From contig NZ_CP009553.3 of assembly GCF_000767615.3 (NCBI RefSeq), forward strand, positions 434,001-498,000: a DNA stretch of 64,000 nt, given 5' to 3'. How positions within the stretch are numbered: the first letter of the stretch is position 1; every line of letters starts with the position of its first letter. This document shows positions 1 to 64,000 of the stretch, one piece after another. The stretch is from Pandoraea pnomenusa. GTDB lineage: Bacteria; Pseudomonadota; Gammaproteobacteria; Burkholderiales; Burkholderiaceae. Both the position numbers and the translations under genes were made by a program. The notes beneath the pieces are model-generated. The model saw only the letters and a program-made list of their open reading frames with translations, was not told the DNA's origin and ran no database searches.

Positions 1-290
1 CGCGCAAGTTCGAGGATTACGGCGTGGAGTCGATCATCTACACGGATATCGGTCGCGACGGCATGCTGCAGGGCATCAACATCGAAGCGACCGTGCGTCT
101 CGCGCAGGCCGTGACGGTGCCGGTGATCGCCAGCGGCGGCCTGTCGAACCTGAACGACATCGACGCGCTGTGCAAGGTCCAGGACGAAGGCGTCGAAGGC
201 GTCATCTGCGGCCGTGCGATTTACTCGGGCGATCTGAATTTCTCCTCGGCGCAAAAGCGCGCCGACGAGCTTACCGAAGGAGCGGCATAA
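1..290 (+). CDS. hisA: HisA, phosphoribosyl isomerase (C-terminal part)
   Basis: This is the C-terminal third of HisA, the cytoplasmic enzyme that isomerises ProFAR to PRFAR in histidine synthesis. The window opens inside the gene; the frame begins at base 3 and ends with TAA. Visible are the phosphate-binding loop of the half-barrel (VIASGGL) and the conserved CGRAIYSG stretch near the end. hisF follows 38 bp downstream, hisI and hisE come next, so this is the distal end of a his operon. The identification rests on sequence style plus this gene order and is secure. Confidence 0.95.
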
Positions 291-328
291 GCGAGCCCGC
301 GGCTGCGGCCGCCTCGCGTGCCAACATC

Positions 329-1102
329 ATGGCTCTCCCCAAACGCATCATCCCGTGCCTGGACGTGACAGCCGGCCGCGTGGTCAAGGGCGTCAATTTC
401 GTCGAACTCCGCGATGCGGGCGACCCCGTCGAAATCGCCCGTCGCTACGACGAGCAGGGCGCCGACGAACTCACGTTCCTCGACATCACGGCAACCTCCG
501 ACGGACGCGATCTCATCCTGCCGATCATCGAGGCGGTGGCCGCACAGGTCTTCATTCCGCTGACCGTGGGTGGTGGCGTGCGCGAGGTGGCCGACGTGCG
601 CCGCCTGCTCAACGCCGGCGCCGACAAGATCAGCATGAATTCGTCGGCCGTGGCCAACCCGCAACTGGTTGCCGACGCCGCCGACAAGTACGGCTCGCAG
701 TGCATCGTCGTGGCGATCGACGCCAAGCGTGTCTCGGCCGACGGCGAACCGCCGCGCTGGGAGGTCTTCACGCACGGCGGGCGCAAGGGCACCGGGTTGG
801 ATGCGGTGGCCTGGGCCAAGCGGGTCGAGGCGCTCGGCGCCGGTGAAATCCTGCTGACCAGCATGGATCGCGACGGCACGAAGAGCGGCTTCGACCTGGC
901 GCTCACGCGCGCGGTCTCCGACGCCGTCAACATCCCCGTGATCGCCTCGGGTGGCGTGGGGTCGCTGGCCGACCTGGCCAACGGCGTGACCGAAGGCCAT
1001 GCAGATGCCGTGCTCGCCGCCAGCATCTTCCACTACGGCGAGCACACCGTGGGCGAAGCCAAGCGCTTCATGGCCGACAAGGGCATCTCGGTGCGGCTCT
1101 GA
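329..1102 (+). CDS. hisF: HisF, imidazole glycerol phosphate synthase cyclase subunit
   Basis: 257 aa, the usual length for HisF. It closes the imidazole ring, using ammonia supplied by HisH, to give imidazole glycerol phosphate and AICAR. The N-terminus [13 protein letters not shown] carries the first catalytic aspartate (CLDV, Asp11); the second lies in the SMDRDGT segment. The two phosphate-binding loops appear as TVGGGV and VIASGGV, as expected for a barrel built by duplication and related to HisA. I chose the ATG at 329 because it gives the family N-terminus; the longer open frame upstream overlaps hisA. hisI starts 17 bp downstream. Confidence 0.97.
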
Positions 1103-1119
1103 ACGGGAATCGACGGATC

Positions 1120-1518
1120 ATGACGCAAGACTGGCTGGACAAGGTAAGTTGGGACGCGCAGGGTCTCGTGCCCGCGATCGCGCAGGAGGTCGGCAGCAAC
1201 GACGTGCTGATGTTCGCCTGGATGAACCGCGAGGCGCTCGCGCGCACGGTCGAGACCGGCGAGGCCGTCTACTACTCGCGCTCGCGCAAACGCCTGTGGC
1301 ACAAGGGCGAGGAGTCGGGGCACGTGCAGAAGGTGCACGAGATCCGTCTGGATTGCGACGAGGATGTCGTGCTGCTCAAGGTCGAGCAGATCGACGGCAT
1401 CGCCTGCCATACCGGCCGCCATTCCTGCTTCTTCCAGAAGTTCGAGGGCGGCGTCGACGACGGCCGCTGGGCCACGGTCGAGCCGGTGCTCAAAGACCCG
1501 CACAAGATCTACAAGTGA
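1120..1518 (+). CDS. hisI: HisI, phosphoribosyl-AMP cyclohydrolase
   Basis: 132 aa. It hydrolyses the purine ring of phosphoribosyl-AMP, the third step of histidine synthesis. The protein has the family core: [23 protein letters not shown], and the metal-binding cysteines in DCDED and [11 protein letters not shown]. Enterobacteria fuse this domain to HisE, but here the two are separate genes, as in many betaproteobacteria. It sits 17 bp after hisF and 5 bp before hisE, so the four his genes are very likely co-transcribed. Confidence 0.96.
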
Positions 1519-1523
1519 CTGCC

Positions 1524-1880
1524 ATGAACGATACGCTCGAGCGTGTTGCCGAAGTCATCGCCTCGCGTAAAGGGGGCGATCCCGACAAATCGTACGTTGC
1601 CCGCCTGTTCCACAAGGGCGACGACGCCATCTGCAAGAAGATCGGCGAGGAAGCGACCGAAGTCGTGCTCGCGGCCAAGGACATCCGTATTGGCGGCGCC
1701 GACAACCTGCGTCAGAAGCTCGTCAACGAGACGGCCGACCTGTGGTTCCATTGCATGGTGCTGCTGGCCCATCACGATCTGAGCCCGCAGGAAGTGCTCG
1801 CCGAACTGGCGCGCCGCGAAGGTCTGTCGGGTCTCGTCGAGAAGGCGCAGCGCGGCACGCGCGGCGAACACGCCGACTGA
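1524..1880 (+). CDS. hisE: HisE, phosphoribosyl-ATP pyrophosphatase
   Basis: 118 aa. It removes pyrophosphate from phosphoribosyl-ATP, the second step of histidine synthesis, and belongs to the MazG-like all-alpha NTP pyrophosphatases. The metal-binding EEATE motif is visible in [14 protein letters not shown], followed by NETADLWFH. The ATG at 1524 gives the family N-terminus ([12 protein letters not shown]). The start is only 5 bp after hisI, so translation is probably coupled to it. Confidence 0.95.
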
Positions 1881-1959
1881 TCGACGCCCGGCCGCCGCAC
1901 CGGTCTGTCACGGGCCGGCAAGGGAACGCGCCGCAAAGGCTCACGCGAGGAGACGCCTC

Positions 1960-2391
1960 ATGAACGATTCGCAATACCCGGGTTCGACCGGCTCGCCCGG
2001 CAGCACGGACCATCCTTACGTGGTGAATACCGCGCCGATCCAGAGCGCCCCGAGCGCCGAGCAGGAACGCGCGCTGCGCAAGCTCACGCACGTGCTCTAC
2101 GCGCTCTACGCGCTGTTCTGGCTTACCGGCGGCGTGACCGCCATCGTGGCGATCATCATCAATTACATCAAGCGAGACGACGCGGCCGGCACGCTCTACG
2201 CGTCGCACTTCACCTGGCAGATCCGCACCTTCTGGTGGTCGGTGGTGTGGGGTGTGCTCGGCGTGGCGCTGGCCGTGGTGATGGTCGGTTTCGCGATTCT
2301 CTGGGTGCTTGGCATCTGGACGCTGTACCGAATCGTCAAGGGCTGGCTCTATCTGAACGACAACAAGCCGATGTACGCCGCGCGACCCTGA
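1960..2391 (+). CDS. Small inner-membrane protein, DUF4870-like
   Basis: 143 aa. A polar, Ser/Gly/Pro-rich N-terminus of about 45 residues is followed by two or three hydrophobic segments (around residues 50-70 and 90-125), with KRDDAAGTLYASHFTWQIRTFWW between them. That connecting sequence resembles small integral membrane proteins of the DUF4870/TIGR type often found behind hisE in Burkholderiales. A Shine-Dalgarno-like GAGGAG lies just before the ATG. The function is unknown; its place between his and tat genes does not reveal it. Confidence 0.8.
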   Translation: MNDSQYPGSTGSPGSTDHPYVVNTAPIQSAPSAEQERALRKLTHVLYALYALFWLTGGVTAIVAIIINYIKRDDAAGTLYASHFTWQIRTFWWSVVWGVLGVALAVVMVGFAILWVLGIWTLYRIVKGWLYLNDNKPMYAARP

Positions 2392-2444
2392 GTGTCGGCG
2401 GCCACGCTTCGATCCATTCGAGAATGCGAGAGGAAGACACACGC

Positions 2445-2819
2445 ATGACGCACGATAACTGTATCTTCTGCAAAATCGTTGCCGGGCAGATCCCGAGCAC
2501 GCAGGTGTACACCGACGACGACGTCGTGGTGTTCAAGGACATCAACCCGGCGGCCGACCTGCACCTGCTGATGGTGCCGCGCAAGCACATCGCCACGCTG
2601 CAGGACTGTCAGCCCGAAGACCAGGCGCTGGTGGGCAAGATGATGCTGCTTGCACCGAAACTGGCGGCGGAGCACGGCTACCGCTTCGATGGCGATGCGT
2701 CGAACGTCGACAGCAATGGGTTTCGCGTGGTGACGAACGTCGGGCCGGGAGGCGGGCAGGAGGTTTATCATCTTCACATGCATATTCTGGCCGGGCCGAG
2801 GCCGTGGAAGCGCATGTGA
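2445..2819 (+). CDS. HIT family protein (HinT-like nucleotide hydrolase)
   Basis: 124 aa. Histidine-triad protein; members hydrolyse adenosine 5'-phosphoramidates and related nucleotides. The active-site triad HLHMHILAG is near the C-terminus, and the N-terminal CIFCKIVAGQIP is typical of the HinT branch. The ATG at 2445 follows a GAGAGGAAG ribosome site and gives the standard N-terminus; the frame is open further upstream but overlaps the previous gene. The same arrangement between hisE and tatA is common in Burkholderiales. Confidence 0.92.
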   Translation: MTHDNCIFCKIVAGQIPSTQVYTDDDVVVFKDINPAADLHLLMVPRKHIATLQDCQPEDQALVGKMMLLAPKLAAEHGYRFDGDASNVDSNGFRVVTNVGPGGGQEVYHLHMHILAGPRPWKRM

Positions 2820-3126
2820 GCGACGGGGGCCTGGACGGCTTCGGGCGGAAGCGGCCGATATGAACGGCAATTCGCCGCGCGATGCCACCCGTACGTGCAG
2901 GGATGCCGCATTGGGCAATGTTTCAACAAACATTTATTTCTACCCGGTGTCCGGCCCGGTTACGATGCAGGACGTGACGCGCGATGTGCCACAATGGGGC
3001 ACGTGGCTGCGGGCACGGGGGCAAACACAGGGCACCTGCCCGACGGCCGGGCGGCCGTCAGGCAACGCGGCTCGACAAGACCCCGTCGCGAGGCGGCAGG
3101 GGTAGGGAAACGCAAGGAGAGTGGTC
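2820..3126. other. Non-coding gap before tatA
   Basis: I see no convincing gene here. The stretch contains a short less GC-rich patch around 2915-2945 and a ribosome site (AAGGAGA) at the right edge that belongs to tatA. It probably holds the tat promoter, but I cannot point to clear -35 and -10 boxes. Confidence 0.4.
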
Positions 3127-3372
3127 ATGGGTTCGTTGAGTATTTGGCACTGGCTGATCGTGCTGGTGATCGTGATGATGGTGTTCGGTACCAAGAAGCT
3201 GCGTAACATCGGCAGCGATCTGGGCGGTGCGGTCAAGGGCTTCAAGGACGGCATGAAAGAGGGCGAAGGCAATGCCCCGGCCAAGGAAGACCCGGCGGCT
3301 GCCAAGGAACTGCGCGATTCGACCACCATCGACGTGCAGGCCAAGGACGCGAGCAATCACAAGCAAGGCTAA
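3127..3372 (+). CDS. tatA: TatA, twin-arginine translocase pore subunit
   Basis: 81 aa. TatA oligomerises in the inner membrane to form the passage for folded proteins with twin-arginine signal peptides. A short N-terminal membrane helix ([17 protein letters not shown]) leads into the amphipathic helix [19 protein letters not shown], which carries the conserved FGTKKL hinge, and then a charged disordered tail. The ATG at 3127 has an AAGGAGA ribosome site at good spacing; the GTG two codons upstream is less likely. tatB and tatC follow. One likely client in this window is the Rieske protein at 7945. Confidence 0.96.
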
Positions 3373-3384
3373 GCCGGCGTCGAC

Positions 3385-3927
3385 ATGATCGATCTCGGCC
3401 TTTCCAAACTGATGCTGATCGGCGTGGTTGCGCTGGTCGTGATCGGTCCGGAGCGCTTGCCGAAGGTGGCCCGCACCGCGGGCGCCCTTTTTGGCCGCGC
3501 GCAGCGCTATATCAACGATGTGAAGGCGGAGGTGAGCCGCGAGATGGAGCTCGATGAGCTGCGCAACATGCGCACGCAATTCGAAGACGCGGCCCGCAGC
3601 GCTCAGAACACGATTCAGAAGCAGTTGCATGAGCAGGAGGCGTCGCTCAACGACGCCTGGGCAAGTGCTACCGGGACTTCGACGGGCGAGACGGCCGGCG
3701 GCACTACGGACGCGGCGACCGGGTACTCGGACAGCTATCTCGGTGAGCCGGTGGTGACGTCGGGTGTGCGCGGGTCGACAAAGCGTCGCAACTGGCGCGT
3801 GCGCCGGGCTGCCACGCCGATGTGGTTCAAGCAGGCCAGCGCCACGCGTACGCGGGTTCAGTCGGGGGCGGCGCGCGTGGCGCGTCATACACCGGCCAAA
3901 CTGCGCCGACCCGTCAAGTTCTTCTGA
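3385..3927 (+). CDS. tatB: TatB, twin-arginine translocase receptor subunit
   Basis: 180 aa. TatB partners TatC in the substrate-binding receptor complex. It has the TatB signature: short N-terminal helix (LGLSKLMLIGVVALVVIGPERLPKVART) with the conserved GPERLP hinge, then a long amphipathic and coiled segment, and a variable basic tail. It starts 12 bp after tatA and belongs to the same operon. The basic C-terminus is longer than the minimal functional part, which is common in this family. Confidence 0.95.
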   Translation: MIDLGLSKLMLIGVVALVVIGPERLPKVARTAGALFGRAQRYINDVKAEVSREMELDELRNMRTQFEDAARSAQNTIQKQLHEQEASLNDAWASATGTSTGETAGGTTDAATGYSDSYLGEPVVTSGVRGSTKRRNWRVRRAATPMWFKQASATRTRVQSGAARVARHTPAKLRRPVKFF

Positions 3928-3992
3928 GGCGCGGGCGCCACGAACTTCCTGTCATCTGGCACTGTGCCGGCTTCATTCCTGGATAAGTCGAC

Positions 3993-4784
3993 GTGAGCGA
4001 CGACAAGCAAATCCCCGAAGGGGGTACCGAAGAGACCTTCATCTCGCATCTGATCGAGCTGCGCAATCGCATCATTCGCGCGGGCGTTGCCGTGATCGTG
4101 GTGTTCCTGTCCCTGGTCTACTGGGCGCCGGACATCTTCCGCCTGTTCGCCCGTCCGTTGATGCAATCGCTGCCGGCCGGCGGCAAGATGATCGTGACCG
4201 ACATCACCGGCTCCTTCTTCGTGCCGATGAAGGTCACGATGATGGTCGCATTCGTCATCGCGCTGCCCGTGGTGCTGTACCAGATCTGGGCCTTCGTGGC
4301 GCCGGGGCTGTACCAGCACGAGAAGAAGCTGGTGATGCCGCTGGTGGTGAGCAGTTACCTGCTCTTCCTGCTCGGCATGGCGTTCGCCTACTTCCTGGTG
4401 TTCCCGACCGTGTTCCATTTCATGGCGCACTACAACGCGCCGCTGGGCGCGGAGATGAACACCGATATCGACAATTACCTGAGTTTTGTGCTCACGATGT
4501 TCCTGTGCTTCGGGGTAACGTTCGAAGTGCCGGTCGTGGTGGTGGTGCTCGCGCGCATGGGCGTGGTGAGTATCGACAAGCTCAAGCAGATTCGTCCGTA
4601 TGTGGTGGTGGGCGCGTTTGTGCTGGCGGCCGTGGTGACGCCGCCGGATATCCTCTCTCAACTGATGCTGGCCGTGCCGCTTTGCATTCTTTACGAGCTC
4701 GGTTTAGTGGCGGCGCGCCTGTTCGTCAAACAAGGCCAGCAGACCGAAGAGAGCAGCGAGGGCAACGGGCAGGCAACGCCATAA
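3993..4784 (+). CDS. tatC: TatC, twin-arginine translocase core subunit
   Basis: 263 aa with six hydrophobic segments, the normal TatC fold. TatC binds the RR signal peptide. Family landmarks are FISHLIELRNRIIRA at the N-terminus, the VALPVVLYQIWAFVAPGL region, and EVPVVVVVLARMGVVS. The start codon is GTG at 3993. It is the last tat gene and is followed by a strong terminator at 4852. Confidence 0.96.
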   Translation: MSDDKQIPEGGTEETFISHLIELRNRIIRAGVAVIVVFLSLVYWAPDIFRLFARPLMQSLPAGGKMIVTDITGSFFVPMKVTMMVAFVIALPVVLYQIWAFVAPGLYQHEKKLVMPLVVSSYLLFLLGMAFAYFLVFPTVFHFMAHYNAPLGAEMNTDIDNYLSFVLTMFLCFGVTFEVPVVVVVLARMGVVSIDKLKQIRPYVVVGAFVLAAVVTPPDILSQLMLAVPLCILYELGLVAARLFVKQGQQTEESSEGNGQATP

Positions 4785-4851
4785 GCGAGGCGTTGAACGG
4801 TCGAGACGCCGGGGCGAGGCAAGTTTTGTCACCGGGCGCGTCGGACGCAAG

Positions 4852-4881
4852 AAAAGCACGGGTTTCGTCCCGTGCTTTTTT
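4852..4881 (+). terminator. Rho-independent terminator after tatC
   Basis: An 11-bp stem (AAAAGCACGGG paired with CCCGTGCTTTT) around a six-base loop is followed by a T run. It lies 67 bp after the tatC stop and before the end of the convergent protease gene, so it probably ends the his-tat transcription unit. Confidence 0.85.
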
Positions 4882-5054
4882 ATTGCCCGTCGGTGGCCCG
4901 GCGCATGCGGCCGGGCAATCCGCCGGCACGCAGCGCTGACGGCATTGTCGAGGCATGTGCACGCGGTGGGGGCGTCGGCTGGTGCGCAAACGAAAACGGC
5001 CGCGCCGAAGCGCAGCCGTTTGTCCAGTCTTGCGGTCGACGCCGCGGCGCAACC

Positions 5055-6272
<1,218 letters not shown>

Positions 6273-6290
6273 GAAAGAGCGAGACCTTAT

Positions 6291-7040
6291 ATGAATCGTG
6301 TTGAACTCGAATTGTATCTGAACGATACCCTGCAAATCGCGCAATTTCGCGATTACTGCCCGAACGGCCTACAGGTCGAGGGGCGCAGCGATATTCGCAG
6401 AATCGCCAGCGGCGTGACCGCCAGCCTGGCGTTCCTCGAGGCGGCCCGGGATTGGGGGGCGGATGCCGTTCTTGTCCATCACGGCTATTTCTGGAAGAAC
6501 GAAGATGCCCGCATTACCGGGATGAAGCGCAGGCGTCTCGGGGTGTTGATCGGCAACGACATCAATCTGTTTGCCTTTCATCTGCCCCTCGACGCGCACC
6601 CGGAGCTCGGCAATAACGCCCAGCTCGGCAAGTTGCTCGGTTTCGCCGACGATGGCGGCCGTTTCGGCCCGGATCAGCTCGGATGGCTTGGCGCGCCGTC
6701 GCAACCGACCACGCTTGCGGCACTGGCCGCCCACGTCGAGGCGAAACTGGGGCGCGTACCGCTGATGCTCGGAGCGCCGAACCGCGAAGTGCGCCGTGTG
6801 GCGTGGTGCACCGGCGGGGCGCAAGGCTTTTTCGAGGCGGCCATCGCGGCCGGCGCCGACGTCTACATCAGCGGCGAGGTGTCCGAGCCGACCCAGCATC
6901 TCGCGCTCGAGAGCGGGGTGGGGTACCTCGCGGCGGGCCATCACGCCACCGAACGCGGCGGCGCGAGGGCGCTGGGCGAGCATCTCGCCAGCCGGTTCGG
7001 GCTCGAGCACAGGTTCTTCGACATGCCGAACCCGGCCTGA
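6291..7040 (+). CDS. Nif3-like dinuclear metal centre protein (YbgI family)
   Basis: 249 aa, typical of the NIF3/YbgI family, toroidal hexamers with a two-metal site whose physiological substrate is still unclear. Metal ligands are visible in [12 protein letters not shown] and in the C-terminal [22 protein letters not shown] near the N-terminus is another family hallmark. It is transcribed away from the protease gene, a pairing that is common in betaproteobacteria. Confidence 0.92.
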
Positions 7041-7083
7041 GCGGCGCCCGGCCGGCCCGACGACGTCCGGCGCGGTGCGCGCC

Positions 7084-7530
7084 TTAGCCGTTCTGCTTCT
7101 TGAGGCTGTCGCGGATTTCGCGCAGCAGGACGATGTCTTCCGGCGTGGGCGCCGGTGCGGCCGGGGCTTCCGGAGCGGGGCGCTTGAGTCGGTTGATTTG
7201 CTTGACCATCAGGAAAATGATGAAAGCGAGAATCAGGAAGTTGAGGGCGACGGTAATGAAATTACCGTATCCGAACACGGCCACGCCGGCCTTGGTGAGG
7301 TCGGCATAGGACGTTGGGTTGCCCTTGAAGTCGGGGGGAATCGCGCCGAGCAGAATGAACTTGCTCGAGAAGTCCAGGCCACCGAAGATGGCGCCGACCA
7401 ACGGCATGATGAGGTCCTTGACGACCGAATCGACGATCTTGCCGAAGGCGCCGCCGATGATCACACCGACGGCCAGATCGATCACGTTGCCCTTGACGGC
7501 AAATTCCTTGAATTCCGACATGAAGCTCAT
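7084..7530 (-). CDS. mscL: MscL, large-conductance mechanosensitive channel
   Basis: 148 aa. MscL opens on membrane tension and releases solutes during hypo-osmotic shock. The N-terminal amphipathic helix and first membrane helix ([19 protein letters not shown], then [16 protein letters not shown]) and the second helix ([17 protein letters not shown]) are clear, with a cytoplasmic helical tail ending [11 protein letters not shown]. The start at 7530 follows GGAGG; upstream in-frame codons lack a ribosome site. It converges with the Nif3-like gene. Confidence 0.95.
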
Positions 7531-7944
7531 GCCATTCCTCCGCTGTTGTGATGAGTGGCCGGTGGATGTCGTTTCGCCGGCACTCACGAATTGGCATTGA
7601 TTGACCGGTGAAGTCCCGCGGGCTGTCAGGCGGCGGCCGGTTCGCGTCGGTCATTGTCACGCGATTGCCTCAGGCCCGCAGGCCCGATGTTATCAGGGCG
7701 CGACAATGAAAATGTTACTAATTGCGTGCGCACATCGGCGAAAGCGGCGATCATAGCGGTTCTCGTGCAGCATCCCAGAAGCGAAACCCCGGGTGTGCAT
7801 CAGCCGCCCGCAGGGTACGTTAATCCTTTGAAAATACGCGAAAACCACTAGGAGACTGGGGCGTTTTGCCGTTGTTTCAGGCATTTACGCTCGCGTATGA
7901 TTTAAGGTTGACGGAAATACCAAATCAACCGTGTGGGGCTTGTG
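7531..7944. other. Divergent regulatory gap between mscL and petA
   Basis: 414 bp without a believable gene. It is visibly less GC-rich towards petA. The only elements I can point to are the petA promoter candidate (TTGTTT, 18 bp, TATGAT) and the mscL ribosome site at the left edge. Confidence 0.6.
7872..7901 (+). promoter_or_regulatory. Candidate petABC promoter
   Basis: TTGTTT at 7872-7877 and TATGAT at 7896-7901 are spaced 18 bp and lie 43 bp before the petA start. The -10 box is close to the sigma-70 consensus; the -35 is weaker. Confidence 0.5.
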
Positions 7945-8559
7945 ATGAGTGACAATCAAGAAAAGGCCGTCGACAGTAGCCGCCGGAATCTGCTGATTGC
8001 AACGTCCGTAGCTGGAGGCGTGGGCGGCGTTGCAACGTTAGTTCCTTTCGTCAGTTCCCTTCAACCCTCGGAGCGCGCCAAGGCTGGCGGAGCGCCCGTC
8101 GAGGCCGATATCAGCGGCCTCCAGCCAGGCCAGATGATGACGGTGTCCTGGCGTGGTCTGCCGGTGTGGATTGTCAATCGCACCCCGGAGCAAATGGCTT
8201 CGCTGTCCAAAGTGACTGCGGAACTGGCCGATCCGGACTCCAAGCAAACGTTTTCCTTCCCGATGCCCGATTACTGCAAGAATGCGTTCCGGGCGCGCGA
8301 ATCGCGCAAGGAAATGCTCGTCGTGGTCGGCGTTTGCACCCATCTCGGTTGCATCCCTTCCGGGCCGTTCGGGCCCGACACCAATGCTGCGCTGGGCCAT
8401 GACCCCGGTTTCCTTTGTCCGTGCCACGGCTCGACCTACGACATGTCGGGTCGCGTGTTCAAGAACAAGCCGGCGCCAAAGAATCTCGACGTTCCTCGTT
8501 TCATGTTCGTGAACGACACCAAGATCGTGATCGGTAAAGACGAAAAAGGAGAAGCGTAA
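7945..8559 (+). CDS. petA: Rieske iron-sulfur subunit of the cytochrome bc1 complex
   Basis: 204 aa. It passes electrons from ubiquinol to cytochrome c1. The cluster ligands are in CTHLGC and CPCHGS, and the two cysteines also form the family disulfide. The N-terminus has a twin-arginine motif (SSRRNLLIATSVAGG) and one membrane helix, so export should depend on the TatABC proteins encoded at 3127-4784. The ATG at 7945 gives the family N-terminus. petB follows after 2 bp and petC 31 bp later. Confidence 0.97.
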   Translation: MSDNQEKAVDSSRRNLLIATSVAGGVGGVATLVPFVSSLQPSERAKAGGAPVEADISGLQPGQMMTVSWRGLPVWIVNRTPEQMASLSKVTAELADPDSKQTFSFPMPDYCKNAFRARESRKEMLVVVGVCTHLGCIPSGPFGPDTNAALGHDPGFLCPCHGSTYDMSGRVFKNKPAPKNLDVPRFMFVNDTKIVIGKDEKGEA

Positions 8560-8561
8560 TC

Positions 8562-9947
8562 ATGGCCGCCGACAAACAGGTCGACACGACGGGCTTGCTG
8601 GGCTGGATCGATCGCCGGTTCCCGCTTACGCAGCTCTGGAGAGAGCACGCCTCCGAGTATTACGCACCCAAGAATTTCAATTTCTGGTACTTCTTCGGAT
8701 CGCTGGCCATGCTGGTGCTGGTGATCCAGATTCTCACCGGCATTTTCCTGGTGATGAACTACAAGCCCGACGCCAACCTCGCGTTCGCTTCGGTCGAGTA
8801 CATCATGCGCGAGGTGCCTTGGGGCTGGCTCATCCGTTACATGCACTCGACGGGCGCCTCGATGTTCTTCGTCGTGGTGTACCTGCACATGTTCCGGGGG
8901 TTGCTGTACGGTTCGTACCGCAAGCCGCGCGAGCTGGTGTGGGTGTTCGGCTGCCTGATCTTCCTGTGCCTGATGGCCGAGGCGTTCATGGGCTATCTGC
9001 TGCCGTGGGGGCAGATGTCGTACTGGGGCGCGCAGGTGATCGTGAACCTGTTCTCGGCGATCCCGTTCATCGGTCCGGATCTGTCGCTGTGGATTCGCGG
9101 CGACTACGTCGTGTCCGACGCCACGCTCAACCGCTTCTTCGCGTTCCATGTGATCGCGATTCCGTTGGTGCTCATCGGTTTGATCGTGGCGCACATCATT
9201 GCGCTGCACGAAGTCGGCTCGAACAATCCTGACGGTGTGGAGATCAAGGACAAGAAGGACGCCAATGGCCGGCCGCTCGACGGCATTCCGTTCCATCCGT
9301 ACTACACGGTCCACGACATCATGGGCGTGGGCGTGTTCCTGATGGTCTTCTCGGCGATCGTGTTCTTCGCGCCGACGATGGGCGGCTATTTCCTTGAAGC
9401 GAACAACTTCATTCCGTCCGATCCGCTCAAGACGCCGCCGCACATTGCGCCGGTGTGGTATTTCACGCCGTTTTATTCGATGCTGCGTGCCACCACGGAC
9501 GACTTCAAGTACGTGTTGATGGGGCTGGCGGTGCTGGTGACGGCGGTCTGGTGGATCAAGGGCAAGGCGGCGGCGACCACGAAGGTGGCGGCGTCCGGCG
9601 GCGTGGTGTTGCTGCTGCTGGCCATGTACCTGACCGAGGCCAAGTTCTGGGGGGTGGTGGTGATGGGGGGCGCGGTGGTCACGCTGTTCTTCCTGCCGTG
9701 GCTGGATCACAGTCCGGTCAAGTCGATTCGTTACCGTCCGGGATTCCACAAGGTGCTTTTGGGTATTCTCGTCGTTGTTTTTGCGGTGCTGGGGTATCTG
9801 GGGATCCAGGAGCCGACGCCCGTGAAGACCGCCATTTCGCAGGTTGGCGCGCTGTATTACTTCGGATTCTTCTGGCTGATGCCGCTGTGGAGCAAGCGCG
9901 GCACCTTCAAGCCGGTGCCGGAGCGCGTGACCTTCGCGGCGCATTGA
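8562..9947 (+). CDS. petB: Cytochrome b subunit of the bc1 complex
   Basis: 461 aa, eight predicted membrane segments. It carries the two b haems and both quinone sites of complex III. Haem ligand pairs are visible in WGWLIRYMHSTGASMFFVVVYLHM and in FFAFHVIAIPLVL plus VAHIIALHEVG. The PDW(Y)-type Qo motif region reads PVWYFTPFY, with the usual Pro-Xaa-Trp-Tyr in place. It is longer than the minimal protein because of extra helices at the C-terminus, as in other proteobacteria. Confidence 0.97.
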   Translation: MAADKQVDTTGLLGWIDRRFPLTQLWREHASEYYAPKNFNFWYFFGSLAMLVLVIQILTGIFLVMNYKPDANLAFASVEYIMREVPWGWLIRYMHSTGASMFFVVVYLHMFRGLLYGSYRKPRELVWVFGCLIFLCLMAEAFMGYLLPWGQMSYWGAQVIVNLFSAIPFIGPDLSLWIRGDYVVSDATLNRFFAFHVIAIPLVLIGLIVAHIIALHEVGSNNPDGVEIKDKKDANGRPLDGIPFHPYYTVHDIMGVGVFLMVFSAIVFFAPTMGGYFLEANNFIPSDPLKTPPHIAPVWYFTPFYSMLRATTDDFKYVLMGLAVLVTAVWWIKGKAAATTKVAASGGVVLLLLAMYLTEAKFWGVVVMGGAVVTLFFLPWLDHSPVKSIRYRPGFHKVLLGILVVVFAVLGYLGIQEPTPVKTAISQVGALYYFGFFWLMPLWSKRGTFKPVPERVTFAAH

Positions 9948-9978
9948 GCGCAAGCCAACGACGACTAGGGATATCAAG

Positions 9979-10698
9979 ATGAGAAAACTGATGCTTATCC
10001 TGGCGCTCCTGAGTGGTTTCGCCGCGCCGGCCATGGCAGAAGAGGGGGCGAAGCTCGACACGGCGCCGAACCGGATCGACGATCTGGCGTCGCTGCAGCG
10101 CGGGGCGAAGCTGTTCGTGAACTATTGCCTGAACTGCCATTCGGCGGCGTCGATGCGTTATTCGCGCCTGAAGGATCTGGGGCTGTCCGAGGCGGAGATC
10201 AAGAATAATTTGCTGTTCACGACGGACAAGATTGGCGAGACGATGACCGTGGCGATGCGCAAGGCGGATGCCAAGGCGTGGTTCGGCGTGGCCCCGCCGG
10301 ACTTGTCGGTTGAGGCGCGGGCACGCGGGACGGACTGGCTGTATACCTACTTGCGGACGTTTTACCGTGACGACACGCGTCCGACGGGGTGGAACAACCT
10401 GGCGTATCCGAATGTGGGCATGCCCAACCCGTTCTGGCAGATGCAGGGTCAGCGGAGTTTGAAGCATGTGGAGGGGGCGGAGCATGGTCCGGCGCAGTTC
10501 GTGCAGATCACGCAGGGGACGATGAAACCGGTGGAATTTGATTCTGCCATGGCGGATTTGGTATCTTATCTGGATTGGATGTCGGAACCGGCGCAGCGAA
10601 CGCGTCGGCAGTTGGGTGTCTGGGTTCTGTTGTTCCTGGGACTCTTTACGGTACTTGCCTGGCGCCTGAATGCGGCCTATTGGAAGGACGTGAAGTAA
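9979..10698 (+). CDS. petC: Cytochrome c1 subunit of the bc1 complex
   Basis: 239 aa. A cleavable signal peptide (MRKLMLILALLSGFAAPAMA) precedes the c-type haem site CLNCH near residue 50; the distal methionine ligand probably lies in the segment NPFWQM. A C-terminal membrane anchor (LGVWVLLFLGLFTVLAWRLN) ends in a positively charged tail. It completes the petABC operon and hands electrons to soluble or membrane cytochromes. Confidence 0.97.
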   Translation: MRKLMLILALLSGFAAPAMAEEGAKLDTAPNRIDDLASLQRGAKLFVNYCLNCHSAASMRYSRLKDLGLSEAEIKNNLLFTTDKIGETMTVAMRKADAKAWFGVAPPDLSVEARARGTDWLYTYLRTFYRDDTRPTGWNNLAYPNVGMPNPFWQMQGQRSLKHVEGAEHGPAQFVQITQGTMKPVEFDSAMADLVSYLDWMSEPAQRTRRQLGVWVLLFLGLFTVLAWRLNAAYWKDVK

Positions 10699-10713
10699 AA
10701 TAACGTCTGTACG

Positions 10714-10767
10714 ACGGGGCCAGGGTTTGGGAAGCGCCGATTTCCCGCCCCGGCCCCGTTGGTTTTT
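10714..10767 (+). terminator. Hairpin with T tract between petC and sspA
   Basis: ACGGGGCC at 10714-10721 can pair with GGCCCCGT at 10752-10759, with a further inner stem (GGGAA to TTCCC), and a TTTTT run follows. It lies 16 bp after the petC stop, so a terminator or attenuator before sspA is plausible. The long loop makes this less certain than the tatC terminator. Confidence 0.55.
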
Positions 10768-10781
10768 AAGGAAGACGCGCT

Positions 10782-11393
10782 ATGATGGTTTTGTACTCGG
10801 GCACGACGTGCCCCTTCTCCCAGCGTTGCCGGCTGGTCCTGTTCGAAAAGGGCATGGATTTTGAAATCCGTGACGTCGATCTGTTCAACAAGCCGGAAGA
10901 CATTGCGGTGATGAATCCGTACGGTCAGGTGCCGATTCTTGTTGAGCGCGATCTGATTCTGTACGAATCGAACATCATCAATGAGTACATTGACGAGCGC
11001 TTCCCGCATCCGCAGTTGATGCCGGCGGATCCGGTGCAGCGTGCCCGTGCGCGATTGTTCCTGTTCAATTTCGAGAAAGAGTTGTTTGTGCATGTGAGTG
11101 CACTCGAGAACGAGAAGGGCAAGGCGGCCGAGAAGACGCATGAAAAGGCCCGCGCTTCGATTCGTGATCGTCTGACGCAGCTTGCGCCGATTTTCGTGAA
11201 GAACAAGTACATGTTGGGCGAGGAGTTTTCGATGCTCGACGTGGCGATTGCTCCGTTGCTGTGGCGTTTGGATCATTACGGCATTGAGTTGTCGAAGAAT
11301 GCTGCGCCGTTGATGAAGTATGCCGAGCGGATTTTCAGCCGTCCGGCGTACATTGAAGCGCTGACGCCGTCCGAAAAGGTCATGCGTCGCTGA
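10782..11393 (+). CDS. sspA: SspA, stringent starvation protein A (GST-fold)
   Basis: 203 aa. SspA binds RNA polymerase and alters promoter choice under starvation and acid stress; it keeps a glutathione-transferase fold but is not a typical transferase. The N-terminal thioredoxin-like half starts MMVLYSGTTCPFSQRCRLVL, and QVPILVERDLILYESNIINEYID is the conserved GST glutathione-site region; the C-terminal helical domain follows. It lies directly upstream of sspB, the normal order in beta- and gammaproteobacteria. Confidence 0.94.
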   Translation: MMVLYSGTTCPFSQRCRLVLFEKGMDFEIRDVDLFNKPEDIAVMNPYGQVPILVERDLILYESNIINEYIDERFPHPQLMPADPVQRARARLFLFNFEKELFVHVSALENEKGKAAEKTHEKARASIRDRLTQLAPIFVKNKYMLGEEFSMLDVAIAPLLWRLDHYGIELSKNAAPLMKYAERIFSRPAYIEALTPSEKVMRR

Positions 11394-11467
11394 TGCGTTG
11401 ATATGCCCGCTGGCGAGGCGGCCCGGGAAGGATGTGGGCGGGCTTCGCGGCGGGAAGAGTTGCTTAT

Positions 11468-11926
11468 ATGCCGGAAACATCTACCAAGCCTTATCTTTTG
11501 CGCGCGCTGTACGAGTGGTGTACCGACAATGGGTACACGCCGTATTTGGCCGTGCATGTCGATGCCAGAACGCGAGTCCCGCGCGAGTTTGTGAAAGATG
11601 GCGAGATCGTGCTGAACATCAGCTTCGATGCCACGAGCGGACTGCAGATGGGCAACGACTTGATTGAATTCAGCGCTCGTTTCGGCGGCATTTCACAGAA
11701 GGTGGAAGTGCAGGTGTCGAACGTGCTGGCGATATATGCCCGGGAGAATGGACAGGGGATGGCGTTCCCGGTCGACAAGCAGGCAACTGCCGAAGAGGGG
11801 ATCGAGCTGGAAGCGGTGCCGTCGGTGCAGGAGTCGGTCGACGAGGATCCGGATCCGACGCGTCCTGGCGGGAATGGGGCGACTGGCGGCAACGCCGGAC
11901 GCGCACATCTGAAGGTGGTGAAGTAA
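11468..11926 (+). CDS. sspB: SspB, ClpXP adaptor protein
   Basis: 152 aa. SspB captures ssrA-tagged proteins and delivers them to ClpXP. The folded domain (about residues 1-110) contains the family's TKPYLLRALYEWCTDNG start and NISFDATSGLQMGND. A long acidic, Gly-rich linker leads to the short C-terminal ClpX-binding tail ending HLKVVK, which matches the known tail type. The ATG at 11468 gives the family N-terminus; the open frame upstream overlaps non-coding sequence. Confidence 0.94.
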   Translation: MPETSTKPYLLRALYEWCTDNGYTPYLAVHVDARTRVPREFVKDGEIVLNISFDATSGLQMGNDLIEFSARFGGISQKVEVQVSNVLAIYARENGQGMAFPVDKQATAEEGIELEAVPSVQESVDEDPDPTRPGGNGATGGNAGRAHLKVVK

Positions 11927-12045
11927 TTCGAGACGGCGGGCGCGGGGTGAGGCGATACACTGCACACCAATGCCTGCCGTAGCGAGCGAATTTGCACCGA
12001 CAGGTAGTCGCAGTGACCGACGAATCGGTTACAATACACGACTTC

Positions 12046-12122
<77 letters not shown>

Positions 12123-12126
12123 TACT

Positions 12127-12163
12127 GTCGGGCCTTTGCGGCCGTTTTGAGCAAAGGCCCGAC
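12127..12163. terminator. Perfect hairpin beside attL
   Basis: GTCGGGCCTTTGC at 12127-12139 pairs perfectly with GCAAAGGCCCGAC at 12151-12163 around an 11-base loop. There is no clear T run. It probably ends transcription from the integrase gene and/or the tRNA. Confidence 0.6.
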
Positions 12164-12192
12164 GTTCGCAATCCCCCCCTGACGTTCGCAAT
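12161..12192 (+). repeat. Candidate integrase arm-type sites, left side
   Basis: GACGTTCGCAAT occurs twice, at 12161-12172 and 12181-12192, 39-70 bp from the attL core. The same CGTTCGCAATT word recurs in inverted form near attR. Paired arm-type sites flanking the core are expected for a tyrosine integrase; binding is inferred. Confidence 0.5.
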
Positions 12193-12196
12193 TCCT

Positions 12197-13225
12197 TCAT
12201 CGGGACGGCTTTACCGGGCGTGCGCCACGCGAATAATGGGCGGTCATCCCCGGCGTTGTGTGGCCTGCAAGACGCTGCGCCTCCTCCAAGCCCGACTCGA
12301 TCGCCTTTCGCGTCACGCTCCGCGCACGCAAGTCCCGGAACTGAAAATCCGCCTTGTCAATTTTGGCTTTGTCGCGCGCGTTGTCGAACCGCGAGCGCAG
12401 TTGGCCGCGCGTAAGCGGGTGCCCTTTCTCATCGCGCAGCAGGTACGGCGAGACGTCGACCTCGCTTCCTCGCCATGCCTGCAACGCATCAACGAGTTTC
12501 TTCAGCTCGCCGGTCACTTCGATAACGACAACGTTGCCGGTCTTCGCCTGCGAGAACCGAAGGTATCCGTTCGATATGTCCGTGCGCCGAACGGCGAGCA
12601 GATCGCCGGGGCGCTGGCTCGTCAGGTCTGCCAAGTCCATCGCGTTGCGAAGCGGTTGGTCGGCGTGCTTGTAAACGGCGTCGTACAGTTCGTCGGAGAC
12701 AAGCACGCCCTTGCGGCCGGTCTCTTTACGGCCACGAATACCGGCGCACGGGTTTGCCTGTGTCATGAGACCCCACAAACGGGCCTGATTTAGCGTCAAC
12801 GACAACACCGCCTTGGTGCGGTTGGCGGTGACGACGCCGCGCTTCTCTGCCGTTACCTGCCAGATTTGGGCAACGTCCGCAGGGCGGATGTCGTCAAGAG
12901 CGCGCTCGCCTAGTGTGCCTTGCAGGCGGGTGAGTATGATGTCGTAGAGGCGTCGCGTGGACAGCGCCTTGGCAGGCAACTCCTTCTTGCGATATTCGGT
13001 GACCAGTGCGGCAAACGTCGGCCGCACGTCGACGGCCGCGGAAGTGCGCAGCCCTTCGATCTCCGCCCACTTGACCAGTGCAGCTTGTCGGTCGTTGCCG
13101 AGCGGCTCCAAGATGCGCTTCCCGTCCGCCCAGCCGTGGTCGTAGTAATAGCGCACCGTCCCGTTGTCATTCACGCGGGTCCGGAAATTTGGAATCGCAC
13201 CGGGGTTGTTTGGCTTTCGTCCCAT
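12197..13225 (-). CDS. int: Phage integrase, tyrosine recombinase
   Basis: 342 aa. It should catalyse integration into and excision from tRNA-Thr. The N-terminal DNA-binding part is followed by a catalytic domain whose active-site residues appear as Arg in LTSQRPGDLL, the FRDLRARS motif with the second Arg, His in LAGHTTPGMTAHY and the Tyr nucleophile in HYSRGA. The gene points towards attL, 75 bp away, and overlaps no other gene; the small DUF4224 gene ends immediately upstream, a pairing typical of integrase-excisionase cassettes. Confidence 0.93.
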   Translation of the reverse strand: MGRKPNNPGAIPNFRTRVNDNGTVRYYYDHGWADGKRILEPLGNDRQAALVKWAEIEGLRTSAAVDVRPTFAALVTEYRKKELPAKALSTRRLYDIILTRLQGTLGERALDDIRPADVAQIWQVTAEKRGVVTANRTKAVLSLTLNQARLWGLMTQANPCAGIRGRKETGRKGVLVSDELYDAVYKHADQPLRNAMDLADLTSQRPGDLLAVRRTDISNGYLRFSQAKTGNVVVIEVTGELKKLVDALQAWRGSEVDVSPYLLRDEKGHPLTRGQLRSRFDNARDKAKIDKADFQFRDLRARSVTRKAIESGLEEAQRLAGHTTPGMTAHYSRGARPVKPSR

Positions 13226-13453
13226 TTACGCGGCATTGAGGTTTAAAGGGGGCGGGCTAGGGCGAGCGTCCGGCGAGATCTGGCCGCTGGCGATCCCCAA
13301 GCGCTTGTCATGATACGCCCGAGCAATAAGCACCCTGCCGCGCGAGTCGATCTCATGCGGCCATCGGTTGGCGGATAACCACCGAACTTGCCGCTGGCGA
13401 ATCGGGGTTCCAGTCAACTCGCGCACTTCCGTGCGGGAGAGGTAGAGGCTCAC
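13226..13453 (-). CDS. DUF4224 protein, candidate excisionase
   Basis: 75 aa from a GTG start. It resembles the DUF4224 family in its core (LYLSRTEVRELTGTPIRQRQ, then NRWPHEIDSRGR), small proteins found next to phage integrases and thought to act in excision. The GTG at 13453 has AGGAGG at ideal spacing and overlaps the primase stop by four bases (GTGA). The stop abuts the integrase start. The excisionase role is inferred from position. Confidence 0.75.
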   Translation of the reverse strand: MSLYLSRTEVRELTGTPIRQRQVRWLSANRWPHEIDSRGRVLIARAYHDKRLGIASGQISPDARPSPPPLNLNAA

Positions 13454-16161
13454 GATGCCTCCTTTGCGAACACCCAGCACTTGATAGTCGTGGGGGCAGT
13501 AGGACTGCCATCACGAGCGTAGATCGCACTCTTGACGGTGGTGTATTCGATGAAGCGACGACGCTTGCTGGTCCGCAGTACCTGCTTGAGATCGCGCAAC
13601 AACGGAATCTGCTGGCGCCGATCGGCGGCGACTTGCACGAAGTGGTTGAGGTTCACGGCGATCAACTCGGGATCGTGCGAGTGATTCAGCCGTGGTTGGT
13701 CGGCACCGTCGAGATAGTCGAATGCTTCCCAGAACTCGCGCACCATCGGGTGATCGTCGTTGATCGCTTCCTGCCGCTCGACGGCCATCGCTTCGACCTG
13801 GCCGGCAAGCGCAGCCCTCTGCTCATCCGTGAGCTTTACGACGTGGCACAACGCATCAGCCAATGCCATGAGCTGGCCGTGGTTCTTCGCTATTCGGGTC
13901 GACTTTATGCCGGGATTCGCGAGCAGCGCCTTCTCATGCAGTGCCGCTCGCTCCTCCACCGTTTTCAGGATCGCCGCTTCGGCCTTCGTGGCCCGGAGAA
14001 TGAAGCCCGACACGGCTTCGGTCGGGAGGCTCTCGAGCGCCATAGCTGCCTCGCGCGTGCGTGGCGTCTGGCCGGATGTGTCGAAGTGCAGATGCACAAT
14101 GCGCTGAAGGATAGGCACAGACGCGTTCACAGTGGCGTTCTGGCTGATGACGATAGCGCCGCGGAACGGCGGCTCATACGTCTCGTTGCCGCCGGTCGCC
14201 ATGCCCCGGGCGCGCACGCTGCGGCCGTTGTACGCCGTTTTCAGCTCGTCCCAATCAAATGACTTGACGTGGGTCTTGTCTTCGCCGATGCGCTCGCGGT
14301 CTGACTCGATCAGGACGACGGGCAGGCCAGACACCTGCGCGAAATTGCGTGCCCGAGCTGCCAACGATGACTTGCTTGGGTCGAAGCCCTCGTAGTCGCG
14401 TCGGCCGAACAGCTTCCAGAGGAATTCGATCAGTGTGGACTTGCCCGCGCCAGCCTCGCCGACGATCTCGAGAAACGGATATGACTTTTGCGTCGCGCGA
14501 ATCTGCTCGGCAAAAAGCGACCCCAGCCAGTAGGCCAGCGCGGCAAGTCCTTTCGCTCCGAAGCATGTCCACAACAGGTTTATCCAGCCTTCCTGATACT
14601 CCTTCGGGTCGTCGTTGATCGACAGCGCCACGGACTGATTCAGTGACTTCACGGCCAGCTTGCCAATCTCGAAGAAGTCTTCGCCGTTGATGTGATGGAC
14701 GCGACCGTCTTTGACCGCGAGGTCACCCAGAACGTAGCAGCCGTACTCGCGGCTGTAGCCGATGAAGTCAATCGTTTCCACGCTTTTGATGTTGAAGAGC
14801 TGCCGTTCCATCATTCGCTCGAGCATGCTGCTGGTTCCGGAATAGACCGCGCCCGGCGCGATACCGAGCAAGCGTTTTTTGAACTCGCTGGCCGTGGAGA
14901 TCTGTGAGCTGGAAAACGTGTTTTTCACGGCCGGGCCGTCGTGAGGAAACTGCACGCGGAAGTAATACCAGCTTTCGTCGGTGATTCGGTTTTGCTGAAA
15001 GTACAGCGGCATCGGAAAGCAATTTGCAATAGGGCGGATGGTGCCTGCCTGCTGCAGTGCCTTTTCACGCTTTTGCTCGTCGCTCATGTCGGCGGCGTGG
15101 GGCCAATCTTCGATTTCGTCGCGTGCCTTGTTGTAGCGGTCGAGATCGAACTTGAACCAGTACAACCGCTTGCCGAATTCGAAGTCAAACTCGGAGCGGT
15201 GACCGTCGCTGTGCGAGTAAATGAGCATCCCCTTCTCGCTGGCACTCTTCGCGATGAGCACCGCGCCATGATGGCGGTATTCGGCCAAACCTTCTTTCGA
15301 GAGCCGGTGGCGTTTCGCGTCGTCGTTGTGTCGGTCGAGCAGGTGCAGGTCGTTCCAGTCGATCTTGCGATTGCCGTTCTGTGGAATCTGTGCGGCGGAA
15401 CACTTCCAGCCAGACTCTCGTGCCCGTTCGACGTGCTTGCGGGTGAAGCTACTGCCAGCGGCGTCTCCATCGAGCGCCCAGACAAGGGCGGGGCGATCAC
15501 TGCCAGACTCCGACAACGTCATTGCGAGGTCGCGCAGTGCGTGCTCGGGGTAGTTGTTGCATGACATCATGGCCACGGCGGCGATGCCGTGATGATGGAG
15601 CGCGATCGCGTCGAAGATGCCCTCGACAAGCCACAGCTCATGCACTCCCTGAAACACCAGAACGGGCGGTTTCCACCATTGCCCTTGATATTGGAGACCG
15701 GGATTGAAGCGTGCTTTCTTTTTACCGAAGCGGCCAGGCTTGTCGATGAGCCGCTCCCAATATCCGCCAGCGAACGGAAAGCGCACGGTCGACGTGGCCG
15801 CGTTCGCGTCCCGGTCGAAATACTGCTCCTGTGTGTACCACCCGCCAACAACGGCAATGTCGAAGCCGCGAGCCTCCCGCATGTACGCGTCGGCTGCTGC
15901 GTTGGGATTGGTTTCGGTGGGCGTCTGGTAGCGATCTGTCCAGCTCTCGAACAGGTCGGGATAGATCTCCTTGACGTGACCTTCCCATGCGCACTTACTC
16001 AAGCGGCCACAACGAAGAACCCACGGGTGTTCGGCGTGCGTGTAAAGCTCCTTCTTGCCGCAATCCGGACACACCCCTTGACGCAAGTAGCCGCCGCGCT
16101 CCTTGAACTGGTAATCGTTCAACAGGCGGGGCAGGAGTTCTTTATGAAGGCTGTTTTCCAT
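13450..16161 (-). CDS. Toprim primase-helicase for phage replication
   Basis: 903 aa, similar in plan to the P4 alpha protein. A CHC2-type zinc finger (CPDCGKKELYTH ... LRCGRLSKCAW) lies near residues 30-65, a Toprim domain around residues 165-250 (WLVEGIFDAIALHHH and ALDGDAAGS), and a helicase core with Walker A (EAGAGKS) in the second half, at about residue 570. Phages of the true P2 type instead use gene A nicking-type replication, so this prophage has a different replication module. The GGTAACC iteron field near attR is a candidate origin for it. Confidence 0.85.
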   Translation of the reverse strand: MENSLHKELLPRLLNDYQFKERGGYLRQGVCPDCGKKELYTHAEHPWVLRCGRLSKCAWEGHVKEIYPDLFESWTDRYQTPTETNPNAAADAYMREARGFDIAVVGGWYTQEQYFDRDANAATSTVRFPFAGGYWERLIDKPGRFGKKKARFNPGLQYQGQWWKPPVLVFQGVHELWLVEGIFDAIALHHHGIAAVAMMSCNNYPEHALRDLAMTLSESGSDRPALVWALDGDAAGSSFTRKHVERARESGWKCSAAQIPQNGNRKIDWNDLHLLDRHNDDAKRHRLSKEGLAEYRHHGAVLIAKSASEKGMLIYSHSDGHRSEFDFEFGKRLYWFKFDLDRYNKARDEIEDWPHAADMSDEQKREKALQQAGTIRPIANCFPMPLYFQQNRITDESWYYFRVQFPHDGPAVKNTFSSSQISTASEFKKRLLGIAPGAVYSGTSSMLERMMERQLFNIKSVETIDFIGYSREYGCYVLGDLAVKDGRVHHINGEDFFEIGKLAVKSLNQSVALSINDDPKEYQEGWINLLWTCFGAKGLAALAYWLGSLFAEQIRATQKSYPFLEIVGEAGAGKSTLIEFLWKLFGRRDYEGFDPSKSSLAARARNFAQVSGLPVVLIESDRERIGEDKTHVKSFDWDELKTAYNGRSVRARGMATGGNETYEPPFRGAIVISQNATVNASVPILQRIVHLHFDTSGQTPRTREAAMALESLPTEAVSGFILRATKAEAAILKTVEERAALHEKALLANPGIKSTRIAKNHGQLMALADALCHVVKLTDEQRAALAGQVEAMAVERQEAINDDHPMVREFWEAFDYLDGADQPRLNHSHDPELIAVNLNHFVQVAADRRQQIPLLRDLKQVLRTSKRRRFIEYTTVKSAIYARDGSPTAPTTIKCWVFAKEAS

Positions 16162-16174
16162 ACGTCACTTCTGG

Positions 16175-16423
16175 TCAGTATTTTGCGACTTCCTCGGGGT
16201 GAGCGGCACGCCAGCGCATGAACGGCGCGCGGATCTCGCTCAAGAAAATCGCAGCGGCATCGTGGTTGGTCTCCAGCTCACGCCGCGAGCTGACATTGCA
16301 CTTGATGTGGATCAGCTCGACGGCGTCATCCGGCGTGAACGCGTGGCCTGAGATGTCCTCAAGCCACGCGAGGAATACGCGGTCGTTGCACCAGATCCCG
16401 GCGAGCTGTGCGAGGCCTTTCAT
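16175..16423 (-). CDS. Hypothetical phage early protein
   Basis: 82 aa (MKGLAQLAGIWCND...). Mixed helical, no motif I recognise. The ATG at 16423 overlaps the upstream stop as ATGA, so translation is probably coupled; a GTG three codons earlier has a better spaced GGGAGG and could be the true start. It lies just upstream of the primase-helicase in the same operon. Function unknown. Confidence 0.65.
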   Translation of the reverse strand: MKGLAQLAGIWCNDRVFLAWLEDISGHAFTPDDAVELIHIKCNVSSRRELETNHDAAAIFLSEIRAPFMRWRAAHPEEVAKY

Positions 16424-16884
16424 CGAATGCACGTGAATACCTCCCCGGCGGGCACCTGTGCCGCCGTTCTGAGCGCGAACTGGTGAGCCTCGAGCTGCTC
16501 GCGACGGGTCGTGATCTTCTGTAGATCGTCGGTGAGGGTCAGGCCGCGCGCGATCGCTCGGAACTGATCGCCGGTGACGCCGAGCCGATTCTCGGTCATG
16601 TAGCGCTTCCCGACCTCCGAAACCGCGATGGCGGCTTCGGAGAGCGCTTCGCGCACGTCGGGCGTGAAGTAGGCGACGGCGAGCGCCTGTCCAACGTTGA
16701 TGCGAAATGCCAGCGTGTGCCAGGACTCTTCCGTGGCCATGCCGGTGCGCAGCTTCTCGAGTTCCTCGTGGGGCACGAGCATGAGTTGGCACTCGGCGGC
16801 ACTGTTGTGACGAAGGATGATCGGGATGCGGCGCGCGCTTGGCACGTAGGCACGGCGCTGCTTGCGATGCTTGCTGGTTGGCAT
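16420..16884 (-). CDS. Hypothetical phage early protein
   Basis: 154 aa, basic N-terminus (MPTSKHRKQRRAYVPSARR) and a mostly helical body. I recognise no domain with certainty; similar proteins of this size occur in the early operons of Burkholderia and Ralstonia P2-like phages. It overlaps the next gene by four bases, which supports a true coding unit. The upstream open frame was not used because a good ATG at 16884 lies before the preceding gene's stop at 16898. Confidence 0.7.
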   Translation of the reverse strand: MPTSKHRKQRRAYVPSARRIPIILRHNSAAECQLMLVPHEELEKLRTGMATEESWHTLAFRINVGQALAVAYFTPDVREALSEAAIAVSEVGKRYMTENRLGVTGDQFRAIARGLTLTDDLQKITTRREQLEAHQFALRTAAQVPAGEVFTCIR

Positions 16885-16897
16885 GGCAGTCTCCGTA

Positions 16898-17158
16898 TCA
16901 GGCGTGACCGGCCGGGAAGTCCGACAGTTCAACGACGAAGGGAATGACCATGCGATTGACGGTGAGGCCGAAGCCATACGTCCATCCGCCGACCATTTGC
17001 GGGAGCGGGCACACGGTAGGGCGGTAACCAAGGGCGCGGCCGGCGTCGATGGCCTCCTCGAGTGGGCGGCCGCGGTGCGCCAGCATGAAGGCGACTGCGG
17101 CGGCCGGGACGAGAAACTCAGGGAACGACTCGGGCAGTCCGAAGGTGCGAATGTTCAT
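16898..17158 (-). CDS. Hypothetical phage early protein
   Basis: 86 aa (MNIRTFGLPESFPEFLV...). A hydrophobic patch (FLVPAAAVAFML) is near the N-terminus but is short and followed by charged residues, so I do not call it a membrane protein. Its ATG overlaps the stop of the 46-aa gene upstream as ATGA, which supports both. Function unknown. Confidence 0.65.
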   Translation of the reverse strand: MNIRTFGLPESFPEFLVPAAAVAFMLAHRGRPLEEAIDAGRALGYRPTVCPLPQMVGGWTYGFGLTVNRMVIPFVVELSDFPAGHA

Positions 17159-17295
17159 CGGGCACCTCCGATCCAGGCGAAGATTCGCGCGATGAGGCCA
17201 CGCACGCCGCGGTCTCGGTTGTAGGGCCCTTCAATGGTGTAGCCGCCCAGGGCAGAGCGGTGGATCAGGTCACAACGGGAATTGCGATGGCGCAT
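17155..17295 (-). CDS. Small hypothetical phage protein, 46 aa
   Basis: A 46-codon reading frame (MRHRNSRCDLIHRSALGG...) that starts at ATG 17295 after AGGAGC and ends with a TGA that overlaps the next start (ATGA). The good ribosome site and the coupled overlap, in line with the other early genes, support it. A hydrophobic C-terminal patch (LIARIFAWIGGAR) might bind a membrane. Function unknown. Confidence 0.6.
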   Translation of the reverse strand: MRHRNSRCDLIHRSALGGYTIEGPYNRDRGVRGLIARIFAWIGGAR

Positions 17296-17312
17296 GATTG
17301 CTCCTGCTACGG

Positions 17313-17528
17313 TTAATCGCGGTCGCCGGCAGCCAGACGTTTCACGTCGACGCGGGAGATCTCGCGGGGTGACGGCAGAGGCACGGCGGGCCGGTTCAGG
17401 GCGCAGCGGGCGACGACTGCCAAAGTGGTACGCATGAACGGGGTGAGGGCTTCTACTGGGGTATCGTCCAGGCCCATCGCGCGTTGTACGCGGCGCAGCT
17501 CGTCGGCCGGAACAGCGTTCTTACTCAT
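17313..17528 (-). CDS. Hypothetical phage early protein
   Basis: 71 aa (MSKNAVPADELRRVQRAMGL...), helical, no recognised motif. GGGAGG lies ten bases before the ATG at 17528. A terminator at 17562-17601 sits just upstream on the same strand, so this gene may begin a separate transcript. Function unknown. Confidence 0.6.
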   Translation of the reverse strand: MSKNAVPADELRRVQRAMGLDDTPVEALTPFMRTTLAVVARCALNRPAVPLPSPREISRVDVKRLAAGDRD

Positions 17529-17561
17529 GCTTTGCAGCCTCCCGTTCAAGGAAATTTGGGT

Positions 17562-17601
17562 AAAAAAATCCCCTCGCGCCGCAGGGGCGCGATGCGAGGG
17601 G
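17562..17601 (-). terminator. Rho-independent terminator after ogr-like gene
   Basis: On the minus strand an 8-bp stem (CCCCTCGC with GCGAGGGG) around a GC-rich loop is followed by a run of seven T. It lies 26 bp past the end of the Ogr-like gene. Confidence 0.75.
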
Positions 17602-17626
17602 AAACTGCGGTGAAAAGGTGAAGCGG

Positions 17627-18007
17627 CTAGGTGCCGGTGGGCTGTGCCGCGTTGGAATCCGCGAGCAGGTCCATCTGTCGGTGATCCTGCGGGAGGATCT
17701 TGGTTTTGCCGACCGGGAGGTAGACCAAAGGGTTCGGGTTCTGACTTGGAGTGAGCGTCACGGCGAGCTCCAGGAAGCCCTTCGACGTGAAGCAACAATC
17801 AGGCACGTTGACGCACTGGAAGTAGATCTCCTTCATCATGAGCGACAGCATGCGACTTGTCCGCACCTGCATCGGCTTCCCGCAGTGTGGGCACTTGAAT
17901 GCTGGGTTCCGTGCCGACGGCCTGCGCGGCTGCCGTTGCACGCTCCGAACCCTGCGGAGACGGAATTTCTTTCTGACTTGCTGCTTTTTCTGACGTACTG
18001 CTTTCAT
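17627..18007 (-). CDS. ogr: Ogr/Delta-like zinc-finger activator of late genes
   Basis: 126 aa. Ogr of P2 and Delta of P4 are zinc proteins that bind dyads upstream of late promoters and contact RNA polymerase. The family core is plain: CPHCGKPMQVRTSRMLS, then MMKEIYFQCVNVPDC, giving the CxxC and CxxxxC metal ligands and the RTSR stretch. The C-terminal 45 residues are extra. It overlaps the CII-like gene by four bases. Its likely targets are the four TGTTGT-N13-ACAACA dyads in this prophage. Confidence 0.85.
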   Translation of the reverse strand: MKAVRQKKQQVRKKFRLRRVRSVQRQPRRPSARNPAFKCPHCGKPMQVRTSRMLSLMMKEIYFQCVNVPDCCFTSKGFLELAVTLTPSQNPNPLVYLPVGKTKILPQDHRQMDLLADSNAAQPTGT

Positions 18008-18300
18008 GCCTCATCCCCGACATCCAGACCACACTCACCCAACCCACGCCGAGCGCACTCACAATGCGCGCCGACCTTGCACAGGGTCGTAATTGCTTCG
18101 AAATACCGATCACTGACCAGCCGATAGCCGGACGAAGAGAACAGTGCATCGATCTTGTCGATGACAATGCCCTGTCCACCGCTCAAGAAGCGGCTTACCT
18201 GCGATTCGTCCCAACCCACGGCCGCCATGGCGTTCTGCCGGCCAGGGCCGGTAAGTGCGCGACGCAGAGCGTGCTCGATTCGAACAGGCTGCTTTTTCAT
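18004..18300 (-). CDS. CII-like regulator
   Basis: 98 aa. It resembles the lambda CII family of helix-turn-helix transcription factors: a helical N-terminus, then MAAVGWDESQVSRFLSGG as the recognition helix region. In lambdoid phages CII favours lysogeny by activating repressor synthesis. Here it lies between the Ogr-like gene (ATGA overlap) and a small gene that faces the repressor. Function by homology of fold only. Confidence 0.7.
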   Translation of the reverse strand: MKKQPVRIEHALRRALTGPGRQNAMAAVGWDESQVSRFLSGGQGIVIDKIDALFSSSGYRLVSDRYFEAITTLCKVGAHCECARRGLGECGLDVGDEA

Positions 18301-18303
18301 TGC

Positions 18304-18582
18304 TCATCGTCCCTCAACGGATCTTGCGTGCTGTTGATCGTCGCGAGACTTAATGTCTGCGATGACGTTGGCGAACAAATTGGGGTTTCGGTCGCGCAGC
18401 GCGAGGGCTGTACGAACCAGAACGCGGCCGGCATAGGTGAAGGCCAGAACCTGTCCCGGAAATGCCTCGGAAGCGAAGGCATCCACGATCGCCTTCTCGG
18501 GATCTGTGAGCGAGATTGAAACCACATGCACGCGTATTCCGCGGGGGGAATAGCGACGCGCAGGTTTTGCGCATGTCGGCAT
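18304..18582 (-). CDS. Hypothetical protein divergent from the repressor
   Basis: 92 aa when started at ATG 18582 (MPTCAKPARRYSPRG...). It is the first early gene on the side facing the repressor, where P2 has cox, a small regulator that decides the lytic direction. I see no clear helix-turn-helix, so a Cox role is only a positional guess. A longer start at 18648 would run through the presumed operator region and is less likely. A second overlapping frame exists but has poorer residue composition. Confidence 0.5.
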   Translation of the reverse strand: MPTCAKPARRYSPRGIRVHVVSISLTDPEKAIVDAFASEAFPGQVLAFTYAGRVLVRTALALRDRNPNLFANVIADIKSRDDQQHARSVEGR

Positions 18583-18625
18583 GGCGATATACTCGGGATC
18601 GAAGCTATGAACAAGCTCGATATTA

Positions 18626-18641
18626 GTGCTCGTTTGAGCAC
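18626..18641. promoter_or_regulatory. Candidate repressor operator
   Basis: GTGCTC and GAGCAC form a 6-bp inverted repeat around GTTT, in the 81-bp gap between the divergent early gene and the repressor start at 18664. This is where a lysis-lysogeny switch operator should lie. Only one copy is evident. Confidence 0.45.
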
Positions 18642-18663
18642 ATGTCAAACAAATTGTTATCGG

Positions 18664-19083
18664 ATGACAACATTAGGTGAGCGCTTAAAGCAGGAGCGCA
18701 AACGTCTCGGGCTTAACCAAGAAGAGTTTGCGGCGCACGGTGGCGTGAAACGTTACGCACAGCTCAATTACGAGAACGGGTCGCGGAAGCCCGATTCCGA
18801 CTATTTGGCGGCGGTTGCTTCACTCGGCGTCGACGTGCTTTTTGTGCTCACTGGGCGTTGCGACCCCGGTAGCCTTCCTTCGGACGAGGCCGAACTGCTT
18901 CGCCGATATCGGGAGGCGTCGGACGCGCTCAAAGCGGCGGCACTCGGGGCGCTGATCGGCGGCGCGGCGCCAGCAAAGGTCCAGCAGAATTTTCACAGTG
19001 GGGTAAACATCGGCCAGCAGATCACGGGCAACGTGACAGCGCCGCAGGCCTTCACCGTTGGCGGTTCTAAGAAGAAAAAGTAG
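18664..19083 (+). CDS. XRE-family phage repressor
   Basis: 139 aa. An N-terminal helix-turn-helix (about residues 5-60: LGERLKQERKRLGLNQEEFAA ... NYENGSRKPDSDYL) is followed by a short helical part (EAELLRRYREASDALKAA) and a polar tail with the sequence QNFHSGVNIGQQITGN. It is too short for a LexA-like self-cleaving repressor, so induction must work another way; the LexA-boxed gene at 43889 is a candidate trigger. The ATG at 18664 gives the usual N-terminus; the frame is open upstream but crosses the operator. Confidence 0.85.
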   Translation: MTTLGERLKQERKRLGLNQEEFAAHGGVKRYAQLNYENGSRKPDSDYLAAVASLGVDVLFVLTGRCDPGSLPSDEAELLRRYREASDALKAAALGALIGGAAPAKVQQNFHSGVNIGQQITGNVTAPQAFTVGGSKKKK

Positions 19084-19142
19084 TCGTTGACCAGACGGGC
19101 CCCGCGCACACGCTGAAAAATGCGGGGCAAGGATTCGGGGTT

Positions 19143-19880
19143 ATGAGCGAGCAGAAGAACGAGCAGAATTTCCACAGTGACATCGGTCAGGTGGCGGGTG
19201 AAAGCATCGTCAATCACACGAACGGCCCGACGCAGAGCAACATCATCACGATCCACGGTGCAGCACCACCGGAACCGCCGGCACCGATCACTGAACTGCA
19301 GCGAAAGGCCATCGGCGCGAAGGTGGCACAGATCGCCGAGCGCGGAGGCGTAGAGAAAATTCACGTCTATCGCATCATCCTTACGCACTTTGGCGTGAAT
19401 CGAATCCGAGAGCTGCCCAAGACTGATTTCCACGCGACGATGGCGTTTCTCGACGAGCTCGAGAAGGGCGGCGACGATGCATCAAGCGAGGGCGACGCAG
19501 CAGAAGAGGGGGATGGCGCGTTGTGCGGCGCTCCCGGTGCTCAGGCGATTCATATCCATCCAGCCCCTTGTCAGGGCTGTATTGGGTTGACGGACGAACT
19601 CGGATTGGTCGAACGTCAGGCACGAGCGGCGCGCGTTTGGGCGGGCGCCGCGATGTCGGCGTTGTTCGTTGGTGTCATTGGCGTTGCAGCGGCGTTCTAC
19701 ACAGGCCACATCGAAGCGAAGGGGCGTTTCGAACGTAAGGCGTGCTACTTCGGCAGCGGGATCTATTCTGTGGGTAGCGTCCTGCCCGTAGCTGGGAGCA
19801 AGACGCGGGAGTGTCTTCCGAACGTGGATGGTAGCGGGGCACATTGGGAGACCATTGGCTCGCCATCATCGCGCAAATAG
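19143..19880 (+). CDS. Accessory phage protein with one membrane segment
   Basis: 245 aa. The N-terminus (EQNFHSDIGQVAGES) repeats a motif at the end of the repressor. Residues 50-110 form a conserved-looking helical unit (ITELQRKAIGAKVAQIAERG ... FGVNRIREL), an acidic linker follows, and one membrane segment (AAMSALFVGVIGVAAAFYTG) lies near residue 175 with a small cysteine-containing C-terminal domain. It sits behind the repressor, transcribed with it, so it is probably expressed in the lysogen. A role in host or phage defence is possible but not shown. Confidence 0.65.
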   Translation: MSEQKNEQNFHSDIGQVAGESIVNHTNGPTQSNIITIHGAAPPEPPAPITELQRKAIGAKVAQIAERGGVEKIHVYRIILTHFGVNRIRELPKTDFHATMAFLDELEKGGDDASSEGDAAEEGDGALCGAPGAQAIHIHPAPCQGCIGLTDELGLVERQARAARVWAGAAMSALFVGVIGVAAAFYTGHIEAKGRFERKACYFGSGIYSVGSVLPVAGSKTRECLPNVDGSGAHWETIGSPSSRK

Positions 19881-19920
19881 GGATGTTTCAACGCCAATAG
19901 GCCGGATAAGAACGACAAGC

Positions 19921-20769
19921 ATGAAGCTCCCAAACTGGTTGAAGATTGTATGGTGGGCGGTATTGACCATCATGCTCGGATATTTTCTGCGGGCGCGATT
20001 ACCCGCGCTCCTAAGCGGCGAGGCCACTGCAGGCGACATCGTGGTATTCGGCGTCTGGATGGCCCTACTTCTGGCTCCGCTTTTCACCGAAGTTTCTGTG
20101 ATGGGCGTCACCATAAAATCGGAAATCGAGGAACTGAAGGGTTCGATCGGTGCACAAATTTCCGACATGCGAGCGGAGATGCGGACGTACGTTGGCGTTA
20201 GCAATACGATAAGCCCGACAATTCAATTCAACCAGCAGGCTCCGGTACCAGACGCCGAGTTGCCCGACTTAGAGACGCGGGTAAAGAACACGGTGGACGA
20301 GATATTTAAGAAACGTGAGAGCGAAGCAGCCCCAAAGTATTCCGTCCGCCCCCCTACGGAAGAAATGCCCAAGGACATGGCGGCGGAAAGGCCATCGTCA
20401 CACGTCGATCTGACCATCGATGACGACACGAGCATGCTCTTCGCCGCGAGATATAACCTTGAACTCGAGCTGAATCGCATCGCGGAGGAAATGGGCATTT
20501 CTCCACTCCGGCGCCCGGTGCCCTTCCGCGAGCTTCTTATGGCGCTGACCAGTGCGGGGCACCTGAATGGGGATGTGAGCGAAGCAATTCAGGAGGTGCA
20601 GCTCATTTGCAACCAGGGGGTGCACGGCGTTAAGCCGACGTCCGCACAGATTTCATTCGTTCGAGACATGGCGCCTGTGCTAGTCGCCATCCTCAAGCGA
20701 ATAGTGTTCGATGGCTCGAAGGCAACTGCACTCGCCGGTGCCTTTCGTCGTTGGAAACCCAGAGGTTAG
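19921..20769 (+). CDS. Accessory phage membrane protein
   Basis: 282 aa. Two N-terminal membrane segments (IVWWAVLTIMLGYFLRA and VVFGVWMALLLAPLFTEV) are followed by a coiled-coil-like region and a cytoplasmic helical domain (residues 160-280). No family recognised. It is the second of two genes behind the repressor and its stop overlaps that of the convergent gene D by four bases. Such lysogen-expressed membrane proteins in temperate phages often act in superinfection exclusion; here that is only a hypothesis. Confidence 0.65.
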   Translation: MKLPNWLKIVWWAVLTIMLGYFLRARLPALLSGEATAGDIVVFGVWMALLLAPLFTEVSVMGVTIKSEIEELKGSIGAQISDMRAEMRTYVGVSNTISPTIQFNQQAPVPDAELPDLETRVKNTVDEIFKKRESEAAPKYSVRPPTEEMPKDMAAERPSSHVDLTIDDDTSMLFAARYNLELELNRIAEEMGISPLRRPVPFRELLMALTSAGHLNGDVSEAIQEVQLICNQGVHGVKPTSAQISFVRDMAPVLVAILKRIVFDGSKATALAGAFRRWKPRG

Positions 20770-21923
20770 TCCTGTTCTTCCGGCACATCCGTCGCCTTCA
20801 TCTCCAGCTCGAGTTCCGTAGTGAAACCTCCATTGCCATCGAGCGCGTGAACGGCCCTGGCCAAGAGCCACTCGGTTCCATCGATCTGCGGTTTGAAACC
20901 TCGTACCGACGCGGGTACCTCGGGGAACAACTCGGGCCTGCCCCGCGCCAACGTCCACGAGAAGCTCGCCACCCCCCGCTGAATCCGCTGCCACTCCGCG
21001 CGTGCGGCGCGCAACGCATTTGTCTTGCTCGCGTAGGTGTGCCGCAGCTCCTTGGTGTTGCCGGTGGGTTCGACGATTGGCGGCTCTTTTTGTGCTGACT
21101 GATCGTTGCCTTTCTTTTTCGAGGAACTACGGGCCGAGCTCGTCTCAGCCACGGCGGTGACAACAACCTGTCCCTTCTTCGCTGCGCGCGTGTCCTGATA
21201 GTAGGCGACCACGGAGTCGAATGACTCACGATCGGCCACGGAGAAGTGATGGCGGTCACCTGTCTGCCGTGTGATCGTGACAGGGGACAGGGCTTTGCCG
21301 GATGCTGTGACAGCCTGCCCAATCTTCGTGAACAGCAGCTTGTCGGCTTTCACTGTGGCGATCGCATCGAACATCTTCGCCACGCGGGTGAGCAGGCTCG
21401 CATCGGACTCGCCCGTCTGGTCGAGATGCGAGAGCAACTGGTTGGCCAGAGCCGATGCCACCATCGCGCCGAGATTGTGCCGCCCGGCGATGAGGTTGAC
21501 GAGATCCAGTACGGAGATGCCGTGGTAGGACGTCTCCCGCTTCGTCGTCAGACCCGAGCGCAGATCGGCGCTGCGCGCGCGAATGATGAGGCGGTCCGGC
21601 GGGCCTTCGTGGGTGATCTCGTCAACGGTGAAAGAGCCCTTGTCGACCAGCCCCTCATGTTTCCAGCCGATGGCTACCGATAGCTTCGCGCCGCGCGAGG
21701 GCAGCTCGAGCGCACCGTCGGAGTCATCCAGCTCGATGTCGAGCCGATCGGCTTCGAAGCCGCGGTTCTCTTCGAGCCGCAGACTGATCAAGCGGCCATC
21801 GAAAGCGCCCGTAATGTCTTTGCCGTCTTTCCTGATGCGGTAGATCGGCACCGGGACCAGATCGTCCTGCGTGCCGACGGCCTTTTCGAGCAGCCCGGCG
21901 GCGTCTACCAACGCTTCCATCAC
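20766..21923 (-). CDS. D: Tail protein gpD (hub, late control)
   Basis: 385 aa, about the size of P2 D. It forms the central hub of the baseplate, a gp27-like protein that holds the tail tube and spike. The family start (VPVPIYRIRKDGKDIT) and the SVLDLVNLIAGRHNLG segment fit gpD. It is the last gene of the FI-FII-E-T-U-D operon and starts inside the end of U by an ATGA overlap. Confidence 0.92.
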   Translation of the reverse strand: MMEALVDAAGLLEKAVGTQDDLVPVPIYRIRKDGKDITGAFDGRLISLRLEENRGFEADRLDIELDDSDGALELPSRGAKLSVAIGWKHEGLVDKGSFTVDEITHEGPPDRLIIRARSADLRSGLTTKRETSYHGISVLDLVNLIAGRHNLGAMVASALANQLLSHLDQTGESDASLLTRVAKMFDAIATVKADKLLFTKIGQAVTASGKALSPVTITRQTGDRHHFSVADRESFDSVVAYYQDTRAAKKGQVVVTAVAETSSARSSSKKKGNDQSAQKEPPIVEPTGNTKELRHTYASKTNALRAARAEWQRIQRGVASFSWTLARGRPELFPEVPASVRGFKPQIDGTEWLLARAVHALDGNGGFTTELELEMKATDVPEEQD

Positions 21924-22429
21924 GGCGCCTTCCCCACTACGCCGCCCACCGCCGCACCTATCGCGCCGCCCACGAGTCCGCCGGCGCCTCCGAGGGCGTC
22001 GCCCGCAAGGTTGCCGAGGAGACCGGTGGCGAGGCCGAGCAGGCGAAGGTCATAGTTGTCCGCGCGTTTGAAGGTCGCCGTAAATTCGATGCGCCGCGGG
22101 GTGCCGTTGCTGAAGAACACCGTGCTTGTCGTTTCCAGGCTCTCGAGCGTGTACATGCCGTAAATCGTGCCCGTGCCTTCGATGAGCGGCCACGCTTTGC
22201 CTTGCGAGCCGAGCAGCTCGAGCACCTTGAGCGACAGGCGCCCGCCCGACAGCTCGGGCAGCAGCACGCCGCTTAACGTAATGGGCTCCTCATCGGGGCC
22301 GAGGAACTGACGAGACGGTCGCATGCCGATGCGTGCGTTCGATGCAAAGCGCCAGCTCACCTGGCGCTTGAATTCCTGATAGGGCACGGTGCTCAGCGTG
22401 AACACGAACAGCCCGTAAGCCATCATCAT
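21920..22429 (-). CDS. U: Tail protein gpU
   Basis: 169 aa. gpU completes the tail tube end near the head or baseplate in P2-like phages. The start (MAYGLFVFTLSTVPYQEFKRQ) and the RIEFTATFKRAD region match the family. The C-terminus is a Gly/Ala-rich tail. Overlaps D by four bases and follows T by 10 bp. The exact start could be any of three consecutive ATG codons. Confidence 0.92.
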   Translation of the reverse strand: MMMAYGLFVFTLSTVPYQEFKRQVSWRFASNARIGMRPSRQFLGPDEEPITLSGVLLPELSGGRLSLKVLELLGSQGKAWPLIEGTGTIYGMYTLESLETTSTVFFSNGTPRRIEFTATFKRADNYDLRLLGLATGLLGNLAGDALGGAGGLVGGAIGAAVGGVVGKAP

Positions 22430-22439
22430 GGTGAATACC

Positions 22440-25100
22440 TCAATCCGGGTCGGTGAGTCGTGAGCGCACGCGCGCTGCGTCTCTACGCTGCAGCTCTTGC
22501 AGCTTGCGCTCGAGCATTTGCATGAGCTGCGCTTCGCTCATGCCCGGCGCGGCGTGCAGATGAATCTCGTAGTGATTGCCCGCCACCGGTGTTGCCGTGG
22601 CCGCGCTTGCCGCGATGGGCGGGCGCGTATCGAAGGCGATGTTGGCTGCGGCGGGCATGCTGGCGGCAAATGCGATTCCTACCCCGGCTCCGGCGAGCTG
22701 CCGCGCAAGCGATCGCACGGCGGACAGGGGGCCTTCCTGCGTGCCGGTGATGCCCTGCTCGAGGCCCGCCGTCGTGAAGCCGCCCAGCTCGGCGAACACG
22801 CGGCTCGGCGAGTGGATGCCGAGCTTTTCCTTGAACCACCCGATCGTTCGGTCGCCGAGCCCCACGACGGCATCTCTTGCCGCGCCGAACGCGCCCGTGA
22901 TGCCGTTGACCAGGCCCATGACCATGTTGCGGCCGAATTCGGTGAACTTGCCCGGCAGCTCGATCCCGAACCAGCTCAGCACGCCGGCGAATGCCTGGTA
23001 GAACATGCCGAGCGGCGACCAGTTGAGCAGCAGCGAGGCGATGGCGCCAATACCGCCCGAGAATGCCGTCCGGATCTCGGCCCATAGCCCCACGAAGTAC
23101 GCCTTCACCTTGTCCCAGTTGGTGTAGATCAGGACGGCGGCAACGGCCAGCGCCGTAAGTGCGATGCCCAGCGGATTCGTGAGCAGTGCGCGGCCCATCC
23201 ACATGATGGAGGTGCCGACGAACCGGAAGGCGGAGCTGACCAGGCGCAGGCTGGTCGCCAGCACGCCGCCCTGAATACCCGCCGCCTGGAACGCGAATCG
23301 CAGGACGGCGAAGGGGCCGAGCAGGGCTGCGGCCGCGAGCATGGCCGGGCCGAGCAATAGCAGCACGCCCGCAATGCCGGCCATCGCGACCATCAGCACC
23401 TTGGCTGTCGTCGTGTGTTTCTCCATGAACCCGGTGACAGCCTTGATAGACGACGTCAGCATCTGCATGGCGCTCACGTAGAGCGGAAGCACCTGATTGC
23501 CCATCTCCAGCATCAAGTCACGCAGCTTGGCCTGATTCTCGGCTTCTACGCCGCTGGCGTTGTCTTTGGCGAGCTTGTCGAGCGTGTCAATGTCGGCCGC
23601 GCCCCGGTTGAGCTTGGCATTCTTGTGGATCTGGTCACGCTGCAGATACATCTGCGAGAAGAGATTCGACGCCGTGCGGTTGGAGAAAATGCCGCCGATG
23701 GCGTCGAGCACCTGTTGCTTCTCGGTGATGCCCTTGGCGGCGAGCTGCGGCAGCAGCACCTGCTCCATCCACTCGAATTGGTTCGCGCGGAACAGATCCG
23801 CGCCCTTGAGCGCACCGGGGTTCAGATAGGAGAGCTGGCCGGTCTTGTCGTGCTTCACCTTCGACGGATCGCCGATCAGGCCGAGCGCGTCGAGATTCTG
23901 CGCCACGCGCTTCGTCGTGCGCCCCTGATACAGGTTCTGGTACGCGCTCATGAGCGCCGTGCCGACGCGGTTGCCACCCATTTCCTGCACGAGCGGCTCG
24001 AGCTGGTTGTAGAAGCCGTCGGCGTCGATGCCTTTGGCGGCGAGGCCACCCGTCTTGATGACGTTGAGCCACTCCTCCGGGCCGACGCGTCCGCCCGTGG
24101 CCGTCAGCACGCGCTGCACCATGTTGGCCTGCTTGGCGAACTCCGCTTCACTGGCAAGGCCACCGCGCATTTCGATGACCTTGAGCATGTCCATAAACTT
24201 CCTGTCGTTCTCCTCGCCCTTTTCTGCCCCGTAGAGCGCCTTGTTGGCGAATTTCATCTTCGCGAGCAGCGGCGTGACCATCTCGGCGTGGTGGGCGTCG
24301 GCGAACACCGTCAGCGCGTCGCGCATGAGTTCGACGTTCTCGGTGCGGCTGGTGCCGTAGGTCTTCATCTGCTTGGCGAACGCGATCGCCTCCTGCGTCT
24401 CCTTGTCGTTCAGGCCCAGCGCACGCACGCGCTGCATCTCGGTCGCCATGTGCTTCGACTCGTGCAGGCCGGACTTGACCGGGGAGCCGAGCACGGCGCC
24501 GGCGGCGGTCGCGCCAACGCCGGCGCCGGCCAACGCCCCGGCCGTGGAGCGCAGCTTGTCGCGACGCTCGCGCGCGGCGCTCAGTCGTTCTTCCTGTTGC
24601 CGCAGTGCATTGAGCCGGTTCTTCTGCTCGGTCAGCTCGGCGTTGGCGCCGGCAATGCTGGTACGCAGGCTGTTCTCGTAAGAGGCGAGCGTCTGCGTGC
24701 CACGCCCGGCGGCGTCCATGCGCTGGCGAAGCACGGACAGACGCTCGCTTTGGTCAGCGTGCCGCCGGGACAGTTCGGTGACAGACCGGGACGCCGCCTG
24801 CATACGTTTAGCGAGCGCGTCGCTGGGTTTCTCTGCCCGTTGCAACTCGCTCGATAGCTTCTGCAGCTTCTCCTGCGCCGCCTTCAGCTCCGTCGAGGTC
24901 TTGCCGAGGCCAGCGCGCAGCTTGCTGAATTCGCCAACCTCGCGCTGTGCCCTCTCCAGATCCTTGAGGCGATCGCGCACCTCCTTGAGGCTGCGGGCGG
25001 CTTCCTTGTTGGTGCCGAGGATCTTGCGCGTGTTGGAAGTCATCTGGTCGATGGTCTTCCAGACGACTTCCAACTGCAGCTTGCGCCCTGCGTCGCTCAT
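22440..25100 (-). CDS. T: Tape measure protein gpT
   Basis: 886 aa. gpT sets tail length and is ejected with the DNA. It has a long N-terminal coiled coil (residues 15-175), a central phage-tail tape-measure domain (around residues 210-430), several hydrophobic segments (about 545-690) and a helical C-terminus. It begins with an ATGA overlap after the E' frame, the normal P2 arrangement, where E and E' act as tail chaperones for it. Confidence 0.95.
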   Translation of the reverse strand: MSDAGRKLQLEVVWKTIDQMTSNTRKILGTNKEAARSLKEVRDRLKDLERAQREVGEFSKLRAGLGKTSTELKAAQEKLQKLSSELQRAEKPSDALAKRMQAASRSVTELSRRHADQSERLSVLRQRMDAAGRGTQTLASYENSLRTSIAGANAELTEQKNRLNALRQQEERLSAARERRDKLRSTAGALAGAGVGATAAGAVLGSPVKSGLHESKHMATEMQRVRALGLNDKETQEAIAFAKQMKTYGTSRTENVELMRDALTVFADAHHAEMVTPLLAKMKFANKALYGAEKGEENDRKFMDMLKVIEMRGGLASEAEFAKQANMVQRVLTATGGRVGPEEWLNVIKTGGLAAKGIDADGFYNQLEPLVQEMGGNRVGTALMSAYQNLYQGRTTKRVAQNLDALGLIGDPSKVKHDKTGQLSYLNPGALKGADLFRANQFEWMEQVLLPQLAAKGITEKQQVLDAIGGIFSNRTASNLFSQMYLQRDQIHKNAKLNRGAADIDTLDKLAKDNASGVEAENQAKLRDLMLEMGNQVLPLYVSAMQMLTSSIKAVTGFMEKHTTTAKVLMVAMAGIAGVLLLLGPAMLAAAALLGPFAVLRFAFQAAGIQGGVLATSLRLVSSAFRFVGTSIMWMGRALLTNPLGIALTALAVAAVLIYTNWDKVKAYFVGLWAEIRTAFSGGIGAIASLLLNWSPLGMFYQAFAGVLSWFGIELPGKFTEFGRNMVMGLVNGITGAFGAARDAVVGLGDRTIGWFKEKLGIHSPSRVFAELGGFTTAGLEQGITGTQEGPLSAVRSLARQLAGAGVGIAFAASMPAAANIAFDTRPPIAASAATATPVAGNHYEIHLHAAPGMSEAQLMQMLERKLQELQRRDAARVRSRLTDPD

Positions 25101-25515
25101 TCGCTGTCTGCTCCGCTACGTACTCGGGCGCGTTCGCGCCACTTCATCAGGTCGGTGAGGCTCCAGCCGTCAAGCGTGGACGGCTGGAAGGGGAAGATCA
25201 CTGCAACGTCGGCGAAGGCGTCTTCGACGTCGAGGGGGAGGCTTCCGGCTTCGCGGCTTTCTGCAGCAAAAAACCGGCCACCACCAGCCCGCATTGCATC
25301 AGGTCAGCGGGGTCCATCTCGGCGACCTCGTATTCGGTCAACGAGGGGGCGGTGATGCGCGGCAGCACTTTGATGAGCGCGTCGACATTCATTTGCGCCA
25401 GCTCGAAGAGGTTCACACCGCGCAGCTCCCCGGCGCCAGGCTTACGGAGCTGGAACGTCGAGACTTCGCTTTTGCCGATCTTGATCGGAGTTTCCAAGGT
25501 AATGGTTTCGCGCAT
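25097..25515 (-). CDS. E': gpE+E' tail chaperone made by -1 frameshifting
   Basis: Fusion product of gene E with a downstream frame. Ribosomes that slip back one base at TTTTTTG (25267-25273) leave E after GFL and continue through AAESREAGSLPLDVEDAF to FPFQPSTLDGWSLTDLMKW, ending at 25097. The extension carries the conserved E' signature (FPFQPSTLDGWSLTDLMKW). The heptamer is in the phase T TTT TTG relative to E, the slip site known from P2. The open frame alone lacks a proper start, which supports frameshifting. Confidence 0.88.
25198..25515 (-). CDS. E: Tail chaperone gpE
   Basis: 105 aa, the unshifted product. It begins MRETITLETPIKIGKSEVST and contains LRKPGAGELRG and DADL-like EMDPADLMQCG, typical of the P2 E family. 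It assists assembly of the tape measure with the tube. Located between FII and T as in P2. Confidence 0.92.
   Translation of the reverse strand: MRETITLETPIKIGKSEVSTFQLRKPGAGELRGVNLFELAQMNVDALIKVLPRITAPSLTEYEVAEMDPADLMQCGLVVAGFLLQKAAKPEASPSTSKTPSPTLQ
25267..25273 (-). promoter_or_regulatory. Slippery heptamer for E/E' frameshift
   Basis: Minus-strand TTTTTTG, read by E as GGT TTT TTG. This is the same heptamer in the same phase as in phage P2. A GC-rich region that can fold follows, but I did not derive a specific pseudoknot. Confidence 0.85.
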
Positions 25516-25577
25516 GGTAGTAGTCAGCTTTCAAAAAAAGGGGGGAGAAGGCCAGCGCCATGCTGGCCGGGGTGAAA

Positions 25578-26087
25578 TCAGAGACCGATGTTGGCCTTGT
25601 GCTCGGCGAGTCGATCGGTGCCGCCCGCGTTCTCGATCATGTTGACCATGTCGATCTCGTAGACGACCTCCCCGTCGACGGTGAGCTTGTAGTACGAGAG
25701 CGAGAGCGTGCCGGTGTTCTCGCTCTTGTCGCCGGCTTTGGCGTTGCCGGGGTCGAGCTCTTTGTACCGGCCGCGCATGATGGCTTCGACCTTGGATGTC
25801 GTACCTTCCCCGTCTTCCTGGTAGGAGCCGGCAAAGCGCAGCAGGACGCCGTCGACCTTGGCGGTGCCGAAGGTCTTGATGGCGGACGTCATCAGACCGC
25901 CCCACGTGATCTTCGCTTCGAGCTTCTCCACGCCGAGATCGAGATCGACTTCGCCGGGCATGCCCCCGGCGCGATAAGCCTCCATCTTGCGAGAGAGCTT
26001 GGGCAGCGTGACTTCAGGCGTCAGGCCGACCCAGTTCTCACCGTCCTGAAACGTGTTGAAGAATTTGAGTACCTTGGGCAATGCCAT
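25578..26087 (-). CDS. FII: Major tail tube protein gpFII
   Basis: 169 aa. It polymerises to form the inner tail tube. The start MALPKVLKFFNTFQDGENWVG and the stretch ENTGTLSLSYYKLTVDGE are characteristic. It follows the sheath gene by about 20 bp and precedes E, as in P2. No anomalies. Confidence 0.95.
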   Translation of the reverse strand: MALPKVLKFFNTFQDGENWVGLTPEVTLPKLSRKMEAYRAGGMPGEVDLDLGVEKLEAKITWGGLMTSAIKTFGTAKVDGVLLRFAGSYQEDGEGTTSKVEAIMRGRYKELDPGNAKAGDKSENTGTLSLSYYKLTVDGEVVYEIDMVNMIENAGGTDRLAEHKANIGL

Positions 26088-26109
26088 GTTCTTGTCCTCT
26101 GGGTGATGG

Positions 26110-27288
26110 TTACGCTGCGGCCGCGACCTTTGCCGCGAAGTCGACCAGATAGCGGTCGGTGATGCGTTGGCGGAACGACAGATCTTCCAACGGCGGTACC
26201 GGTGTGTAGTCGTAGTCGATGAACAACTTGCCCGACTTGAGCGATTCCTTCGTGTTCGGTGCTTCGTCGTACCAGGCGCTACCGCCAATCAGATATCCGG
26301 CCGTGACGAGCGAGCGCATCTTGGCGTTGACGCCTTCGATGATGTCGCGGGCCAGGGATGGGTTGAGCGGGCCATCGACGGCCCAGAAATGCGCCTCGGC
26401 CATCGTATCGGCGAGAATCTGTGCGGTGCGCGTGTAGTTTTCAAAGGCGAAGAGCGGATCGGCCGAGCAGGTGCGCGAACCCCAAAAGCGGAAGCCTTGG
26501 TGGTTAATGAGCGTGGTCACGTCGTGACTGTTCAGGAAGCCTGCGTCGGTCGACGGGTCTTGCAGATCCCAGAAGACATCCTTCGAAATACCCGTCACGC
26601 CGTTGACCGGCACGTTCGAGAGCGTTTTGTGCCAACCCGTCTCGTTATCGATCTTGGCGCGCATGCCGAGCGCTCGGGCGACTGCGTATGCCGATGCTTC
26701 GCGATTCGCGACCGTGTCCCAGCTCACGAAGTCGGGCCAGATGATCATCGTCTCGCGAGCGCCAAAGTTCTCGCGGTACGCGATGACGTCTTCTTTCGTG
26801 GCGCACTCCCATGCAGCCGCGTACTGGAACGCGCGCAGTTTCTGCGCGATCCCGGTCAGCTCGGTGGAGACGGGAAGGCTGTCGAAGCCCGGGACGCCGA
26901 GAATGCGCGGCTGCACACCGACCTTGTTTTTCGCCGAGAGCAGCGCCTTCATGCCGGTGTACTTGCCGTCAGCGGTGGTCGTGCCGATGATGGCACTCGT
27001 CGTTTCTTCGGGCGTCTTGCCTTCCGCGACGCGCACGATGACCGTGGCGCAGTTGGTCTGGTCGGCAATCGCGTCGAGCGACGCCGCCAATGTGCCCTTC
27101 GTGCCCGCCTTGCCGATGGCGGCCTGCACGTTGGTTTTCAGGACAGGGACGTTAAGCGGGTATTCGGTCGCGTCGGCGTCTTCTGCCGTGCAGACCATGC
27201 CGATAACGGCCGTCTCGATGGTACGGATGGGGCGGGTGCCGTCGTTCAGCTCGAGCACGCGCACGCCATGGTGGTAATCGCTGGCCAT
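26110..27288 (-). CDS. FI: Tail sheath protein gpFI
   Basis: 392 aa, about the length of P2 FI. It forms the contractile sheath. The start MASDYHHGVRVLELNDGTRPI and the LINHQGFRFWGSRTCS and FIDYDYTPVPPLEDL segments are family landmarks. First gene of the tail operon, with a dyad for the late activator 73 bp upstream of its ATG. Confidence 0.96.
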   Translation of the reverse strand: MASDYHHGVRVLELNDGTRPIRTIETAVIGMVCTAEDADATEYPLNVPVLKTNVQAAIGKAGTKGTLAASLDAIADQTNCATVIVRVAEGKTPEETTSAIIGTTTADGKYTGMKALLSAKNKVGVQPRILGVPGFDSLPVSTELTGIAQKLRAFQYAAAWECATKEDVIAYRENFGARETMIIWPDFVSWDTVANREASAYAVARALGMRAKIDNETGWHKTLSNVPVNGVTGISKDVFWDLQDPSTDAGFLNSHDVTTLINHQGFRFWGSRTCSADPLFAFENYTRTAQILADTMAEAHFWAVDGPLNPSLARDIIEGVNAKMRSLVTAGYLIGGSAWYDEAPNTKESLKSGKLFIDYDYTPVPPLEDLSFRQRITDRYLVDFAAKVAAAA

Positions 27289-27352
27289 TCAGATCCTCCG
27301 GAGGTGTTGGAAAGCGTGCCGGTAGGATCGCTCGCGCTCGCGCGAGAAGCAC

Positions 27353-27393
27353 GCGCCGGGTGTTGTGCCGTAGGCTCACACAACACCCGGCGC
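27353..27393 (-). promoter_or_regulatory. Long hairpin containing late-activator dyad, before FI
   Basis: GCGCCGGGTGTTGTG and its exact complement form a 15-bp perfect inverted repeat around 11 bases. Inside it lies TGTTGT-N13-ACAACA at 27361-27385. It is 73-97 bp upstream of the FI start, where an Ogr-type activator should bind, and it may also stop transcripts coming from the methyltransferase gene. Confidence 0.75.
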
Positions 27394-27420
27394 ACGCAAG
27401 GTCAGATCACGCCCGCGGTG

Positions 27421-28165
27421 TCAGGCCGCGTCGGTCGCCACACGTGCCGTGGCCATCGCGTGATACGCCGGTTCCAACTCGCACCCGATCCAGAAATGGC
27501 CGGCATCGCGCGCGGCTTTCAGAAACGTGCCGCTGCCGGCGAACGGGTCGAATACGGTGGAGCCGGGAGGAACAAGCCGGACGACTTGACGGGCCAATTC
27601 GTCGGGCTTCTGTGTCAGGTGTTGTTTCGGACGCGGGACGCGCTCGTTGAAGACGCCAGGCAAAAACGTGCTGGAATCCTTGGGAAGACTGCCACGCGAC
27701 GCCCAGACCATGTATTCGGCCTGTGCAGAGAAGCCGCCGCGCCGCGGCCGCGCGCATCCCGGCGTCTTGTCCCACACGGCTACGCCATGCCAGATGAAGC
27801 CGGCGCCCTGAACGGCGTCGGTCAGACTTGGCAACTGCCGCCAGTCGACGAAGCACACGAGATACCCGCCCGGCTTCGTGACACGGAATGCCTCGCCGAG
27901 CCAGGTCATGCACCAAAACGTCCATGAGCGCTGGTCCTTATTGTCGTGCGAGAAGTCCGGGTAGGCGCCCGACGAGCTGTTGATGTACTTCTCACTGGGC
28001 GGGCGTGCCCGAGAGCTGCTGTGCAGCCCGCCGGACGAGTAGGGCGGATCGGTGAAGACCAGGTCGATGCACTGGTCGGGGAGCTGGCGAAGGATGCTCA
28101 GAGCGTCCTCGCGGAAGATCTGATTCTGAAAGTCAGCAATGTGCTGGGGGGGCGATGTTGCTCAT
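27421..28165 (-). pseudogene. DNA methyltransferase (beta-class N4/N6), frame broken near start
   Basis: If the seven-base C tract at 28146-28152 (minus strand) had six bases, one frame would run from ATG 28165 to 27421 (about 247 aa). It has the catalytic DPPY motif first (LVFTDPPYSSGG) and the AdoMet motif later (FDPFAGSGTFLKAA), the beta-class order. As written, only the part from ATG 27909 (162 aa) is open and lacks DPPY. The gene overlaps com and may modify phage DNA against host restriction. Real decay, phase variation or a base-call error are all possible. Confidence 0.8.
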
Positions 28166-28325
28166 GTGAGAGTGTCCTCATATCCGACGCTCGGTGGCGC
28201 GCTGGTATGGGGCTCTCGGCCCTCAGAAAATTGAGTGTGCCGCAACGGGCACATTTGATGGAGAGGCGCACGTACTCGCCTTCTCCGAGCTTGCGATTGC
28301 ACGAACCGCAGCGGATTTCCTGCAT
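28098..28325 (-). CDS. com: Com-like zinc-finger translational regulator
   Basis: 75 aa as written. It is similar to Mu Com, a zinc protein that opens the mom mRNA for translation. The four cysteines (IRCGSC ... IKCARCG) and the tail LNFLRAESP match the family. It overlaps the start of the methyltransferase in another frame; with one base fewer in the C tract it would stop soon after that start. As in Mu, a Com gene directly before a DNA-modification gene suggests translational control. Confidence 0.82.
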   Translation of the reverse strand: MQEIRCGSCNRKLGEGEYVRLSIKCARCGTLNFLRAESPIPARHRASDMRTLSHEQHRPPSTLLTFRIRSSARTL

Positions 28326-28698
28326 GGATTAGCCTTGCACTATTGTGGTAAGGTTGCGCGGCCTGTCGACAGGTGGCGCGGCCTTGCCAAACTTGCAGGC
28401 ATGCTCTGCGAGGGCGGGGCGTGTCCGATGTTCCAGCACCGGGCACGTCGCCGCGTCTTTCCCAACACCCAGCACGCCGCCGCCCGGTCGGTTCCCGAGC
28501 GTTGCCAATGTACCCGCAACCGGGTGTTGGGCTTCCTGCAGGATCTCTCACGCCCGCGCGAGGCGCACGCGTCGAGTGTTGTCGTCTCGGCTGGCACAAC
28601 ACCTGTACAGCCCGCCCGGTCGAATCGCGGCAATATCTCGGTGCCATACCGGTCGGCGACGCGCCACCAACATCTCGGTACCCGTGTCGAAACTCGCG
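28326..28698. other. Regulatory gap between com and the recombinase gene
   Basis: 373 bp between two divergent genes. The open frame of the recombinase extends back through most of it, but residue composition is poor there. It contains a late-activator dyad at 28577-28601, and short GGGTGTTGGG/CCCAACACCC words that could form weak hairpins. I see no gene. Confidence 0.6.
28577..28601. promoter_or_regulatory. Late-activator dyad before rci-like and com genes
   Basis: Perfect TGTTGT-N13-ACAACA. Its centre is 110 bp before the recombinase ATG and 264 bp before com. A symmetrical site could serve either side; the spacing favours the recombinase, which would then be a late-expressed gene. Confidence 0.7.
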
Positions 28699-29694
28699 AT
28701 GAAGCAGAGCCGCCTAAGGCGCTCTACGCCCCCCACACTCGCCGCTGCAATTTCGCGTTACCTCGCAGAGGTGTCGCCTCTCAAGAAGAGCCAGACTGCC
28801 GAGCAGTCTATCGCCAGGACATGGCTGGCCACCCGCATTGCGGGGCGGCCAATCGACAGAATCAGGAACACTGACCTCATTGCGCTGCGGGACGAATGGG
28901 CCGAGGCGAGAGCAGCCGCCACGGTGGTGCGAAGGCTTGCCTTTCTGTCACACGTCTACACCGTGGCCCGGAAGGATTGGGGATGGACGGAACTGGCCAA
29001 CCCCGTGCAACTCGTGCGCCGCCCGACGGTCGATGACGCTCGCGATCGGAGAGTGATCAGCCGAATCCGCATGCGCGGGGTGTCAGCGCAGGACTGCCCT
29101 CGCAGTGAGCTGGAGTGGATTATCCAGTCCACGTCATCGCGGGAACTGCCGGTTATTGTGACGCTGGCTGCTGAGACGGCCATGCGCAGGTCAGAGATCT
29201 GCAGCATGCGGCGCGAGCATGTCGACTTGCTTCACGGCGTTGTGCATCTGCCTGACACGAAGAACGGCACTTCCAGAGACGTGCCGCTTACTCCCTGGGC
29301 GCGGGAGACACTGCGACAGTACCTCGCCGGCAGACCGCAGCGCGGACCGATCTTCACAGTGACGCCGGGCGCAGCAACGCGTGCGTTCATACGGGCTCGG
29401 GCGCGGGCGCGCACGCGCTACGAGGATCTGTGCCGATCGCTTGGGCGGCGCCCGAACCCGCTGCTCTTCACCGGTCTCCGGCTGCATGACCTCCGGCACG
29501 AGGCGACGTCAGTACTTGCGCCAATCTTCCAGCTCCACGAACTCGCGAAGATAAGCGGCCATAAGAGCACCCGCATGCTGTTGCGCTACTACCATCCGGA
29601 TGGCCGGGAGCTCGCAAGAAAGCTCGCGCGCAGCCCGCTCGGCCGTCGGCAGATAGCCCGCATCCGGGAAGCTCGGGCGAGCGACGATGCATAG
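28699..29694 (+). CDS. Rci-like shufflon recombinase (tyrosine recombinase)
   Basis: 331 aa. It resembles the R64 Rci recombinase strongly in the catalytic part: ETAMRRSEICSMRREHVDLL, HLPDTKNGTSRDVPL, LHDLRHEA and ISGHKSTRMLLRYY. These give the Arg, His-x-x-Arg, His and Tyr active-site set. It is not the phage integrase, which lies at 12197. It stands alone on the plus strand inside a minus-strand tail block, between the com unit and the fibre chaperone, and right beside four inverted copies of a 13-bp site in the fibre gene. Its role as the invertase of that region is inferred from family and position. The ATG at 28699 aligns with the Rci N-terminus; upstream frame is non-conserved. Confidence 0.85.
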   Translation: MKQSRLRRSTPPTLAAAISRYLAEVSPLKKSQTAEQSIARTWLATRIAGRPIDRIRNTDLIALRDEWAEARAAATVVRRLAFLSHVYTVARKDWGWTELANPVQLVRRPTVDDARDRRVISRIRMRGVSAQDCPRSELEWIIQSTSSRELPVIVTLAAETAMRRSEICSMRREHVDLLHGVVHLPDTKNGTSRDVPLTPWARETLRQYLAGRPQRGPIFTVTPGAATRAFIRARARARTRYEDLCRSLGRRPNPLLFTGLRLHDLRHEATSVLAPIFQLHELAKISGHKSTRMLLRYYHPDGRELARKLARSPLGRRQIARIREARASDDA

Positions 29695-29697
29695 ACG

Positions 29698-30048
29698 TCA
29701 GATCGTGTCCGAGGTGACAGGCGGTGGAGCGTCCAGAGTCAGCCAGGGCGGGATGGGACCGCCGCCCAGATAGGTGACGCTTTCACCGTCAATTTCCATT
29801 GCGGTGCCGAGTTGGTATTCACGACCGCTTTCAGCGACATAAAGCGTCTTGTCGCGATGGTCTTCCACGACCGACCACGTTGCTCCATCCCACATCGGCA
29901 CCTTGCCACTTTCGACGGTCGGCGGTTGCACTTCGACCGCGCCGTAGGGCACATTGAAGTTGCCGGGCGACAGGTACAACTCGTGCGCGGTGGCCGAATA
30001 CAGGAAGAACCCGTGCTCGTCGGTCTGATATACGGTCTTTTTTTCCAT
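29698..30048 (-). CDS. Tail fibre assembly protein or fibre cap (gpG-like position)
   Basis: 116 aa. The start MEKKTVYQTDEHGFFLYSATAHEL and the WDGATWSVVEDHRDKTLY stretch match small proteins found behind tail fibre genes in P2- and Mu-like phages, which help fold or cap the fibre. ATG 30048 follows AGGAGAG. The coding end is four bases from the recombinase stop, and the start is 24 bp from the outermost recombination site, so it lies just outside the invertible region and should stay constant. Confidence 0.85.
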   Translation of the reverse strand: MEKKTVYQTDEHGFFLYSATAHELYLSPGNFNVPYGAVEVQPPTVESGKVPMWDGATWSVVEDHRDKTLYVAESGREYQLGTAMEIDGESVTYLGGGPIPPWLTLDAPPPVTSDTI

Positions 30049-30071
30049 TACTTCTCTCCTAAAGGTACTTT

Positions 30072-30295
30072 CACTGCAAATGCGCGACGCTCGGACGCGG
30101 CAATCGAGCGCGAACTTGGAGCACACGCATTTGGTCAACGCTGTGTCTATCGGCCTGTCACGCCGCAGGTGTTTGATTGGTCCGCGAGACTTCCCGGCGG
30201 CGTCAATAACCTGTATTCGAACGCTGTAACAGCCGCCAGCGGCAACTCGGAGGCTCGCCGTAAACACTGCTTACGCACCGCGCATCCATGTGTAG
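30072..30295 (+). other. Alternative fibre segment 1 (site A)
   Basis: Silent C-terminal cassette. From site A the frame reads TANARRSDAAIEREL, later VFDWSARLPGGVNNLYSN, and near the end shifts by one base so that VNTAYAPRIHV and TAG appear in the next frame. One added C after GCTCGC would restore it. It needs an A-D inversion to be joined to the fibre gene. Confidence 0.75.
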
Positions 30296-30304
30296 CGTCC
30301 GCTT

Positions 30305-30554
30305 CACTGCAAATGCGAACGCTCGGCACGGCACAACGTGATGCAGATCAACGCGTGGTTGGCCAGGTCGGGAGCGTCAGAAACTGGAGTATTTCGGGCC
30401 GTTCCAAAGCGTCGGATCACCGATTTACTTCGACCGCGCGGCTGGACAGTCGGAGCTTTTCGTCAATTCGGAATTCGATAATTCACGCGTGATTCGTACC
30501 TCATCCGAGGCCCGTCCCTCTAACGTGGCCTATGCGCCTCGCATCCATGTTTAA
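30305..30554 (+). other. Alternative fibre segment 2 (site B)
   Basis: Silent cassette of unrelated sequence. It reads TLGTAQRDA after the site, then YFGPFQSVGSPIYFDRAAGQ and finally NVAYAPRIHV and TAA. The two parts are in different frames as written, and the site itself lacks one CG of the A/D version, so small indels separate it from an open fusion. Its TAA lies in GTTTAAAC, shared with the end of segment 3. Confidence 0.75.
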
Positions 30555-30773
30555 ACATGAATTCGGGAGCGTAGGCAGTGTGCTTCGGTGCCGTTTCCCC
30601 GGTCCCGGTGTAATCCGTCGCGGGTGTGTTTAGCACGCTGCTACCGGAGGCAAACGACGCCAAGTTGCCGCCGCTGACCGCACTGTTGAGGAAGCTGGTG
30701 CCGTTCTGTGCGGAGTGACGGTGCGATCGGATGGTGTCGATCTTGTAGGACCAGCGGCGTCGCATTTGCAGTG
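30551..30773 (-). other. Alternative fibre segment 3 (site C)
   Basis: Silent cassette, tail to tail with segment 2. It reads RRRWSYKIDTIRSHRHSAQN, then NLASFASGSSVLN and HTAYAPEFMF; one more C in the CCC tract turns the end into AYAPRIHV and TAA. It is a third, distinct fibre tip. Confidence 0.75.
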
Positions 30774-31978
30774 AAGCGGACGTACACATGGATGCGCGGT
30801 GCGTAAGCAGTGTTTACGGCGAGCTCCGAGTGCCGCTGGCGGCTGTCGCGTCGAATACAGGTTATGACGCGCGGAAGTCTCGCGACCTCAAACACTGCGG
30901 GCGTGACGGCCGATGACACGCGTTGATGCGTGTGCTCAGTTCGCGCTCGTGCCGCGTCCGAGCGTCGCGCATTTGCAGTGTCAGCGTCAGTTCCGGTGTA
31001 ACGGCGGAACATGTTGCGCAGGTCCGGTAGTCGAAATTGCGTGCCGCTGACATCCACGAAGTAGTGCGCACCGCGATTGCCGTCCCACGTCGCCTGGGGT
31101 ACCACAAGGTTGTTCTCCTGCGCGTATCCCCAAAGGCGCGAGTAGTCCGCCTTGCTCACCACCCCGCCCATGGCATCGACCTCGCTCGCCAGGGGCACAA
31201 GCGTGTGCCCGTCCACCGGGCGCCCACATAGCGGGGAGCGATAACCGGTGAAGAAGTTGGATGCCGACCAGATCCAGATCTCGCCGCACTCAGCGACGGC
31301 GATCGGGCCGATATTCTTCGTCGGCAGATCGAGAATCGAGAAGACGAGCGGCGTCTTGGCCTTCAGCGCGTACTGGGAGTGCGGGTCTTCGCCGTTCACA
31401 TGCGCGTCGAACGCATCCGAGATGGATTTGGCGACAGCCGTCTTCTTGGCGTACTGCGGATGAGGATCGTCGGCGTCGGCGTGGGCCTTCATCGCGACCG
31501 TGATCACCTTGTCGGCATACTCGCGCGTTGCCAGAACGACGCTCGGGTCGATCTTCAGTTCAACGTTGGCGACGCTGGAGACGATGATGACCATCCGCAC
31601 GCCTTGGGTCAGGCCCGACCCTTCTGCGAGTTTCGGCTTATACGTGGGCGGGGCGTTGGAGACGTAGCAGATGTCGCCATCCTCATCGATGAGGGCCATT
31701 TCGCGAATCCACTTGCCGCCCTCGTTCTCCGGGATGATCTGTTCGGCGATCAACTGAGAGGGATTCCTCGGATCGACTTCCAGAGAATTGAGCGGCGCGC
31801 GTCGCCATTCGCCGAGTAGTGCCTTTTGGTTGGGCTTCGGCGTGGGGATCGGTGCGTTGTCGCCGCCGCCGTCACCGACGGCCAGCGCCACGAACTTGCG
31901 GCGCAGGCCGAGGGCGATGGCGTTCGCTTCCTTGGCGTTCCCGATGTCGGTGGCGATGGTATAGAAGGTCGCGCTCAT
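30641..31978 (-). CDS. H: Tail fibre protein gpH with invertible C-terminus
   Basis: 445 aa as written. The constant part (residues 1-333) begins MSATFYTIATDIGNAKEANA, the baseplate-binding domain of P2 fibres, and runs through LCGRPVDGHTLVP and PDLRNMFRRYTGTDADTANA up to site D. Then comes segment 4 (about 66 residues, HTHQRVSSAVTPAVFEV ... AYAPRIHV). Its expected stop is lost because TAG reads TAC after a missing base, so translation runs through site C into segment 3 in a wrong frame until 30641. The natural end was probably near 30789. It overlaps gpI by four bases. Confidence 0.88.
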   Translation of the reverse strand: MSATFYTIATDIGNAKEANAIALGLRRKFVALAVGDGGGDNAPIPTPKPNQKALLGEWRRAPLNSLEVDPRNPSQLIAEQIIPENEGGKWIREMALIDEDGDICYVSNAPPTYKPKLAEGSGLTQGVRMVIIVSSVANVELKIDPSVVLATREYADKVITVAMKAHADADDPHPQYAKKTAVAKSISDAFDAHVNGEDPHSQYALKAKTPLVFSILDLPTKNIGPIAVAECGEIWIWSASNFFTGYRSPLCGRPVDGHTLVPLASEVDAMGGVVSKADYSRLWGYAQENNLVVPQATWDGNRGAHYFVDVSGTQFRLPDLRNMFRRYTGTDADTANARRSDAARARTEHTHQRVSSAVTPAVFEVARLPRVITCIRRDSRQRHSELAVNTAYAPRIHVYVRFTANATPLVLQDRHHPIAPSLRTERHQLPQQCGQRRQLGVVCLR

Positions 31979-32589
31979 GGGTATACGGTCAAAATTGAGA
32001 TCAGATGTGTGGCGGCACCCACATAAGCCGGGCCGCTTACAGGGACAGACTCAGGGGTGTACGGGTAGACGGTCAGGATTTGTCCGTGCGTCGTGGCGGC
32101 ACCGAAAAACTGATTCCCTCGCACCTCTAGGCTCACCTCTAGGCCAACGAGATGGCGAGTTGCTGGCTTCACGTCGTCGATGATGCGCACCAGCTCGTTG
32201 AACATCTCATCGGTGATGCCGGTATCCAGCACGCCGACACGCAGACGGAACGTGCCTCGGCGTGCGGCTGGTGCTTGCTGCCACCACTCGATAACCTCGA
32301 TCAGGTACCCGAGCGGTTCGACAGCGCGGCGCAGGGACGTGATCGTGCCCTTGCGTTTGTGCAGCCAGAAGCTCTTGCGGATGACCTCGCGCTTCGTCGC
32401 CTCGGGCCACGCATCGTCCCATCGGTCGACGGAAACGGCCCACGCGAGGTACGGCAGCAGCGGCACGGGGCAGGTGCGGATATTCCACAGGTCGCGGATC
32501 GGCACCGGCACACGCGTGATCTCCGCAAGGGCGCGGGCGGCCGCGCGCTCGAGCGGCGTGGAGCTGGGAGGGAGCAACGGGGTTGTCAT
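31975..32589 (-). CDS. I: Baseplate wedge protein gpI
   Basis: 204 aa. gpI joins the baseplate wedge to the fibre. Core landmarks are LIPYLAWAVSVDRWDD-like LLPYLAWAVSVDRWDDAW and KRKGTITSLRRAVEPLG. The last 45 residues look like a tandem copy (GAATTHGQILTVYP and GAATHLISILTVYP), an extension absent from P2. Coupled by ATGA overlaps to J upstream and H downstream. Confidence 0.92.
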   Translation of the reverse strand: MTTPLLPPSSTPLERAAARALAEITRVPVPIRDLWNIRTCPVPLLPYLAWAVSVDRWDDAWPEATKREVIRKSFWLHKRKGTITSLRRAVEPLGYLIEVIEWWQQAPAARRGTFRLRVGVLDTGITDEMFNELVRIIDDVKPATRHLVGLEVSLEVRGNQFFGAATTHGQILTVYPYTPESVPVSGPAYVGAATHLISILTVYP

Positions 32590-33521
32590 GCCGACTCCGC
32601 CAGCACCACACCGTCGGGGCCGAGCAGCCGCAACTTGATGGCCGTGCAGATCGCCGCCTGCGTCTTGTCACGGGGAATGTCCTGAGGCGGCGACGCGATG
32701 GTGACATTCTCGACGCCTTCAATGGCAAGCGCGGCGTCTATCTTTGCCCGGTAGATGCTCAATCCAAGGCGTCGACGCGATTTGGCGAACGATTTCGCGT
32801 TTGCCTGGGCGACAGGCAGGAGAAGCGCCTTTTCGGGGCTGGTATCGGCAACGTACAAGTCGGCGACAATCTCGTAGAACGCGACGCTCGCGGGCTGCAC
32901 GGTCACTCGGTCGCCCACGGGACGAATGTCCTCGTCGCTCAGCTTGGCACGGATCGCGGCGAGCGCTTCTTCTGGAACGCTGCCGTCGTCGGCGACGCCC
33001 AACGCCGTGATCACGGCTTCGCACGGCTCCGGGCTGACACATGAGGCGTCCGCGACGCGCCCGTCAGCCGAGCGAGCGTGAAACTCATACGCTTTCGTCG
33101 GCCCGGCGATGGAGAGCCCTTCGAACGCGTTCTGCGCGCGCTCGAGCAGTGCATCGTCCTCTTCGTATTCCCCTTCCACTGGCGGAGTGGCCGTCGGGTC
33201 AGGCTCAACGATAGTCAGGCGCTCCACCTCAAAGAACGCGACCAGATTGTCGAGGTCTTCATCCTTCGCATATGGCAGCATGACGGCCACGGCCGCTTCG
33301 TTCACGCGCTGACGCAAGATCATCTCGCGATAGGCGTTCTCCTGTAGCAGTTTCACGATGGGTTCCGATTCCAGCTCGAGCGTGGCCGCGAGCGCTTCGC
33401 GCTGGTCGGCCGGGGTCAGCTCGATCAAACGGGCCTTGCGCTCGGCCAGGATCGACTCGAAGTCGAGTTGCTCGACAACGGTCGGAGAGGGGAGCTTCGA
33501 GAAGTCGACCAGCGCGCTCAT
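32586..33521 (-). CDS. J: Baseplate wedge protein gpJ
   Basis: 311 aa. Member of the baseplate J family that forms the wedges around the hub. It starts SALVDFSKLPSPTVVEQLDFE and includes LPYAKDEDLDNLVAFF and the ADASCVSPEPCEAVITALG region. ATGA overlaps on both sides. Length is close to P2 J. Confidence 0.93.
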   Translation of the reverse strand: MSALVDFSKLPSPTVVEQLDFESILAERKARLIELTPADQREALAATLELESEPIVKLLQENAYREMILRQRVNEAAVAVMLPYAKDEDLDNLVAFFEVERLTIVEPDPTATPPVEGEYEEDDALLERAQNAFEGLSIAGPTKAYEFHARSADGRVADASCVSPEPCEAVITALGVADDGSVPEEALAAIRAKLSDEDIRPVGDRVTVQPASVAFYEIVADLYVADTSPEKALLLPVAQANAKSFAKSRRRLGLSIYRAKIDAALAIEGVENVTIASPPQDIPRDKTQAAICTAIKLRLLGPDGVVLAESA

Positions 33522-33889
33522 GCAGCGCCTCGTCCAAGGGCAACGCTCGCCTTCACAGGCGAGCCGGAGCGCGAACCGTCGACACGGTCGGCCTCGAAGT
33601 CAACGACGGTTTTGCCAGCGTTCTCGCCGGTCCCGACATTGAACGTGAGGCTCGTCAGCGACAGGCGCGGCTCCCAACGGGTGATGGCCATGACGCACGC
33701 GGCTTGAATCAGCATGCGCGTGTAATCATTGGTCGGCTGGTCGAGCAGCTCGGGTACCAGTGAGCCGTATTCATGGCGCTCGACACGCGATCCGATGGGC
33801 GTGGAGAGAATGTCGGCCACGGATTGCTCGATGTGTTCGATATCGGAGAGCGCGCGGCCGGTGGCCTTGTTCATGCCGAGGTAGGTCAT
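33518..33889 (-). CDS. W: Baseplate protein gpW (gp25-like)
   Basis: 123 aa. A gp25-like lysozyme-fold wedge protein. The family motif shows as MTYLGMNKATGRALSDIEHI and SDILSTPIGSRVERHEYGS. ATG 33889 overlaps the end of V by four bases. The open frame further upstream runs antiparallel to nothing real; the family start is clear. Confidence 0.93.
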   Translation of the reverse strand: MTYLGMNKATGRALSDIEHIEQSVADILSTPIGSRVERHEYGSLVPELLDQPTNDYTRMLIQAACVMAITRWEPRLSLTSLTFNVGTGENAGKTVVDFEADRVDGSRSGSPVKASVALGRGAA

Positions 33890-34521
33890 TTGTTCGGACC
33901 GTCCGTGTTGTCGCTGCCCCGCTGGACCCCGCCGTGATCGTGCAAGTCCAGGACGACGCCGTTTGACGACAGCGCACCGCCTTCGTGCGTGATGTCGCCC
34001 CTGATGACGGTCTTTCCACCCTGGCCGCCCTGGCCGGACATGCCCCCGTTGTAGGTCAGGAGCTTGTCGACGGTCAGCGTGCCGCCCACGTGGACGTTGC
34101 CGGTGAACTTGGCCTCCGGGAAGTCGACAGTGGCAAGCTCGCTGCCCTGCACGTGGGCGGTTTTCACACCGGTGGCGCCTAGTGCGCCGGTGGCGTGGTT
34201 GTAGACGACGCGTGCGCCATCCGGAAAGCCGATCAGGAATTCGTCGGGATTCTCGGACGGGGAGGGAATGAGGTCGGATGGCAGGCCGCGAAGCACGATG
34301 CCGTTGCCGGTCTCGCCGCTCGGTGAGAAGACCGTGACCTGCTCGCCCTTGCTCAACGGCGACCAGATGCGCACACGCCCGGCGGCCGGCTGCATGCACG
34401 GCAGCCAGTCCGTGAGGCGGTCGCGGACGAGGACGCGCACGCGCAGCGGGCGGAAGGTGATTTCCTCCACGGTGCCCGTGGAGATCAGATTGGCGAGAAG
34501 GCGATTGAGTTCGGCATCCAT
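33886..34521 (-). CDS. V: Baseplate spike protein gpV
   Basis: 211 aa, the same length as P2 V. It forms the membrane-piercing needle: an OB-fold start (about residues 1-90), a beta-helical stem rich in Gly and Thr, and a C-terminal tip with HDH in LHDHGGVQ for the metal ion. First gene of the V-W-J-I-H block. The late-activator dyad at 34565 lies 44 bp upstream. Confidence 0.94.
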   Translation of the reverse strand: MDAELNRLLANLISTGTVEEITFRPLRVRVLVRDRLTDWLPCMQPAAGRVRIWSPLSKGEQVTVFSPSGETGNGIVLRGLPSDLIPSPSENPDEFLIGFPDGARVVYNHATGALGATGVKTAHVQGSELATVDFPEAKFTGNVHVGGTLTVDKLLTYNGGMSGQGGQGGKTVIRGDITHEGGALSSNGVVLDLHDHGGVQRGSDNTDGPNK

Positions 34522-34564
34522 GAGCGCAGGATGCCGCGCGCGCGGGAGGACGTCACGCCGTTGG

Positions 34565-34589
34565 TGTTGTACCGATCACGGGCACAACA
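34565..34589 (-). promoter_or_regulatory. Late-activator dyad before gpV
   Basis: Perfect TGTTGT-N13-ACAACA in the 70-bp gap between the end of S and the start of V. Its centre is 56 bp before the V start codon. Confidence 0.75.
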
Positions 34590-34591
34590 AG

Positions 34592-35050
34592 TCAGCGTGC
34601 AACGTGTGCAATGACGAGATCAGCCAGCGCCGATTGATCGGTCTCTGAGATGCCGAGCAGTTCGCGCGAGGCGTACTTCACCACGGGACCGTCTTTCTGC
34701 ACCCGGTCGCGCAAGCCATAGTGGTGGACGAGCGCCATGCGTTGCACCTGGCCGACGAACGTCACGACGGCGCCGTCGGCATTTCCCTGCGCTTTGAGAT
34801 ATCGGGAGGTGCGCAGCTTCGTGAACATCTTGCGGCGGATGCTTCCTTGCTTACGCCGGAGAACTTGCGGCTTTCGCGGCTCGTAGGCCGAGCCGTCCGG
34901 ATTGACCTGCGCGGCGATTCGCGCCTGCGATTGGCGGCGCAGCTCGCGGGCGATGTTGCCGGCAAGCACTCGCCGCCCGGCCGGGCTCAGCGAATTGAGC
35001 AGGCCGACGGCCCAGGCATCGAGCTCATGGAGATCCGTCGCCACAGTCAC
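34592..35050 (-). CDS. S: Tail completion protein gpS
   Basis: 152 aa. Needed, with gpR, to finish the tail so that it can join the head. Start LHELDAWAVGLLNSLSPAGRR and RQSQARIAAQVNPDGSAYEPRK fit the family. Overlaps R by four bases; it is the last gene of the O-to-S block. Confidence 0.92.
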   Translation of the reverse strand: MTVATDLHELDAWAVGLLNSLSPAGRRVLAGNIARELRRQSQARIAAQVNPDGSAYEPRKPQVLRRKQGSIRRKMFTKLRTSRYLKAQGNADGAVVTFVGQVQRMALVHHYGLRDRVQKDGPVVKYASRELLGISETDQSALADLVIAHVAR

Positions 35051-35496
35051 ACCCCGAGAAACGCCCGGGTCTCAGCGTCAAGCAGCGGCTCGTCCCGGTA
35101 GCTGAACGTCGGATTGCCCTCGACATAGCGCACATCGACCGACTCGGTCAGCTTGATCTCGATCTGGACGTCAGCCGTGGTCTGCGTGCGGATCTCGGCT
35201 TCGAATTTGATGCCGTCGCGTTGCCTATCGTCGTTTGCCAGGAGTTCTGGTTGCCAGTCTGCCGCCCACGCCACTATGGGCAGCATGAGCGTGGCCGAGT
35301 CGTCCGGGTAGTCGGTCACGATGATGGTCAGCGTGTACTCATACATGAACGAGCCGCCCAGGGAGCCGATCGCGCCTGCAGCGTGTGTCGAGCGCAGACG
35401 GCCGGCGTCCACAAACACATGCAGCTGGTCAGGGTTATCGCGAATGTAGCGATTGTGCTTCACCAGCGCGGCTCGCAGGGCTTCGGGCTTTTTCAT
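35047..35496 (-). CDS. R: Tail completion protein gpR
   Basis: 149 aa. Start MKKPEALRAALVKHNRYIRDNPDQL is the family form, and the motif SFMYEYTLTIIVTDYP follows in the middle. Acts with gpS in tail completion. ATGA-type overlaps on both sides. Confidence 0.92.
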   Translation of the reverse strand: MKKPEALRAALVKHNRYIRDNPDQLHVFVDAGRLRSTHAAGAIGSLGGSFMYEYTLTIIVTDYPDDSATLMLPIVAWAADWQPELLANDDRQRDGIKFEAEIRTQTTADVQIEIKLTESVDVRYVEGNPTFSYRDEPLLDAETRAFLGV

Positions 35497-36005
35497 CGTG
35501 CTCGGCCCTCGTCTTCTTCGATGGTCACATACGGGCTTGCGCGCAGCTTGTCCCGCAGGGCATCGAAGCGGGCAGCGAGCTCGTGGTAGGCCGTGTAGTT
35601 GTCGGCAACGGTTTCGGCGACGGCAGAGAGCGCAACGCCGGAGGGTCGCGCATCAGCAGTGCCGGGATCGTCAAGTGTGGCGTTGCGCGCGGCGGCGTCG
35701 TGCAGGCGCACAAAACCGGCAGGCACAGTGCAAGCGGCATCAGCTTCAGCAGAGACATAGACGGGTACCTTCTGGATGATGGTGTCGCCCTTGACGCGGA
35801 TCTCGCGCACCCGGTCGACGTACTTCGTGATGACAACGGGGTTTTCGCGGGCGTCATTGAGATCGGCCACGAGCTGCACCGCCTCCTTTTCCGCGGTCTG
35901 CGCGCGGCGCTCGGCCGCGTCGAGGCGGAGCTGCTGTACCGCGAACAGCAGCGCAATGCCGGCGAGCGCGAGGAGCGTACCGACGATTTTTTGCAGCGGC
36001 GTCAC
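35493..36005 (-). CDS. lysB: Inner-membrane spanin (Rz/LysB-like)
   Basis: 170 aa. One N-terminal membrane segment (IVGTLLALAGIALLFAVQQL) followed by a long coiled-coil periplasmic part, the plan of an i-spanin. It works with the outer lipoprotein encoded inside it to fuse the two membranes at lysis. Located between the endolysin and R as in P2. Confidence 0.85.
   Translation of the reverse strand: MTPLQKIVGTLLALAGIALLFAVQQLRLDAAERRAQTAEKEAVQLVADLNDARENPVVITKYVDRVREIRVKGDTIIQKVPVYVSAEADAACTVPAGFVRLHDAAARNATLDDPGTADARPSGVALSAVAETVADNYTAYHELAARFDALRDKLRASPYVTIEEDEGRAR
35525..35758 (-). CDS. lysC: Outer-membrane spanin lipoprotein (Rz1/LysC-like), nested
   Basis: 77 aa encoded wholly within the i-spanin gene in another frame. 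It begins MSLLKLMPLALCLPVLCACT: a signal peptide with a lipobox ending in Cys, then a proline-rich short mature part, which is the standard o-spanin form. The embedded gene arrangement is the same as for P2 lysB/lysC and lambda Rz/Rz1. Confidence 0.82.
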   Translation of the reverse strand: MSLLKLMPLALCLPVLCACTTPPRATPHLTIPALLMRDPPALRSLPSPKPLPTTTRPTTSSLPASMPCGTSCAQARM

Positions 36006-36817
36006 GCTGAAACCTCCAAAGCCTTGTACTTGTCGTAGGCGCGGCCGAGTTTCACGTCATACAGGTTCGTGGCGTAGTCGTAGCCGTTGTAGATCTCGGC
36101 GAACGCGGCCCACTTCTTTGCCTTCATCGCTTTGAGCAGGGCGGGAGCGTCCATTACGAATCGAACGAAGGCGTCGAGCTGCGCGGCTTCACCGGTGTGC
36201 ATCAGGTCGGTGAACGCCTCGACGCTCTCGTAGCCCAGGCGCTGCCAGTGATAGGCCATGATCTGGAACGCCCCCCAACTTGCCGATGACAGCGCGCTCG
36301 GTCGGTGGATCGTGCAGGCGTCCGCCAGGCGCTTGTGCTCGCCGGCGCCACCCACATAGCCGCCGCGCTTGGGGTTCACGAGGTTCGGGAAGCGCTGCGC
36401 GAGCGCAGGCGCATCGAAGCCCGCTGTGCCCACTTCCCGGTACATCACGTGGCGCTCGTACAGGATGACGGGCCGGCCGTCCGGCAGGAAGCCACAGCCA
36501 CGGCTCTCCACTTCGTTGACGGCTCGCACGACGGCCAGCTCGACGCCGAGCTTCTCTGCGGCCGCAGCCAGATCGGCAGCCGTGAGATGTCCCGGCGCCC
36601 GGGCGCCGGCCGCGATCGCCTGCTGGGTCTTCGGTCCGGCGATGCCGTCGACAACCAAGCCGAAGTGCTGTTGCACGTCCATCACCGCGCGGGTGGTCGC
36701 GGGACCGAACCATCCGTCGGCGGCAATGGCGGCGCCGAAGGTCACGAGGGCGGTCTGCAGCGCACGCACGGCGGCGCCGTGATCGCCCTGGCGAAGCGTA
36801 TTAGCGAGCGTGATCAT
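36002..36817 (-). CDS. Endolysin, N-acetylmuramidase with peptidoglycan-binding domain
   Basis: 271 aa. An N-terminal peptidoglycan-binding domain (LRQGDHGAAVRALQTAL to VDGIAGPKTQQAI, residues 8-65) precedes an N-acetylmuramidase catalytic domain (residues 85-265; VNEVESRGCGFLPDGRPVIL, with the catalytic Glu probably in NEVESRG). No signal peptide, so it needs the holins. Overlaps the spanin gene by four bases and the holin gene by 17. Confidence 0.9.
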   Translation of the reverse strand: MITLANTLRQGDHGAAVRALQTALVTFGAAIAADGWFGPATTRAVMDVQQHFGLVVDGIAGPKTQQAIAAGARAPGHLTAADLAAAAEKLGVELAVVRAVNEVESRGCGFLPDGRPVILYERHVMYREVGTAGFDAPALAQRFPNLVNPKRGGYVGGAGEHKRLADACTIHRPSALSSASWGAFQIMAYHWQRLGYESVEAFTDLMHTGEAAQLDAFVRFVMDAPALLKAMKAKKWAAFAEIYNGYDYATNLYDVKLGRAYDKYKALEVSA

Positions 36818-37124
36818 GGGTCTTTCTCAGTAGGCGGGTGATGGGGTTGTCGTGCCCGACGCCACCGCGGAACAGGTCAACGACGTTGCCGCGCACGGCG
36901 AGCACGGCGATGCACAGCACTGCGTTGATCGCGAGCGACGTCACGTCGACGGGCGGCGGTGCGCCGAAGATGGCTCGGATGGGCACAGAGCCCGTGGCGA
37001 GGATGAGTGCGTAGGCCAGGCGCGAAGCCCACGGTCGGTGGCTGCCGGACGCGCGCCGGAACATCATCAGGCGCAGCGCAATGACCGCGCACAGCACGGC
37101 GTTGAGGAATGCGAGGGTACTCAC
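36801..37124 (-). CDS. Phage holin-family membrane protein, 107 aa
   Basis: 107 aa with three hydrophobic segments (around residues 3-20, 35-55 and 62-80) and a basic tail, the plan of three-segment phage holins. It lies between the second holin-like gene and the endolysin, in the lysis block. Which of the two membrane proteins is the true holin and which an antiholin cannot be told from sequence. Confidence 0.8.
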   Translation of the reverse strand: MSTLAFLNAVLCAVIALRLMMFRRASGSHRPWASRLAYALILATGSVPIRAIFGAPPPVDVTSLAINAVLCIAVLAVRGNVVDLFRGGVGHDNPITRLLRKTHDHAR

Positions 37125-37495
37125 GGCTTCGGACCTCCCTTAAAGGCGTCGAACAGCTTCTCGGGATTCGCCGCACGCCGGATAAGCCACATCAACAGCT
37201 TGATGACGACAGCGGAGGCGACGAGCGCTCCGACCGCGGCATTGACCTGAATGCGCTCGGGCAGCGCCCAGCCGATCAGGTCGGCAGCCAGGCGCGCGGA
37301 CAGGCATCCGGCAACGAACGAGATCAGGAAGAACGCCAGGCGCTTGAGCGGCGCGAGATCGTCGGAGGCCAACACAAACACGCCAGCGCCGGCGAAGGCT
37401 CCCATGACCACGGCGGCGTCGACGCCGGGGAACAGGGAGAGCACGGCGACACCGGCCGTGGCGACCGTGGCGTTGGTGGTAACAGGTTCAGTCAT
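37121..37495 (-). CDS. Phage holin-family membrane protein, 124 aa
   Basis: 124 aa with three or four hydrophobic segments (VATAGVAVLSLFPGV, VMGAFAGAGVFVLA, LAFFLISFVAGCLSA, ALVASAVVIKLLMWL). Similar to putative phage holins of Burkholderia P2-like phages. ATG 37495 overlaps no coding need with gene X, whose stop is at 37498; a start four codons earlier is possible. Confidence 0.8.
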   Translation of the reverse strand: MTEPVTTNATVATAGVAVLSLFPGVDAAVVMGAFAGAGVFVLASDDLAPLKRLAFFLISFVAGCLSARLAADLIGWALPERIQVNAAVGALVASAVVIKLLMWLIRRAANPEKLFDAFKGGPKP

Positions 37496-37497
37496 GG

Positions 37498-37701
37498 TCA
37501 GTCCCACAGTTGCACGGTCTTTTTCTCGGCCTGTGCGGGTTGGTCGGGTAGTTCGATGAGGTGGCCGTGGGGCAGGATCGGGCCGAGATCCGCCAGACCA
37601 GGGTTCGCCGCGAGCGTGGCTTCTACCAAGCCTTGGGTGCGGCCGAAGTAGCGCCAGCAGATGGCCGAGACGGTGTCGCCTTGCATCGCACGAACGCGCA
37701 T
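37498..37701 (-). CDS. X: Tail protein gpX
   Basis: 67 aa, the same length as P2 X. A LysM-like small tail protein: RAMQGDTVSAICWRYFGRTQG and LPHGHLIELPD. It starts at the last base of gene L's stop (ATGA-type overlap) and is followed by the lysis genes. Confidence 0.92.
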   Translation of the reverse strand: MRVRAMQGDTVSAICWRYFGRTQGLVEATLAANPGLADLGPILPHGHLIELPDQPAQAEKKTVQLWD

Positions 37702-38183
37702 CAGATCAGCTCCACGGTGATGCGCCGTTGCCCCGCGATGTCATTGATCGCCCATGCCGCATCGCGCCGCAGCTCATCGGCACCGGGGCGCGAGACCTCG
37801 TCCTCTTTCCGCGCGGTGGCCGTCGCGTCGAAATTCCGGTACCGCTCGATGAGGTTGGCGTTGGCCCAGCAGTAAACCGCCCGGGTGTAACGCAGCTCGA
37901 GCGCGGTCTTGCCCCCCACTTCGGGTACCGGCCGGCCGTCGACGCGTTTTACATCGGCGAGCGAGGTGTAGCCTTCGGCCTCACGCAGCGCTCGCCAGGC
38001 GGAAAGCTCGGCGTTCGCGTGCAGCATGGCCTCCACCACTTCCGCCTGCAGGCGCACCGTTGTCACCGTCCCGTCGAGGCGCTGCGTATCGCGCATCGCG
38101 TCGAGATCGATGTCGGGGAAGAACCCATCGTTCTTGATGACGACGCCGTCGTCGGTGGTGGGAGCGGGAGCGAGGAAGGACAT
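37701..38183 (-). CDS. L: Head completion protein gpL
   Basis: 160 aa. Completes the DNA-filled head before tail joining. Start MSFLAPAPTTDDGVVIKNDGFFPDID and ALRYTRAVYCWANANLIERYR-like segment match. It lies between M and X as in P2, with about 100 bp of gap after M. Confidence 0.92.
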   Translation of the reverse strand: MSFLAPAPTTDDGVVIKNDGFFPDIDLDAMRDTQRLDGTVTTVRLQAEVVEAMLHANAELSAWRALREAEGYTSLADVKRVDGRPVPEVGGKTALELRYTRAVYCWANANLIERYRNFDATATARKEDEVSRPGADELRRDAAWAINDIAGQRRITVELI

Positions 38184-38283
38184 GGGGCGGTTCCTGGGTA
38201 ATAGTGGGCGGTGGAGGGGGCGTCGGCGGTGGCGATCAAGCCTGCGTCAGCCCCCTGCCGCCCGGCGCGGGGTACGCTCGGTG

Positions 38284-38967
38284 TCAACCGTCGCCGTTGC
38301 CGTCGGCGGTCGAATTCTGGTTGCGCAGCTTGGTCTCGAGGCGCTCGATGTCTTTGATGACGCCCACGTTCTTGTTCAGCTCGAGGGCGCGCTTGAGGCG
38401 CGCGAGCGCAGCACGCGGATCTCTGTCCATCTGTGCAAGGCCGATCTCCTTGTAGAGCTTCGCTCGCACCTGGTCGGGCATGTCCTGGTCGTCCGTCAGA
38501 CGTGCGACGGCGAGCAGGCTCGTGAGGTCGATGTCCCCGTTGACGGCGCGGGCCTTGCGCGCCATGTCCGCGAACTCCTCGGTGATGACGCATGCGGTGG
38601 TGCGCGTGTACGGCTCGGGCATCTTGAGGCCGTACTCGATGGCGTGCGCCGCGATGGGCAGCGCGCCAGCGTAGTCGCCGACGTCGATGCGCCACACGAG
38701 CACGTTCATGACGACATCGTCCTGGACGCCGTGCCCGCTTGAGAGCACGCCGTCGACCCAGGCGGCGTACTTGGGCAACATTTCGCGCTTGGCCTCGGCC
38801 TTCTTCTCCGTGGACTGGATGGCGCTCAGTTGCCGCTTGTCCTGGGCGAGCTGCATCAGCTGCTGCTCGTAGGCGGTAGCGACGATGGGCTCATCGGTGC
38901 CTGCCGCGGCGGCGGTGGCGCGCGCCGCGGCGACCCGCATAAAGTGCTGTTGGGCGGGCGACGGCAT
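38284..38967 (-). CDS. M: Small terminase subunit gpM
   Basis: 227 aa. Terminase endonuclease subunit in P2 that cuts cos. Start MPSPAQQHFMRVAAARATAA is the family form, followed by YEQQLMQLAQDKRQLSAIQS. ATG 38967 is two bases from the N stop; the longer upstream frame overlaps gene N and is a shadow. Confidence 0.93.
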   Translation of the reverse strand: MPSPAQQHFMRVAAARATAAAAGTDEPIVATAYEQQLMQLAQDKRQLSAIQSTEKKAEAKREMLPKYAAWVDGVLSSGHGVQDDVVMNVLVWRIDVGDYAGALPIAAHAIEYGLKMPEPYTRTTACVITEEFADMARKARAVNGDIDLTSLLAVARLTDDQDMPDQVRAKLYKEIGLAQMDRDPRAALARLKRALELNKNVGVIKDIERLETKLRNQNSTADGNGDG

Positions 38968-38969
38968 GG

Positions 38970-39980
38970 TTACTCCGCAACGAACTCGATGTGCTCGACC
39001 AAGCAGCCGAGACCATAGTCTTCGACCACGAAGGCGTCGTTGCTCGACTCGAAGTTCTCGACGCGATCGCGCCTCGGGTTGTCGATGACCGAGCGACGGC
39101 GCCCGCCATCCTGGAAGTAGATGGACAGGTTGTCGAGACGCGTGATCATGAACGCGTTGGCCGGGAAGTACGGGACCATGGCCGCGGGGCGGCCGCCCAT
39201 CGCCTTCTGGCTCATGATGATCTGGCCCGCCAGCTGCTCCGTGGGCGCCTGAACGCGGTTGATCAGCGGGAAGTATTTCTCGTGTGCCAGCGCGCGGCCG
39301 CACAGCACGACGAGATCCGTGTCTTCCTGGTGCCACGGGTCGAGCAGGCTCGAGAGGGCGTCGTACACGGCGGCGTCGAGGTTCGCGTAGTCGCCGCCGG
39401 CACCGATGACGACTTTGCCGGCCGTCTTGCCGTGATCCATGACGCGGGCCGGAGCCTGCTCGCGGTACTTCTGCAGCCAGCCCTTGTTGACGTCCTGCAG
39501 CAACGGGTTCGCAACGCGATCCGACGTGGCCGCGCGGGACACCCCGTTAAAGCCGATGCAGATGCGGTCCAGCGCTTGACGCTTCAGGAGCGCGTCGCGC
39601 ACGCGCGTCTGGAAGTCCGGGAATTTCGCCCAGGCGTCGAGTTTCGAGTACTTCAGGTGCGAGTCGAAATTGGTCTGCGTGCAGACATAGCCGTTCGGGT
39701 CGAGATCCGTCGGATCGATCGTCTCACGCTCCTTCAGATCCGTGTTGGTCGTGCTCGCGAGCGGGGAGCCGACGCCAAGACCCAGCTTCTCGCCCTGCTG
39801 CTCGGTCACGCCCACGATGTTGATCCGCTTCAGGAACTCGGTCGATTCCTGCATCTTCGTCTCGAGCTTTTGCTGGACAGACGGTACTACGGTGAACTTC
39901 TCGGCGGCGGTCTCGACGCCGTTGAGCTTTTCCAACTGGCGCAGATAGCCGTTAAAGGCGATTCGGGTTTCCTTACGCAT
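38970..39980 (-). CDS. N: Major capsid protein gpN
   Basis: 336 aa. HK97-fold major capsid protein. Start MRKETRIAFNGYLRQLEKLNGV and DPTDLDPNGYVCTQTNFDSHL are P2 N landmarks. It is normally cleaved at the N-terminus by gpO during head assembly. About 50 bp after O. Confidence 0.95.
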   Translation of the reverse strand: MRKETRIAFNGYLRQLEKLNGVETAAEKFTVVPSVQQKLETKMQESTEFLKRINIVGVTEQQGEKLGLGVGSPLASTTNTDLKERETIDPTDLDPNGYVCTQTNFDSHLKYSKLDAWAKFPDFQTRVRDALLKRQALDRICIGFNGVSRAATSDRVANPLLQDVNKGWLQKYREQAPARVMDHGKTAGKVVIGAGGDYANLDAAVYDALSSLLDPWHQEDTDLVVLCGRALAHEKYFPLINRVQAPTEQLAGQIIMSQKAMGGRPAAMVPYFPANAFMITRLDNLSIYFQDGGRRRSVIDNPRRDRVENFESSNDAFVVEDYGLGCLVEHIEFVAE

Positions 39981-40031
39981 GTGTGCTTCTCCGGTACGGT
40001 GGTTTCGCGTGTGGTGGTGTTGAGAGGGCGA

Positions 40032-40910
40032 TCAGCAGTCGGTGAGCTCGACGGACTGTGCGCTACCGGTGGCGGCCGTGCGCGGCGCACTGCCGTCCGT
40101 GCTGGAGAGCTTTTCGACCAGTGCGTCGTGGTCCGAGCGCAGCTTTTCGACGGCCTCGGCAACAGGCTTCATGGCCTCGGTCATGCTCGAGCTGAATTGC
40201 TCCATCGCCTTGGCGACGGCGTCCGCTCCAGCCTTCGCCAGCATCTCGGCGGTGAACTGCTGCGGCTGCTCGCCGGCGGCCGCAGTCTTTTCCGGCGGCG
40301 TAGTCGGCGTAGGCTTCTTGCCCAGCAAGCCAGCGGTGAAGCGCTCGAGCAGCGATGCGGAGGAACCCTTCAGGGTCATGGTGACCTCGCCTGCTTCGCC
40401 GGTTTCGTCTTCGAAGTCGATCTCGGCCGGCTCGGCGGCGGTGAACAGGTTCTCCGGGCGAAGCTTGCGCCCGGCCAGCGGGTTTTCCGTGGCGCCGGCG
40501 CTGAATTTGAGCATCTCCGTGCCCAGGCTCGCGGGGTTGTCCGTCACAGCCATGCCGACCAGGTACGCCTGGCCGCTACCCGCAAAGTCCGGGTCCACCT
40601 CGATGGACGAATAGACCTTCTGGCGATTCTTCGTCGTCATCGCGACCAGGGCGTCGGTCGGATCGAGCTGCGCGAGCAGCTGCAGCTTGCCCTCGGCGTT
40701 CGTCTCGGTCTTGAGTGCGATTACGTCGCCGTATGCCTTGAAGGGGCCGTCCGGGACGATGCCGCGAATGTGTTCCAGGTTGATGCGTGCGCCGTACTTG
40801 TTCGGGTCATACGTCGCGGCCATCTCCTGAATCATTTCCTTCGTGATCGTGCGGCCGTCGGTCGTGGCGCCTTCGGTGGCGACGCGAAAGAACTTGGTTT
40901 TCTTTGCCAT
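40032..40910 (-). CDS. O: Capsid scaffold and protease gpO
   Basis: 292 aa. The N-terminal half is a serine protease, with Asp18, His47 (INLEH) and a Ser near residue 105 (KVYSSIEV) in the places known from P2 O; the C-terminal half is the scaffold, mostly helical (LAKAGADAVAKAMEQFSSSM). First gene of the O-N-M-L-X-lysis-R-S block, 74 bp from the late-activator dyad. Confidence 0.94.
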   Translation of the reverse strand: MAKKTKFFRVATEGATTDGRTITKEMIQEMAATYDPNKYGARINLEHIRGIVPDGPFKAYGDVIALKTETNAEGKLQLLAQLDPTDALVAMTTKNRQKVYSSIEVDPDFAGSGQAYLVGMAVTDNPASLGTEMLKFSAGATENPLAGRKLRPENLFTAAEPAEIDFEDETGEAGEVTMTLKGSSASLLERFTAGLLGKKPTPTTPPEKTAAAGEQPQQFTAEMLAKAGADAVAKAMEQFSSSMTEAMKPVAEAVEKLRSDHDALVEKLSSTDGSAPRTAATGSAQSVELTDC

Positions 40911-40983
40911 GTTGGGTTTCCTCGGGGTGAGCGTTCAACATGGCCCATGTTCGGCGTCGGCCGCGCGTGGGGCAACGCATCGT

Positions 40984-41008
40984 TGTTGTGCCCCGGCGCC
41001 TTACAACA
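40984..41008. promoter_or_regulatory. Late-activator dyad between O and P
   Basis: Perfect TGTTGT-N13-ACAACA between two divergent late operons. Its centre is 86 bp from the O start and 57 bp from the P start, so it can serve one or both. Confidence 0.75.
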
Positions 41009-41052
41009 CGGGCGCGTCGACCGTCCGCGCGCGCGTGGGCAACCTTGTCGGC

Positions 41053-42825
41053 ATGACGCAACAGCACGCCCCCGACATCGATCCGCGAGTAGAAGCGCGC
41101 AACCTGTATTTCGCAGGGTGGCGCGTCGCGCGCATCGCCGAAAAGATCGGCGAGAAGCGCTCGACCGTGCATAGCTGGTGCCGGCGCGATAAGTGGAAAG
41201 AGACCGCACCGGTCGATCGCGTCGAGCTGTCGCTCGAGGCGCGCATGATCGAGCTGGTCCGCAAGGAAAACAAAGAGGGAAAGGACTTCAAGGAAATCGA
41301 TCTGCTCGGCCGGCAAATCGAGCGCATGCAGCGCGTGCACAAGTACCAGCAGACCGGCAACGAAGTCGATCTGAACCCGAAGATCGCGAGCCGCAACAGC
41401 GGGCCGCGCAAGAAGGCAGAGAAGAACAGCATCAACGAGAAGCAGTTGGCGCAGCTGCGCGATGCGTTCATGGATTCGATATTCGACTACCAGCGCGCCT
41501 GGTACGAGGCCGGGGACAAGTACCGCATCCGCAACATCCTGAAGAGCCGGCAGATCGGCGCGACGTGGTACTTCGCTCGCGAGGCTCTCATTGACGCGCT
41601 CGACACGGGCCGCAATCAGATCTTCTTGTCTGCGAGTAAGGCGCAGGCGCATGTGTTCCAGCAGTACATCAAGCAATTTGCCAAGGATGCGGCGGACGTC
41701 GAGCTGACGGGCTCGCCGATGCATCTGCCCCACGCCGGCGCGAACCTGTATTTCCTGGGCACCAATGCGCGCACGGCGCAGAGCTATCACGGCAACCTGT
41801 ATTTCGACGAGTACTTCTGGACCTCGAAATTTCAGGAGCTTCGCAAGGTCGCCTCCGGTATGGCGATCCACAAGCACTGGCGCCAGACCTACTTTTCGAC
41901 GCCGTCAAATCTGGCGCACGAGGCGTACCCATTCTGGAGTGGCGCGCTGTTCAATCGCGGCCGGAAGAAGGACGAGCGAATCCAGCTCGATCTGTCGCAC
42001 AAGGCGCTAGCGCGCGGTGTGCTGTGCCCGGACGGGCAGTGGCGGCAGATCGTCACGGTCGAGGATGCGCTCGCCGGCGGATGCAACCTGTTCGACCTCG
42101 AGCAGTTGCGCCTCGAGTATGGCCCCGACGACTTCGCCAACCTGCTGATGTGCCAGTTCGTGGACGACGTGCTGGCGGTATTCAAGTTTTCGCTGCTGCA
42201 AGGCTGCATGGTCGACAGCTGGGAGGTCTGGGACGACTACCGGCCGTTCGCTGCTCGTCCGTTCGGGTATCGGCCGGTCTGGCTGGGTTACGACCCGAAC
42301 GGCGGCAGCGGCATGGGAGATTCGGCCGCGCTCGTGGTGCTGGCGCCGCCGGTCGTGCAGGGCGGCAAGTTCCGCATCCTGGAGCGCATCCCGTTCCGAG
42401 GCCTCGACTACGAGGCACAGGCCGAGGCGATCCGGAAGGCGACCGAACGTTACACGGTCACGTACATCGGCATCGACCGAACCGGTATCGGGGACGCGGT
42501 GTTCCAGCTCGTGAAGAAGTTCTTCCCTGCCGTGTTCGGCTTCACCTACTCGCCGCACGTCAAAACGCAGCTCGTGCTCAAGGCACACGATGTCATGAGC
42601 AAGGGCAGGCTCGAATTCGATGCAGGTCACACCGACATCGCGCAGTCCTTTATGACTATCCGCAAGACGACCACGGCCAGCGGAGGGCAGGTTACGTACA
42701 AGGCTGATCGGTCAGCCGAGGCGAGCCACGGCGATATCGCGTGGGCAACGATGCATGCGATGTCGAACGAAGGCATTGACGGGCAGGCTGGCACCAACCA
42801 AGGTTTTATGGAGATGTACTCGTGA
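41053..42825 (+). CDS. P: Large terminase subunit gpP
   Basis: 590 aa, the length of P2 P. Packaging ATPase: an N-terminal helix-turn-helix (AGWRVARIAEKIGEKRSTVHSW), Walker A (KSRQIGATW) near residue 165, Walker B (NLYFDEYFW) and a C-terminal RNase H-like nuclease domain (YIGIDRTGIGDA). ATG 41053 gives the family N-terminus; the frame upstream is open but crosses the promoter. Portal gene Q overlaps its stop by four bases. Confidence 0.95.
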   Translation: MTQQHAPDIDPRVEARNLYFAGWRVARIAEKIGEKRSTVHSWCRRDKWKETAPVDRVELSLEARMIELVRKENKEGKDFKEIDLLGRQIERMQRVHKYQQTGNEVDLNPKIASRNSGPRKKAEKNSINEKQLAQLRDAFMDSIFDYQRAWYEAGDKYRIRNILKSRQIGATWYFAREALIDALDTGRNQIFLSASKAQAHVFQQYIKQFAKDAADVELTGSPMHLPHAGANLYFLGTNARTAQSYHGNLYFDEYFWTSKFQELRKVASGMAIHKHWRQTYFSTPSNLAHEAYPFWSGALFNRGRKKDERIQLDLSHKALARGVLCPDGQWRQIVTVEDALAGGCNLFDLEQLRLEYGPDDFANLLMCQFVDDVLAVFKFSLLQGCMVDSWEVWDDYRPFAARPFGYRPVWLGYDPNGGSGMGDSAALVVLAPPVVQGGKFRILERIPFRGLDYEAQAEAIRKATERYTVTYIGIDRTGIGDAVFQLVKKFFPAVFGFTYSPHVKTQLVLKAHDVMSKGRLEFDAGHTDIAQSFMTIRKTTTASGGQVTYKADRSAEASHGDIAWATMHAMSNEGIDGQAGTNQGFMEMYS

Positions 42826-43880
42826 GCAAGAATCGACACGCGCGATACCGTGCGCGCCAGGCGCAAGCGCCGGCCGGCGAACCCACAGCGGCCCCGGCAC
42901 CCGGGGTGGATACGTTCGCCTTCGGCGACCCCGTCGCCGTCCTGGACAAGCGGGAGATCCTTTCGTACATCGAGTGCATGAAGATGTCGAAGTGGTACGA
43001 GCCGCCGTTATCGTGGGACGGTCTGGCGCGCTCGTTTCGCGCGGCGCCGCATCACAGCTCTGCCATCTACGTGAAGCGCAACATCCTGGCCTCGACGTTC
43101 ATTCCGCACAAGCGCTTGTCGCGCGCGGAATTTCGGGAGTTCGCGCTCAACTACATGGTGTTCGGCAACGCGTACTTCGAGCTGCGCAAGAACCGGCTCG
43201 GTGGCCCGCTCGCGCTAAAAACGTTGCTCACGAAATACACCCGGCGCGGTCTGGATCTGGAGTCGTATTGGTGGGTGCCGGAAGTCGGGCAGGAGACGCC
43301 GTTTGCCAAGGGTGACGTATTCCACCTGATGGAGTCCGACGTCGAACAGGAGGTGTATGGCTTGCCGGAATACTTGCCCGCGCTCAATGCGGCGTGGCTC
43401 AACGAGTCAGCCACCCTGTTTCGCCGCCGCTACTACAAGAACGGCAGCCATGCGGGCTTCATCCTGTACATGACGGACGCCGCGGCGAGCCAGACGGACG
43501 TCGATGCATTGCGCGAAGCGCTGAAGAACTCGAAGGGGCCGGGCAACTTCCGCAACCTCTTCATGTACGCGCCGAATGGCAAGAAGGATGGCATGCAGAT
43601 CATCCCTGTGTCCGAGGTGGCGGCGAAGGACGAGTTCTTCAACATCAAGAACGTGACGCGCGACGATCTGCTGGCTGCTCACCGTGTACCGCCGCAGCTC
43701 ATGAGCGTGATTCCGAATAACACGGGTGGGTTCGGTGACGTCGAGAAGGCCGCGAAGGTTTTCTGGGTCAACGAGATCATGCCGCTCCAGGAGAGCATGA
43801 AGGCAGTGAACGAATGGCTGGGTGAGGAGGTGATGCGGTTCGAACCGTACGCTTTGGCGCAGGTCACGACGGCAAAGTAG
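42822..43880 (+). CDS. Q: Portal protein gpQ
   Basis: 352 aa. Dodecameric portal through which DNA is packed. GTG start overlaps the P stop (GTGA). Landmarks: VAVLDKREILSYIECM, ALNYMVFGNAYFELRKNR, HRVPPQLMSVIPNNTGGFGD. It is followed by a convergent gene after only 8 bp. Confidence 0.95.
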   Translation: MSKNRHARYRARQAQAPAGEPTAAPAPGVDTFAFGDPVAVLDKREILSYIECMKMSKWYEPPLSWDGLARSFRAAPHHSSAIYVKRNILASTFIPHKRLSRAEFREFALNYMVFGNAYFELRKNRLGGPLALKTLLTKYTRRGLDLESYWWVPEVGQETPFAKGDVFHLMESDVEQEVYGLPEYLPALNAAWLNESATLFRRRYYKNGSHAGFILYMTDAAASQTDVDALREALKNSKGPGNFRNLFMYAPNGKKDGMQIIPVSEVAAKDEFFNIKNVTRDDLLAAHRVPPQLMSVIPNNTGGFGDVEKAAKVFWVNEIMPLQESMKAVNEWLGEEVMRFEPYALAQVTTAK

Positions 43881-43888
43881 CCCAGGGC

Positions 43889-44224
43889 CTACTTCTTTGC
43901 TGCGTCCGGGACGGGCAGATTGTCCCGGGCCGCAGCCTCTCGATTGAAACGCATCCGGTCGACGCCAGCTTCGGCCACGCACGGCTCTTCCAAAAGGCTC
44001 GAGCGCATCGTCTCGATCGCCGCAAGCCATCCCCCCACATCTTCCCGCCACGCGGCGCGGATCACTTCTATCTCGCCCCGGCACGCGACCAGCACGCGGT
44101 GCATCCGGTGAATTTCCCACAGCAGTTCCCGCACCTCTGAAGACGGCGCGCGCTCCCATATTGCGCGCAGTTCCGAGGGCGTTAGGGCACGGCGTTCGGG
44201 GGTAGCAGGGTTTCGGCGTCGCAT
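43889..44224 (-). CDS. LexA-boxed prophage gene of unknown function
   Basis: 111 aa from ATG 44224 (MRRRNPATPERRALTPSEL...). Highly charged and helical, no domain recognised. A perfect-looking LexA box lies 10-29 bp upstream of its start, so it should be repressed until DNA damage. In phage 186, the LexA-controlled tum gene at the corresponding end of the genome inactivates the repressor; this gene is a candidate for the same job, based on position and control only. Confidence 0.65.
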   Translation of the reverse strand: MRRRNPATPERRALTPSELRAIWERAPSSEVRELLWEIHRMHRVLVACRGEIEVIRAAWREDVGGWLAAIETMRSSLLEEPCVAEAGVDRMRFNREAAARDNLPVPDAAKK

Positions 44225-44233
44225 CGCTGAAAA

Positions 44234-44253
44234 TACTGTATGAATAAACAGTA
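44234..44253 (-). promoter_or_regulatory. LexA (SOS) box
   Basis: TACTGTATGAATAAACAGTA, with the CTG-N10-CAG frame and flanking TA/TA of the classical proteobacterial box. It lies directly upstream of the 111-aa gene. Confidence 0.88.
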
Positions 44254-44629
44254 TTTTAGCCCAAACACTGGACCGCACAAGAGGCCCTACAACGGGCTGG
44301 TGGCGGGGGAAGGGGCAGGCACGGGGGAGGGGGCCGCAGGCCGTTGTGGGCGCGGGCAGGCCCGTTGGCGCTGCCGTTTTTTTGCCGCCCACCCCCTCCC
44401 CAACCCCCAGCGCGCGCGGTCATGACCCCGCCACGCCTGCGCGCTTGATCGAACACTTTTTATGCACCTACTCACAGACCGGATAGGCCCGCCAGCACTG
44501 GCGCGGGAGGGCATACGAAGGTGCGTCGGACGTGTGCACTTTCATGCGCCAAGCTCATGCAGTGCCGTCCGTGCGGGCCGATGTGGTCCGCCGTAGCCCC
44601 GCCGTGCTGCGTGATCTGGAGTCTATTTC

Positions 44630-45001
44630 CCGGTGGGTGTCGGGAAAAAGGTAACCGAGGTAACCACCATCAAAAATCGCTCGGAAACCCGCATGGATAA
44701 AGGATTTCGCTGGTTACCTTTCAAAGGTAACCGAGGGTAACCAAAAGGTAACCGCGTTCTAAGTCTTTGATTTTAAATGGAGTTGGAAAAATGAGAAGTT
44801 ACCTTCGTAAAAGGTAACCGGTTACCTTTGGGTTACCCTAAAGTTACCTTTTATCTAAATCGCTGAAAGCCTTTACTGGTAAGGCTTTGAGGCCAATTTT
44901 CTAGGGCTGGTTACCTCGGTTACCTTTTTCCCGACACCCGCCGGATTTTCACGGATGAGATACTTCGAGCGGGGCTGACTATGGCGTGCCACGAGGTAAC
45001 C
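44630..45001. repeat. GGTAACC/GGTTACC iteron field with 32-bp terminal inverted repeat
   Basis: Twelve copies of GGTAACC or its complement lie between 44649 and 45001, plus two GTTACC words. The outer ends, 44635-44666 and 44908-44939, are perfect 32-bp inverted copies (37 bp with one mismatch, 44630-44666 and 44908-44944). Spacing of inner copies is irregular. It looks like a protein-binding array such as a replication origin; in the circular phage it lies a few kb from the primase-helicase gene. A small non-coding inserted element is the other option. Confidence 0.75.
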
Positions 45002-45052
45002 GGTGCGTACCAAGTCGACGTCATGAACTGACACTCACAACACCAACGAACG

Positions 45053-45942
45053 ATGACCAGCAAATACAAGGTGGTGCTGTACGGGATTGGGGCGCTTGTC
45101 GCCCTCTGGATAGCCAAACGGCTCGAACTCGCATCAGACACCCTGATCGTGTCGCTCGTCGGCATCGGCGGCGTATATCTAACGGCGCAATCCAACGCGA
45201 AGGAAAAGGCCGCCGATCGTGCGGCCGACGAGCGACGTGTCGACAAAGAACGAGTGATGCGACTGAAGCGCGATGTCTTGTTGCCCGCGATCGAAGGGTG
45301 CAGCTCTGTGACGCAATGCGTTGGGTCGATGCTCGATGAAAAAGCAGAGACGGCGAAGATTCACGGGGAATACAGCACGGCGTTGTCCGACATGACAAAG
45401 GTGCTGCTCATCGGAGACGTGGTGACGGTGGCCGCGATGATTAACTACCTGCAAAAGGTTCGGGAACTGTGGGTGCTGGTCGCTGGGGAGCGGTTCGCGC
45501 TGGATCAGATCAGGGCGCAGCTCGTCGAACTCGAGACCGCGTACGCTCGCGACAATCAAACGCAGCAAGAGCTGTTTGCTTTGCAGCGCACCAGAATCTC
45601 CGGGGGAATCCAGACGCGGCAGCCCTTGAGAGAACGGCCCAGCTAATTGCGAGCCATGAGCAGTCTAAGAAGACGCTGATCGACCGTGCGGTGCAGCTAC
45701 GGATTGCATACAGTGAGCGAGAGATTCAGGCCGTGACGGCTTTACTGGGCGCGGGAGACACCATCGATTTGGAAGTCGAACTGCTCCGATGCCTGCGGAA
45801 GGAAATTGATCTGGATTTTGATATGCCCGCCACTCGGGCGCGAATGGTTGCGGGCCGCGAGCGAATCGTGAAAACGCTCACGCAGAGGGTCGATGAAGTC
45901 AGAACCAGAATTGCGTCGATTCGTCAGGCAAACGGCGCATGA
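45053..45942 (+). pseudogene. Membrane-anchored prophage protein, frameshifted
   Basis: Two frames that join into one protein of about 296 aa if the GGGGG at 45601-45605 had six G. The first half (to 45646) has two N-terminal hydrophobic segments (VVLYGIGALVALWIA, LIVSLVGIGGVYLTA) and a helical domain; the second half (NPDAAALERTAQLIASHEQS ... VDEVRTRIASIRQANG) continues it with the same helical style. It sits beside attR, a spot that often carries lysogenic extras. Family unknown. Confidence 0.65.
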
Positions 45943-45956
45943 ATAGACCGTTGCGT

Positions 45957-46032
45957 CGCGTTCGCAATTGATGCCTAGACCTCGATGCGACGGGGCTTTT
46001 ATGCCAGTGAAATGCATCGAATTGCGAACGCG
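45957..46032. repeat. Inverted repeat near attR, candidate integrase arm sites
   Basis: CGCGTTCGCAATTGATGC at 45957-45974 is matched in inverted form at 46014-46032 with one extra base. It shares the CGTTCGCAATT word with the pair beside attL, which supports an arm-type site role. Confidence 0.55.
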
Positions 46033-46075
46033 AAATTGGCCCTAAGTATTTGATTTTCTGGATTTCTGCAAAGAC

Positions 46076-46121
46076 TTTGTAATCATCAGGTGGCGGGTTC
46101 GAGTCCTGCAGCCGGCACCAA
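46076..46121 (+). repeat. attR, 46-bp core repeat
   Basis: Copy of the 3' part of tRNA-Thr, identical to 12077-12122. The upstream part of the tRNA is absent, so this is the right border of the prophage and not a second tRNA gene. Confidence 0.95.
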
Positions 46122-46152
46122 ATACTGATCCACGGAATTCCGTGGTGATCCT

Positions 46153-46189
46153 GAAACCCGTGATAGCATAAGGCTTCGCGGGTTTTTTT
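46153..46189 (+). terminator. Terminator after attR (original tRNA terminator)
   Basis: GAAACCCG and CGGGTTTT form a stem followed by seven T. Before the prophage arrived it would have ended the tRNA-Thr transcript. Confidence 0.75.
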
Positions 46190-46314
46190 ATTCCGATGTT
46201 GTCCAGCGGGCCCGCCTGAATCCGGGGGCATGTGGGGGCACCGCAGGGGGAATTTCTTCAGTTTCCAAATGCCCCCGAAAAAAGTGCCCCCCGACACTGT
46301 AAGGCTGGTGCCTT

Positions 46315-46557
46315 ATGCCGTTGACCGACGTCGCGATTCGCAAAGCCGCTCCCCGTGAAAAGCCTTACCGCCTTGCTGATGGGGGGCATGTACCTCGAGG
46401 TTTCGCCGTCCGGCGGGAAATACTGGCGGCTCAAATACCGCTTTTTGGGCAAGGAGAAGCGGCTGGCCTTGGGCGTGTATCCAGACGTGCCGTTGGCTGC
46501 TGCCCGGGAAAAGCGTGACGACGCCCGCAAGAAGCTTGCGGCGGGCGTCGATCCCGG
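46315..46557 (+). pseudogene. P4-type integrase, frameshifted and cut
   Basis: N-terminal 80 residues of a P4/Arm-DNA-binding integrase: MPLTDVAIRKAAPREKPYRL, then in the next frame MYLEVSPSGGKYWRLKYRFL and KEKRLALGVYPDVPL. The shift is at a run of six G (five expected). The reading ends abruptly at GVDP; the whole catalytic part is missing. It starts about 190 bp after attR, in the place expected for an older island inserted at the same tRNA. Confidence 0.85.
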
Positions 46558-46558
46558 T

Positions 46559-46860
46559 GTGTTACCGGTCTGTTTCGTGTACGAGGCGGCGACGATGGGT
46601 TCTAACATCACTCCCCAAAAAACTGGTTCGGTCGTATCCTGTGGATCAGGCCGGGGCAGGTTCGTGTCGCGCCCGGTCTTGATCAGCCACAGTTCGAGCG
46701 GGCTCATATACGGCGAAAGGCCCACGGCCGCCGCCGCGTCGGAGCCGCCAATCCCGTTTTTCCTGACTTCCAGCCAGTCATCACGAGATAGGTCTTTTGT
46801 TTCCACAAGCCGTAGCGCGGGCCGATGCCGACCGCACCCGACTGATTCAGGCAAAGCCAT
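46559..46860 (-). pseudogene. YqaJ-like recombinase nuclease, cut at C-terminus
   Basis: First 100 residues of a YqaJ viral recombinase-type protein: KDLSRDDWLEVRKNGIGGSDAAA and GLSPYMSPLELWLIKTG, typical of the N-terminal part of this exonuclease family. The frame continues into antisense integrase sequence after 46559, so the rest of the gene has been lost. It faces the cut integrase at the same break point. Confidence 0.8.
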
Positions 46861-46933
46861 TCGTAACCTCCAGATGTGAAAAAGCCCGGCGGGGATAAGC
46901 CCGGCCGGGCGATATGACGTCGCACTGGAATCT

Positions 46934-47896
46934 TCAGGCGATCAGCTTGAGCGCTTCGTTCCAGGCTTTCTCCTTCAGGGTGGCGCCTGCGCCGAACCAT
47001 GCAGCATCGCGTCGGTTATCGTCGCTGCGCGCGCGGCGCTGATGATCGACGAACTCGGTCACCGAATTCACCAGACCCCAGGCCGTGCCCGATGCCGAAG
47101 GCAAAGTCGCGCCCTTGCCGTGCCCGGCGTACAGTTCGTGAACGGCTTTGATCGCACGATCGTTGGTGGCCGGCATCGGCATAGACGGCCCGCTCGACGG
47201 ATAGGTGAGCACGCGCTGGAAGAACTTCTCAGCCACGGCATCGCTGACCTTGCGTTCGGATAGCGCGCGCATGCGAGCCATGAAGCCGTCCCAACTTGAG
47301 GTCGCTATTCCCAACTGACGTTTCACGGCAGCGGCGTCGAATTGGGAACGGTGTCCGACCTTGACGGCTCCCCTGCTGTCGCCGAGCGCGATCTGCAGCG
47401 TGTTGTTACAGACCACCCGAATACTCGTGAACTGTGCAGTGGTCGCCAGTGTGCCGTCGCAGGCTGTCGCGAGCAGCAGGTAGCCGTTGACCGTGTCTTT
47501 GCCCTTGAGCGCGACGGACTGGCCGGTACGGGCGAGCGCCCAGAGCTTCTTGCCATCCTTGAGCACGCCAGCGGTTTCCAGCTCGAACCCGCCTACCGCG
47601 GTGAGATCACGATAGAACTCGAGGATTTCACGTGGTTGCACGACTTGATAGCGCGACGAGACGACGGACAGGGGAGCCTTGGTGTCCGAGCGATACAGCA
47701 CGCGCTGCTCGGGAAAGGCGTGGATCGAGCCGAGATTGCCGCTGCCGGCGACAAAGCGGACGTCGGCGGACTCGATTTGCCAGTCCATACCCGCCTGTCT
47801 TTGCCATACCTCGATCGGCTGTTTGGGTGCAAGCTTTTGGCCGAGACCATGCCACGGGGTCTCGTTGACGTAAGCCATTGATTGAACGAGATGCAT
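46934..47896 (-). CDS. DUF932 family phage/plasmid protein
   Basis: 320 aa. Start MHLVQSMAYVNETPWHGLGQKL and LSVVSSRYQVVQPREILEFY are hallmarks of the DUF932/TIGR03299 family, which is common on plasmids and integrative islands next to YqaJ-type genes. The molecular role is not known. Intact; it belongs to the older island. Confidence 0.88.
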   Translation of the reverse strand: MHLVQSMAYVNETPWHGLGQKLAPKQPIEVWQRQAGMDWQIESADVRFVAGSGNLGSIHAFPEQRVLYRSDTKAPLSVVSSRYQVVQPREILEFYRDLTAVGGFELETAGVLKDGKKLWALARTGQSVALKGKDTVNGYLLLATACDGTLATTAQFTSIRVVCNNTLQIALGDSRGAVKVGHRSQFDAAAVKRQLGIATSSWDGFMARMRALSERKVSDAVAEKFFQRVLTYPSSGPSMPMPATNDRAIKAVHELYAGHGKGATLPSASGTAWGLVNSVTEFVDHQRRARSDDNRRDAAWFGAGATLKEKAWNEALKLIA

Positions 47897-47987
47897 GAAA
47901 AGCTCCTTGTAAACGGCATAAAGCCCGGCACATGGCCAGGCGATGATGGGGAAAAGCGAGAGGGACTGCTGAAGGGGAAACGGCCGC

Positions 47988-48467
47988 TCAGTCCGATGCT
48001 TTGGGGTGACTGAAGGCGTGTCCGCAGGCGTGGCAGCGGAAGTTGTCTAGCACGGTCGAATCGACGACTTCGCCGAACATCGAGCCGGTTGCGCAGCCCG
48101 CTGCGCCGCCGATGAGGCCGGCGATTACGGCACCGGCGATGGCACCACACACGGCACCGGCAGGACCGGCGAGCACGCCGACGGCTGCACCGGTTTCAGC
48201 GCCGGACAGGGCGAATGCGACACCGCTCGTTGTGCCGGCGACCGTACCGATAGCTCCGCCCATCTTGCGCGCACGATTGCGGGCATCGACGCGGTCGGAC
48301 TGGCATTTCGGGCAGGACGGAACAGGCCCAGATCCGCTGGACCGGGCTTGGGTAGATTGTCGAGGCGGCGGGGCGAAACCTTGCTCGAACGGTTCGTCAT
48401 CCTCGCGTTCGTGCAGGTACATCTCGTCCGGATCGTGAAGTCGAGGATAGAAACGTGGATCACGCAT
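47988..48467 (-). CDS. Glycine-zipper membrane protein with zinc-ribbon ends
   Basis: 159 aa. Polar N-terminus, then CPKC and near the C-terminus CHAC (CRCHACGHAF-like), forming a possible zinc ribbon around a central glycine- and alanine-rich hydrophobic domain (about residues 75-135; repeated GAxxG and GxxxG). Such glycine zippers insert into membranes. It overlaps a 42-aa membrane gene upstream by eight bases. Function unknown, found in island context. Confidence 0.65.
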   Translation of the reverse strand: MRDPRFYPRLHDPDEMYLHEREDDEPFEQGFAPPPRQSTQARSSGSGPVPSCPKCQSDRVDARNRARKMGGAIGTVAGTTSGVAFALSGAETGAAVGVLAGPAGAVCGAIAGAVIAGLIGGAAGCATGSMFGEVVDSTVLDNFRCHACGHAFSHPKASD

Positions 48468-48588
48468 GAGCCGCCTCGCGGCGCACTTTTTCCGAGTGCA
48501 ATCGGAGGCCGACGGTCGCGACGACCCCGGCCACGAAGACAAGGCCGAACGCGAGAAGGTACTCGAATGGGGAGGGGTAGGTTGGCAT
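48460..48588 (-). CDS. Small single-segment membrane protein, 42 aa
   Basis: MPTYPSPFEYLLAFG... followed by LVFVAGVVATVGLRL and a basic tail. One membrane helix. The eight-base overlap with the next gene suggests coupled expression. A longer start at 48666 exists but adds a low-quality N-terminus. Function unknown. Confidence 0.5.
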   Translation of the reverse strand: MPTYPSPFEYLLAFGLVFVAGVVATVGLRLHSEKVRREAAHA

Positions 48589-48719
48589 CACTGGTCCCAG
48601 AGACGTTCGCCGGCGCGGGATCGCACGGGCGGAGCGGCAGGCTGCGGCCGTACTCAGGTGGGTCATATGTGGTTGAAATATTCTTCAATCCACGAACGCT
48701 CCGAAAGGCCTTCTTGTGC

Positions 48720-49051
48720 AGAAAATGCTGGAGAGCCCCCTTGACGATCTCGCGCGGTTGGACCGTAGCGCCATCGATCGTGGTGCGGAACATGTCGCCG
48801 TATTCGATCAACCGATGACACGCATCGAGAAACAGGATCGCGAAGACCTCGTGGTCGAAGCCGGCGTGCAGCTTGGCGCACAGGTACTCCTCGACCGCCG
48901 TCGGCGAACTGAACTCAGCACCGCGCTGCATCTTCTGGCCCGTGATCAGGTGTGCGGCCTCCGGGATCTGGTCAGGCGACGCCGACGGGTAATTGCCCTG
49001 ATCGTCACGCACCACTAGCGAGGCATCGAGTGAGAAGCAGGGTTGCGACAT
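48720..49051 (-). pseudogene. RadC-like JAB protein, cut before the active site
   Basis: Starts MSQPCFSLDASLVVRDDQGN and shows the RadC core EVFAILFLDACHRLIEYGDMF and TIDGATVQPREIVKGALQH. The following HNHPSG metal motif of the JAB domain is absent; the sequence departs after QH at about 48720 and runs on as unrelated frame. So the gene lost its C-terminal half, probably by deletion. RadC genes of this type are common on genomic islands. Confidence 0.8.
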
Positions 49052-49402
49052 GATCGTACTTCGGTTGCTCACGCGGAATTGCCCGGGACCGTCGCAAGCA
49101 CGGCGCAGCGCAAGCCGTCGGGGGAGGCCGACGACCGCAGATCGCAAGCGCCAGCGGCGCGCAGCCCTTGACGGCGAGAACGTCGTGGTACGGTGAAGGG
49201 ACCAGCAAAACCACCCATCAACCTCTCAACGAAGGCACAGACAGGCAAGCGGGCGCGCAGGCCCGCATGGGCCGAAGGCGTCAGGGGACCGGGCGTAGCC
49301 CGCGAGCCCGACGGCGGTATGCCGCAACGCCCACCCAGCTAATCGGTGAGATGAGCGTTGCACCACTCTGGTGTAATATGGTGAAAACTGTCGGGGGTAA
49401 TC
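49052..49402. other. Gap between island remnants and defence operon
   Basis: 351 bp with no believable gene. It contains short direct words with GCCCGC and CGCAG typical of degraded plasmid or island backbone. The promoter of the defence operon should lie in its last 70 bases (49330-49400), where base composition becomes less GC-rich. Confidence 0.5.
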
Positions 49403-49594
49403 ATGGGACAGCGAAATTCCGGCAAGAATGATCCGGACGCCAAGACTCGCATGTCGGTGAGTCTTCCATTCTCATTGCACCAGGAACTGGAGCGCATAGC
49501 GCGTGACAAGAAAGTGTCACTGGCATGGGTGATGCGCGAGGCGGCCGAAAAGTACGTGGCGGACCAATGGCCACTGCTTGCCAAGACAAAATGA
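49403..49594 (+). CDS. Ribbon-helix-helix protein, likely operon regulator
   Basis: 63 aa. The sequence KTRMSVSLPFSLHQELERIA followed by KKVSLAWVMREAAEKYVAD is a typical ribbon-helix-helix DNA-binding fold (CopG/Arc class). It is the first gene of the defence operon, with vsr starting 3 bp later, so it could act as the controller that delays restriction until methylation is established. That role is inferred from position. Confidence 0.75.
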   Translation: MGQRNSGKNDPDAKTRMSVSLPFSLHQELERIARDKKVSLAWVMREAAEKYVADQWPLLAKTK

Positions 49595-49597
49595 CTC

Positions 49598-50005
49598 ATG
49601 GACAGCGTCAGTCCCGCACGTCGCTCGGAGATCATGGGGCGCGTCCGTTCACGCGACACCAAGCCCGAGATGCTGGTGCGAAAACTTGTCCATGCGCTGG
49701 GTTATCGATATCGACTTCATGCCAAGGAACTACCAGGAAAACCCGATCTGGTGTTCCGGCCACGTCGAAAAGCGATCTTTGTTCATGGCTGCTTTTGGCA
49801 TCGCCACCCGGGCTGCGCGTTGGCGCGACTGCCAAAGTCACGCGAGGAATTTTGGCTACCCAAATTGGAAGCCAATCGGCAGCGCGACATAAAAAACCAG
49901 CACGCCCTCCAGGAAGCTAATTGGGGTGTGCTAACTATTTGGGAATGCGAGCTTGGCGACATCGACAAGCTCAAAAAGACAATAAAGGAATTTCTCGATG
50001 CGTAG
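49598..50005 (+). CDS. vsr: Vsr, very short patch repair endonuclease
   Basis: 135 aa. Vsr nicks at T:G mismatches that arise when 5-methylcytosine deaminates. The active-site residues known from E. coli Vsr are all in place: Glu24, Asp50 (GKPDLVF), His63 (FVHGCFW) and His68, and the zinc cysteines are present (GCFWHRHPGC). It overlaps the methyltransferase gene by eight bases, the usual pairing, so it protects the methylated sites. Confidence 0.95.
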   Translation: MDSVSPARRSEIMGRVRSRDTKPEMLVRKLVHALGYRYRLHAKELPGKPDLVFRPRRKAIFVHGCFWHRHPGCALARLPKSREEFWLPKLEANRQRDIKNQHALQEANWGVLTIWECELGDIDKLKKTIKEFLDA

Positions 50006-51185
50006 CGTTGAGCTTTTCGCGGGAGCGGGAGGACTGGCGATCGGCATGGCCAATGCCGGCTTTCAACACGCCGCGGTAATCGAATGGGACCATGACGCGT
50101 GCGAAACCTTCAGGGAAAATCAACGGCATCACGCCCACGCTGTCGAAGGCTGGCCGGTTCATGAAGTCGATGCGCGGAGTTTCAACTTCGGAGCGTTGCC
50201 CGCAGACATCGCCGTCATCTCTGGAGGACCGCCATGCCAGCCATTCTCCATGGGAGGCAAGCATCAGGCGCAGCGCGACGAACGGAACATGTTTCCCGAA
50301 GCGGTGCGTGCCGTTCGCGAACTGATGCCCAAGGCGTTCATTTTCGAGAACGTCAAGGGGCTGACGCGGGAGAGCTTCATCGCCTACTTCTCTTACATCC
50401 ATCTTCAACTGCAATACCCGGAACTGTCCCGTCGCAAGGGTGAGAACTGGATACAGCACCGATCACGGCTGGAGCAACATCATTCGGCTAACAAGAACGC
50501 GCCTACGTACAACGTCCTCTTCGACGTGCTGAACGCTGCCGACTATGGCGTGCCGCAGAAACGCGAGCGTGTCTTTTTTGTGGGTTTTCGCTCCGACCTC
50601 GGAGCCCAGTGGTCCTTTCCGCAGAAAACACACTCCGAGGATGCATTGCTCGTCTCCAAATATATCGATGGAGCATACTGGGAAGAACACGGGATTAACA
50701 GGCGGCGAATGGACGATGTGCCGACTCGCTATGCGAAACGAGTGCAGCGTCTGCGCGTCACCCCGTCCCTACTGGAAATAGACCGATGGCGCACCACTCG
50801 GGACGCGCTTCTCGATCTGCCTGATCCAGAGGTTCATCGGAACAACGCGATAACCAATCACGTGTTCACCCCCGGCGCGCGCACCTATGTGGGCCACACT
50901 GGAAGCCCGCTCGACGAACCCGCGAAGACACTGAAGGCTGGCTATCATGGCGTGCCCGGCGGAGAAAACATGTTCGTAAAGGACGATGGATCCGTTCGCT
51001 ATTTCACCGTGCGCGAAGCCGCCAGATTGCAAACCTTCCCCGACGAATACGAGTTCCACGGCTCCTGGAGTCAAACCATGCGCCAGTTAGGCAATGCCGT
51101 CCCTGTGCAACTGGCCGAAGTGGTGGCCGGATCGGTGGCAACCAGCTTGGCCGCGTGCGAAAACACCACGAGACGCGGCGCATAA
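49998..51185 (+). CDS. DNA cytosine-C5 methyltransferase
   Basis: 395 aa. All main C5-methylase motifs are visible: I ELFAGAGGLAIGM, IV GGPPCQPFSMGG with the catalytic Cys, VI FENVKGLTRE, VIII QKRERVFFVGF, and IX-X REAARLQTFPDEY and LGNAVPV. The target-recognition part (about residues 215-310) does not resemble one I know, so the recognition sequence cannot be told. It would mark the host genome for the restriction proteins encoded downstream. Confidence 0.95.
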   Translation: MRSVELFAGAGGLAIGMANAGFQHAAVIEWDHDACETFRENQRHHAHAVEGWPVHEVDARSFNFGALPADIAVISGGPPCQPFSMGGKHQAQRDERNMFPEAVRAVRELMPKAFIFENVKGLTRESFIAYFSYIHLQLQYPELSRRKGENWIQHRSRLEQHHSANKNAPTYNVLFDVLNAADYGVPQKRERVFFVGFRSDLGAQWSFPQKTHSEDALLVSKYIDGAYWEEHGINRRRMDDVPTRYAKRVQRLRVTPSLLEIDRWRTTRDALLDLPDPEVHRNNAITNHVFTPGARTYVGHTGSPLDEPAKTLKAGYHGVPGGENMFVKDDGSVRYFTVREAARLQTFPDEYEFHGSWSQTMRQLGNAVPVQLAEVVAGSVATSLAACENTTRRGA

Positions 51186-51206
51186 CCAGGAAAACAGGGA
51201 ACCCAC

Positions 51207-53555
51207 ATGACCGTAGCCGAATTCGATCTAACACCCGATCCGCGTGTCCTGCAAATCCTCGGTGAAATCAATCTCGATCAGTGGAAATGCCTAGCGGAAC
51301 TGATCGACAACAGTGTCGACGCCTTCATTAATTCGCTCCGCGATGGAGCGAAGGTTGAATCTCCCTCCGTAGTGATCAGTCTTCCGACGCACGACAAGGA
51401 GGACGCCTGCGTGACCATTCGAGACAACGGTCCGGGGATGACGCTCGAACAGTTGGAGCGCGCCGTTCGTGCTGGTTGGAGTGGGAACAATCCCTTGGAC
51501 AACCTCGGCCTGTTCGGCATGGGCTTCAATATCGCCACGGCGCGCTTGGGCATGGTTACCGAGGTGTACACAACGCGCGCGGGCGAAACGGAATGGGTTG
51601 GCCTTCGCATCGATCTTAACGAACTGCGTCGAACCCGCACATACCAAACACCGCGACTCACGAGACCCAAGGCGGATCCGGCGGCCCATGGAACCGAAAT
51701 CAAGATCCTGCGACTCAAGGCGGATCAGCGGCTCTATTTTTCGAAGAGCGCGAATCATAACAAGATTCGGCGCCAGCTAGCCCGGGTATACGCGCCTTTG
51801 CTGTTGTCCAATGACAGCGCTTTCTCCCTTCAAATCAACGGCCAGAACATTCAGGCCAAACGTCCTTGCCATTGGAGCCCCGATCGTTCGGTGCAAGGAA
51901 GTGACGGGACACCTACGCATGCCGTCGAGACATTCGATTTCGCATTGCCGTCTCGGCATTACTGCCTCACCTGCATGTTGTCGTTCTCCGGGTCGGAGTG
52001 CCCTACGGGCAGCCCCGATTGCAGAACTGTCGAGGTCAAACGCCGCTTGCATGGTTGGGTCGGGCTTCAGCGGTACATGCACGAAGAGGACTTTGGCATT
52101 GACATCATCCGCAACGGGCGTGTCATCGAGGTCCAAAACAAGGATCTTTTCGTCTGGAGTGGTGGTGAACGACCAGAACGCGAATATCCAATCGACGATC
52201 AACGCAATCGCGGCCGTTTCATCGGTGAAATTCACCTTGACCACTGCCGAGTGAGTTACACGAAGGATCGCTTCGAACGTGACGACACTTCATGGGCGGA
52301 AATGGCAACCCTTGTAAGAGGGGAAGGTCCGCTACAGCCGAAAAAAGCCAAGGCACTCGGCTTCGAACCGCAGACCGCGCCGCTGTATCGTCTGTTCCAG
52401 GCATTCCGACGTAGCGATCCCCAGGGGAAAACTGGCCGCTGGTCGAGAATCCTTGCGGTCAGAAATAACGAACGCGCCATCGAGATGGCCGATCTCTTCC
52501 ACAAGGGCGACCCGGAATATCAGACCGACGAGAAATGGTTCGAACTGGTCGAAGAGGAGGATCGGGGCGTTGTGGGCGCGACGCCGACCGCTACTGGTCC
52601 AGGCTCAGCGGCACCGACGGTACCGGATGGATTTCTCGATGACGATGATGGCGCCCCTCCCAAGGGCGCCATCCCTGCCCCCGTTACGCCGACCGCCTCG
52701 ACCACGACCACACCTAGCGCTCCCGTGGCGCCTTTGCGGCAAAAGCTGCACGAACTGTCGCGCGTCTACAAACACCCCCTACTCAAGATAGAATTTACCG
52801 TCGAGGCATTCATGGTCGGGGCGAGTGACCCCGACTTGCCGGCCAAGGCGCCATGGACTCTTAAGATCGAGGATCCTGGAACGAGAACATTCCTTTTCCT
52901 GTTCGATACCAGTCATTCTGTCTTCCGCTCGGTCACAATGACGCCCATGGACGCATTGCTTTCCGAACTGGCCTTCAAAACCTACGAGTTCCTGAAAGAG
53001 GCCAGTCCAAACTCGGCGGTTTTTTCCACCATCCTTGCCGACCTGCGGAGCGAGTACGCGGAAGACGCAAAACTCGACCCGAAAAACATCATCGCTTTCG
53101 CTGACAAATCGCTTCGAGAGATTGCTCAGTCGATAAGCACCGCCAATGGGACGCAATCGTTCGACGTCTTGTTCTCAGAACTGCCAGCGCCCGCACAGGA
53201 AAAGATCCGGCGCAAAATCGCCACCACCGGCGTGAGCAGCGCCCATGCCGTCATTGACGCTGGCGAATTCCTTTCCTACGCGGAGGCGTTGGATATCAAG
53301 CAGTTCGTTCGGCGTTACCCGGAGCTTTTCTTCGATGGCAAATTCTGGGCGCAGCCTTACGCTCACTTGGACTACGGCGACTCCAAGGTGAACGAAGAGG
53401 CTAGAGGAAGGGTGCTGGAGCGCTACGATGCATATCTTGCGGACGCTGTTTGGCTAGCCTCGCAGAGTCCACGAGACCTCGATCGTTGTGACCGCGACGA
53501 ACTCATTCGCGCGACGCTTTCGGTGCGTCTGCTCGGCCAGGACGGAAGCGTGTGA
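51207..53555 (+). CDS. MORC/MutL-like GHKL ATPase of a restriction system
   Basis: 782 aa. The N-terminal GHKL domain has the N box ELIDNSVDAF (Asn35), the G1 loop DNGPGM and the lid GLFGMGFNIATARLG. A transducer-like domain runs to about residue 330, followed by a helical part, a Pro/Thr/Ala-rich linker (around residues 465-525) and a C-terminal domain of about 250 residues I do not recognise. Such ATPases act as clamps on DNA, and MutL/MORC-like versions are known from restriction operons by comparative genomics. It ends 1 bp before the helicase-nuclease start. Confidence 0.85.
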   Translation: MTVAEFDLTPDPRVLQILGEINLDQWKCLAELIDNSVDAFINSLRDGAKVESPSVVISLPTHDKEDACVTIRDNGPGMTLEQLERAVRAGWSGNNPLDNLGLFGMGFNIATARLGMVTEVYTTRAGETEWVGLRIDLNELRRTRTYQTPRLTRPKADPAAHGTEIKILRLKADQRLYFSKSANHNKIRRQLARVYAPLLLSNDSAFSLQINGQNIQAKRPCHWSPDRSVQGSDGTPTHAVETFDFALPSRHYCLTCMLSFSGSECPTGSPDCRTVEVKRRLHGWVGLQRYMHEEDFGIDIIRNGRVIEVQNKDLFVWSGGERPEREYPIDDQRNRGRFIGEIHLDHCRVSYTKDRFERDDTSWAEMATLVRGEGPLQPKKAKALGFEPQTAPLYRLFQAFRRSDPQGKTGRWSRILAVRNNERAIEMADLFHKGDPEYQTDEKWFELVEEEDRGVVGATPTATGPGSAAPTVPDGFLDDDDGAPPKGAIPAPVTPTASTTTTPSAPVAPLRQKLHELSRVYKHPLLKIEFTVEAFMVGASDPDLPAKAPWTLKIEDPGTRTFLFLFDTSHSVFRSVTMTPMDALLSELAFKTYEFLKEASPNSAVFSTILADLRSEYAEDAKLDPKNIIAFADKSLREIAQSISTANGTQSFDVLFSELPAPAQEKIRRKIATTGVSSAHAVIDAGEFLSYAEALDIKQFVRRYPELFFDGKFWAQPYAHLDYGDSKVNEEARGRVLERYDAYLADAVWLASQSPRDLDRCDRDELIRATLSVRLLGQDGSV

Positions 53556-53556
53556 A

Positions 53557-55233
53557 ATGGAAGGCTATTTCCTCGACTCACGCCGTCTGCTGAACGGATC
53601 ATGGCGCGCGTTCGAACGTGACGTAGCGCGGTTGCTGGTACAGAACGCTTTCGAGGATGTGCGGATCGTCGGCGGCTCAGGGGATCGTGGAGCGGATGTG
53701 CTGGGGGTAAAGAGCGGCAAACTCTGGGTTGTCCAATGCAAGTTCACCAGCGACAGTTATCCGGATCACCATGCCGTTGACGAGGTGGTGGAGGCTTCAA
53801 GCTTCTACGAGGCGGATCGACTCGCCATCGCCACGTCGCGAGCATTCGGCCCCGCGTTAAACGCGGCAATCGATCGATGGGCCCGGCTTGGCATCAAGAT
53901 CGAGTCGTTGCCACCGGCGACTCTCGTGGAAATGATGCGCCGCAGTCCAGAATACCCTCGGGCGCGGAGGGATCTTCGCGACTACCAAGACGACTGTGTG
54001 CTGCGACTAACCGCAGCGCTACGCGAGACGGGCCGCGGCCAACTGGTACTCGCCACTGGCTTGGGAAAGACGGTCGTCATGGCCGAAACCACCGCGCAAT
54101 TACTTCGAGACGGTGTCATAGACTCCGGGCGCGTGCTTGTGCTCGCCGACAAACGTGAATTGGTTGAGCAACTGCAAAGGGAATTCTGGCAGCAGTTGCC
54201 GAAGAACATTCCCACCCATCTGCTCATTGGTGGGGAGCAACCCACGTTCTGGGATGGGATCACCTTCGCCACGGTCCAGAGTGTGTTGCCACGGCTCGGT
54301 AGCCTTCCGGAATTCGGTCTTGTTTGGGTCGATGAAGCTCATCACATCGGCTCCGACAGTTTTCGCCGCGTTATCGAAGAGTTGAACGCGCCCATGGTTG
54401 GTGGCGCCACGGCCACACCATGGCGGGGAGACAACTTCGATATCGACACTGTGCTGGGCCAGCCTGTGGCAAAGATCGGGATCGACGAGGGGCTGCGTCG
54501 AGGCTTTCTTTGCGAAGCGGATTACCGCCTTCTGGCCGACAACATCAATTGGGAGTTTGTCAGGAAGCAGTCCCGACACGAATATTCAATCAAGGAACTC
54601 AATACTCGCTTGTTGATTCCGACCCGCGACGAGGAAGCGGCACGTGTCATCGCGGACTCCTTCAAGAAAGAGGCGCGGCGCAGCCTGATCGTGTTCTGCG
54701 CGAGCGTGGAACACTCGAAGGCTTTTTCCGCCATGTTGAAGCTTTATGGTTTTCGTTCCGCATACATCACTGGCGAAATGGACCCACGTGAGCGGGAAAA
54801 GACGATGGCGGCGCTACGCCGGGGAACGATCAACGCGGTAACCACAGTGGATATTTTCAATGAAGGTGTCGATGTCCCCGACGTGGACATGCTCGCTTTC
54901 ATGCGAGTGACCCATAGCCGTCGAATATTCGTGCAACAGCTTGGACGCGGACTCCGCCTAGCTCCCAACAAGGACAAAGTGGTGGTGCTCGATTTCGTCA
55001 GCGATTTGCGGCGAATTTCCGAGGTAATCGACCTGCAAAAATCGATATCGGGCGATGTTGAAAGACTCGACTTGGTGGAACGCGTGGTGCAGTTCTCCGA
55101 CCGCGGCGCTGGCCACTTCATGTTCGAATGGTTACTCGATCAGGCGGATCTGTTCAATCGAGAAGGCGATGCGAAATTGGAGTTGCCCGAGTTCAATTTT
55201 CCCTTACCCCCCTCTCCGGGAGCGGTTCAATGA
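53557..55233 (+). CDS. Mrr-type nuclease fused to SF2 helicase
   Basis: 558 aa. Residues 15-110 form an Mrr-like PD-(D/E)XK domain with Asp47 in GSGDRGADV and the QxK form of the motif (VVQCKF, Gln60 and Lys62). A superfamily-II helicase follows, with Walker A ATGLGKT near residue 166, VDEAHH, GGATATPW and motif VI VQQLGRGLRLAP. It is the likely DNA cutter and translocase of the locus. Start ATG 53557 lies immediately after the ATPase stop; its own stop overlaps the next gene (ATGA). Confidence 0.9.
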   Translation: MEGYFLDSRRLLNGSWRAFERDVARLLVQNAFEDVRIVGGSGDRGADVLGVKSGKLWVVQCKFTSDSYPDHHAVDEVVEASSFYEADRLAIATSRAFGPALNAAIDRWARLGIKIESLPPATLVEMMRRSPEYPRARRDLRDYQDDCVLRLTAALRETGRGQLVLATGLGKTVVMAETTAQLLRDGVIDSGRVLVLADKRELVEQLQREFWQQLPKNIPTHLLIGGEQPTFWDGITFATVQSVLPRLGSLPEFGLVWVDEAHHIGSDSFRRVIEELNAPMVGGATATPWRGDNFDIDTVLGQPVAKIGIDEGLRRGFLCEADYRLLADNINWEFVRKQSRHEYSIKELNTRLLIPTRDEEAARVIADSFKKEARRSLIVFCASVEHSKAFSAMLKLYGFRSAYITGEMDPREREKTMAALRRGTINAVTTVDIFNEGVDVPDVDMLAFMRVTHSRRIFVQQLGRGLRLAPNKDKVVVLDFVSDLRRISEVIDLQKSISGDVERLDLVERVVQFSDRGAGHFMFEWLLDQADLFNREGDAKLELPEFNFPLPPSPGAVQ

Positions 55234-55766
55234 GCATAGCGGTGCCCACGGAAATCCGGGATCGAATCCGGCAGAAGATATGGAGCAAGGCGGACGAGCT
55301 GGGCTGGTCGGGGCTATCAGACCTTGATCGCACGGTCTGGTACGAGAACTGGTCGAAGGACAAGGACGTCGGTGGGGCTTTGGCGCACTTTATGGACGCC
55401 CGAAGAGTCCGAGTATACATAAAGGATTCCCTACTGAAACCATATCTGCGTACCCGCCTGGAAGACAACGCTGACAAAGTGTTGTTGGCGGCAGGCTTGG
55501 GATTAAATACGGCTACGGTGCGCGATACATACGACAAGCCGCATGGTCGCTTGCTGACTGACGGCAAGATCATTTGCTGGGGAAACAGCCGGGACTGGAA
55601 ATCGATCGTAATCTCGGTGTTCGAGCGTGCGTACAAACTCGAATCAGGAATACCCCACGCTGCGGTACTCATTGAAACTGGTAGAACCACGAATGACGGC
55701 ATGCGCGACATGATTGTCGACATGGGAAGGAAGCTGGGGCTGGGTAACGTCGTTTGGATGGATTGA
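55230..55766 (+). CDS. Small protein of the defence operon, unknown fold
   Basis: 178 aa (MSIAVPTEIRDRIRQKIWSK...). Helical N-terminal part with several Trp residues (LGWSGLSDLDRTVWYENWSK), a basic middle, and an alpha/beta-looking C-terminus (GIPHAAVLIETGRTTNDGM). No catalytic motif is obvious. The four-base overlap with the nuclease-helicase gene indicates tight coupling, so it is probably a subunit or specificity partner. Confidence 0.75.
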   Translation: MSIAVPTEIRDRIRQKIWSKADELGWSGLSDLDRTVWYENWSKDKDVGGALAHFMDARRVRVYIKDSLLKPYLRTRLEDNADKVLLAAGLGLNTATVRDTYDKPHGRLLTDGKIICWGNSRDWKSIVISVFERAYKLESGIPHAAVLIETGRTTNDGMRDMIVDMGRKLGLGNVVWMD

Positions 55767-55931
55767 GACTATCCTCGACCGCTTGGCCGCTGATAGGCAC
55801 GGTTTCACGTCGCCACCGCGCGTCCCTAGCTAACTAACCGATTGCCAGACGCACGGGCTTGCCGACGGTAGAATGCTGCGATACAAAGCGGCTTGGTGGA
55901 CGGCGCCAGTCGACAGGACGGGAGAAGGGGC

Positions 55932-57944
55932 ATGGCGGCAGAACAGTATCCAGTTGAGGTGCAGTCGGACTTCCTCGAGAAGATCACGCGCGCTCGCCCC
56001 ATCCCGGCTCTGGCTGAACTGATCTGGAACGCGTTCGACGCCGACGCCACGGTAGTGGACGTCTCGTTCGAGTACAACGACCTCGGGGCGCTGGACGCCA
56101 TCGTCGTCAAGGACAACGGCGAGGGCATCGCCCGTACGGACGCCCCTGGCTTTTTCCGTTTCCTCGGCGGCTCGTGGAAAAAGTCCAAATCGCAAACCGC
56201 GTCCAGCCGGTTCCTTCATGGGCAGGAAGGTCGTGGGCGTTTCAAGGCGTTCGCCCTTGGCAACGTTGCCGAATGGGCCGTGGTCTATCGTCGGGACGGC
56301 AAGTGCTGGTCCTACACCATCCGCATGACCGCGCTCGACATCCGCCACGTCAACGTGAGCGACGAGGCGCAGGTCAAGGATGATGCGCAGCCGGGCGTGA
56401 CGCTCACCATCCGTGAGCCCACAAAGGAGTTTCGGACGTTCACGTCGGACGAAGGTCGTCAGGAATTGACCGAGGTCTTCGCGCTGTATTTGGCGGACTA
56501 CGAGGAGAACGCGAAGATCGTTCTGGATGGTCGAGCCATCGACCCCGCATCGGCCATTGCCGGTCGCAAGAACTTCAACCTGGACGACATTGAGATCGAC
56601 GGCAAGGAGCACTGGGTGCGTTTGCACGTCGTCGAATGGAAGGCGGCCGGCAACCGCGCGCTGTACCTTTGCAACCAGCAACGTTTCCCACTCGTGCAGG
56701 TGGACCGTCGCTTCCACATCGGCAACTTCACGTTCTCTGGCTACCTGTACTCGCCGTATTTCGACCTTGCGCAGAAGGAGGGGACGGTCGATCTCGCGGA
56801 AATGCAGGCCGCAGTCGTTGACGCTATCACGCAGGCGCAGCAAACGATCAAGGATCACTTCCGCACCCGAGCGGCGGAGCAGGCGAGAACGGTTGTGGAG
56901 GAGTGGAAGGACGAAGAGGTCTACCCGTTCGCGGGCGACCCGGTGACGCCGGTCGAAAAGGTCGAACGTCAGGTGTTTGACATCGTGGCCGTCAACGTGG
57001 CTCGGCACCTGCCGGACTTCAGTACGACGCAAAGCAAGAACAAGGCGTTTCAACTTCGGATGCTGCGCCAGGCGATCGAGCGTAGCCCGGAAGACTTGCA
57101 GGTCATCCTGGACGAGGTGCTTCGACTGCCGAAACGGCAACAGGAAGAACTGGCGCAACTCCTGCGCGACACGACGCTCTCTTCGATCATCGGGGCCGCG
57201 AAGGTGGTCTCGGACCGCTTGAAGTTTCTCAACGGTTTGGAGGCCGTGCTCTTCGACCCGGAACCCAAGAAGCGCCTGAAAGAACGATCGCAGTTGCATC
57301 GCATCATCGCTCAGAACTGTTGGCTCTTTGGCGAAGAGTTCAGCCTGTCGGTGGACGACCAGTCCCTGACCCAAGTTCTGGTCGAGCACAAGAAGATGCT
57401 GGATCCGAAGATCGTGATCGACGAGCCGGTGAAGCACATTTCGCAGACGCGGGGCATTGTGGATCTGATGCTTTCGAGGGCGACTAAGCAGCACCGGGCG
57501 AACCGTTTGTCGCACCTCGTCGTCGAACTGAAAGCGCCGAAAGTGCCCATTGGTTCAGACGAGGTGACGCAGATTCAGGGCTACGCGTTCTCCGTGATGG
57601 CAGACCCGCGTTTCTCCAAAGTCGGGGTGACGTGGAACTTTTGGGCGATCAGCGACGAACTCAAACCCTACACCGAGCACTTGGTGAAGGATGAGACCGG
57701 CCTGATTCTGGAAAAACCGAACGTCAACATCTACGCGAAGACATGGGCGCAAGTGCTCGACGAAAACCGTGCACGGTTGAAGTTTTTCCAGGACCATCTG
57801 GACGTACAGGTAGATCGCGACGCGTCGCTCAAATACCTGCAACAGCGTTACGCAGCCTACCTCGAAGGCGTGTTCGAAATTGAAGATTCGGACGCGGAAA
57901 CGGAGGTAGACGCAGCGCCGGAAGCCGACGCAGCGGCTGCCTGA
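55932..57944 (+). CDS. GHKL ATPase fused to a Shedu-like PD-(D/E)XK nuclease
   Basis: 670 aa. The GHKL ATPase part has the N box ELIWNAFDADAT (Asn33), DNGEGI (Asp61) and GQEGRGRFKAFALG, like Hsp90/MutL proteins. After a long middle region, residues 450-600 show HRIIAQNCWLFGEEF and then Asp near 511 (RGIVDLML) and ELK near 532 (VVELKAP) followed by Gln in TQIQGYAF: the layout of DUF4263/Shedu nucleases. ATG 55932 follows GAAGGGG. It has its own ribosome site 165 bp after the operon above, and may work alone or with it. Confidence 0.82.
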   Translation: MAAEQYPVEVQSDFLEKITRARPIPALAELIWNAFDADATVVDVSFEYNDLGALDAIVVKDNGEGIARTDAPGFFRFLGGSWKKSKSQTASSRFLHGQEGRGRFKAFALGNVAEWAVVYRRDGKCWSYTIRMTALDIRHVNVSDEAQVKDDAQPGVTLTIREPTKEFRTFTSDEGRQELTEVFALYLADYEENAKIVLDGRAIDPASAIAGRKNFNLDDIEIDGKEHWVRLHVVEWKAAGNRALYLCNQQRFPLVQVDRRFHIGNFTFSGYLYSPYFDLAQKEGTVDLAEMQAAVVDAITQAQQTIKDHFRTRAAEQARTVVEEWKDEEVYPFAGDPVTPVEKVERQVFDIVAVNVARHLPDFSTTQSKNKAFQLRMLRQAIERSPEDLQVILDEVLRLPKRQQEELAQLLRDTTLSSIIGAAKVVSDRLKFLNGLEAVLFDPEPKKRLKERSQLHRIIAQNCWLFGEEFSLSVDDQSLTQVLVEHKKMLDPKIVIDEPVKHISQTRGIVDLMLSRATKQHRANRLSHLVVELKAPKVPIGSDEVTQIQGYAFSVMADPRFSKVGVTWNFWAISDELKPYTEHLVKDETGLILEKPNVNIYAKTWAQVLDENRARLKFFQDHLDVQVDRDASLKYLQQRYAAYLEGVFEIEDSDAETEVDAAPEADAAAA

Positions 57945-57983
57945 GGTTTTGTCGCTTTGTGATTCGTCACTGGGACAGTTAAG

Positions 57984-58325
57984 CTACGCGGAGACCAGCA
58001 CGTCATCGCTCTTCGCGCGAGCTTCCACACGATGGATCCGCTTGATCTTCGTTGTTTGTTGGACCTCCCCGACCGGCATCTGACGCAGCAGTTTCGCGGT
58101 GAGCTGGCGATACGGGAGGGTACTCTTGCGCGGCGCACCGTAGCAATGGATGGCGCGCCAAGTGGCATCCGACGCCAGAATCTCGCAGACACGATCGAGG
58201 TCCGCCGGGTCGCGCGGCGTCACCACAATCGGTTTGACGTTCTCGCATTGACCTCCTCGCGCTTCCCAGGCGCGCTGGGTCGCACGGCGCACCGGCCTAG
58301 CGTCGCTCTCGTGGGCTGTGCGCAC
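57984..58325 (-). CDS. Hypothetical small basic protein
   Basis: 113 aa open frame. The C-terminal 85 residues (ENVKPIVVTPRDPADLDRVCEIL...) have a protein-like composition with an alpha/beta pattern and a basic tail; the first 28 look less so and the start is uncertain. It is convergent with the GHKL-nuclease gene. I do not recognise a family. It may be a remnant. Confidence 0.4.
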   Translation of the reverse strand: MRTAHESDARPVRRATQRAWEARGGQCENVKPIVVTPRDPADLDRVCEILASDATWRAIHCYGAPRKSTLPYRQLTAKLLRQMPVGEVQQTTKIKRIHRVEARAKSDDVLVSA

Positions 58326-58383
58326 AACCGCGATTCATTGCGGTTTGCTACGCTTTGCGTTCCATCGGCAGCGTAGGACGACC

Positions 58384-58770
58384 ATGACGATCGAGGAACA
58401 AAAAATAACGACCTTCCATTTGCGCGGTGGGGCGGCATTTGAGGCGACCATGACGCCCGACGACGCTCCACGCACCCTCCGATCACCGGAGGCGATCGCG
58501 TTCCGGCGCGCGATGCTCACCGAACCCCACATCGCACCGCTCGCCTCGTACGTTGCCGGGTTGCGACAGCAACATCCCGCATGGGAGTTCTTGGACTTTG
58601 ACCCGCTCGATGGTGGAACTGACGCGGATATGCTGTTCCTGCTCGAAAAGCCCGGCCCAATGACGTCACCCACCGGTAAGAAGGTGGGCTCCGGGTTCAT
58701 ATCACGAAACAATGACGACCCCACTGCGGAGGCTGTGTTCGACTTCATGGTCCGGGCGGACATCCGGTAA
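58384..58770 (+). pseudogene. Uracil-DNA glycosylase-like protein, cut by insertion
   Basis: N-terminal 128 residues of a UDG-family-like protein: SYVAGLRQQHPAWEFLDFDP, FLLEKPGPMT and GSGFISRNNDDPTAEAVF are typical of a glycosylase-fold family in proteobacteria. The frame ends in TAA contributed by the left end of an IS3 fragment, and the C-terminal half is missing from the window. So the gene was interrupted and its end lost. Confidence 0.75.
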
Positions 58771-58926
58771 TACCCCCTGAAATCCACCGCTGGGAGAAGT
58801 AGAATTTTCTCGTTAAGAGGGAGTTCTGCAGATGAAGAAGTCGAGATTCACAGACAGCCAGATATTGGAGGCGCTCAAGCGCGCGGAGGCTGGGCTTGCG
58901 GTGCCGGAGCTATGTGTCAACGCCGG
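58771..58926 (+). mobile_element. IS3-family fragment (start of orfA)
   Basis: Left end of an IS3-type element with the start of its orfA at 58832 (KKSRFTDSQILEALKRAEAG), the first helix of the transposase DNA-binding domain. It breaks off at an inserted IS21-family element. The rest of this IS is not found on the far side, so it was deleted. Confidence 0.8.
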
Positions 58927-58988
58927 TTTAAATCTGACCCACCTTCCGGCGTATCGCCGAAGTAAATCTGACCCACCCAGGCTCCGTG

Positions 58989-60796
<1,808 letters not shown>

Positions 60797-60855
60797 AAGC
60801 CGCCATCCTCTCCCAGGTGGGTCAGATTCACTTCGGCGGGTGGGTCAGTTTTACA

Positions 60856-61241
60856 TCGGCGCTAACAAAAATTAAGCGATTCGGGAATTAAAGAGCAATT
60901 TTGAATTACGATCAGATGCAGATTTGTACGGTACAAGTTTCGATGTTCTAGAAATACCAAAATAGCAGTACGTTCTTAAAAAAATGGACTATCGCGGCTC
61001 TGCATTCACCAGGCGGCGTGTTCGGGGCTCGCCGCCGCCTCAATAAACGTCAAAGGCCCACGTGAAACGTGGGCCTTTGACTTTCCCTATGGCTCCCGCG
61101 CTCCCACCGTGCAGCAAGAGGCGATTCAGTAACCGTCAGGGGCATGGCGTCACAGAAATGCGTCAGGCGTCACCGCCGCACGGATCAGTTGGACGCACCG
61201 GAAGACCCCAAACCAAAACAATCACCCCCCAAATCCACCAA
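60856..61241. other. AT-rich patch and hairpin before the GGDEF gene
   Basis: 386 bp without a gene. The first 140 bp (60856-60995) are strikingly AT-rich compared with everything around and look like leftover foreign DNA at the end of the island. The rest returns to GC-rich chromosomal sequence and contains the terminator at 61049. Confidence 0.6.
61049..61081. terminator. Bidirectional terminator
   Basis: A 14-bp perfect stem (GTCAAAGGCCCACG with CGTGGGCCTTTGAC) around TGAAA, followed by TTT. Probably ends transcription of a gene that once lay to the left, or of the convergent cyclase gene to the right. Confidence 0.75.
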
Positions 61242-62294
61242 TCAGCGCGACTGCCGCTTATATCCGTCGCCGCCGATGCGAGCCCGGTCTACCGCTGCGA
61301 TACGGTTGCGTCCCTGGTCCTTAGCCTGATAGAGCTGCGCATCGGCCAGATTGATGAACGCGGTGACGTCAATGTCTCCCGTCGGCACGACGGTGGCTAC
61401 CCCAAAGCTCGCCGTGACTCGCTGACCGTGCGGGGAGCGTAGGTGAGCGATGGCTTCCTCCGCGATCAGCGCGCGGCAACGCTCCGCGACACGCACCGCG
61501 TCATCGGCATTCGTGTCGGCGAGCACGAGCATGAATTCTTCCCCGCCAAATCTGCCAAGGAACGCATTCGGCCCAACTGCCGCTTCGAGCACGCGCGCAA
61601 GGCGCTTCAGACATTCGTCGCCTTGGAGGTGACCGTAATAGTCGTTGTACGACTTGAAGAAATCGATGTCGACCATCACGAGCGAAAGCGGCTTTCCCGA
61701 TGCCTCCGCGTTCGCCCATTCGCGGGCGATGACCATGTCGAACATGCGACGGTTGCCGACCCCGGTCAAACTGTCTGACAACGAGAGCCGTTCGAGTTCG
61801 CGCTGGAGTTCCGCGAGCCGTGCCTCGGTGCGCTTGCGTTCACTGATGTCGAACATGAAGCCGATCAGCGCCTCAACGTCACCGTTCTCCTTGCGCACGA
61901 CGTGGACAACGTCGCGAATCCACACATACCCGCCGTCCGCGGTCAGCGCGCGATAGTCCGCCTCATGATCGGCGCCCGCTTGCGACTGCGCGACGCAAAA
62001 TTCCACAACCGCGTCACGGTCCTCCGGGTGCATCCGCGAGGCCCAGTCCTCGACTGTTTTCCACGTTGACGGCGCGTAGCCAAGCAGTGCTTCAATCTGC
62101 GGGCCGATATAGGTGAACTGCATTGTCGCCCAGTCGATCTTCCAGGGAATCGCCCGGGTGGATTCGAGCAACGTGCGATAAACCGTGGGGTTGTCCTCGC
62201 CGGGCTGGCGGCCGGACGATGCCAGGCTGTCCTCGTGGCGCAGGAACGCGGCTTGAAGCGAACTGGGAGTTAAATCCTTTTCTTCGTGGCTCAT
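61242..62294 (-). CDS. Diguanylate cyclase with PAS sensor domain
   Basis: 350 aa. A PAS domain (about residues 60-170; FTYIGPQIEALLGYAPSTW and the PAC-like GFMFDISERKRTEAR) leads through a coiled linker into a GGDEF domain with the active-site variant GGEEF in RFGGEEFMLVLADT and LTGVGNRRMFD. It should make cyclic di-GMP; no membrane segment, so it senses a cytoplasmic signal. ATG 62294 (MSHEEKDL) was chosen; the open frame extends upstream into the intergenic region. No I-site RxxD is obvious just before GGEEF. Confidence 0.9.
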   Translation of the reverse strand: MSHEEKDLTPSSLQAAFLRHEDSLASSGRQPGEDNPTVYRTLLESTRAIPWKIDWATMQFTYIGPQIEALLGYAPSTWKTVEDWASRMHPEDRDAVVEFCVAQSQAGADHEADYRALTADGGYVWIRDVVHVVRKENGDVEALIGFMFDISERKRTEARLAELQRELERLSLSDSLTGVGNRRMFDMVIAREWANAEASGKPLSLVMVDIDFFKSYNDYYGHLQGDECLKRLARVLEAAVGPNAFLGRFGGEEFMLVLADTNADDAVRVAERCRALIAEEAIAHLRSPHGQRVTASFGVATVVPTGDIDVTAFINLADAQLYQAKDQGRNRIAAVDRARIGGDGYKRQSR

Positions 62295-62588
62295 CGTGAT
62301 CTTCCAATACCCTGTAAACCCATTATCGGCAAATGCGGCAGGGCCTTGAGCGCAGCGCGAAGATGGATCGACCCAGGCCCCGCAAGCCATCGCTTGCCCA
62401 CCATCGGATCGAAGGCGTTCGCTCAGGTTCATGCAGGCCTTCATGACGGTCCGGGCCATTTTCTTCCGGATACCACCCCCATATCGGCGCCATCTTGGAT
62501 TTCAAGCATTCATGGTAAATTTAGAAAATTACGAGGATTTTCGAAAATTTCGCGAAAACACTACTTCGCATGGGAGCGTGGAGGTCAG
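62295..62588. promoter_or_regulatory. Divergent gap with palindromic AT-rich box before the GntR gene
   Basis: Between two divergent genes. At about 62533-62557 ATTTTCGAAAAT and TTTCGCGAAA form overlapping palindromes, a plausible operator for the GntR regulator or its promoter region. Confidence 0.45.
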
Positions 62589-63428
62589 ATGCGACCGAAA
62601 GGTGAACGAGATGTCCGGCAAGTCACTCAAGCATCGGGGCGAGAGAAGTCCGATGGGCACACGCTATCGGAACAGGCATATTGGCTGATGCACCGTGACA
62701 TTCTCGCGGGCGTCCTGGCGCCGAACGAAAAGTTGCGCTTGCAGGGACTGCAGGCGCGGTACGGTCTGGGCATGAGTCCCATCCGTGAGGCCCTGATGTT
62801 GTTGAGTCGCGAGGGACTTGTCTCGAACGAAGGACAGCGCGGCTTCCGCGTGACGCCGGTATCCGTCGAAGACTTGCAGGACATCGTCTGGGCGCGACTG
62901 AACATCGAGACGATCCTGCTCGGTCAGTCGATTCGCCACGGCGACGCCGACTGGGGGGCGGAAATCTCGGCGGCGTTTTACAAACTCACACATGCCCCCG
63001 TTCCCGCATCGCTCGACGACATCGAGACGCTGGAGGCGTGGGAAGCCGCGCACCGGCGATTCCACCGCGCCCTGCTCGCCGGCGCCAAGTCACCTTGGCT
63101 GCATCGCGTCGACGCGCAACTCGTCGATCTGACGGAACGCTATCGACGAATCCGTCTCGCCCGCATGGGGTTTACCGCTCGCACCGACAGCATCTTCACG
63201 GAGCACAAGGCACTGATGGAGGCGGCGCTCGCACGCGATGTCGATACCGCGTGCCATCTGCTGCACGAACACCTGACGGCGACCTTCGATGCGCAGAAAT
63301 GGCTGGATGACGGCCTTGCCGCCACCGATGACGTACCTGCCGCCGCACCCGCGCCGGCCAAACGTCCTGCCAGAAAGGCCGTGTCGCCGCGCGCACGCCG
63401 CTCGGCCGACACCCTTGAAAAGGCCTGA
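62589..63428 (+). CDS. GntR/FadR-family transcription regulator
   Basis: 279 aa. An N-terminal winged helix (GVLAPNEKLRLQGLQARYGLG and SPIREALMLLSREGLV) and a C-terminal FCD-type helical ligand domain (HRRFHRALLAGAKSPWLHRVD, TEHKALMEAAL and HLLHEHL with metal-binding His residues). The last 40 residues are a Pro/Ala/Arg-rich tail. ATG 62589 follows GGAGG. The regulated pathway is not visible in the window. Confidence 0.9.
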   Translation: MRPKGERDVRQVTQASGREKSDGHTLSEQAYWLMHRDILAGVLAPNEKLRLQGLQARYGLGMSPIREALMLLSREGLVSNEGQRGFRVTPVSVEDLQDIVWARLNIETILLGQSIRHGDADWGAEISAAFYKLTHAPVPASLDDIETLEAWEAAHRRFHRALLAGAKSPWLHRVDAQLVDLTERYRRIRLARMGFTARTDSIFTEHKALMEAALARDVDTACHLLHEHLTATFDAQKWLDDGLAATDDVPAAAPAPAKRPARKAVSPRARRSADTLEKA

Positions 63429-63513
63429 TTGCCGCCGCGTCGTTGAACGCGTCGCCCACGAACGCCCCAGGCCATTCGAAGCGCGAACGTCTCGCGCTTC
63501 GCGCCCGCAGCCA

Positions 63514-64000
63514 TCAGAAGCGATGACGCATCCCCAGCCCGACGACGATCTGTGTCGGCGTCGCCGACTGGGCGTATCCACACAAGATGGCGTTCGCAAA
63601 AGGCGTGCCGGTACCGCCGATAACGTGCTGGTAGACGGCGTCGATATAGACGTCAGTGCGCTTGGAAAAATAGTAGGCGGCTTGTAGATTGACCTGGTGC
63701 CACTTCGGGCTCGCGCTCGCAGTGGCATTTTCATATCGACCCATCGTGAAAGCGTAGGAGCCGATCAACGTAATGTTGGCGGTCGCGTTGTAGGTCACGT
63801 TCACGTCGAAGTTGTCCATGCGCAGGCTGGCATTCCCCATGGGCCTGTAGCCGAAGAGATTGACCGACGAACCGTCGCTGATGACCGTACGCGTCCACGT
63901 GGCGCCGTAGGTGCCGTTCCCCCAGACGTAGCTTCCTCCGATACCGAAGACCGATTGCTTGGCCGCGATGAACGTCGAGTCGCCCGAGCCGCTGCTGCCG
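63514..64000 (-). CDS. Outer-membrane porin (C-terminal part)
   Basis: The last 162 residues of a Gram-negative porin of the Burkholderiales type; the gene continues past the window edge. Alternating beta strands (FDVNVTYNATANITLIGSYA, KWHQVNLQAAYYFS, KRTDVYIDAVYQHV) end in VGLGMRHRF with the C-terminal Phe required for assembly by the BAM complex. Trimeric, general diffusion channel by family. Confidence 0.92.
   Translation of the reverse strand, partial: GSSGSGDSTFIAAKQSVFGIGGSYVWGNGTYGATWTRTVISDGSSVNLFGYRPMGNASLRMDNFDVNVTYNATANITLIGSYAFTMGRYENATASASPKWHQVNLQAAYYFSKRTDVYIDAVYQHVIGGTGTPFANAILCGYAQSATPTQIVVGLGMRHRF

Follow-up and report, generated by a model that had tools for sequence, protein, structure and literature searches.

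The tail-fibre locus of a P2-like prophage of Pandoraea pnomenusa is, with a probability of roughly 0.88 judged from its sequence and that of its relatives, a multi-segment shufflon served by an armless tyrosine recombinase encoded from position 28699 of the 64,000-nucleotide stretch analysed here (the window). The host element is a 34-kb prophage carrying P2-type capsid, terminase, and tail genes (PF05125, PF05944, PF09684, and PF04865), flanked by attL (12077–12122, plus strand) at the 3' end of a tRNA-Thr gene (12046–12121) and attR (46076–46121, plus strand), the two forming a 46-bp direct repeat. The tail-fibre gene reads leftward from 31978, and its constant part (30981–31978, minus strand) belongs to PF12571 (E 1.4e-47) and to the tail protein family phrog_327 (E 4.5e-81), both scores having been taken on the open reading frame 30641–31978 as assembled; it matches 294 phage records, none of which covers 80% of it. 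Outside the invertible DNA lies a chaperone-like tail-fibre assembly gene (29698–30048, minus strand; phrog_105, tail fiber assembly, E 3.6e-9; phrog_1807, tail fiber protein, E 7.1e-10). The preliminary description of this DNA, which had proposed a tail-fibre shufflon with a tyrosine recombinase other than the integrase, is well supported by the relatives described below.

The 331-residue recombinase (28699–29694, plus strand; PF00589, E 1.9e-18), the presumed invertase, has both the catalytic R-K-H-R-Y residues and the fold of its family. Residues 74–356 of lambda Int align with its residues 12–308, leaving no room for an arm-binding domain, so that the protein is of an armless, two-domain type. 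It is separate from the prophage's own integrase, as initially proposed: the latter is a distinct gene (12197–13225, minus strand; PF00589, E 1.5e-11) at the att site of the prophage, which rules out the recombinase being the phage integrase. A serine invertase was also considered, and the adjacent gene, when checked, proved to be the PF00589 member. Matches to the recombinase occur in 60 of 50,697 phage records, all below 60% identity and none above 38% among the 40 matches listed. Its DNA gave no match in E. coli genomes, and a PADLOC run on eight window proteins, some from outside the prophage, likewise gave none.

The sequence CACTGCAAATGCG occurs in exactly four exact copies in the 5.39-Mb genome, all at the fibre locus, in the 3' part of the fibre gene beside the recombinase, two in each orientation (30072–30084 and 30305–30317, plus strand; 30761–30773 and 30968–30980, minus strand), in agreement with the first account of these repeats. 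The fourth copy lies within the fibre gene at the junction of its constant and variable parts, where the junction pattern is matched (G000:C1:464969-464988). By chance, about 0.004 exact copies would be expected in 64 kb; CACTGCAAATGCG is the sole 13-mer with at least four occurrences in the window, and genome searches with its pattern read backwards returned 0 and 1 copies.

Inversion from site to site, as a shufflon should show, was found among related prophages, whose cassette order the preliminary description had proposed to compare. Between two relatives (L234 and L235), a 474-bp segment bounded by inverted sites is 100% identical but inverted, ending on the sites, with flanks 99.97% identical over 2876 bp and 99.8% over 533 bp. 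In another pair (G027 and L005), with recombinases 89% identical to that of the window, the stretch from site 2 to site 3 lies in opposite orientations, while the flanks show 0 mismatches and 2 gap positions over 6624 bp, and 1 mismatch and 3 gap positions over 3942 bp. Cassettes of one partner were found in another place in the other for L246/L195 (flank 99.9%), L233/L217 (98.4%), and L189/L263 (95.5%); as a counter-observation, several pairs whose constant parts are identical share the same cassette. Viral contigs end within 300 bp on the cassette side in 26 of 77 cases and on the constant side in none of the 77, which we count in favour of a shufflon as a probable sign of mixed populations, although the repeats themselves, rather than mixed isomers, may account for some of the contig ends at the sites.

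These inversions bear on the alternative that the repeats are kept for a protein motif, TANAR, the cassettes being swapped by homologous recombination without any site-specific enzyme. The core CACTGCAAATGC of the 12–13-bp sites indeed encodes T-A-N-A at the fibre junction, and positions 15, 21, and 23–24 near the site have a protein-driven appearance. However, the core fixes codons that are uncommon in ten prophage open reading frames (ACT, GCA, and AAT make up 3.8%, 11.8%, and 19.6% of their own codon sets), suggesting a constraint at the DNA level that we count toward the shufflon, and a G stands at position −7 in 92% of 155 site contexts not recognised as attached; because these contexts were picked with at most one core mismatch, conservation of the core itself is a biased measure. 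As the L234/L235 inversion also ends on the sites with fully identical contents, and the recombinase is linked to the sites from both directions (see below), this alternative is highly improbable.

The link between site and enzyme holds whichever of the two is taken as the starting point. Among rows with a recombinase at least 51.5% identical to that of the window, at least two sites were present in 25 of 34 and at least three in 21 of 34, versus at least two sites in 2 of 147 rows below 51.5%, the rows including duplicate sources of the same locus. Conversely, among loci identified from the DNA junction alone and with enough sequence available, the recombinase is present in 22 of 27; the recombinase scan had also picked up six of these 22 as contigs, and leaving those six out gives 16 of 21. 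The remaining five (L194, L200, L224, L255, and L262) have no recombinase in the available sequence, nor has the site locus of G009. Same-group recombinases, 79% identical, stand with no site nearby in L007, L168, and L183, the first two also lacking a fibre match and lying in another genomic context; L029 has fibre matches and no site within one mismatch. L275 was looked at more fully in the same connection, and these site-less recombinases count among the results that speak against the association or lead nowhere. Beside the more remote relatives, a k = 11 scan returned for the most part scattered triplets, which were taken for chance. The site-bearing recombinases form a clade with weak support (93/20), and relatives occur in Bordetella, Herbaspirillum, Paracandidimonas, and an Oxalobacter genome bin. 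An uninterrupted cassette of 60–110 residues with a common ending begins at 75 of 82 sites across 18 relatives, and a single phage has up to nine sites and tips (L010 and L017), seven plus-strand sites standing in a row in L017.

The same data weigh on the possibility that the recombinase is a second or satellite integrase and that another host enzyme drives the inversion. Its family, PF00589, is a general one, the named proteins among 120 listed relatives are mostly annotated as integrase or tyrosine-type recombinase/integrase, and no recombinase relative accompanies the paired sites of G016 within the 19 kb taken. Against this, an integrase already lies at the att site of the prophage, the recombinase gene lies less than 50 bp from the assembly gene and less than 400 bp from the first site in the window as well as in L005 and L279, and most junction-found loci carry it. 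A second integrase is thus very unlikely, and the shufflon with its own recombinase remains the preferred reading.

The cassettes of the window itself depart from what had been proposed, namely that a different segment is read from each site, giving four versions of the fibre tip. The segments following 30072 (plus strand) and 30980 (minus strand) are one cassette, A: copy 1 (30072–30304, plus strand), in the unattached orientation and with an interrupted frame, and copy 2 (30774–30980, minus strand), attached in the assembly to the constant part of the fibre, align with 206 matches, 0 substitutions, and 19 gap openings. There are therefore three distinct cassettes (A, B1, and B2), and four distinct tips are ruled out. 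Cassette B1 (30305–30554, plus strand) is the counterpart of the fibre-attached cassette in L005, with a two-frame match (86% and 69%) to L005_7089-, and positions 6804–7100 of L005 correspond to window positions 30305–30597 in inverted orientation at 71.6% identity. Cassette B2 (30551–30773, minus strand) has a 52% match to an intact cassette, L086_7377+, and lies tail to tail with B1, their stop codons overlapping within a palindrome. The common ending AYAPRIHV with a stop, ascribed earlier to all segments, is found in A copy 1 and B1, whereas A copy 2 lacks the stop and B2 has RIHV-stop in another frame than the rest of the cassette.

None of the four window cassettes can be read through in one frame between its site and the common ending, so the window copy could be dead; that is, the mechanism of the family would be right, with truly frameshifted cassettes here and a fibre that no longer functions. 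The doubling of cassette A also fits such a decayed copy. Gap openings without a single substitution between the A copies are, however, the pattern of consensus error rather than of decay, and noise confined to the cassettes recurs between G027 and L005 (8 mismatches and 41 gap positions in 513), whose flanks are nearly free of mismatches. Furthermore, ten neighbouring prophage open reading frames match G027 (L280) in one piece at nearly full length, the fibre constant part matching in two. Decay is accordingly unlikely, though less so than the two preceding alternatives; the interrupted cassettes probably reflect consensus error from mixed isomers, and A copy 2 is probably a duplicate produced in the same way.

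In the predicted mechanism of the shufflon, the recombinase would recombine pairs of oppositely oriented 12–13-bp sites, the DNA between the paired sites would invert, and another C-terminal cassette would therefore be brought in after the constant region of the fibre, with the reading frame kept across the site. Every site would open one cassette, and since the cassettes share an ending of the ETRP-N-A-x-x-PRIHV type, any of them could complete the fibre. The architecture, the exact inversion, and the association of site with enzyme in both directions are borne out by sequence comparison among the relatives; that the recombinase encoded at 28699 performs the inversion is suggested by this association, and we infer that the copy in the window is active and that a swapped tip would alter the receptor or host range, as first suggested. 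More tentatively, an armless recombinase without the Rci extension may drive widespread fibre-tip shuffling in Burkholderiales phages, inverting without deleting despite many direct-repeat sites, a proposal that we hold to be possible rather than likely; if true, it would represent a second solution, reached independently, to the problem of restricting recombination at short asymmetric sites to inversion.

The locus is worth comparing with known inversion systems. Rci/pilV of IncI-type plasmids (L273) likewise pairs a tyrosine recombinase with a neighbouring gene whose C-terminus changes through multiple inversion, and the R64 shufflon is laid out in single- and double-ended segments, as here. 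PilV is a pilus adhesin instead of a phage fibre, however, and plasmid Rci (389 residues) has a long C-terminal extension, most columns of which are empty in the 331-residue protein. The designation "Rci-like" given at first is thus apt as regards the fold, the catalytic residues, and an identity of about 36–40%, but not as regards the extension or the tree, in which the recombinase does not group with plasmid Rci; the latter falls in another set of 14 rows (97/96), albeit on a long branch (1.56). The closest design is Rin of Bifidobacterium prophages (Bb423phi1 and others), a tyrosine-recombinase receptor-binding shufflon (PMC6109161). As described there, Rin is, like the present enzyme, a phage-encoded tyrosine recombinase other than the integrase and without an arm-binding domain, acting at a receptor-binding locus with a short asymmetric site of 11 bp preceding every variable C-terminal segment, a constant N-terminus, and an order reshuffled between related prophages; the likeness is one of design, drawn from that description. 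The Rin site is TTCCCTAACCC, as opposed to CACTGCAAATGCG here, and its receptor-binding protein distantly resembles that of Lactococcus phage 1358 (PMC6109161), whereas the present locus, in Burkholderiales, has a P2-like fibre with an assembly gene, and its relatives carry up to nine sites. According to PMC6210493, Int1 of PhiH1/PhiCh1 is likewise an XerD-type tyrosine recombinase inverting myovirus tail-fibre genes, but as a two-fibre switch of an archaeal virus, with two related fibre genes and the recombinase inside the invertible segment rather than many cassettes. Given these two systems, the idea that a tyrosine-type, multi-segment version would be a distinct design finds no support. 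Tail-fibre C-termini are also swapped by inversion by Min of p15B, Gin of Mu, Cin of P1, and the gin shufflon of FRphi, which, unlike the present enzyme, are serine recombinases; for FRphi, mixed isoforms were seen by long reads and infection was by one isoform only (PMC6109161, PMC13418256). Among the publications that we searched, none described this Burkholderiales shufflon family.

With the present findings, tyrosine-recombinase fibre shufflons reach beyond Bifidobacterium prophages to the P2-like prophages of Pandoraea and to relatives in the other hosts named above. Lysogens of this kind are predicted to release mixed phage populations, which would account for contigs and assemblies that break or become noisy at the fibre, and the locus offers a compact system for asking how inversion wins over deletion.

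The locus is part of a prophage whose two ends are marked by a 46-bp repeat, at 12077 (inside a tRNA-Thr gene) and at 46076, and which encodes capsid, terminase, sheath and baseplate proteins of P2 type, in a genome assembled as one contig of 5.39 Mb. The tail-fibre gene, which starts with PF12571, runs leftward from 31978 to the last inversion site at 30980, where it joins cassette A (30980 to 30774, − strand); cassette B2 follows on the same strand to 30551 and is met tail to tail by cassette B1 (30305–30554, + strand), the two stop codons overlapping in the window sequence, and a second copy of cassette A (30072–30304) likewise lies on the strand opposite to the fibre gene. Beyond the cassettes come a fibre-assembly gene (29698–30048) and then the gene of the tyrosine recombinase (28699–29694, +), which, as the preliminary description held, is separate from the phage integrase, another gene at 12197–13225; among the matches listed, the closest named relatives of the recombinase are Pandoraea contigs and proteins (L085; P0002, P0003 and P0006). 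The four inverted sites, two per orientation, that had been placed in the fibre-gene region are exact copies (30072–30084 and 30305–30317, +; 30761–30773 and 30968–30980, −), unique to this locus genome-wide and the sole 13-mer with at least four occurrences in the 64-kb window. That each site leads into a different C-terminal segment does not hold: A, B1 and B2 differ from one another, but A occurs twice (its two copies align with 206 matched positions, no substitution and 19 gap openings). The locus is very probably a tail-fibre shufflon, of a type already known. Next to the recombinase gene lies a gene for an N6/N4 DNA methylase (PF01555, 27421–27909), and a counterpart is found near the recombinase of a related genome, G027.

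Inversion is visible in relatives of the window prophage. Two IMG/VR records carrying different dataset numbers, L234 and L235, are 99.97% identical over a flank of 2876 bp and 99.8% identical over one of 533 bp, and enclose a 474-bp segment, 100% identical, that lies between two opposed sites, ends on them and is inverted; L192 is in the same state as L234. An inversion also spans sites 2 to 3 between G027 and L005. The attached cassette of one member is found elsewhere in the other in L246/L195, L233/L217 and L189/L263 (flank identity 99.9%, 98.4% and 95.5%, respectively), and L012/L015, L013/L015 and L016/L017 differ in the same manner with flanks of about 93–97%. Likewise, the cassette attached in L005 is the counterpart of the unattached B1 of the window. 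In some pairs whose constant parts are identical, the cassette is the same too (e.g., L197/L236, L199/L206, L091/L248); others differ in cassette, that of one not being located in the partner, as in L012/L263.

None of the four window sites opens a clean cassette, and B1 resembles an intact L005 cassette in two successive frames, so the window copy may truly have decayed; but the A copies differ by gaps alone, and ten prophage ORFs neighbouring the cassettes match G027 (L280) in a single piece and nearly full length, the match to the fibre constant part being split in two. G027 and L005 are nearly one phage, with flanks of 6624 bp without mismatch and 3942 bp with one, whereas their inverted segment shows 8 mismatches and 41 gap positions over 513 positions; L013 also has 0/4 clean cassettes. 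We infer that this noise is consensus error at places where reads of different isomers were forced together. Contig ends point to mixed populations: among viral contigs with one junction, the sequence stops no more than 300 bp past it on the cassette side in 26/77, and on the constant side in 0/77. Assemblers break a contig at a point with more than one continuation; short repeats may add to these breaks. In genome G007, two contigs start at the junction pattern or 65 bases ahead of it. We consider it probable (about 0.7) that the window's own shufflon is active.

The association of recombinase and sites was scored, counting copies within one mismatch, over 181 rows: the best 80 of 423 recombinase relatives from viral contigs, the best 80 of at least 544 from species genomes, 20 genus-search loci (one being the window's own) and the window, some loci being entered from two sources. 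Two or more sites are present in 25/34 rows with recombinase identity of at least 51.5% and in 2/147 below (L021, L126). They are absent in nine close rows, namely L006, whose contig stops 365 bases past the recombinase, L141 and L174, which are partial recombinase matches, L089, with a single site, L090, with two opposed cassettes of different start, and L183, L168, L007 and L029. The L090 cassettes (8088–8695, Castellaniella, at a contig end) begin RTPANA, which suggests a divergent site sequence in that lineage. The converse search, with a nucleotide pattern of the fibre junction, retrieved 79 stretches in viral contigs; the recombinase is present in 22 of the 27 with at least two sites and 2500 bases known beyond the last, and in 16/21 after dropping L216, L220, L228, L242, L252 and L263, also in the recombinase scan. 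L197 and L236, among those counted, are copies of one sequence. The pattern occurs in 7/299 examined genomes of the host's family. In 18 relatives, 75/82 sites open an uninterrupted cassette of 60–110 aa with a common ending, and a locus holds up to nine sites (L010, L017, L255). In L012, L013, L014, L015 and L010 the sites form divergent back-to-back pairs 24 bp apart, and the double-ended segments therefore own a pair.

Several further arrangements were met. Two prophage copies in G016 (L276, 8613–9042; L277, 9534–9963), which do not differ over the 3,020 bases that surround the junction, each have a pair of inverted sites in a different P2-type fibre, whose assembly gene is 83% identical; no recombinase relative was found in the 19 kb examined, the nearest PF00589 gene found lies about 62 kb off, and the pairs are possibly relics or served in trans. 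A 79% identical recombinase (L275, 9529–10530, in G017; also L007 and L183) lies near genes that by eye are relaxase-like and DNA methylase-like, with neither sites nor a match to the window fibre genes found nearby. Beside distant recombinases, ACAATGTGAACA occurs three times in L144 (6870–8094, Methylophilus) and AATCATGATGC four times in L139 (2766–3048), each in both orientations, possibly as shufflons with different sites.

Across 155 site contexts that were not identified as attached (de-duplicated at 85%, at most one core mismatch by selection), G stands at −7 ahead of the 12-base core in 92%, and the positions after the core are partly coding-driven. In ten prophage ORFs, recombinase and fibre constant part included, ACT serves 9/235 Thr, GCA 61/517 Ala and AAT 27/138 Asn, and the core is therefore an uncommon codon choice, which we take to be retained for reasons at the DNA level.

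The view that a tyrosine-type, multi-segment fibre shufflon would be a distinct design finds no support, because the Rin system of Bifidobacterium prophages (PMC6109161) is built alike: its tyrosine recombinase is armless, its sites are 11 bp long, and the phage receptor-binding protein has a constant N-terminus and shuffled C-termini. Within the accessible parts of the other sources, PhiH1/PhiCh1 switch between two fibres (PMC6210493), PMC8987985 treats fibre serine invertases, a Pf-5 prophage has an Rci-like integrase with inversion not mentioned alongside (PMC2647930), and prophage tail-fibre inversions are given for four Proteobacteria species with no system of the window type named (PMC5903667). 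A full-text literature search, with subscription papers mostly outside it, returned no report of this large family of Burkholderiales fibre shufflons. For the function of the window shufflon the best analogy is FRphi (PMC13418256), in which fibre isoforms are mixed and infection is isoform-specific; the enzyme there is a serine recombinase.
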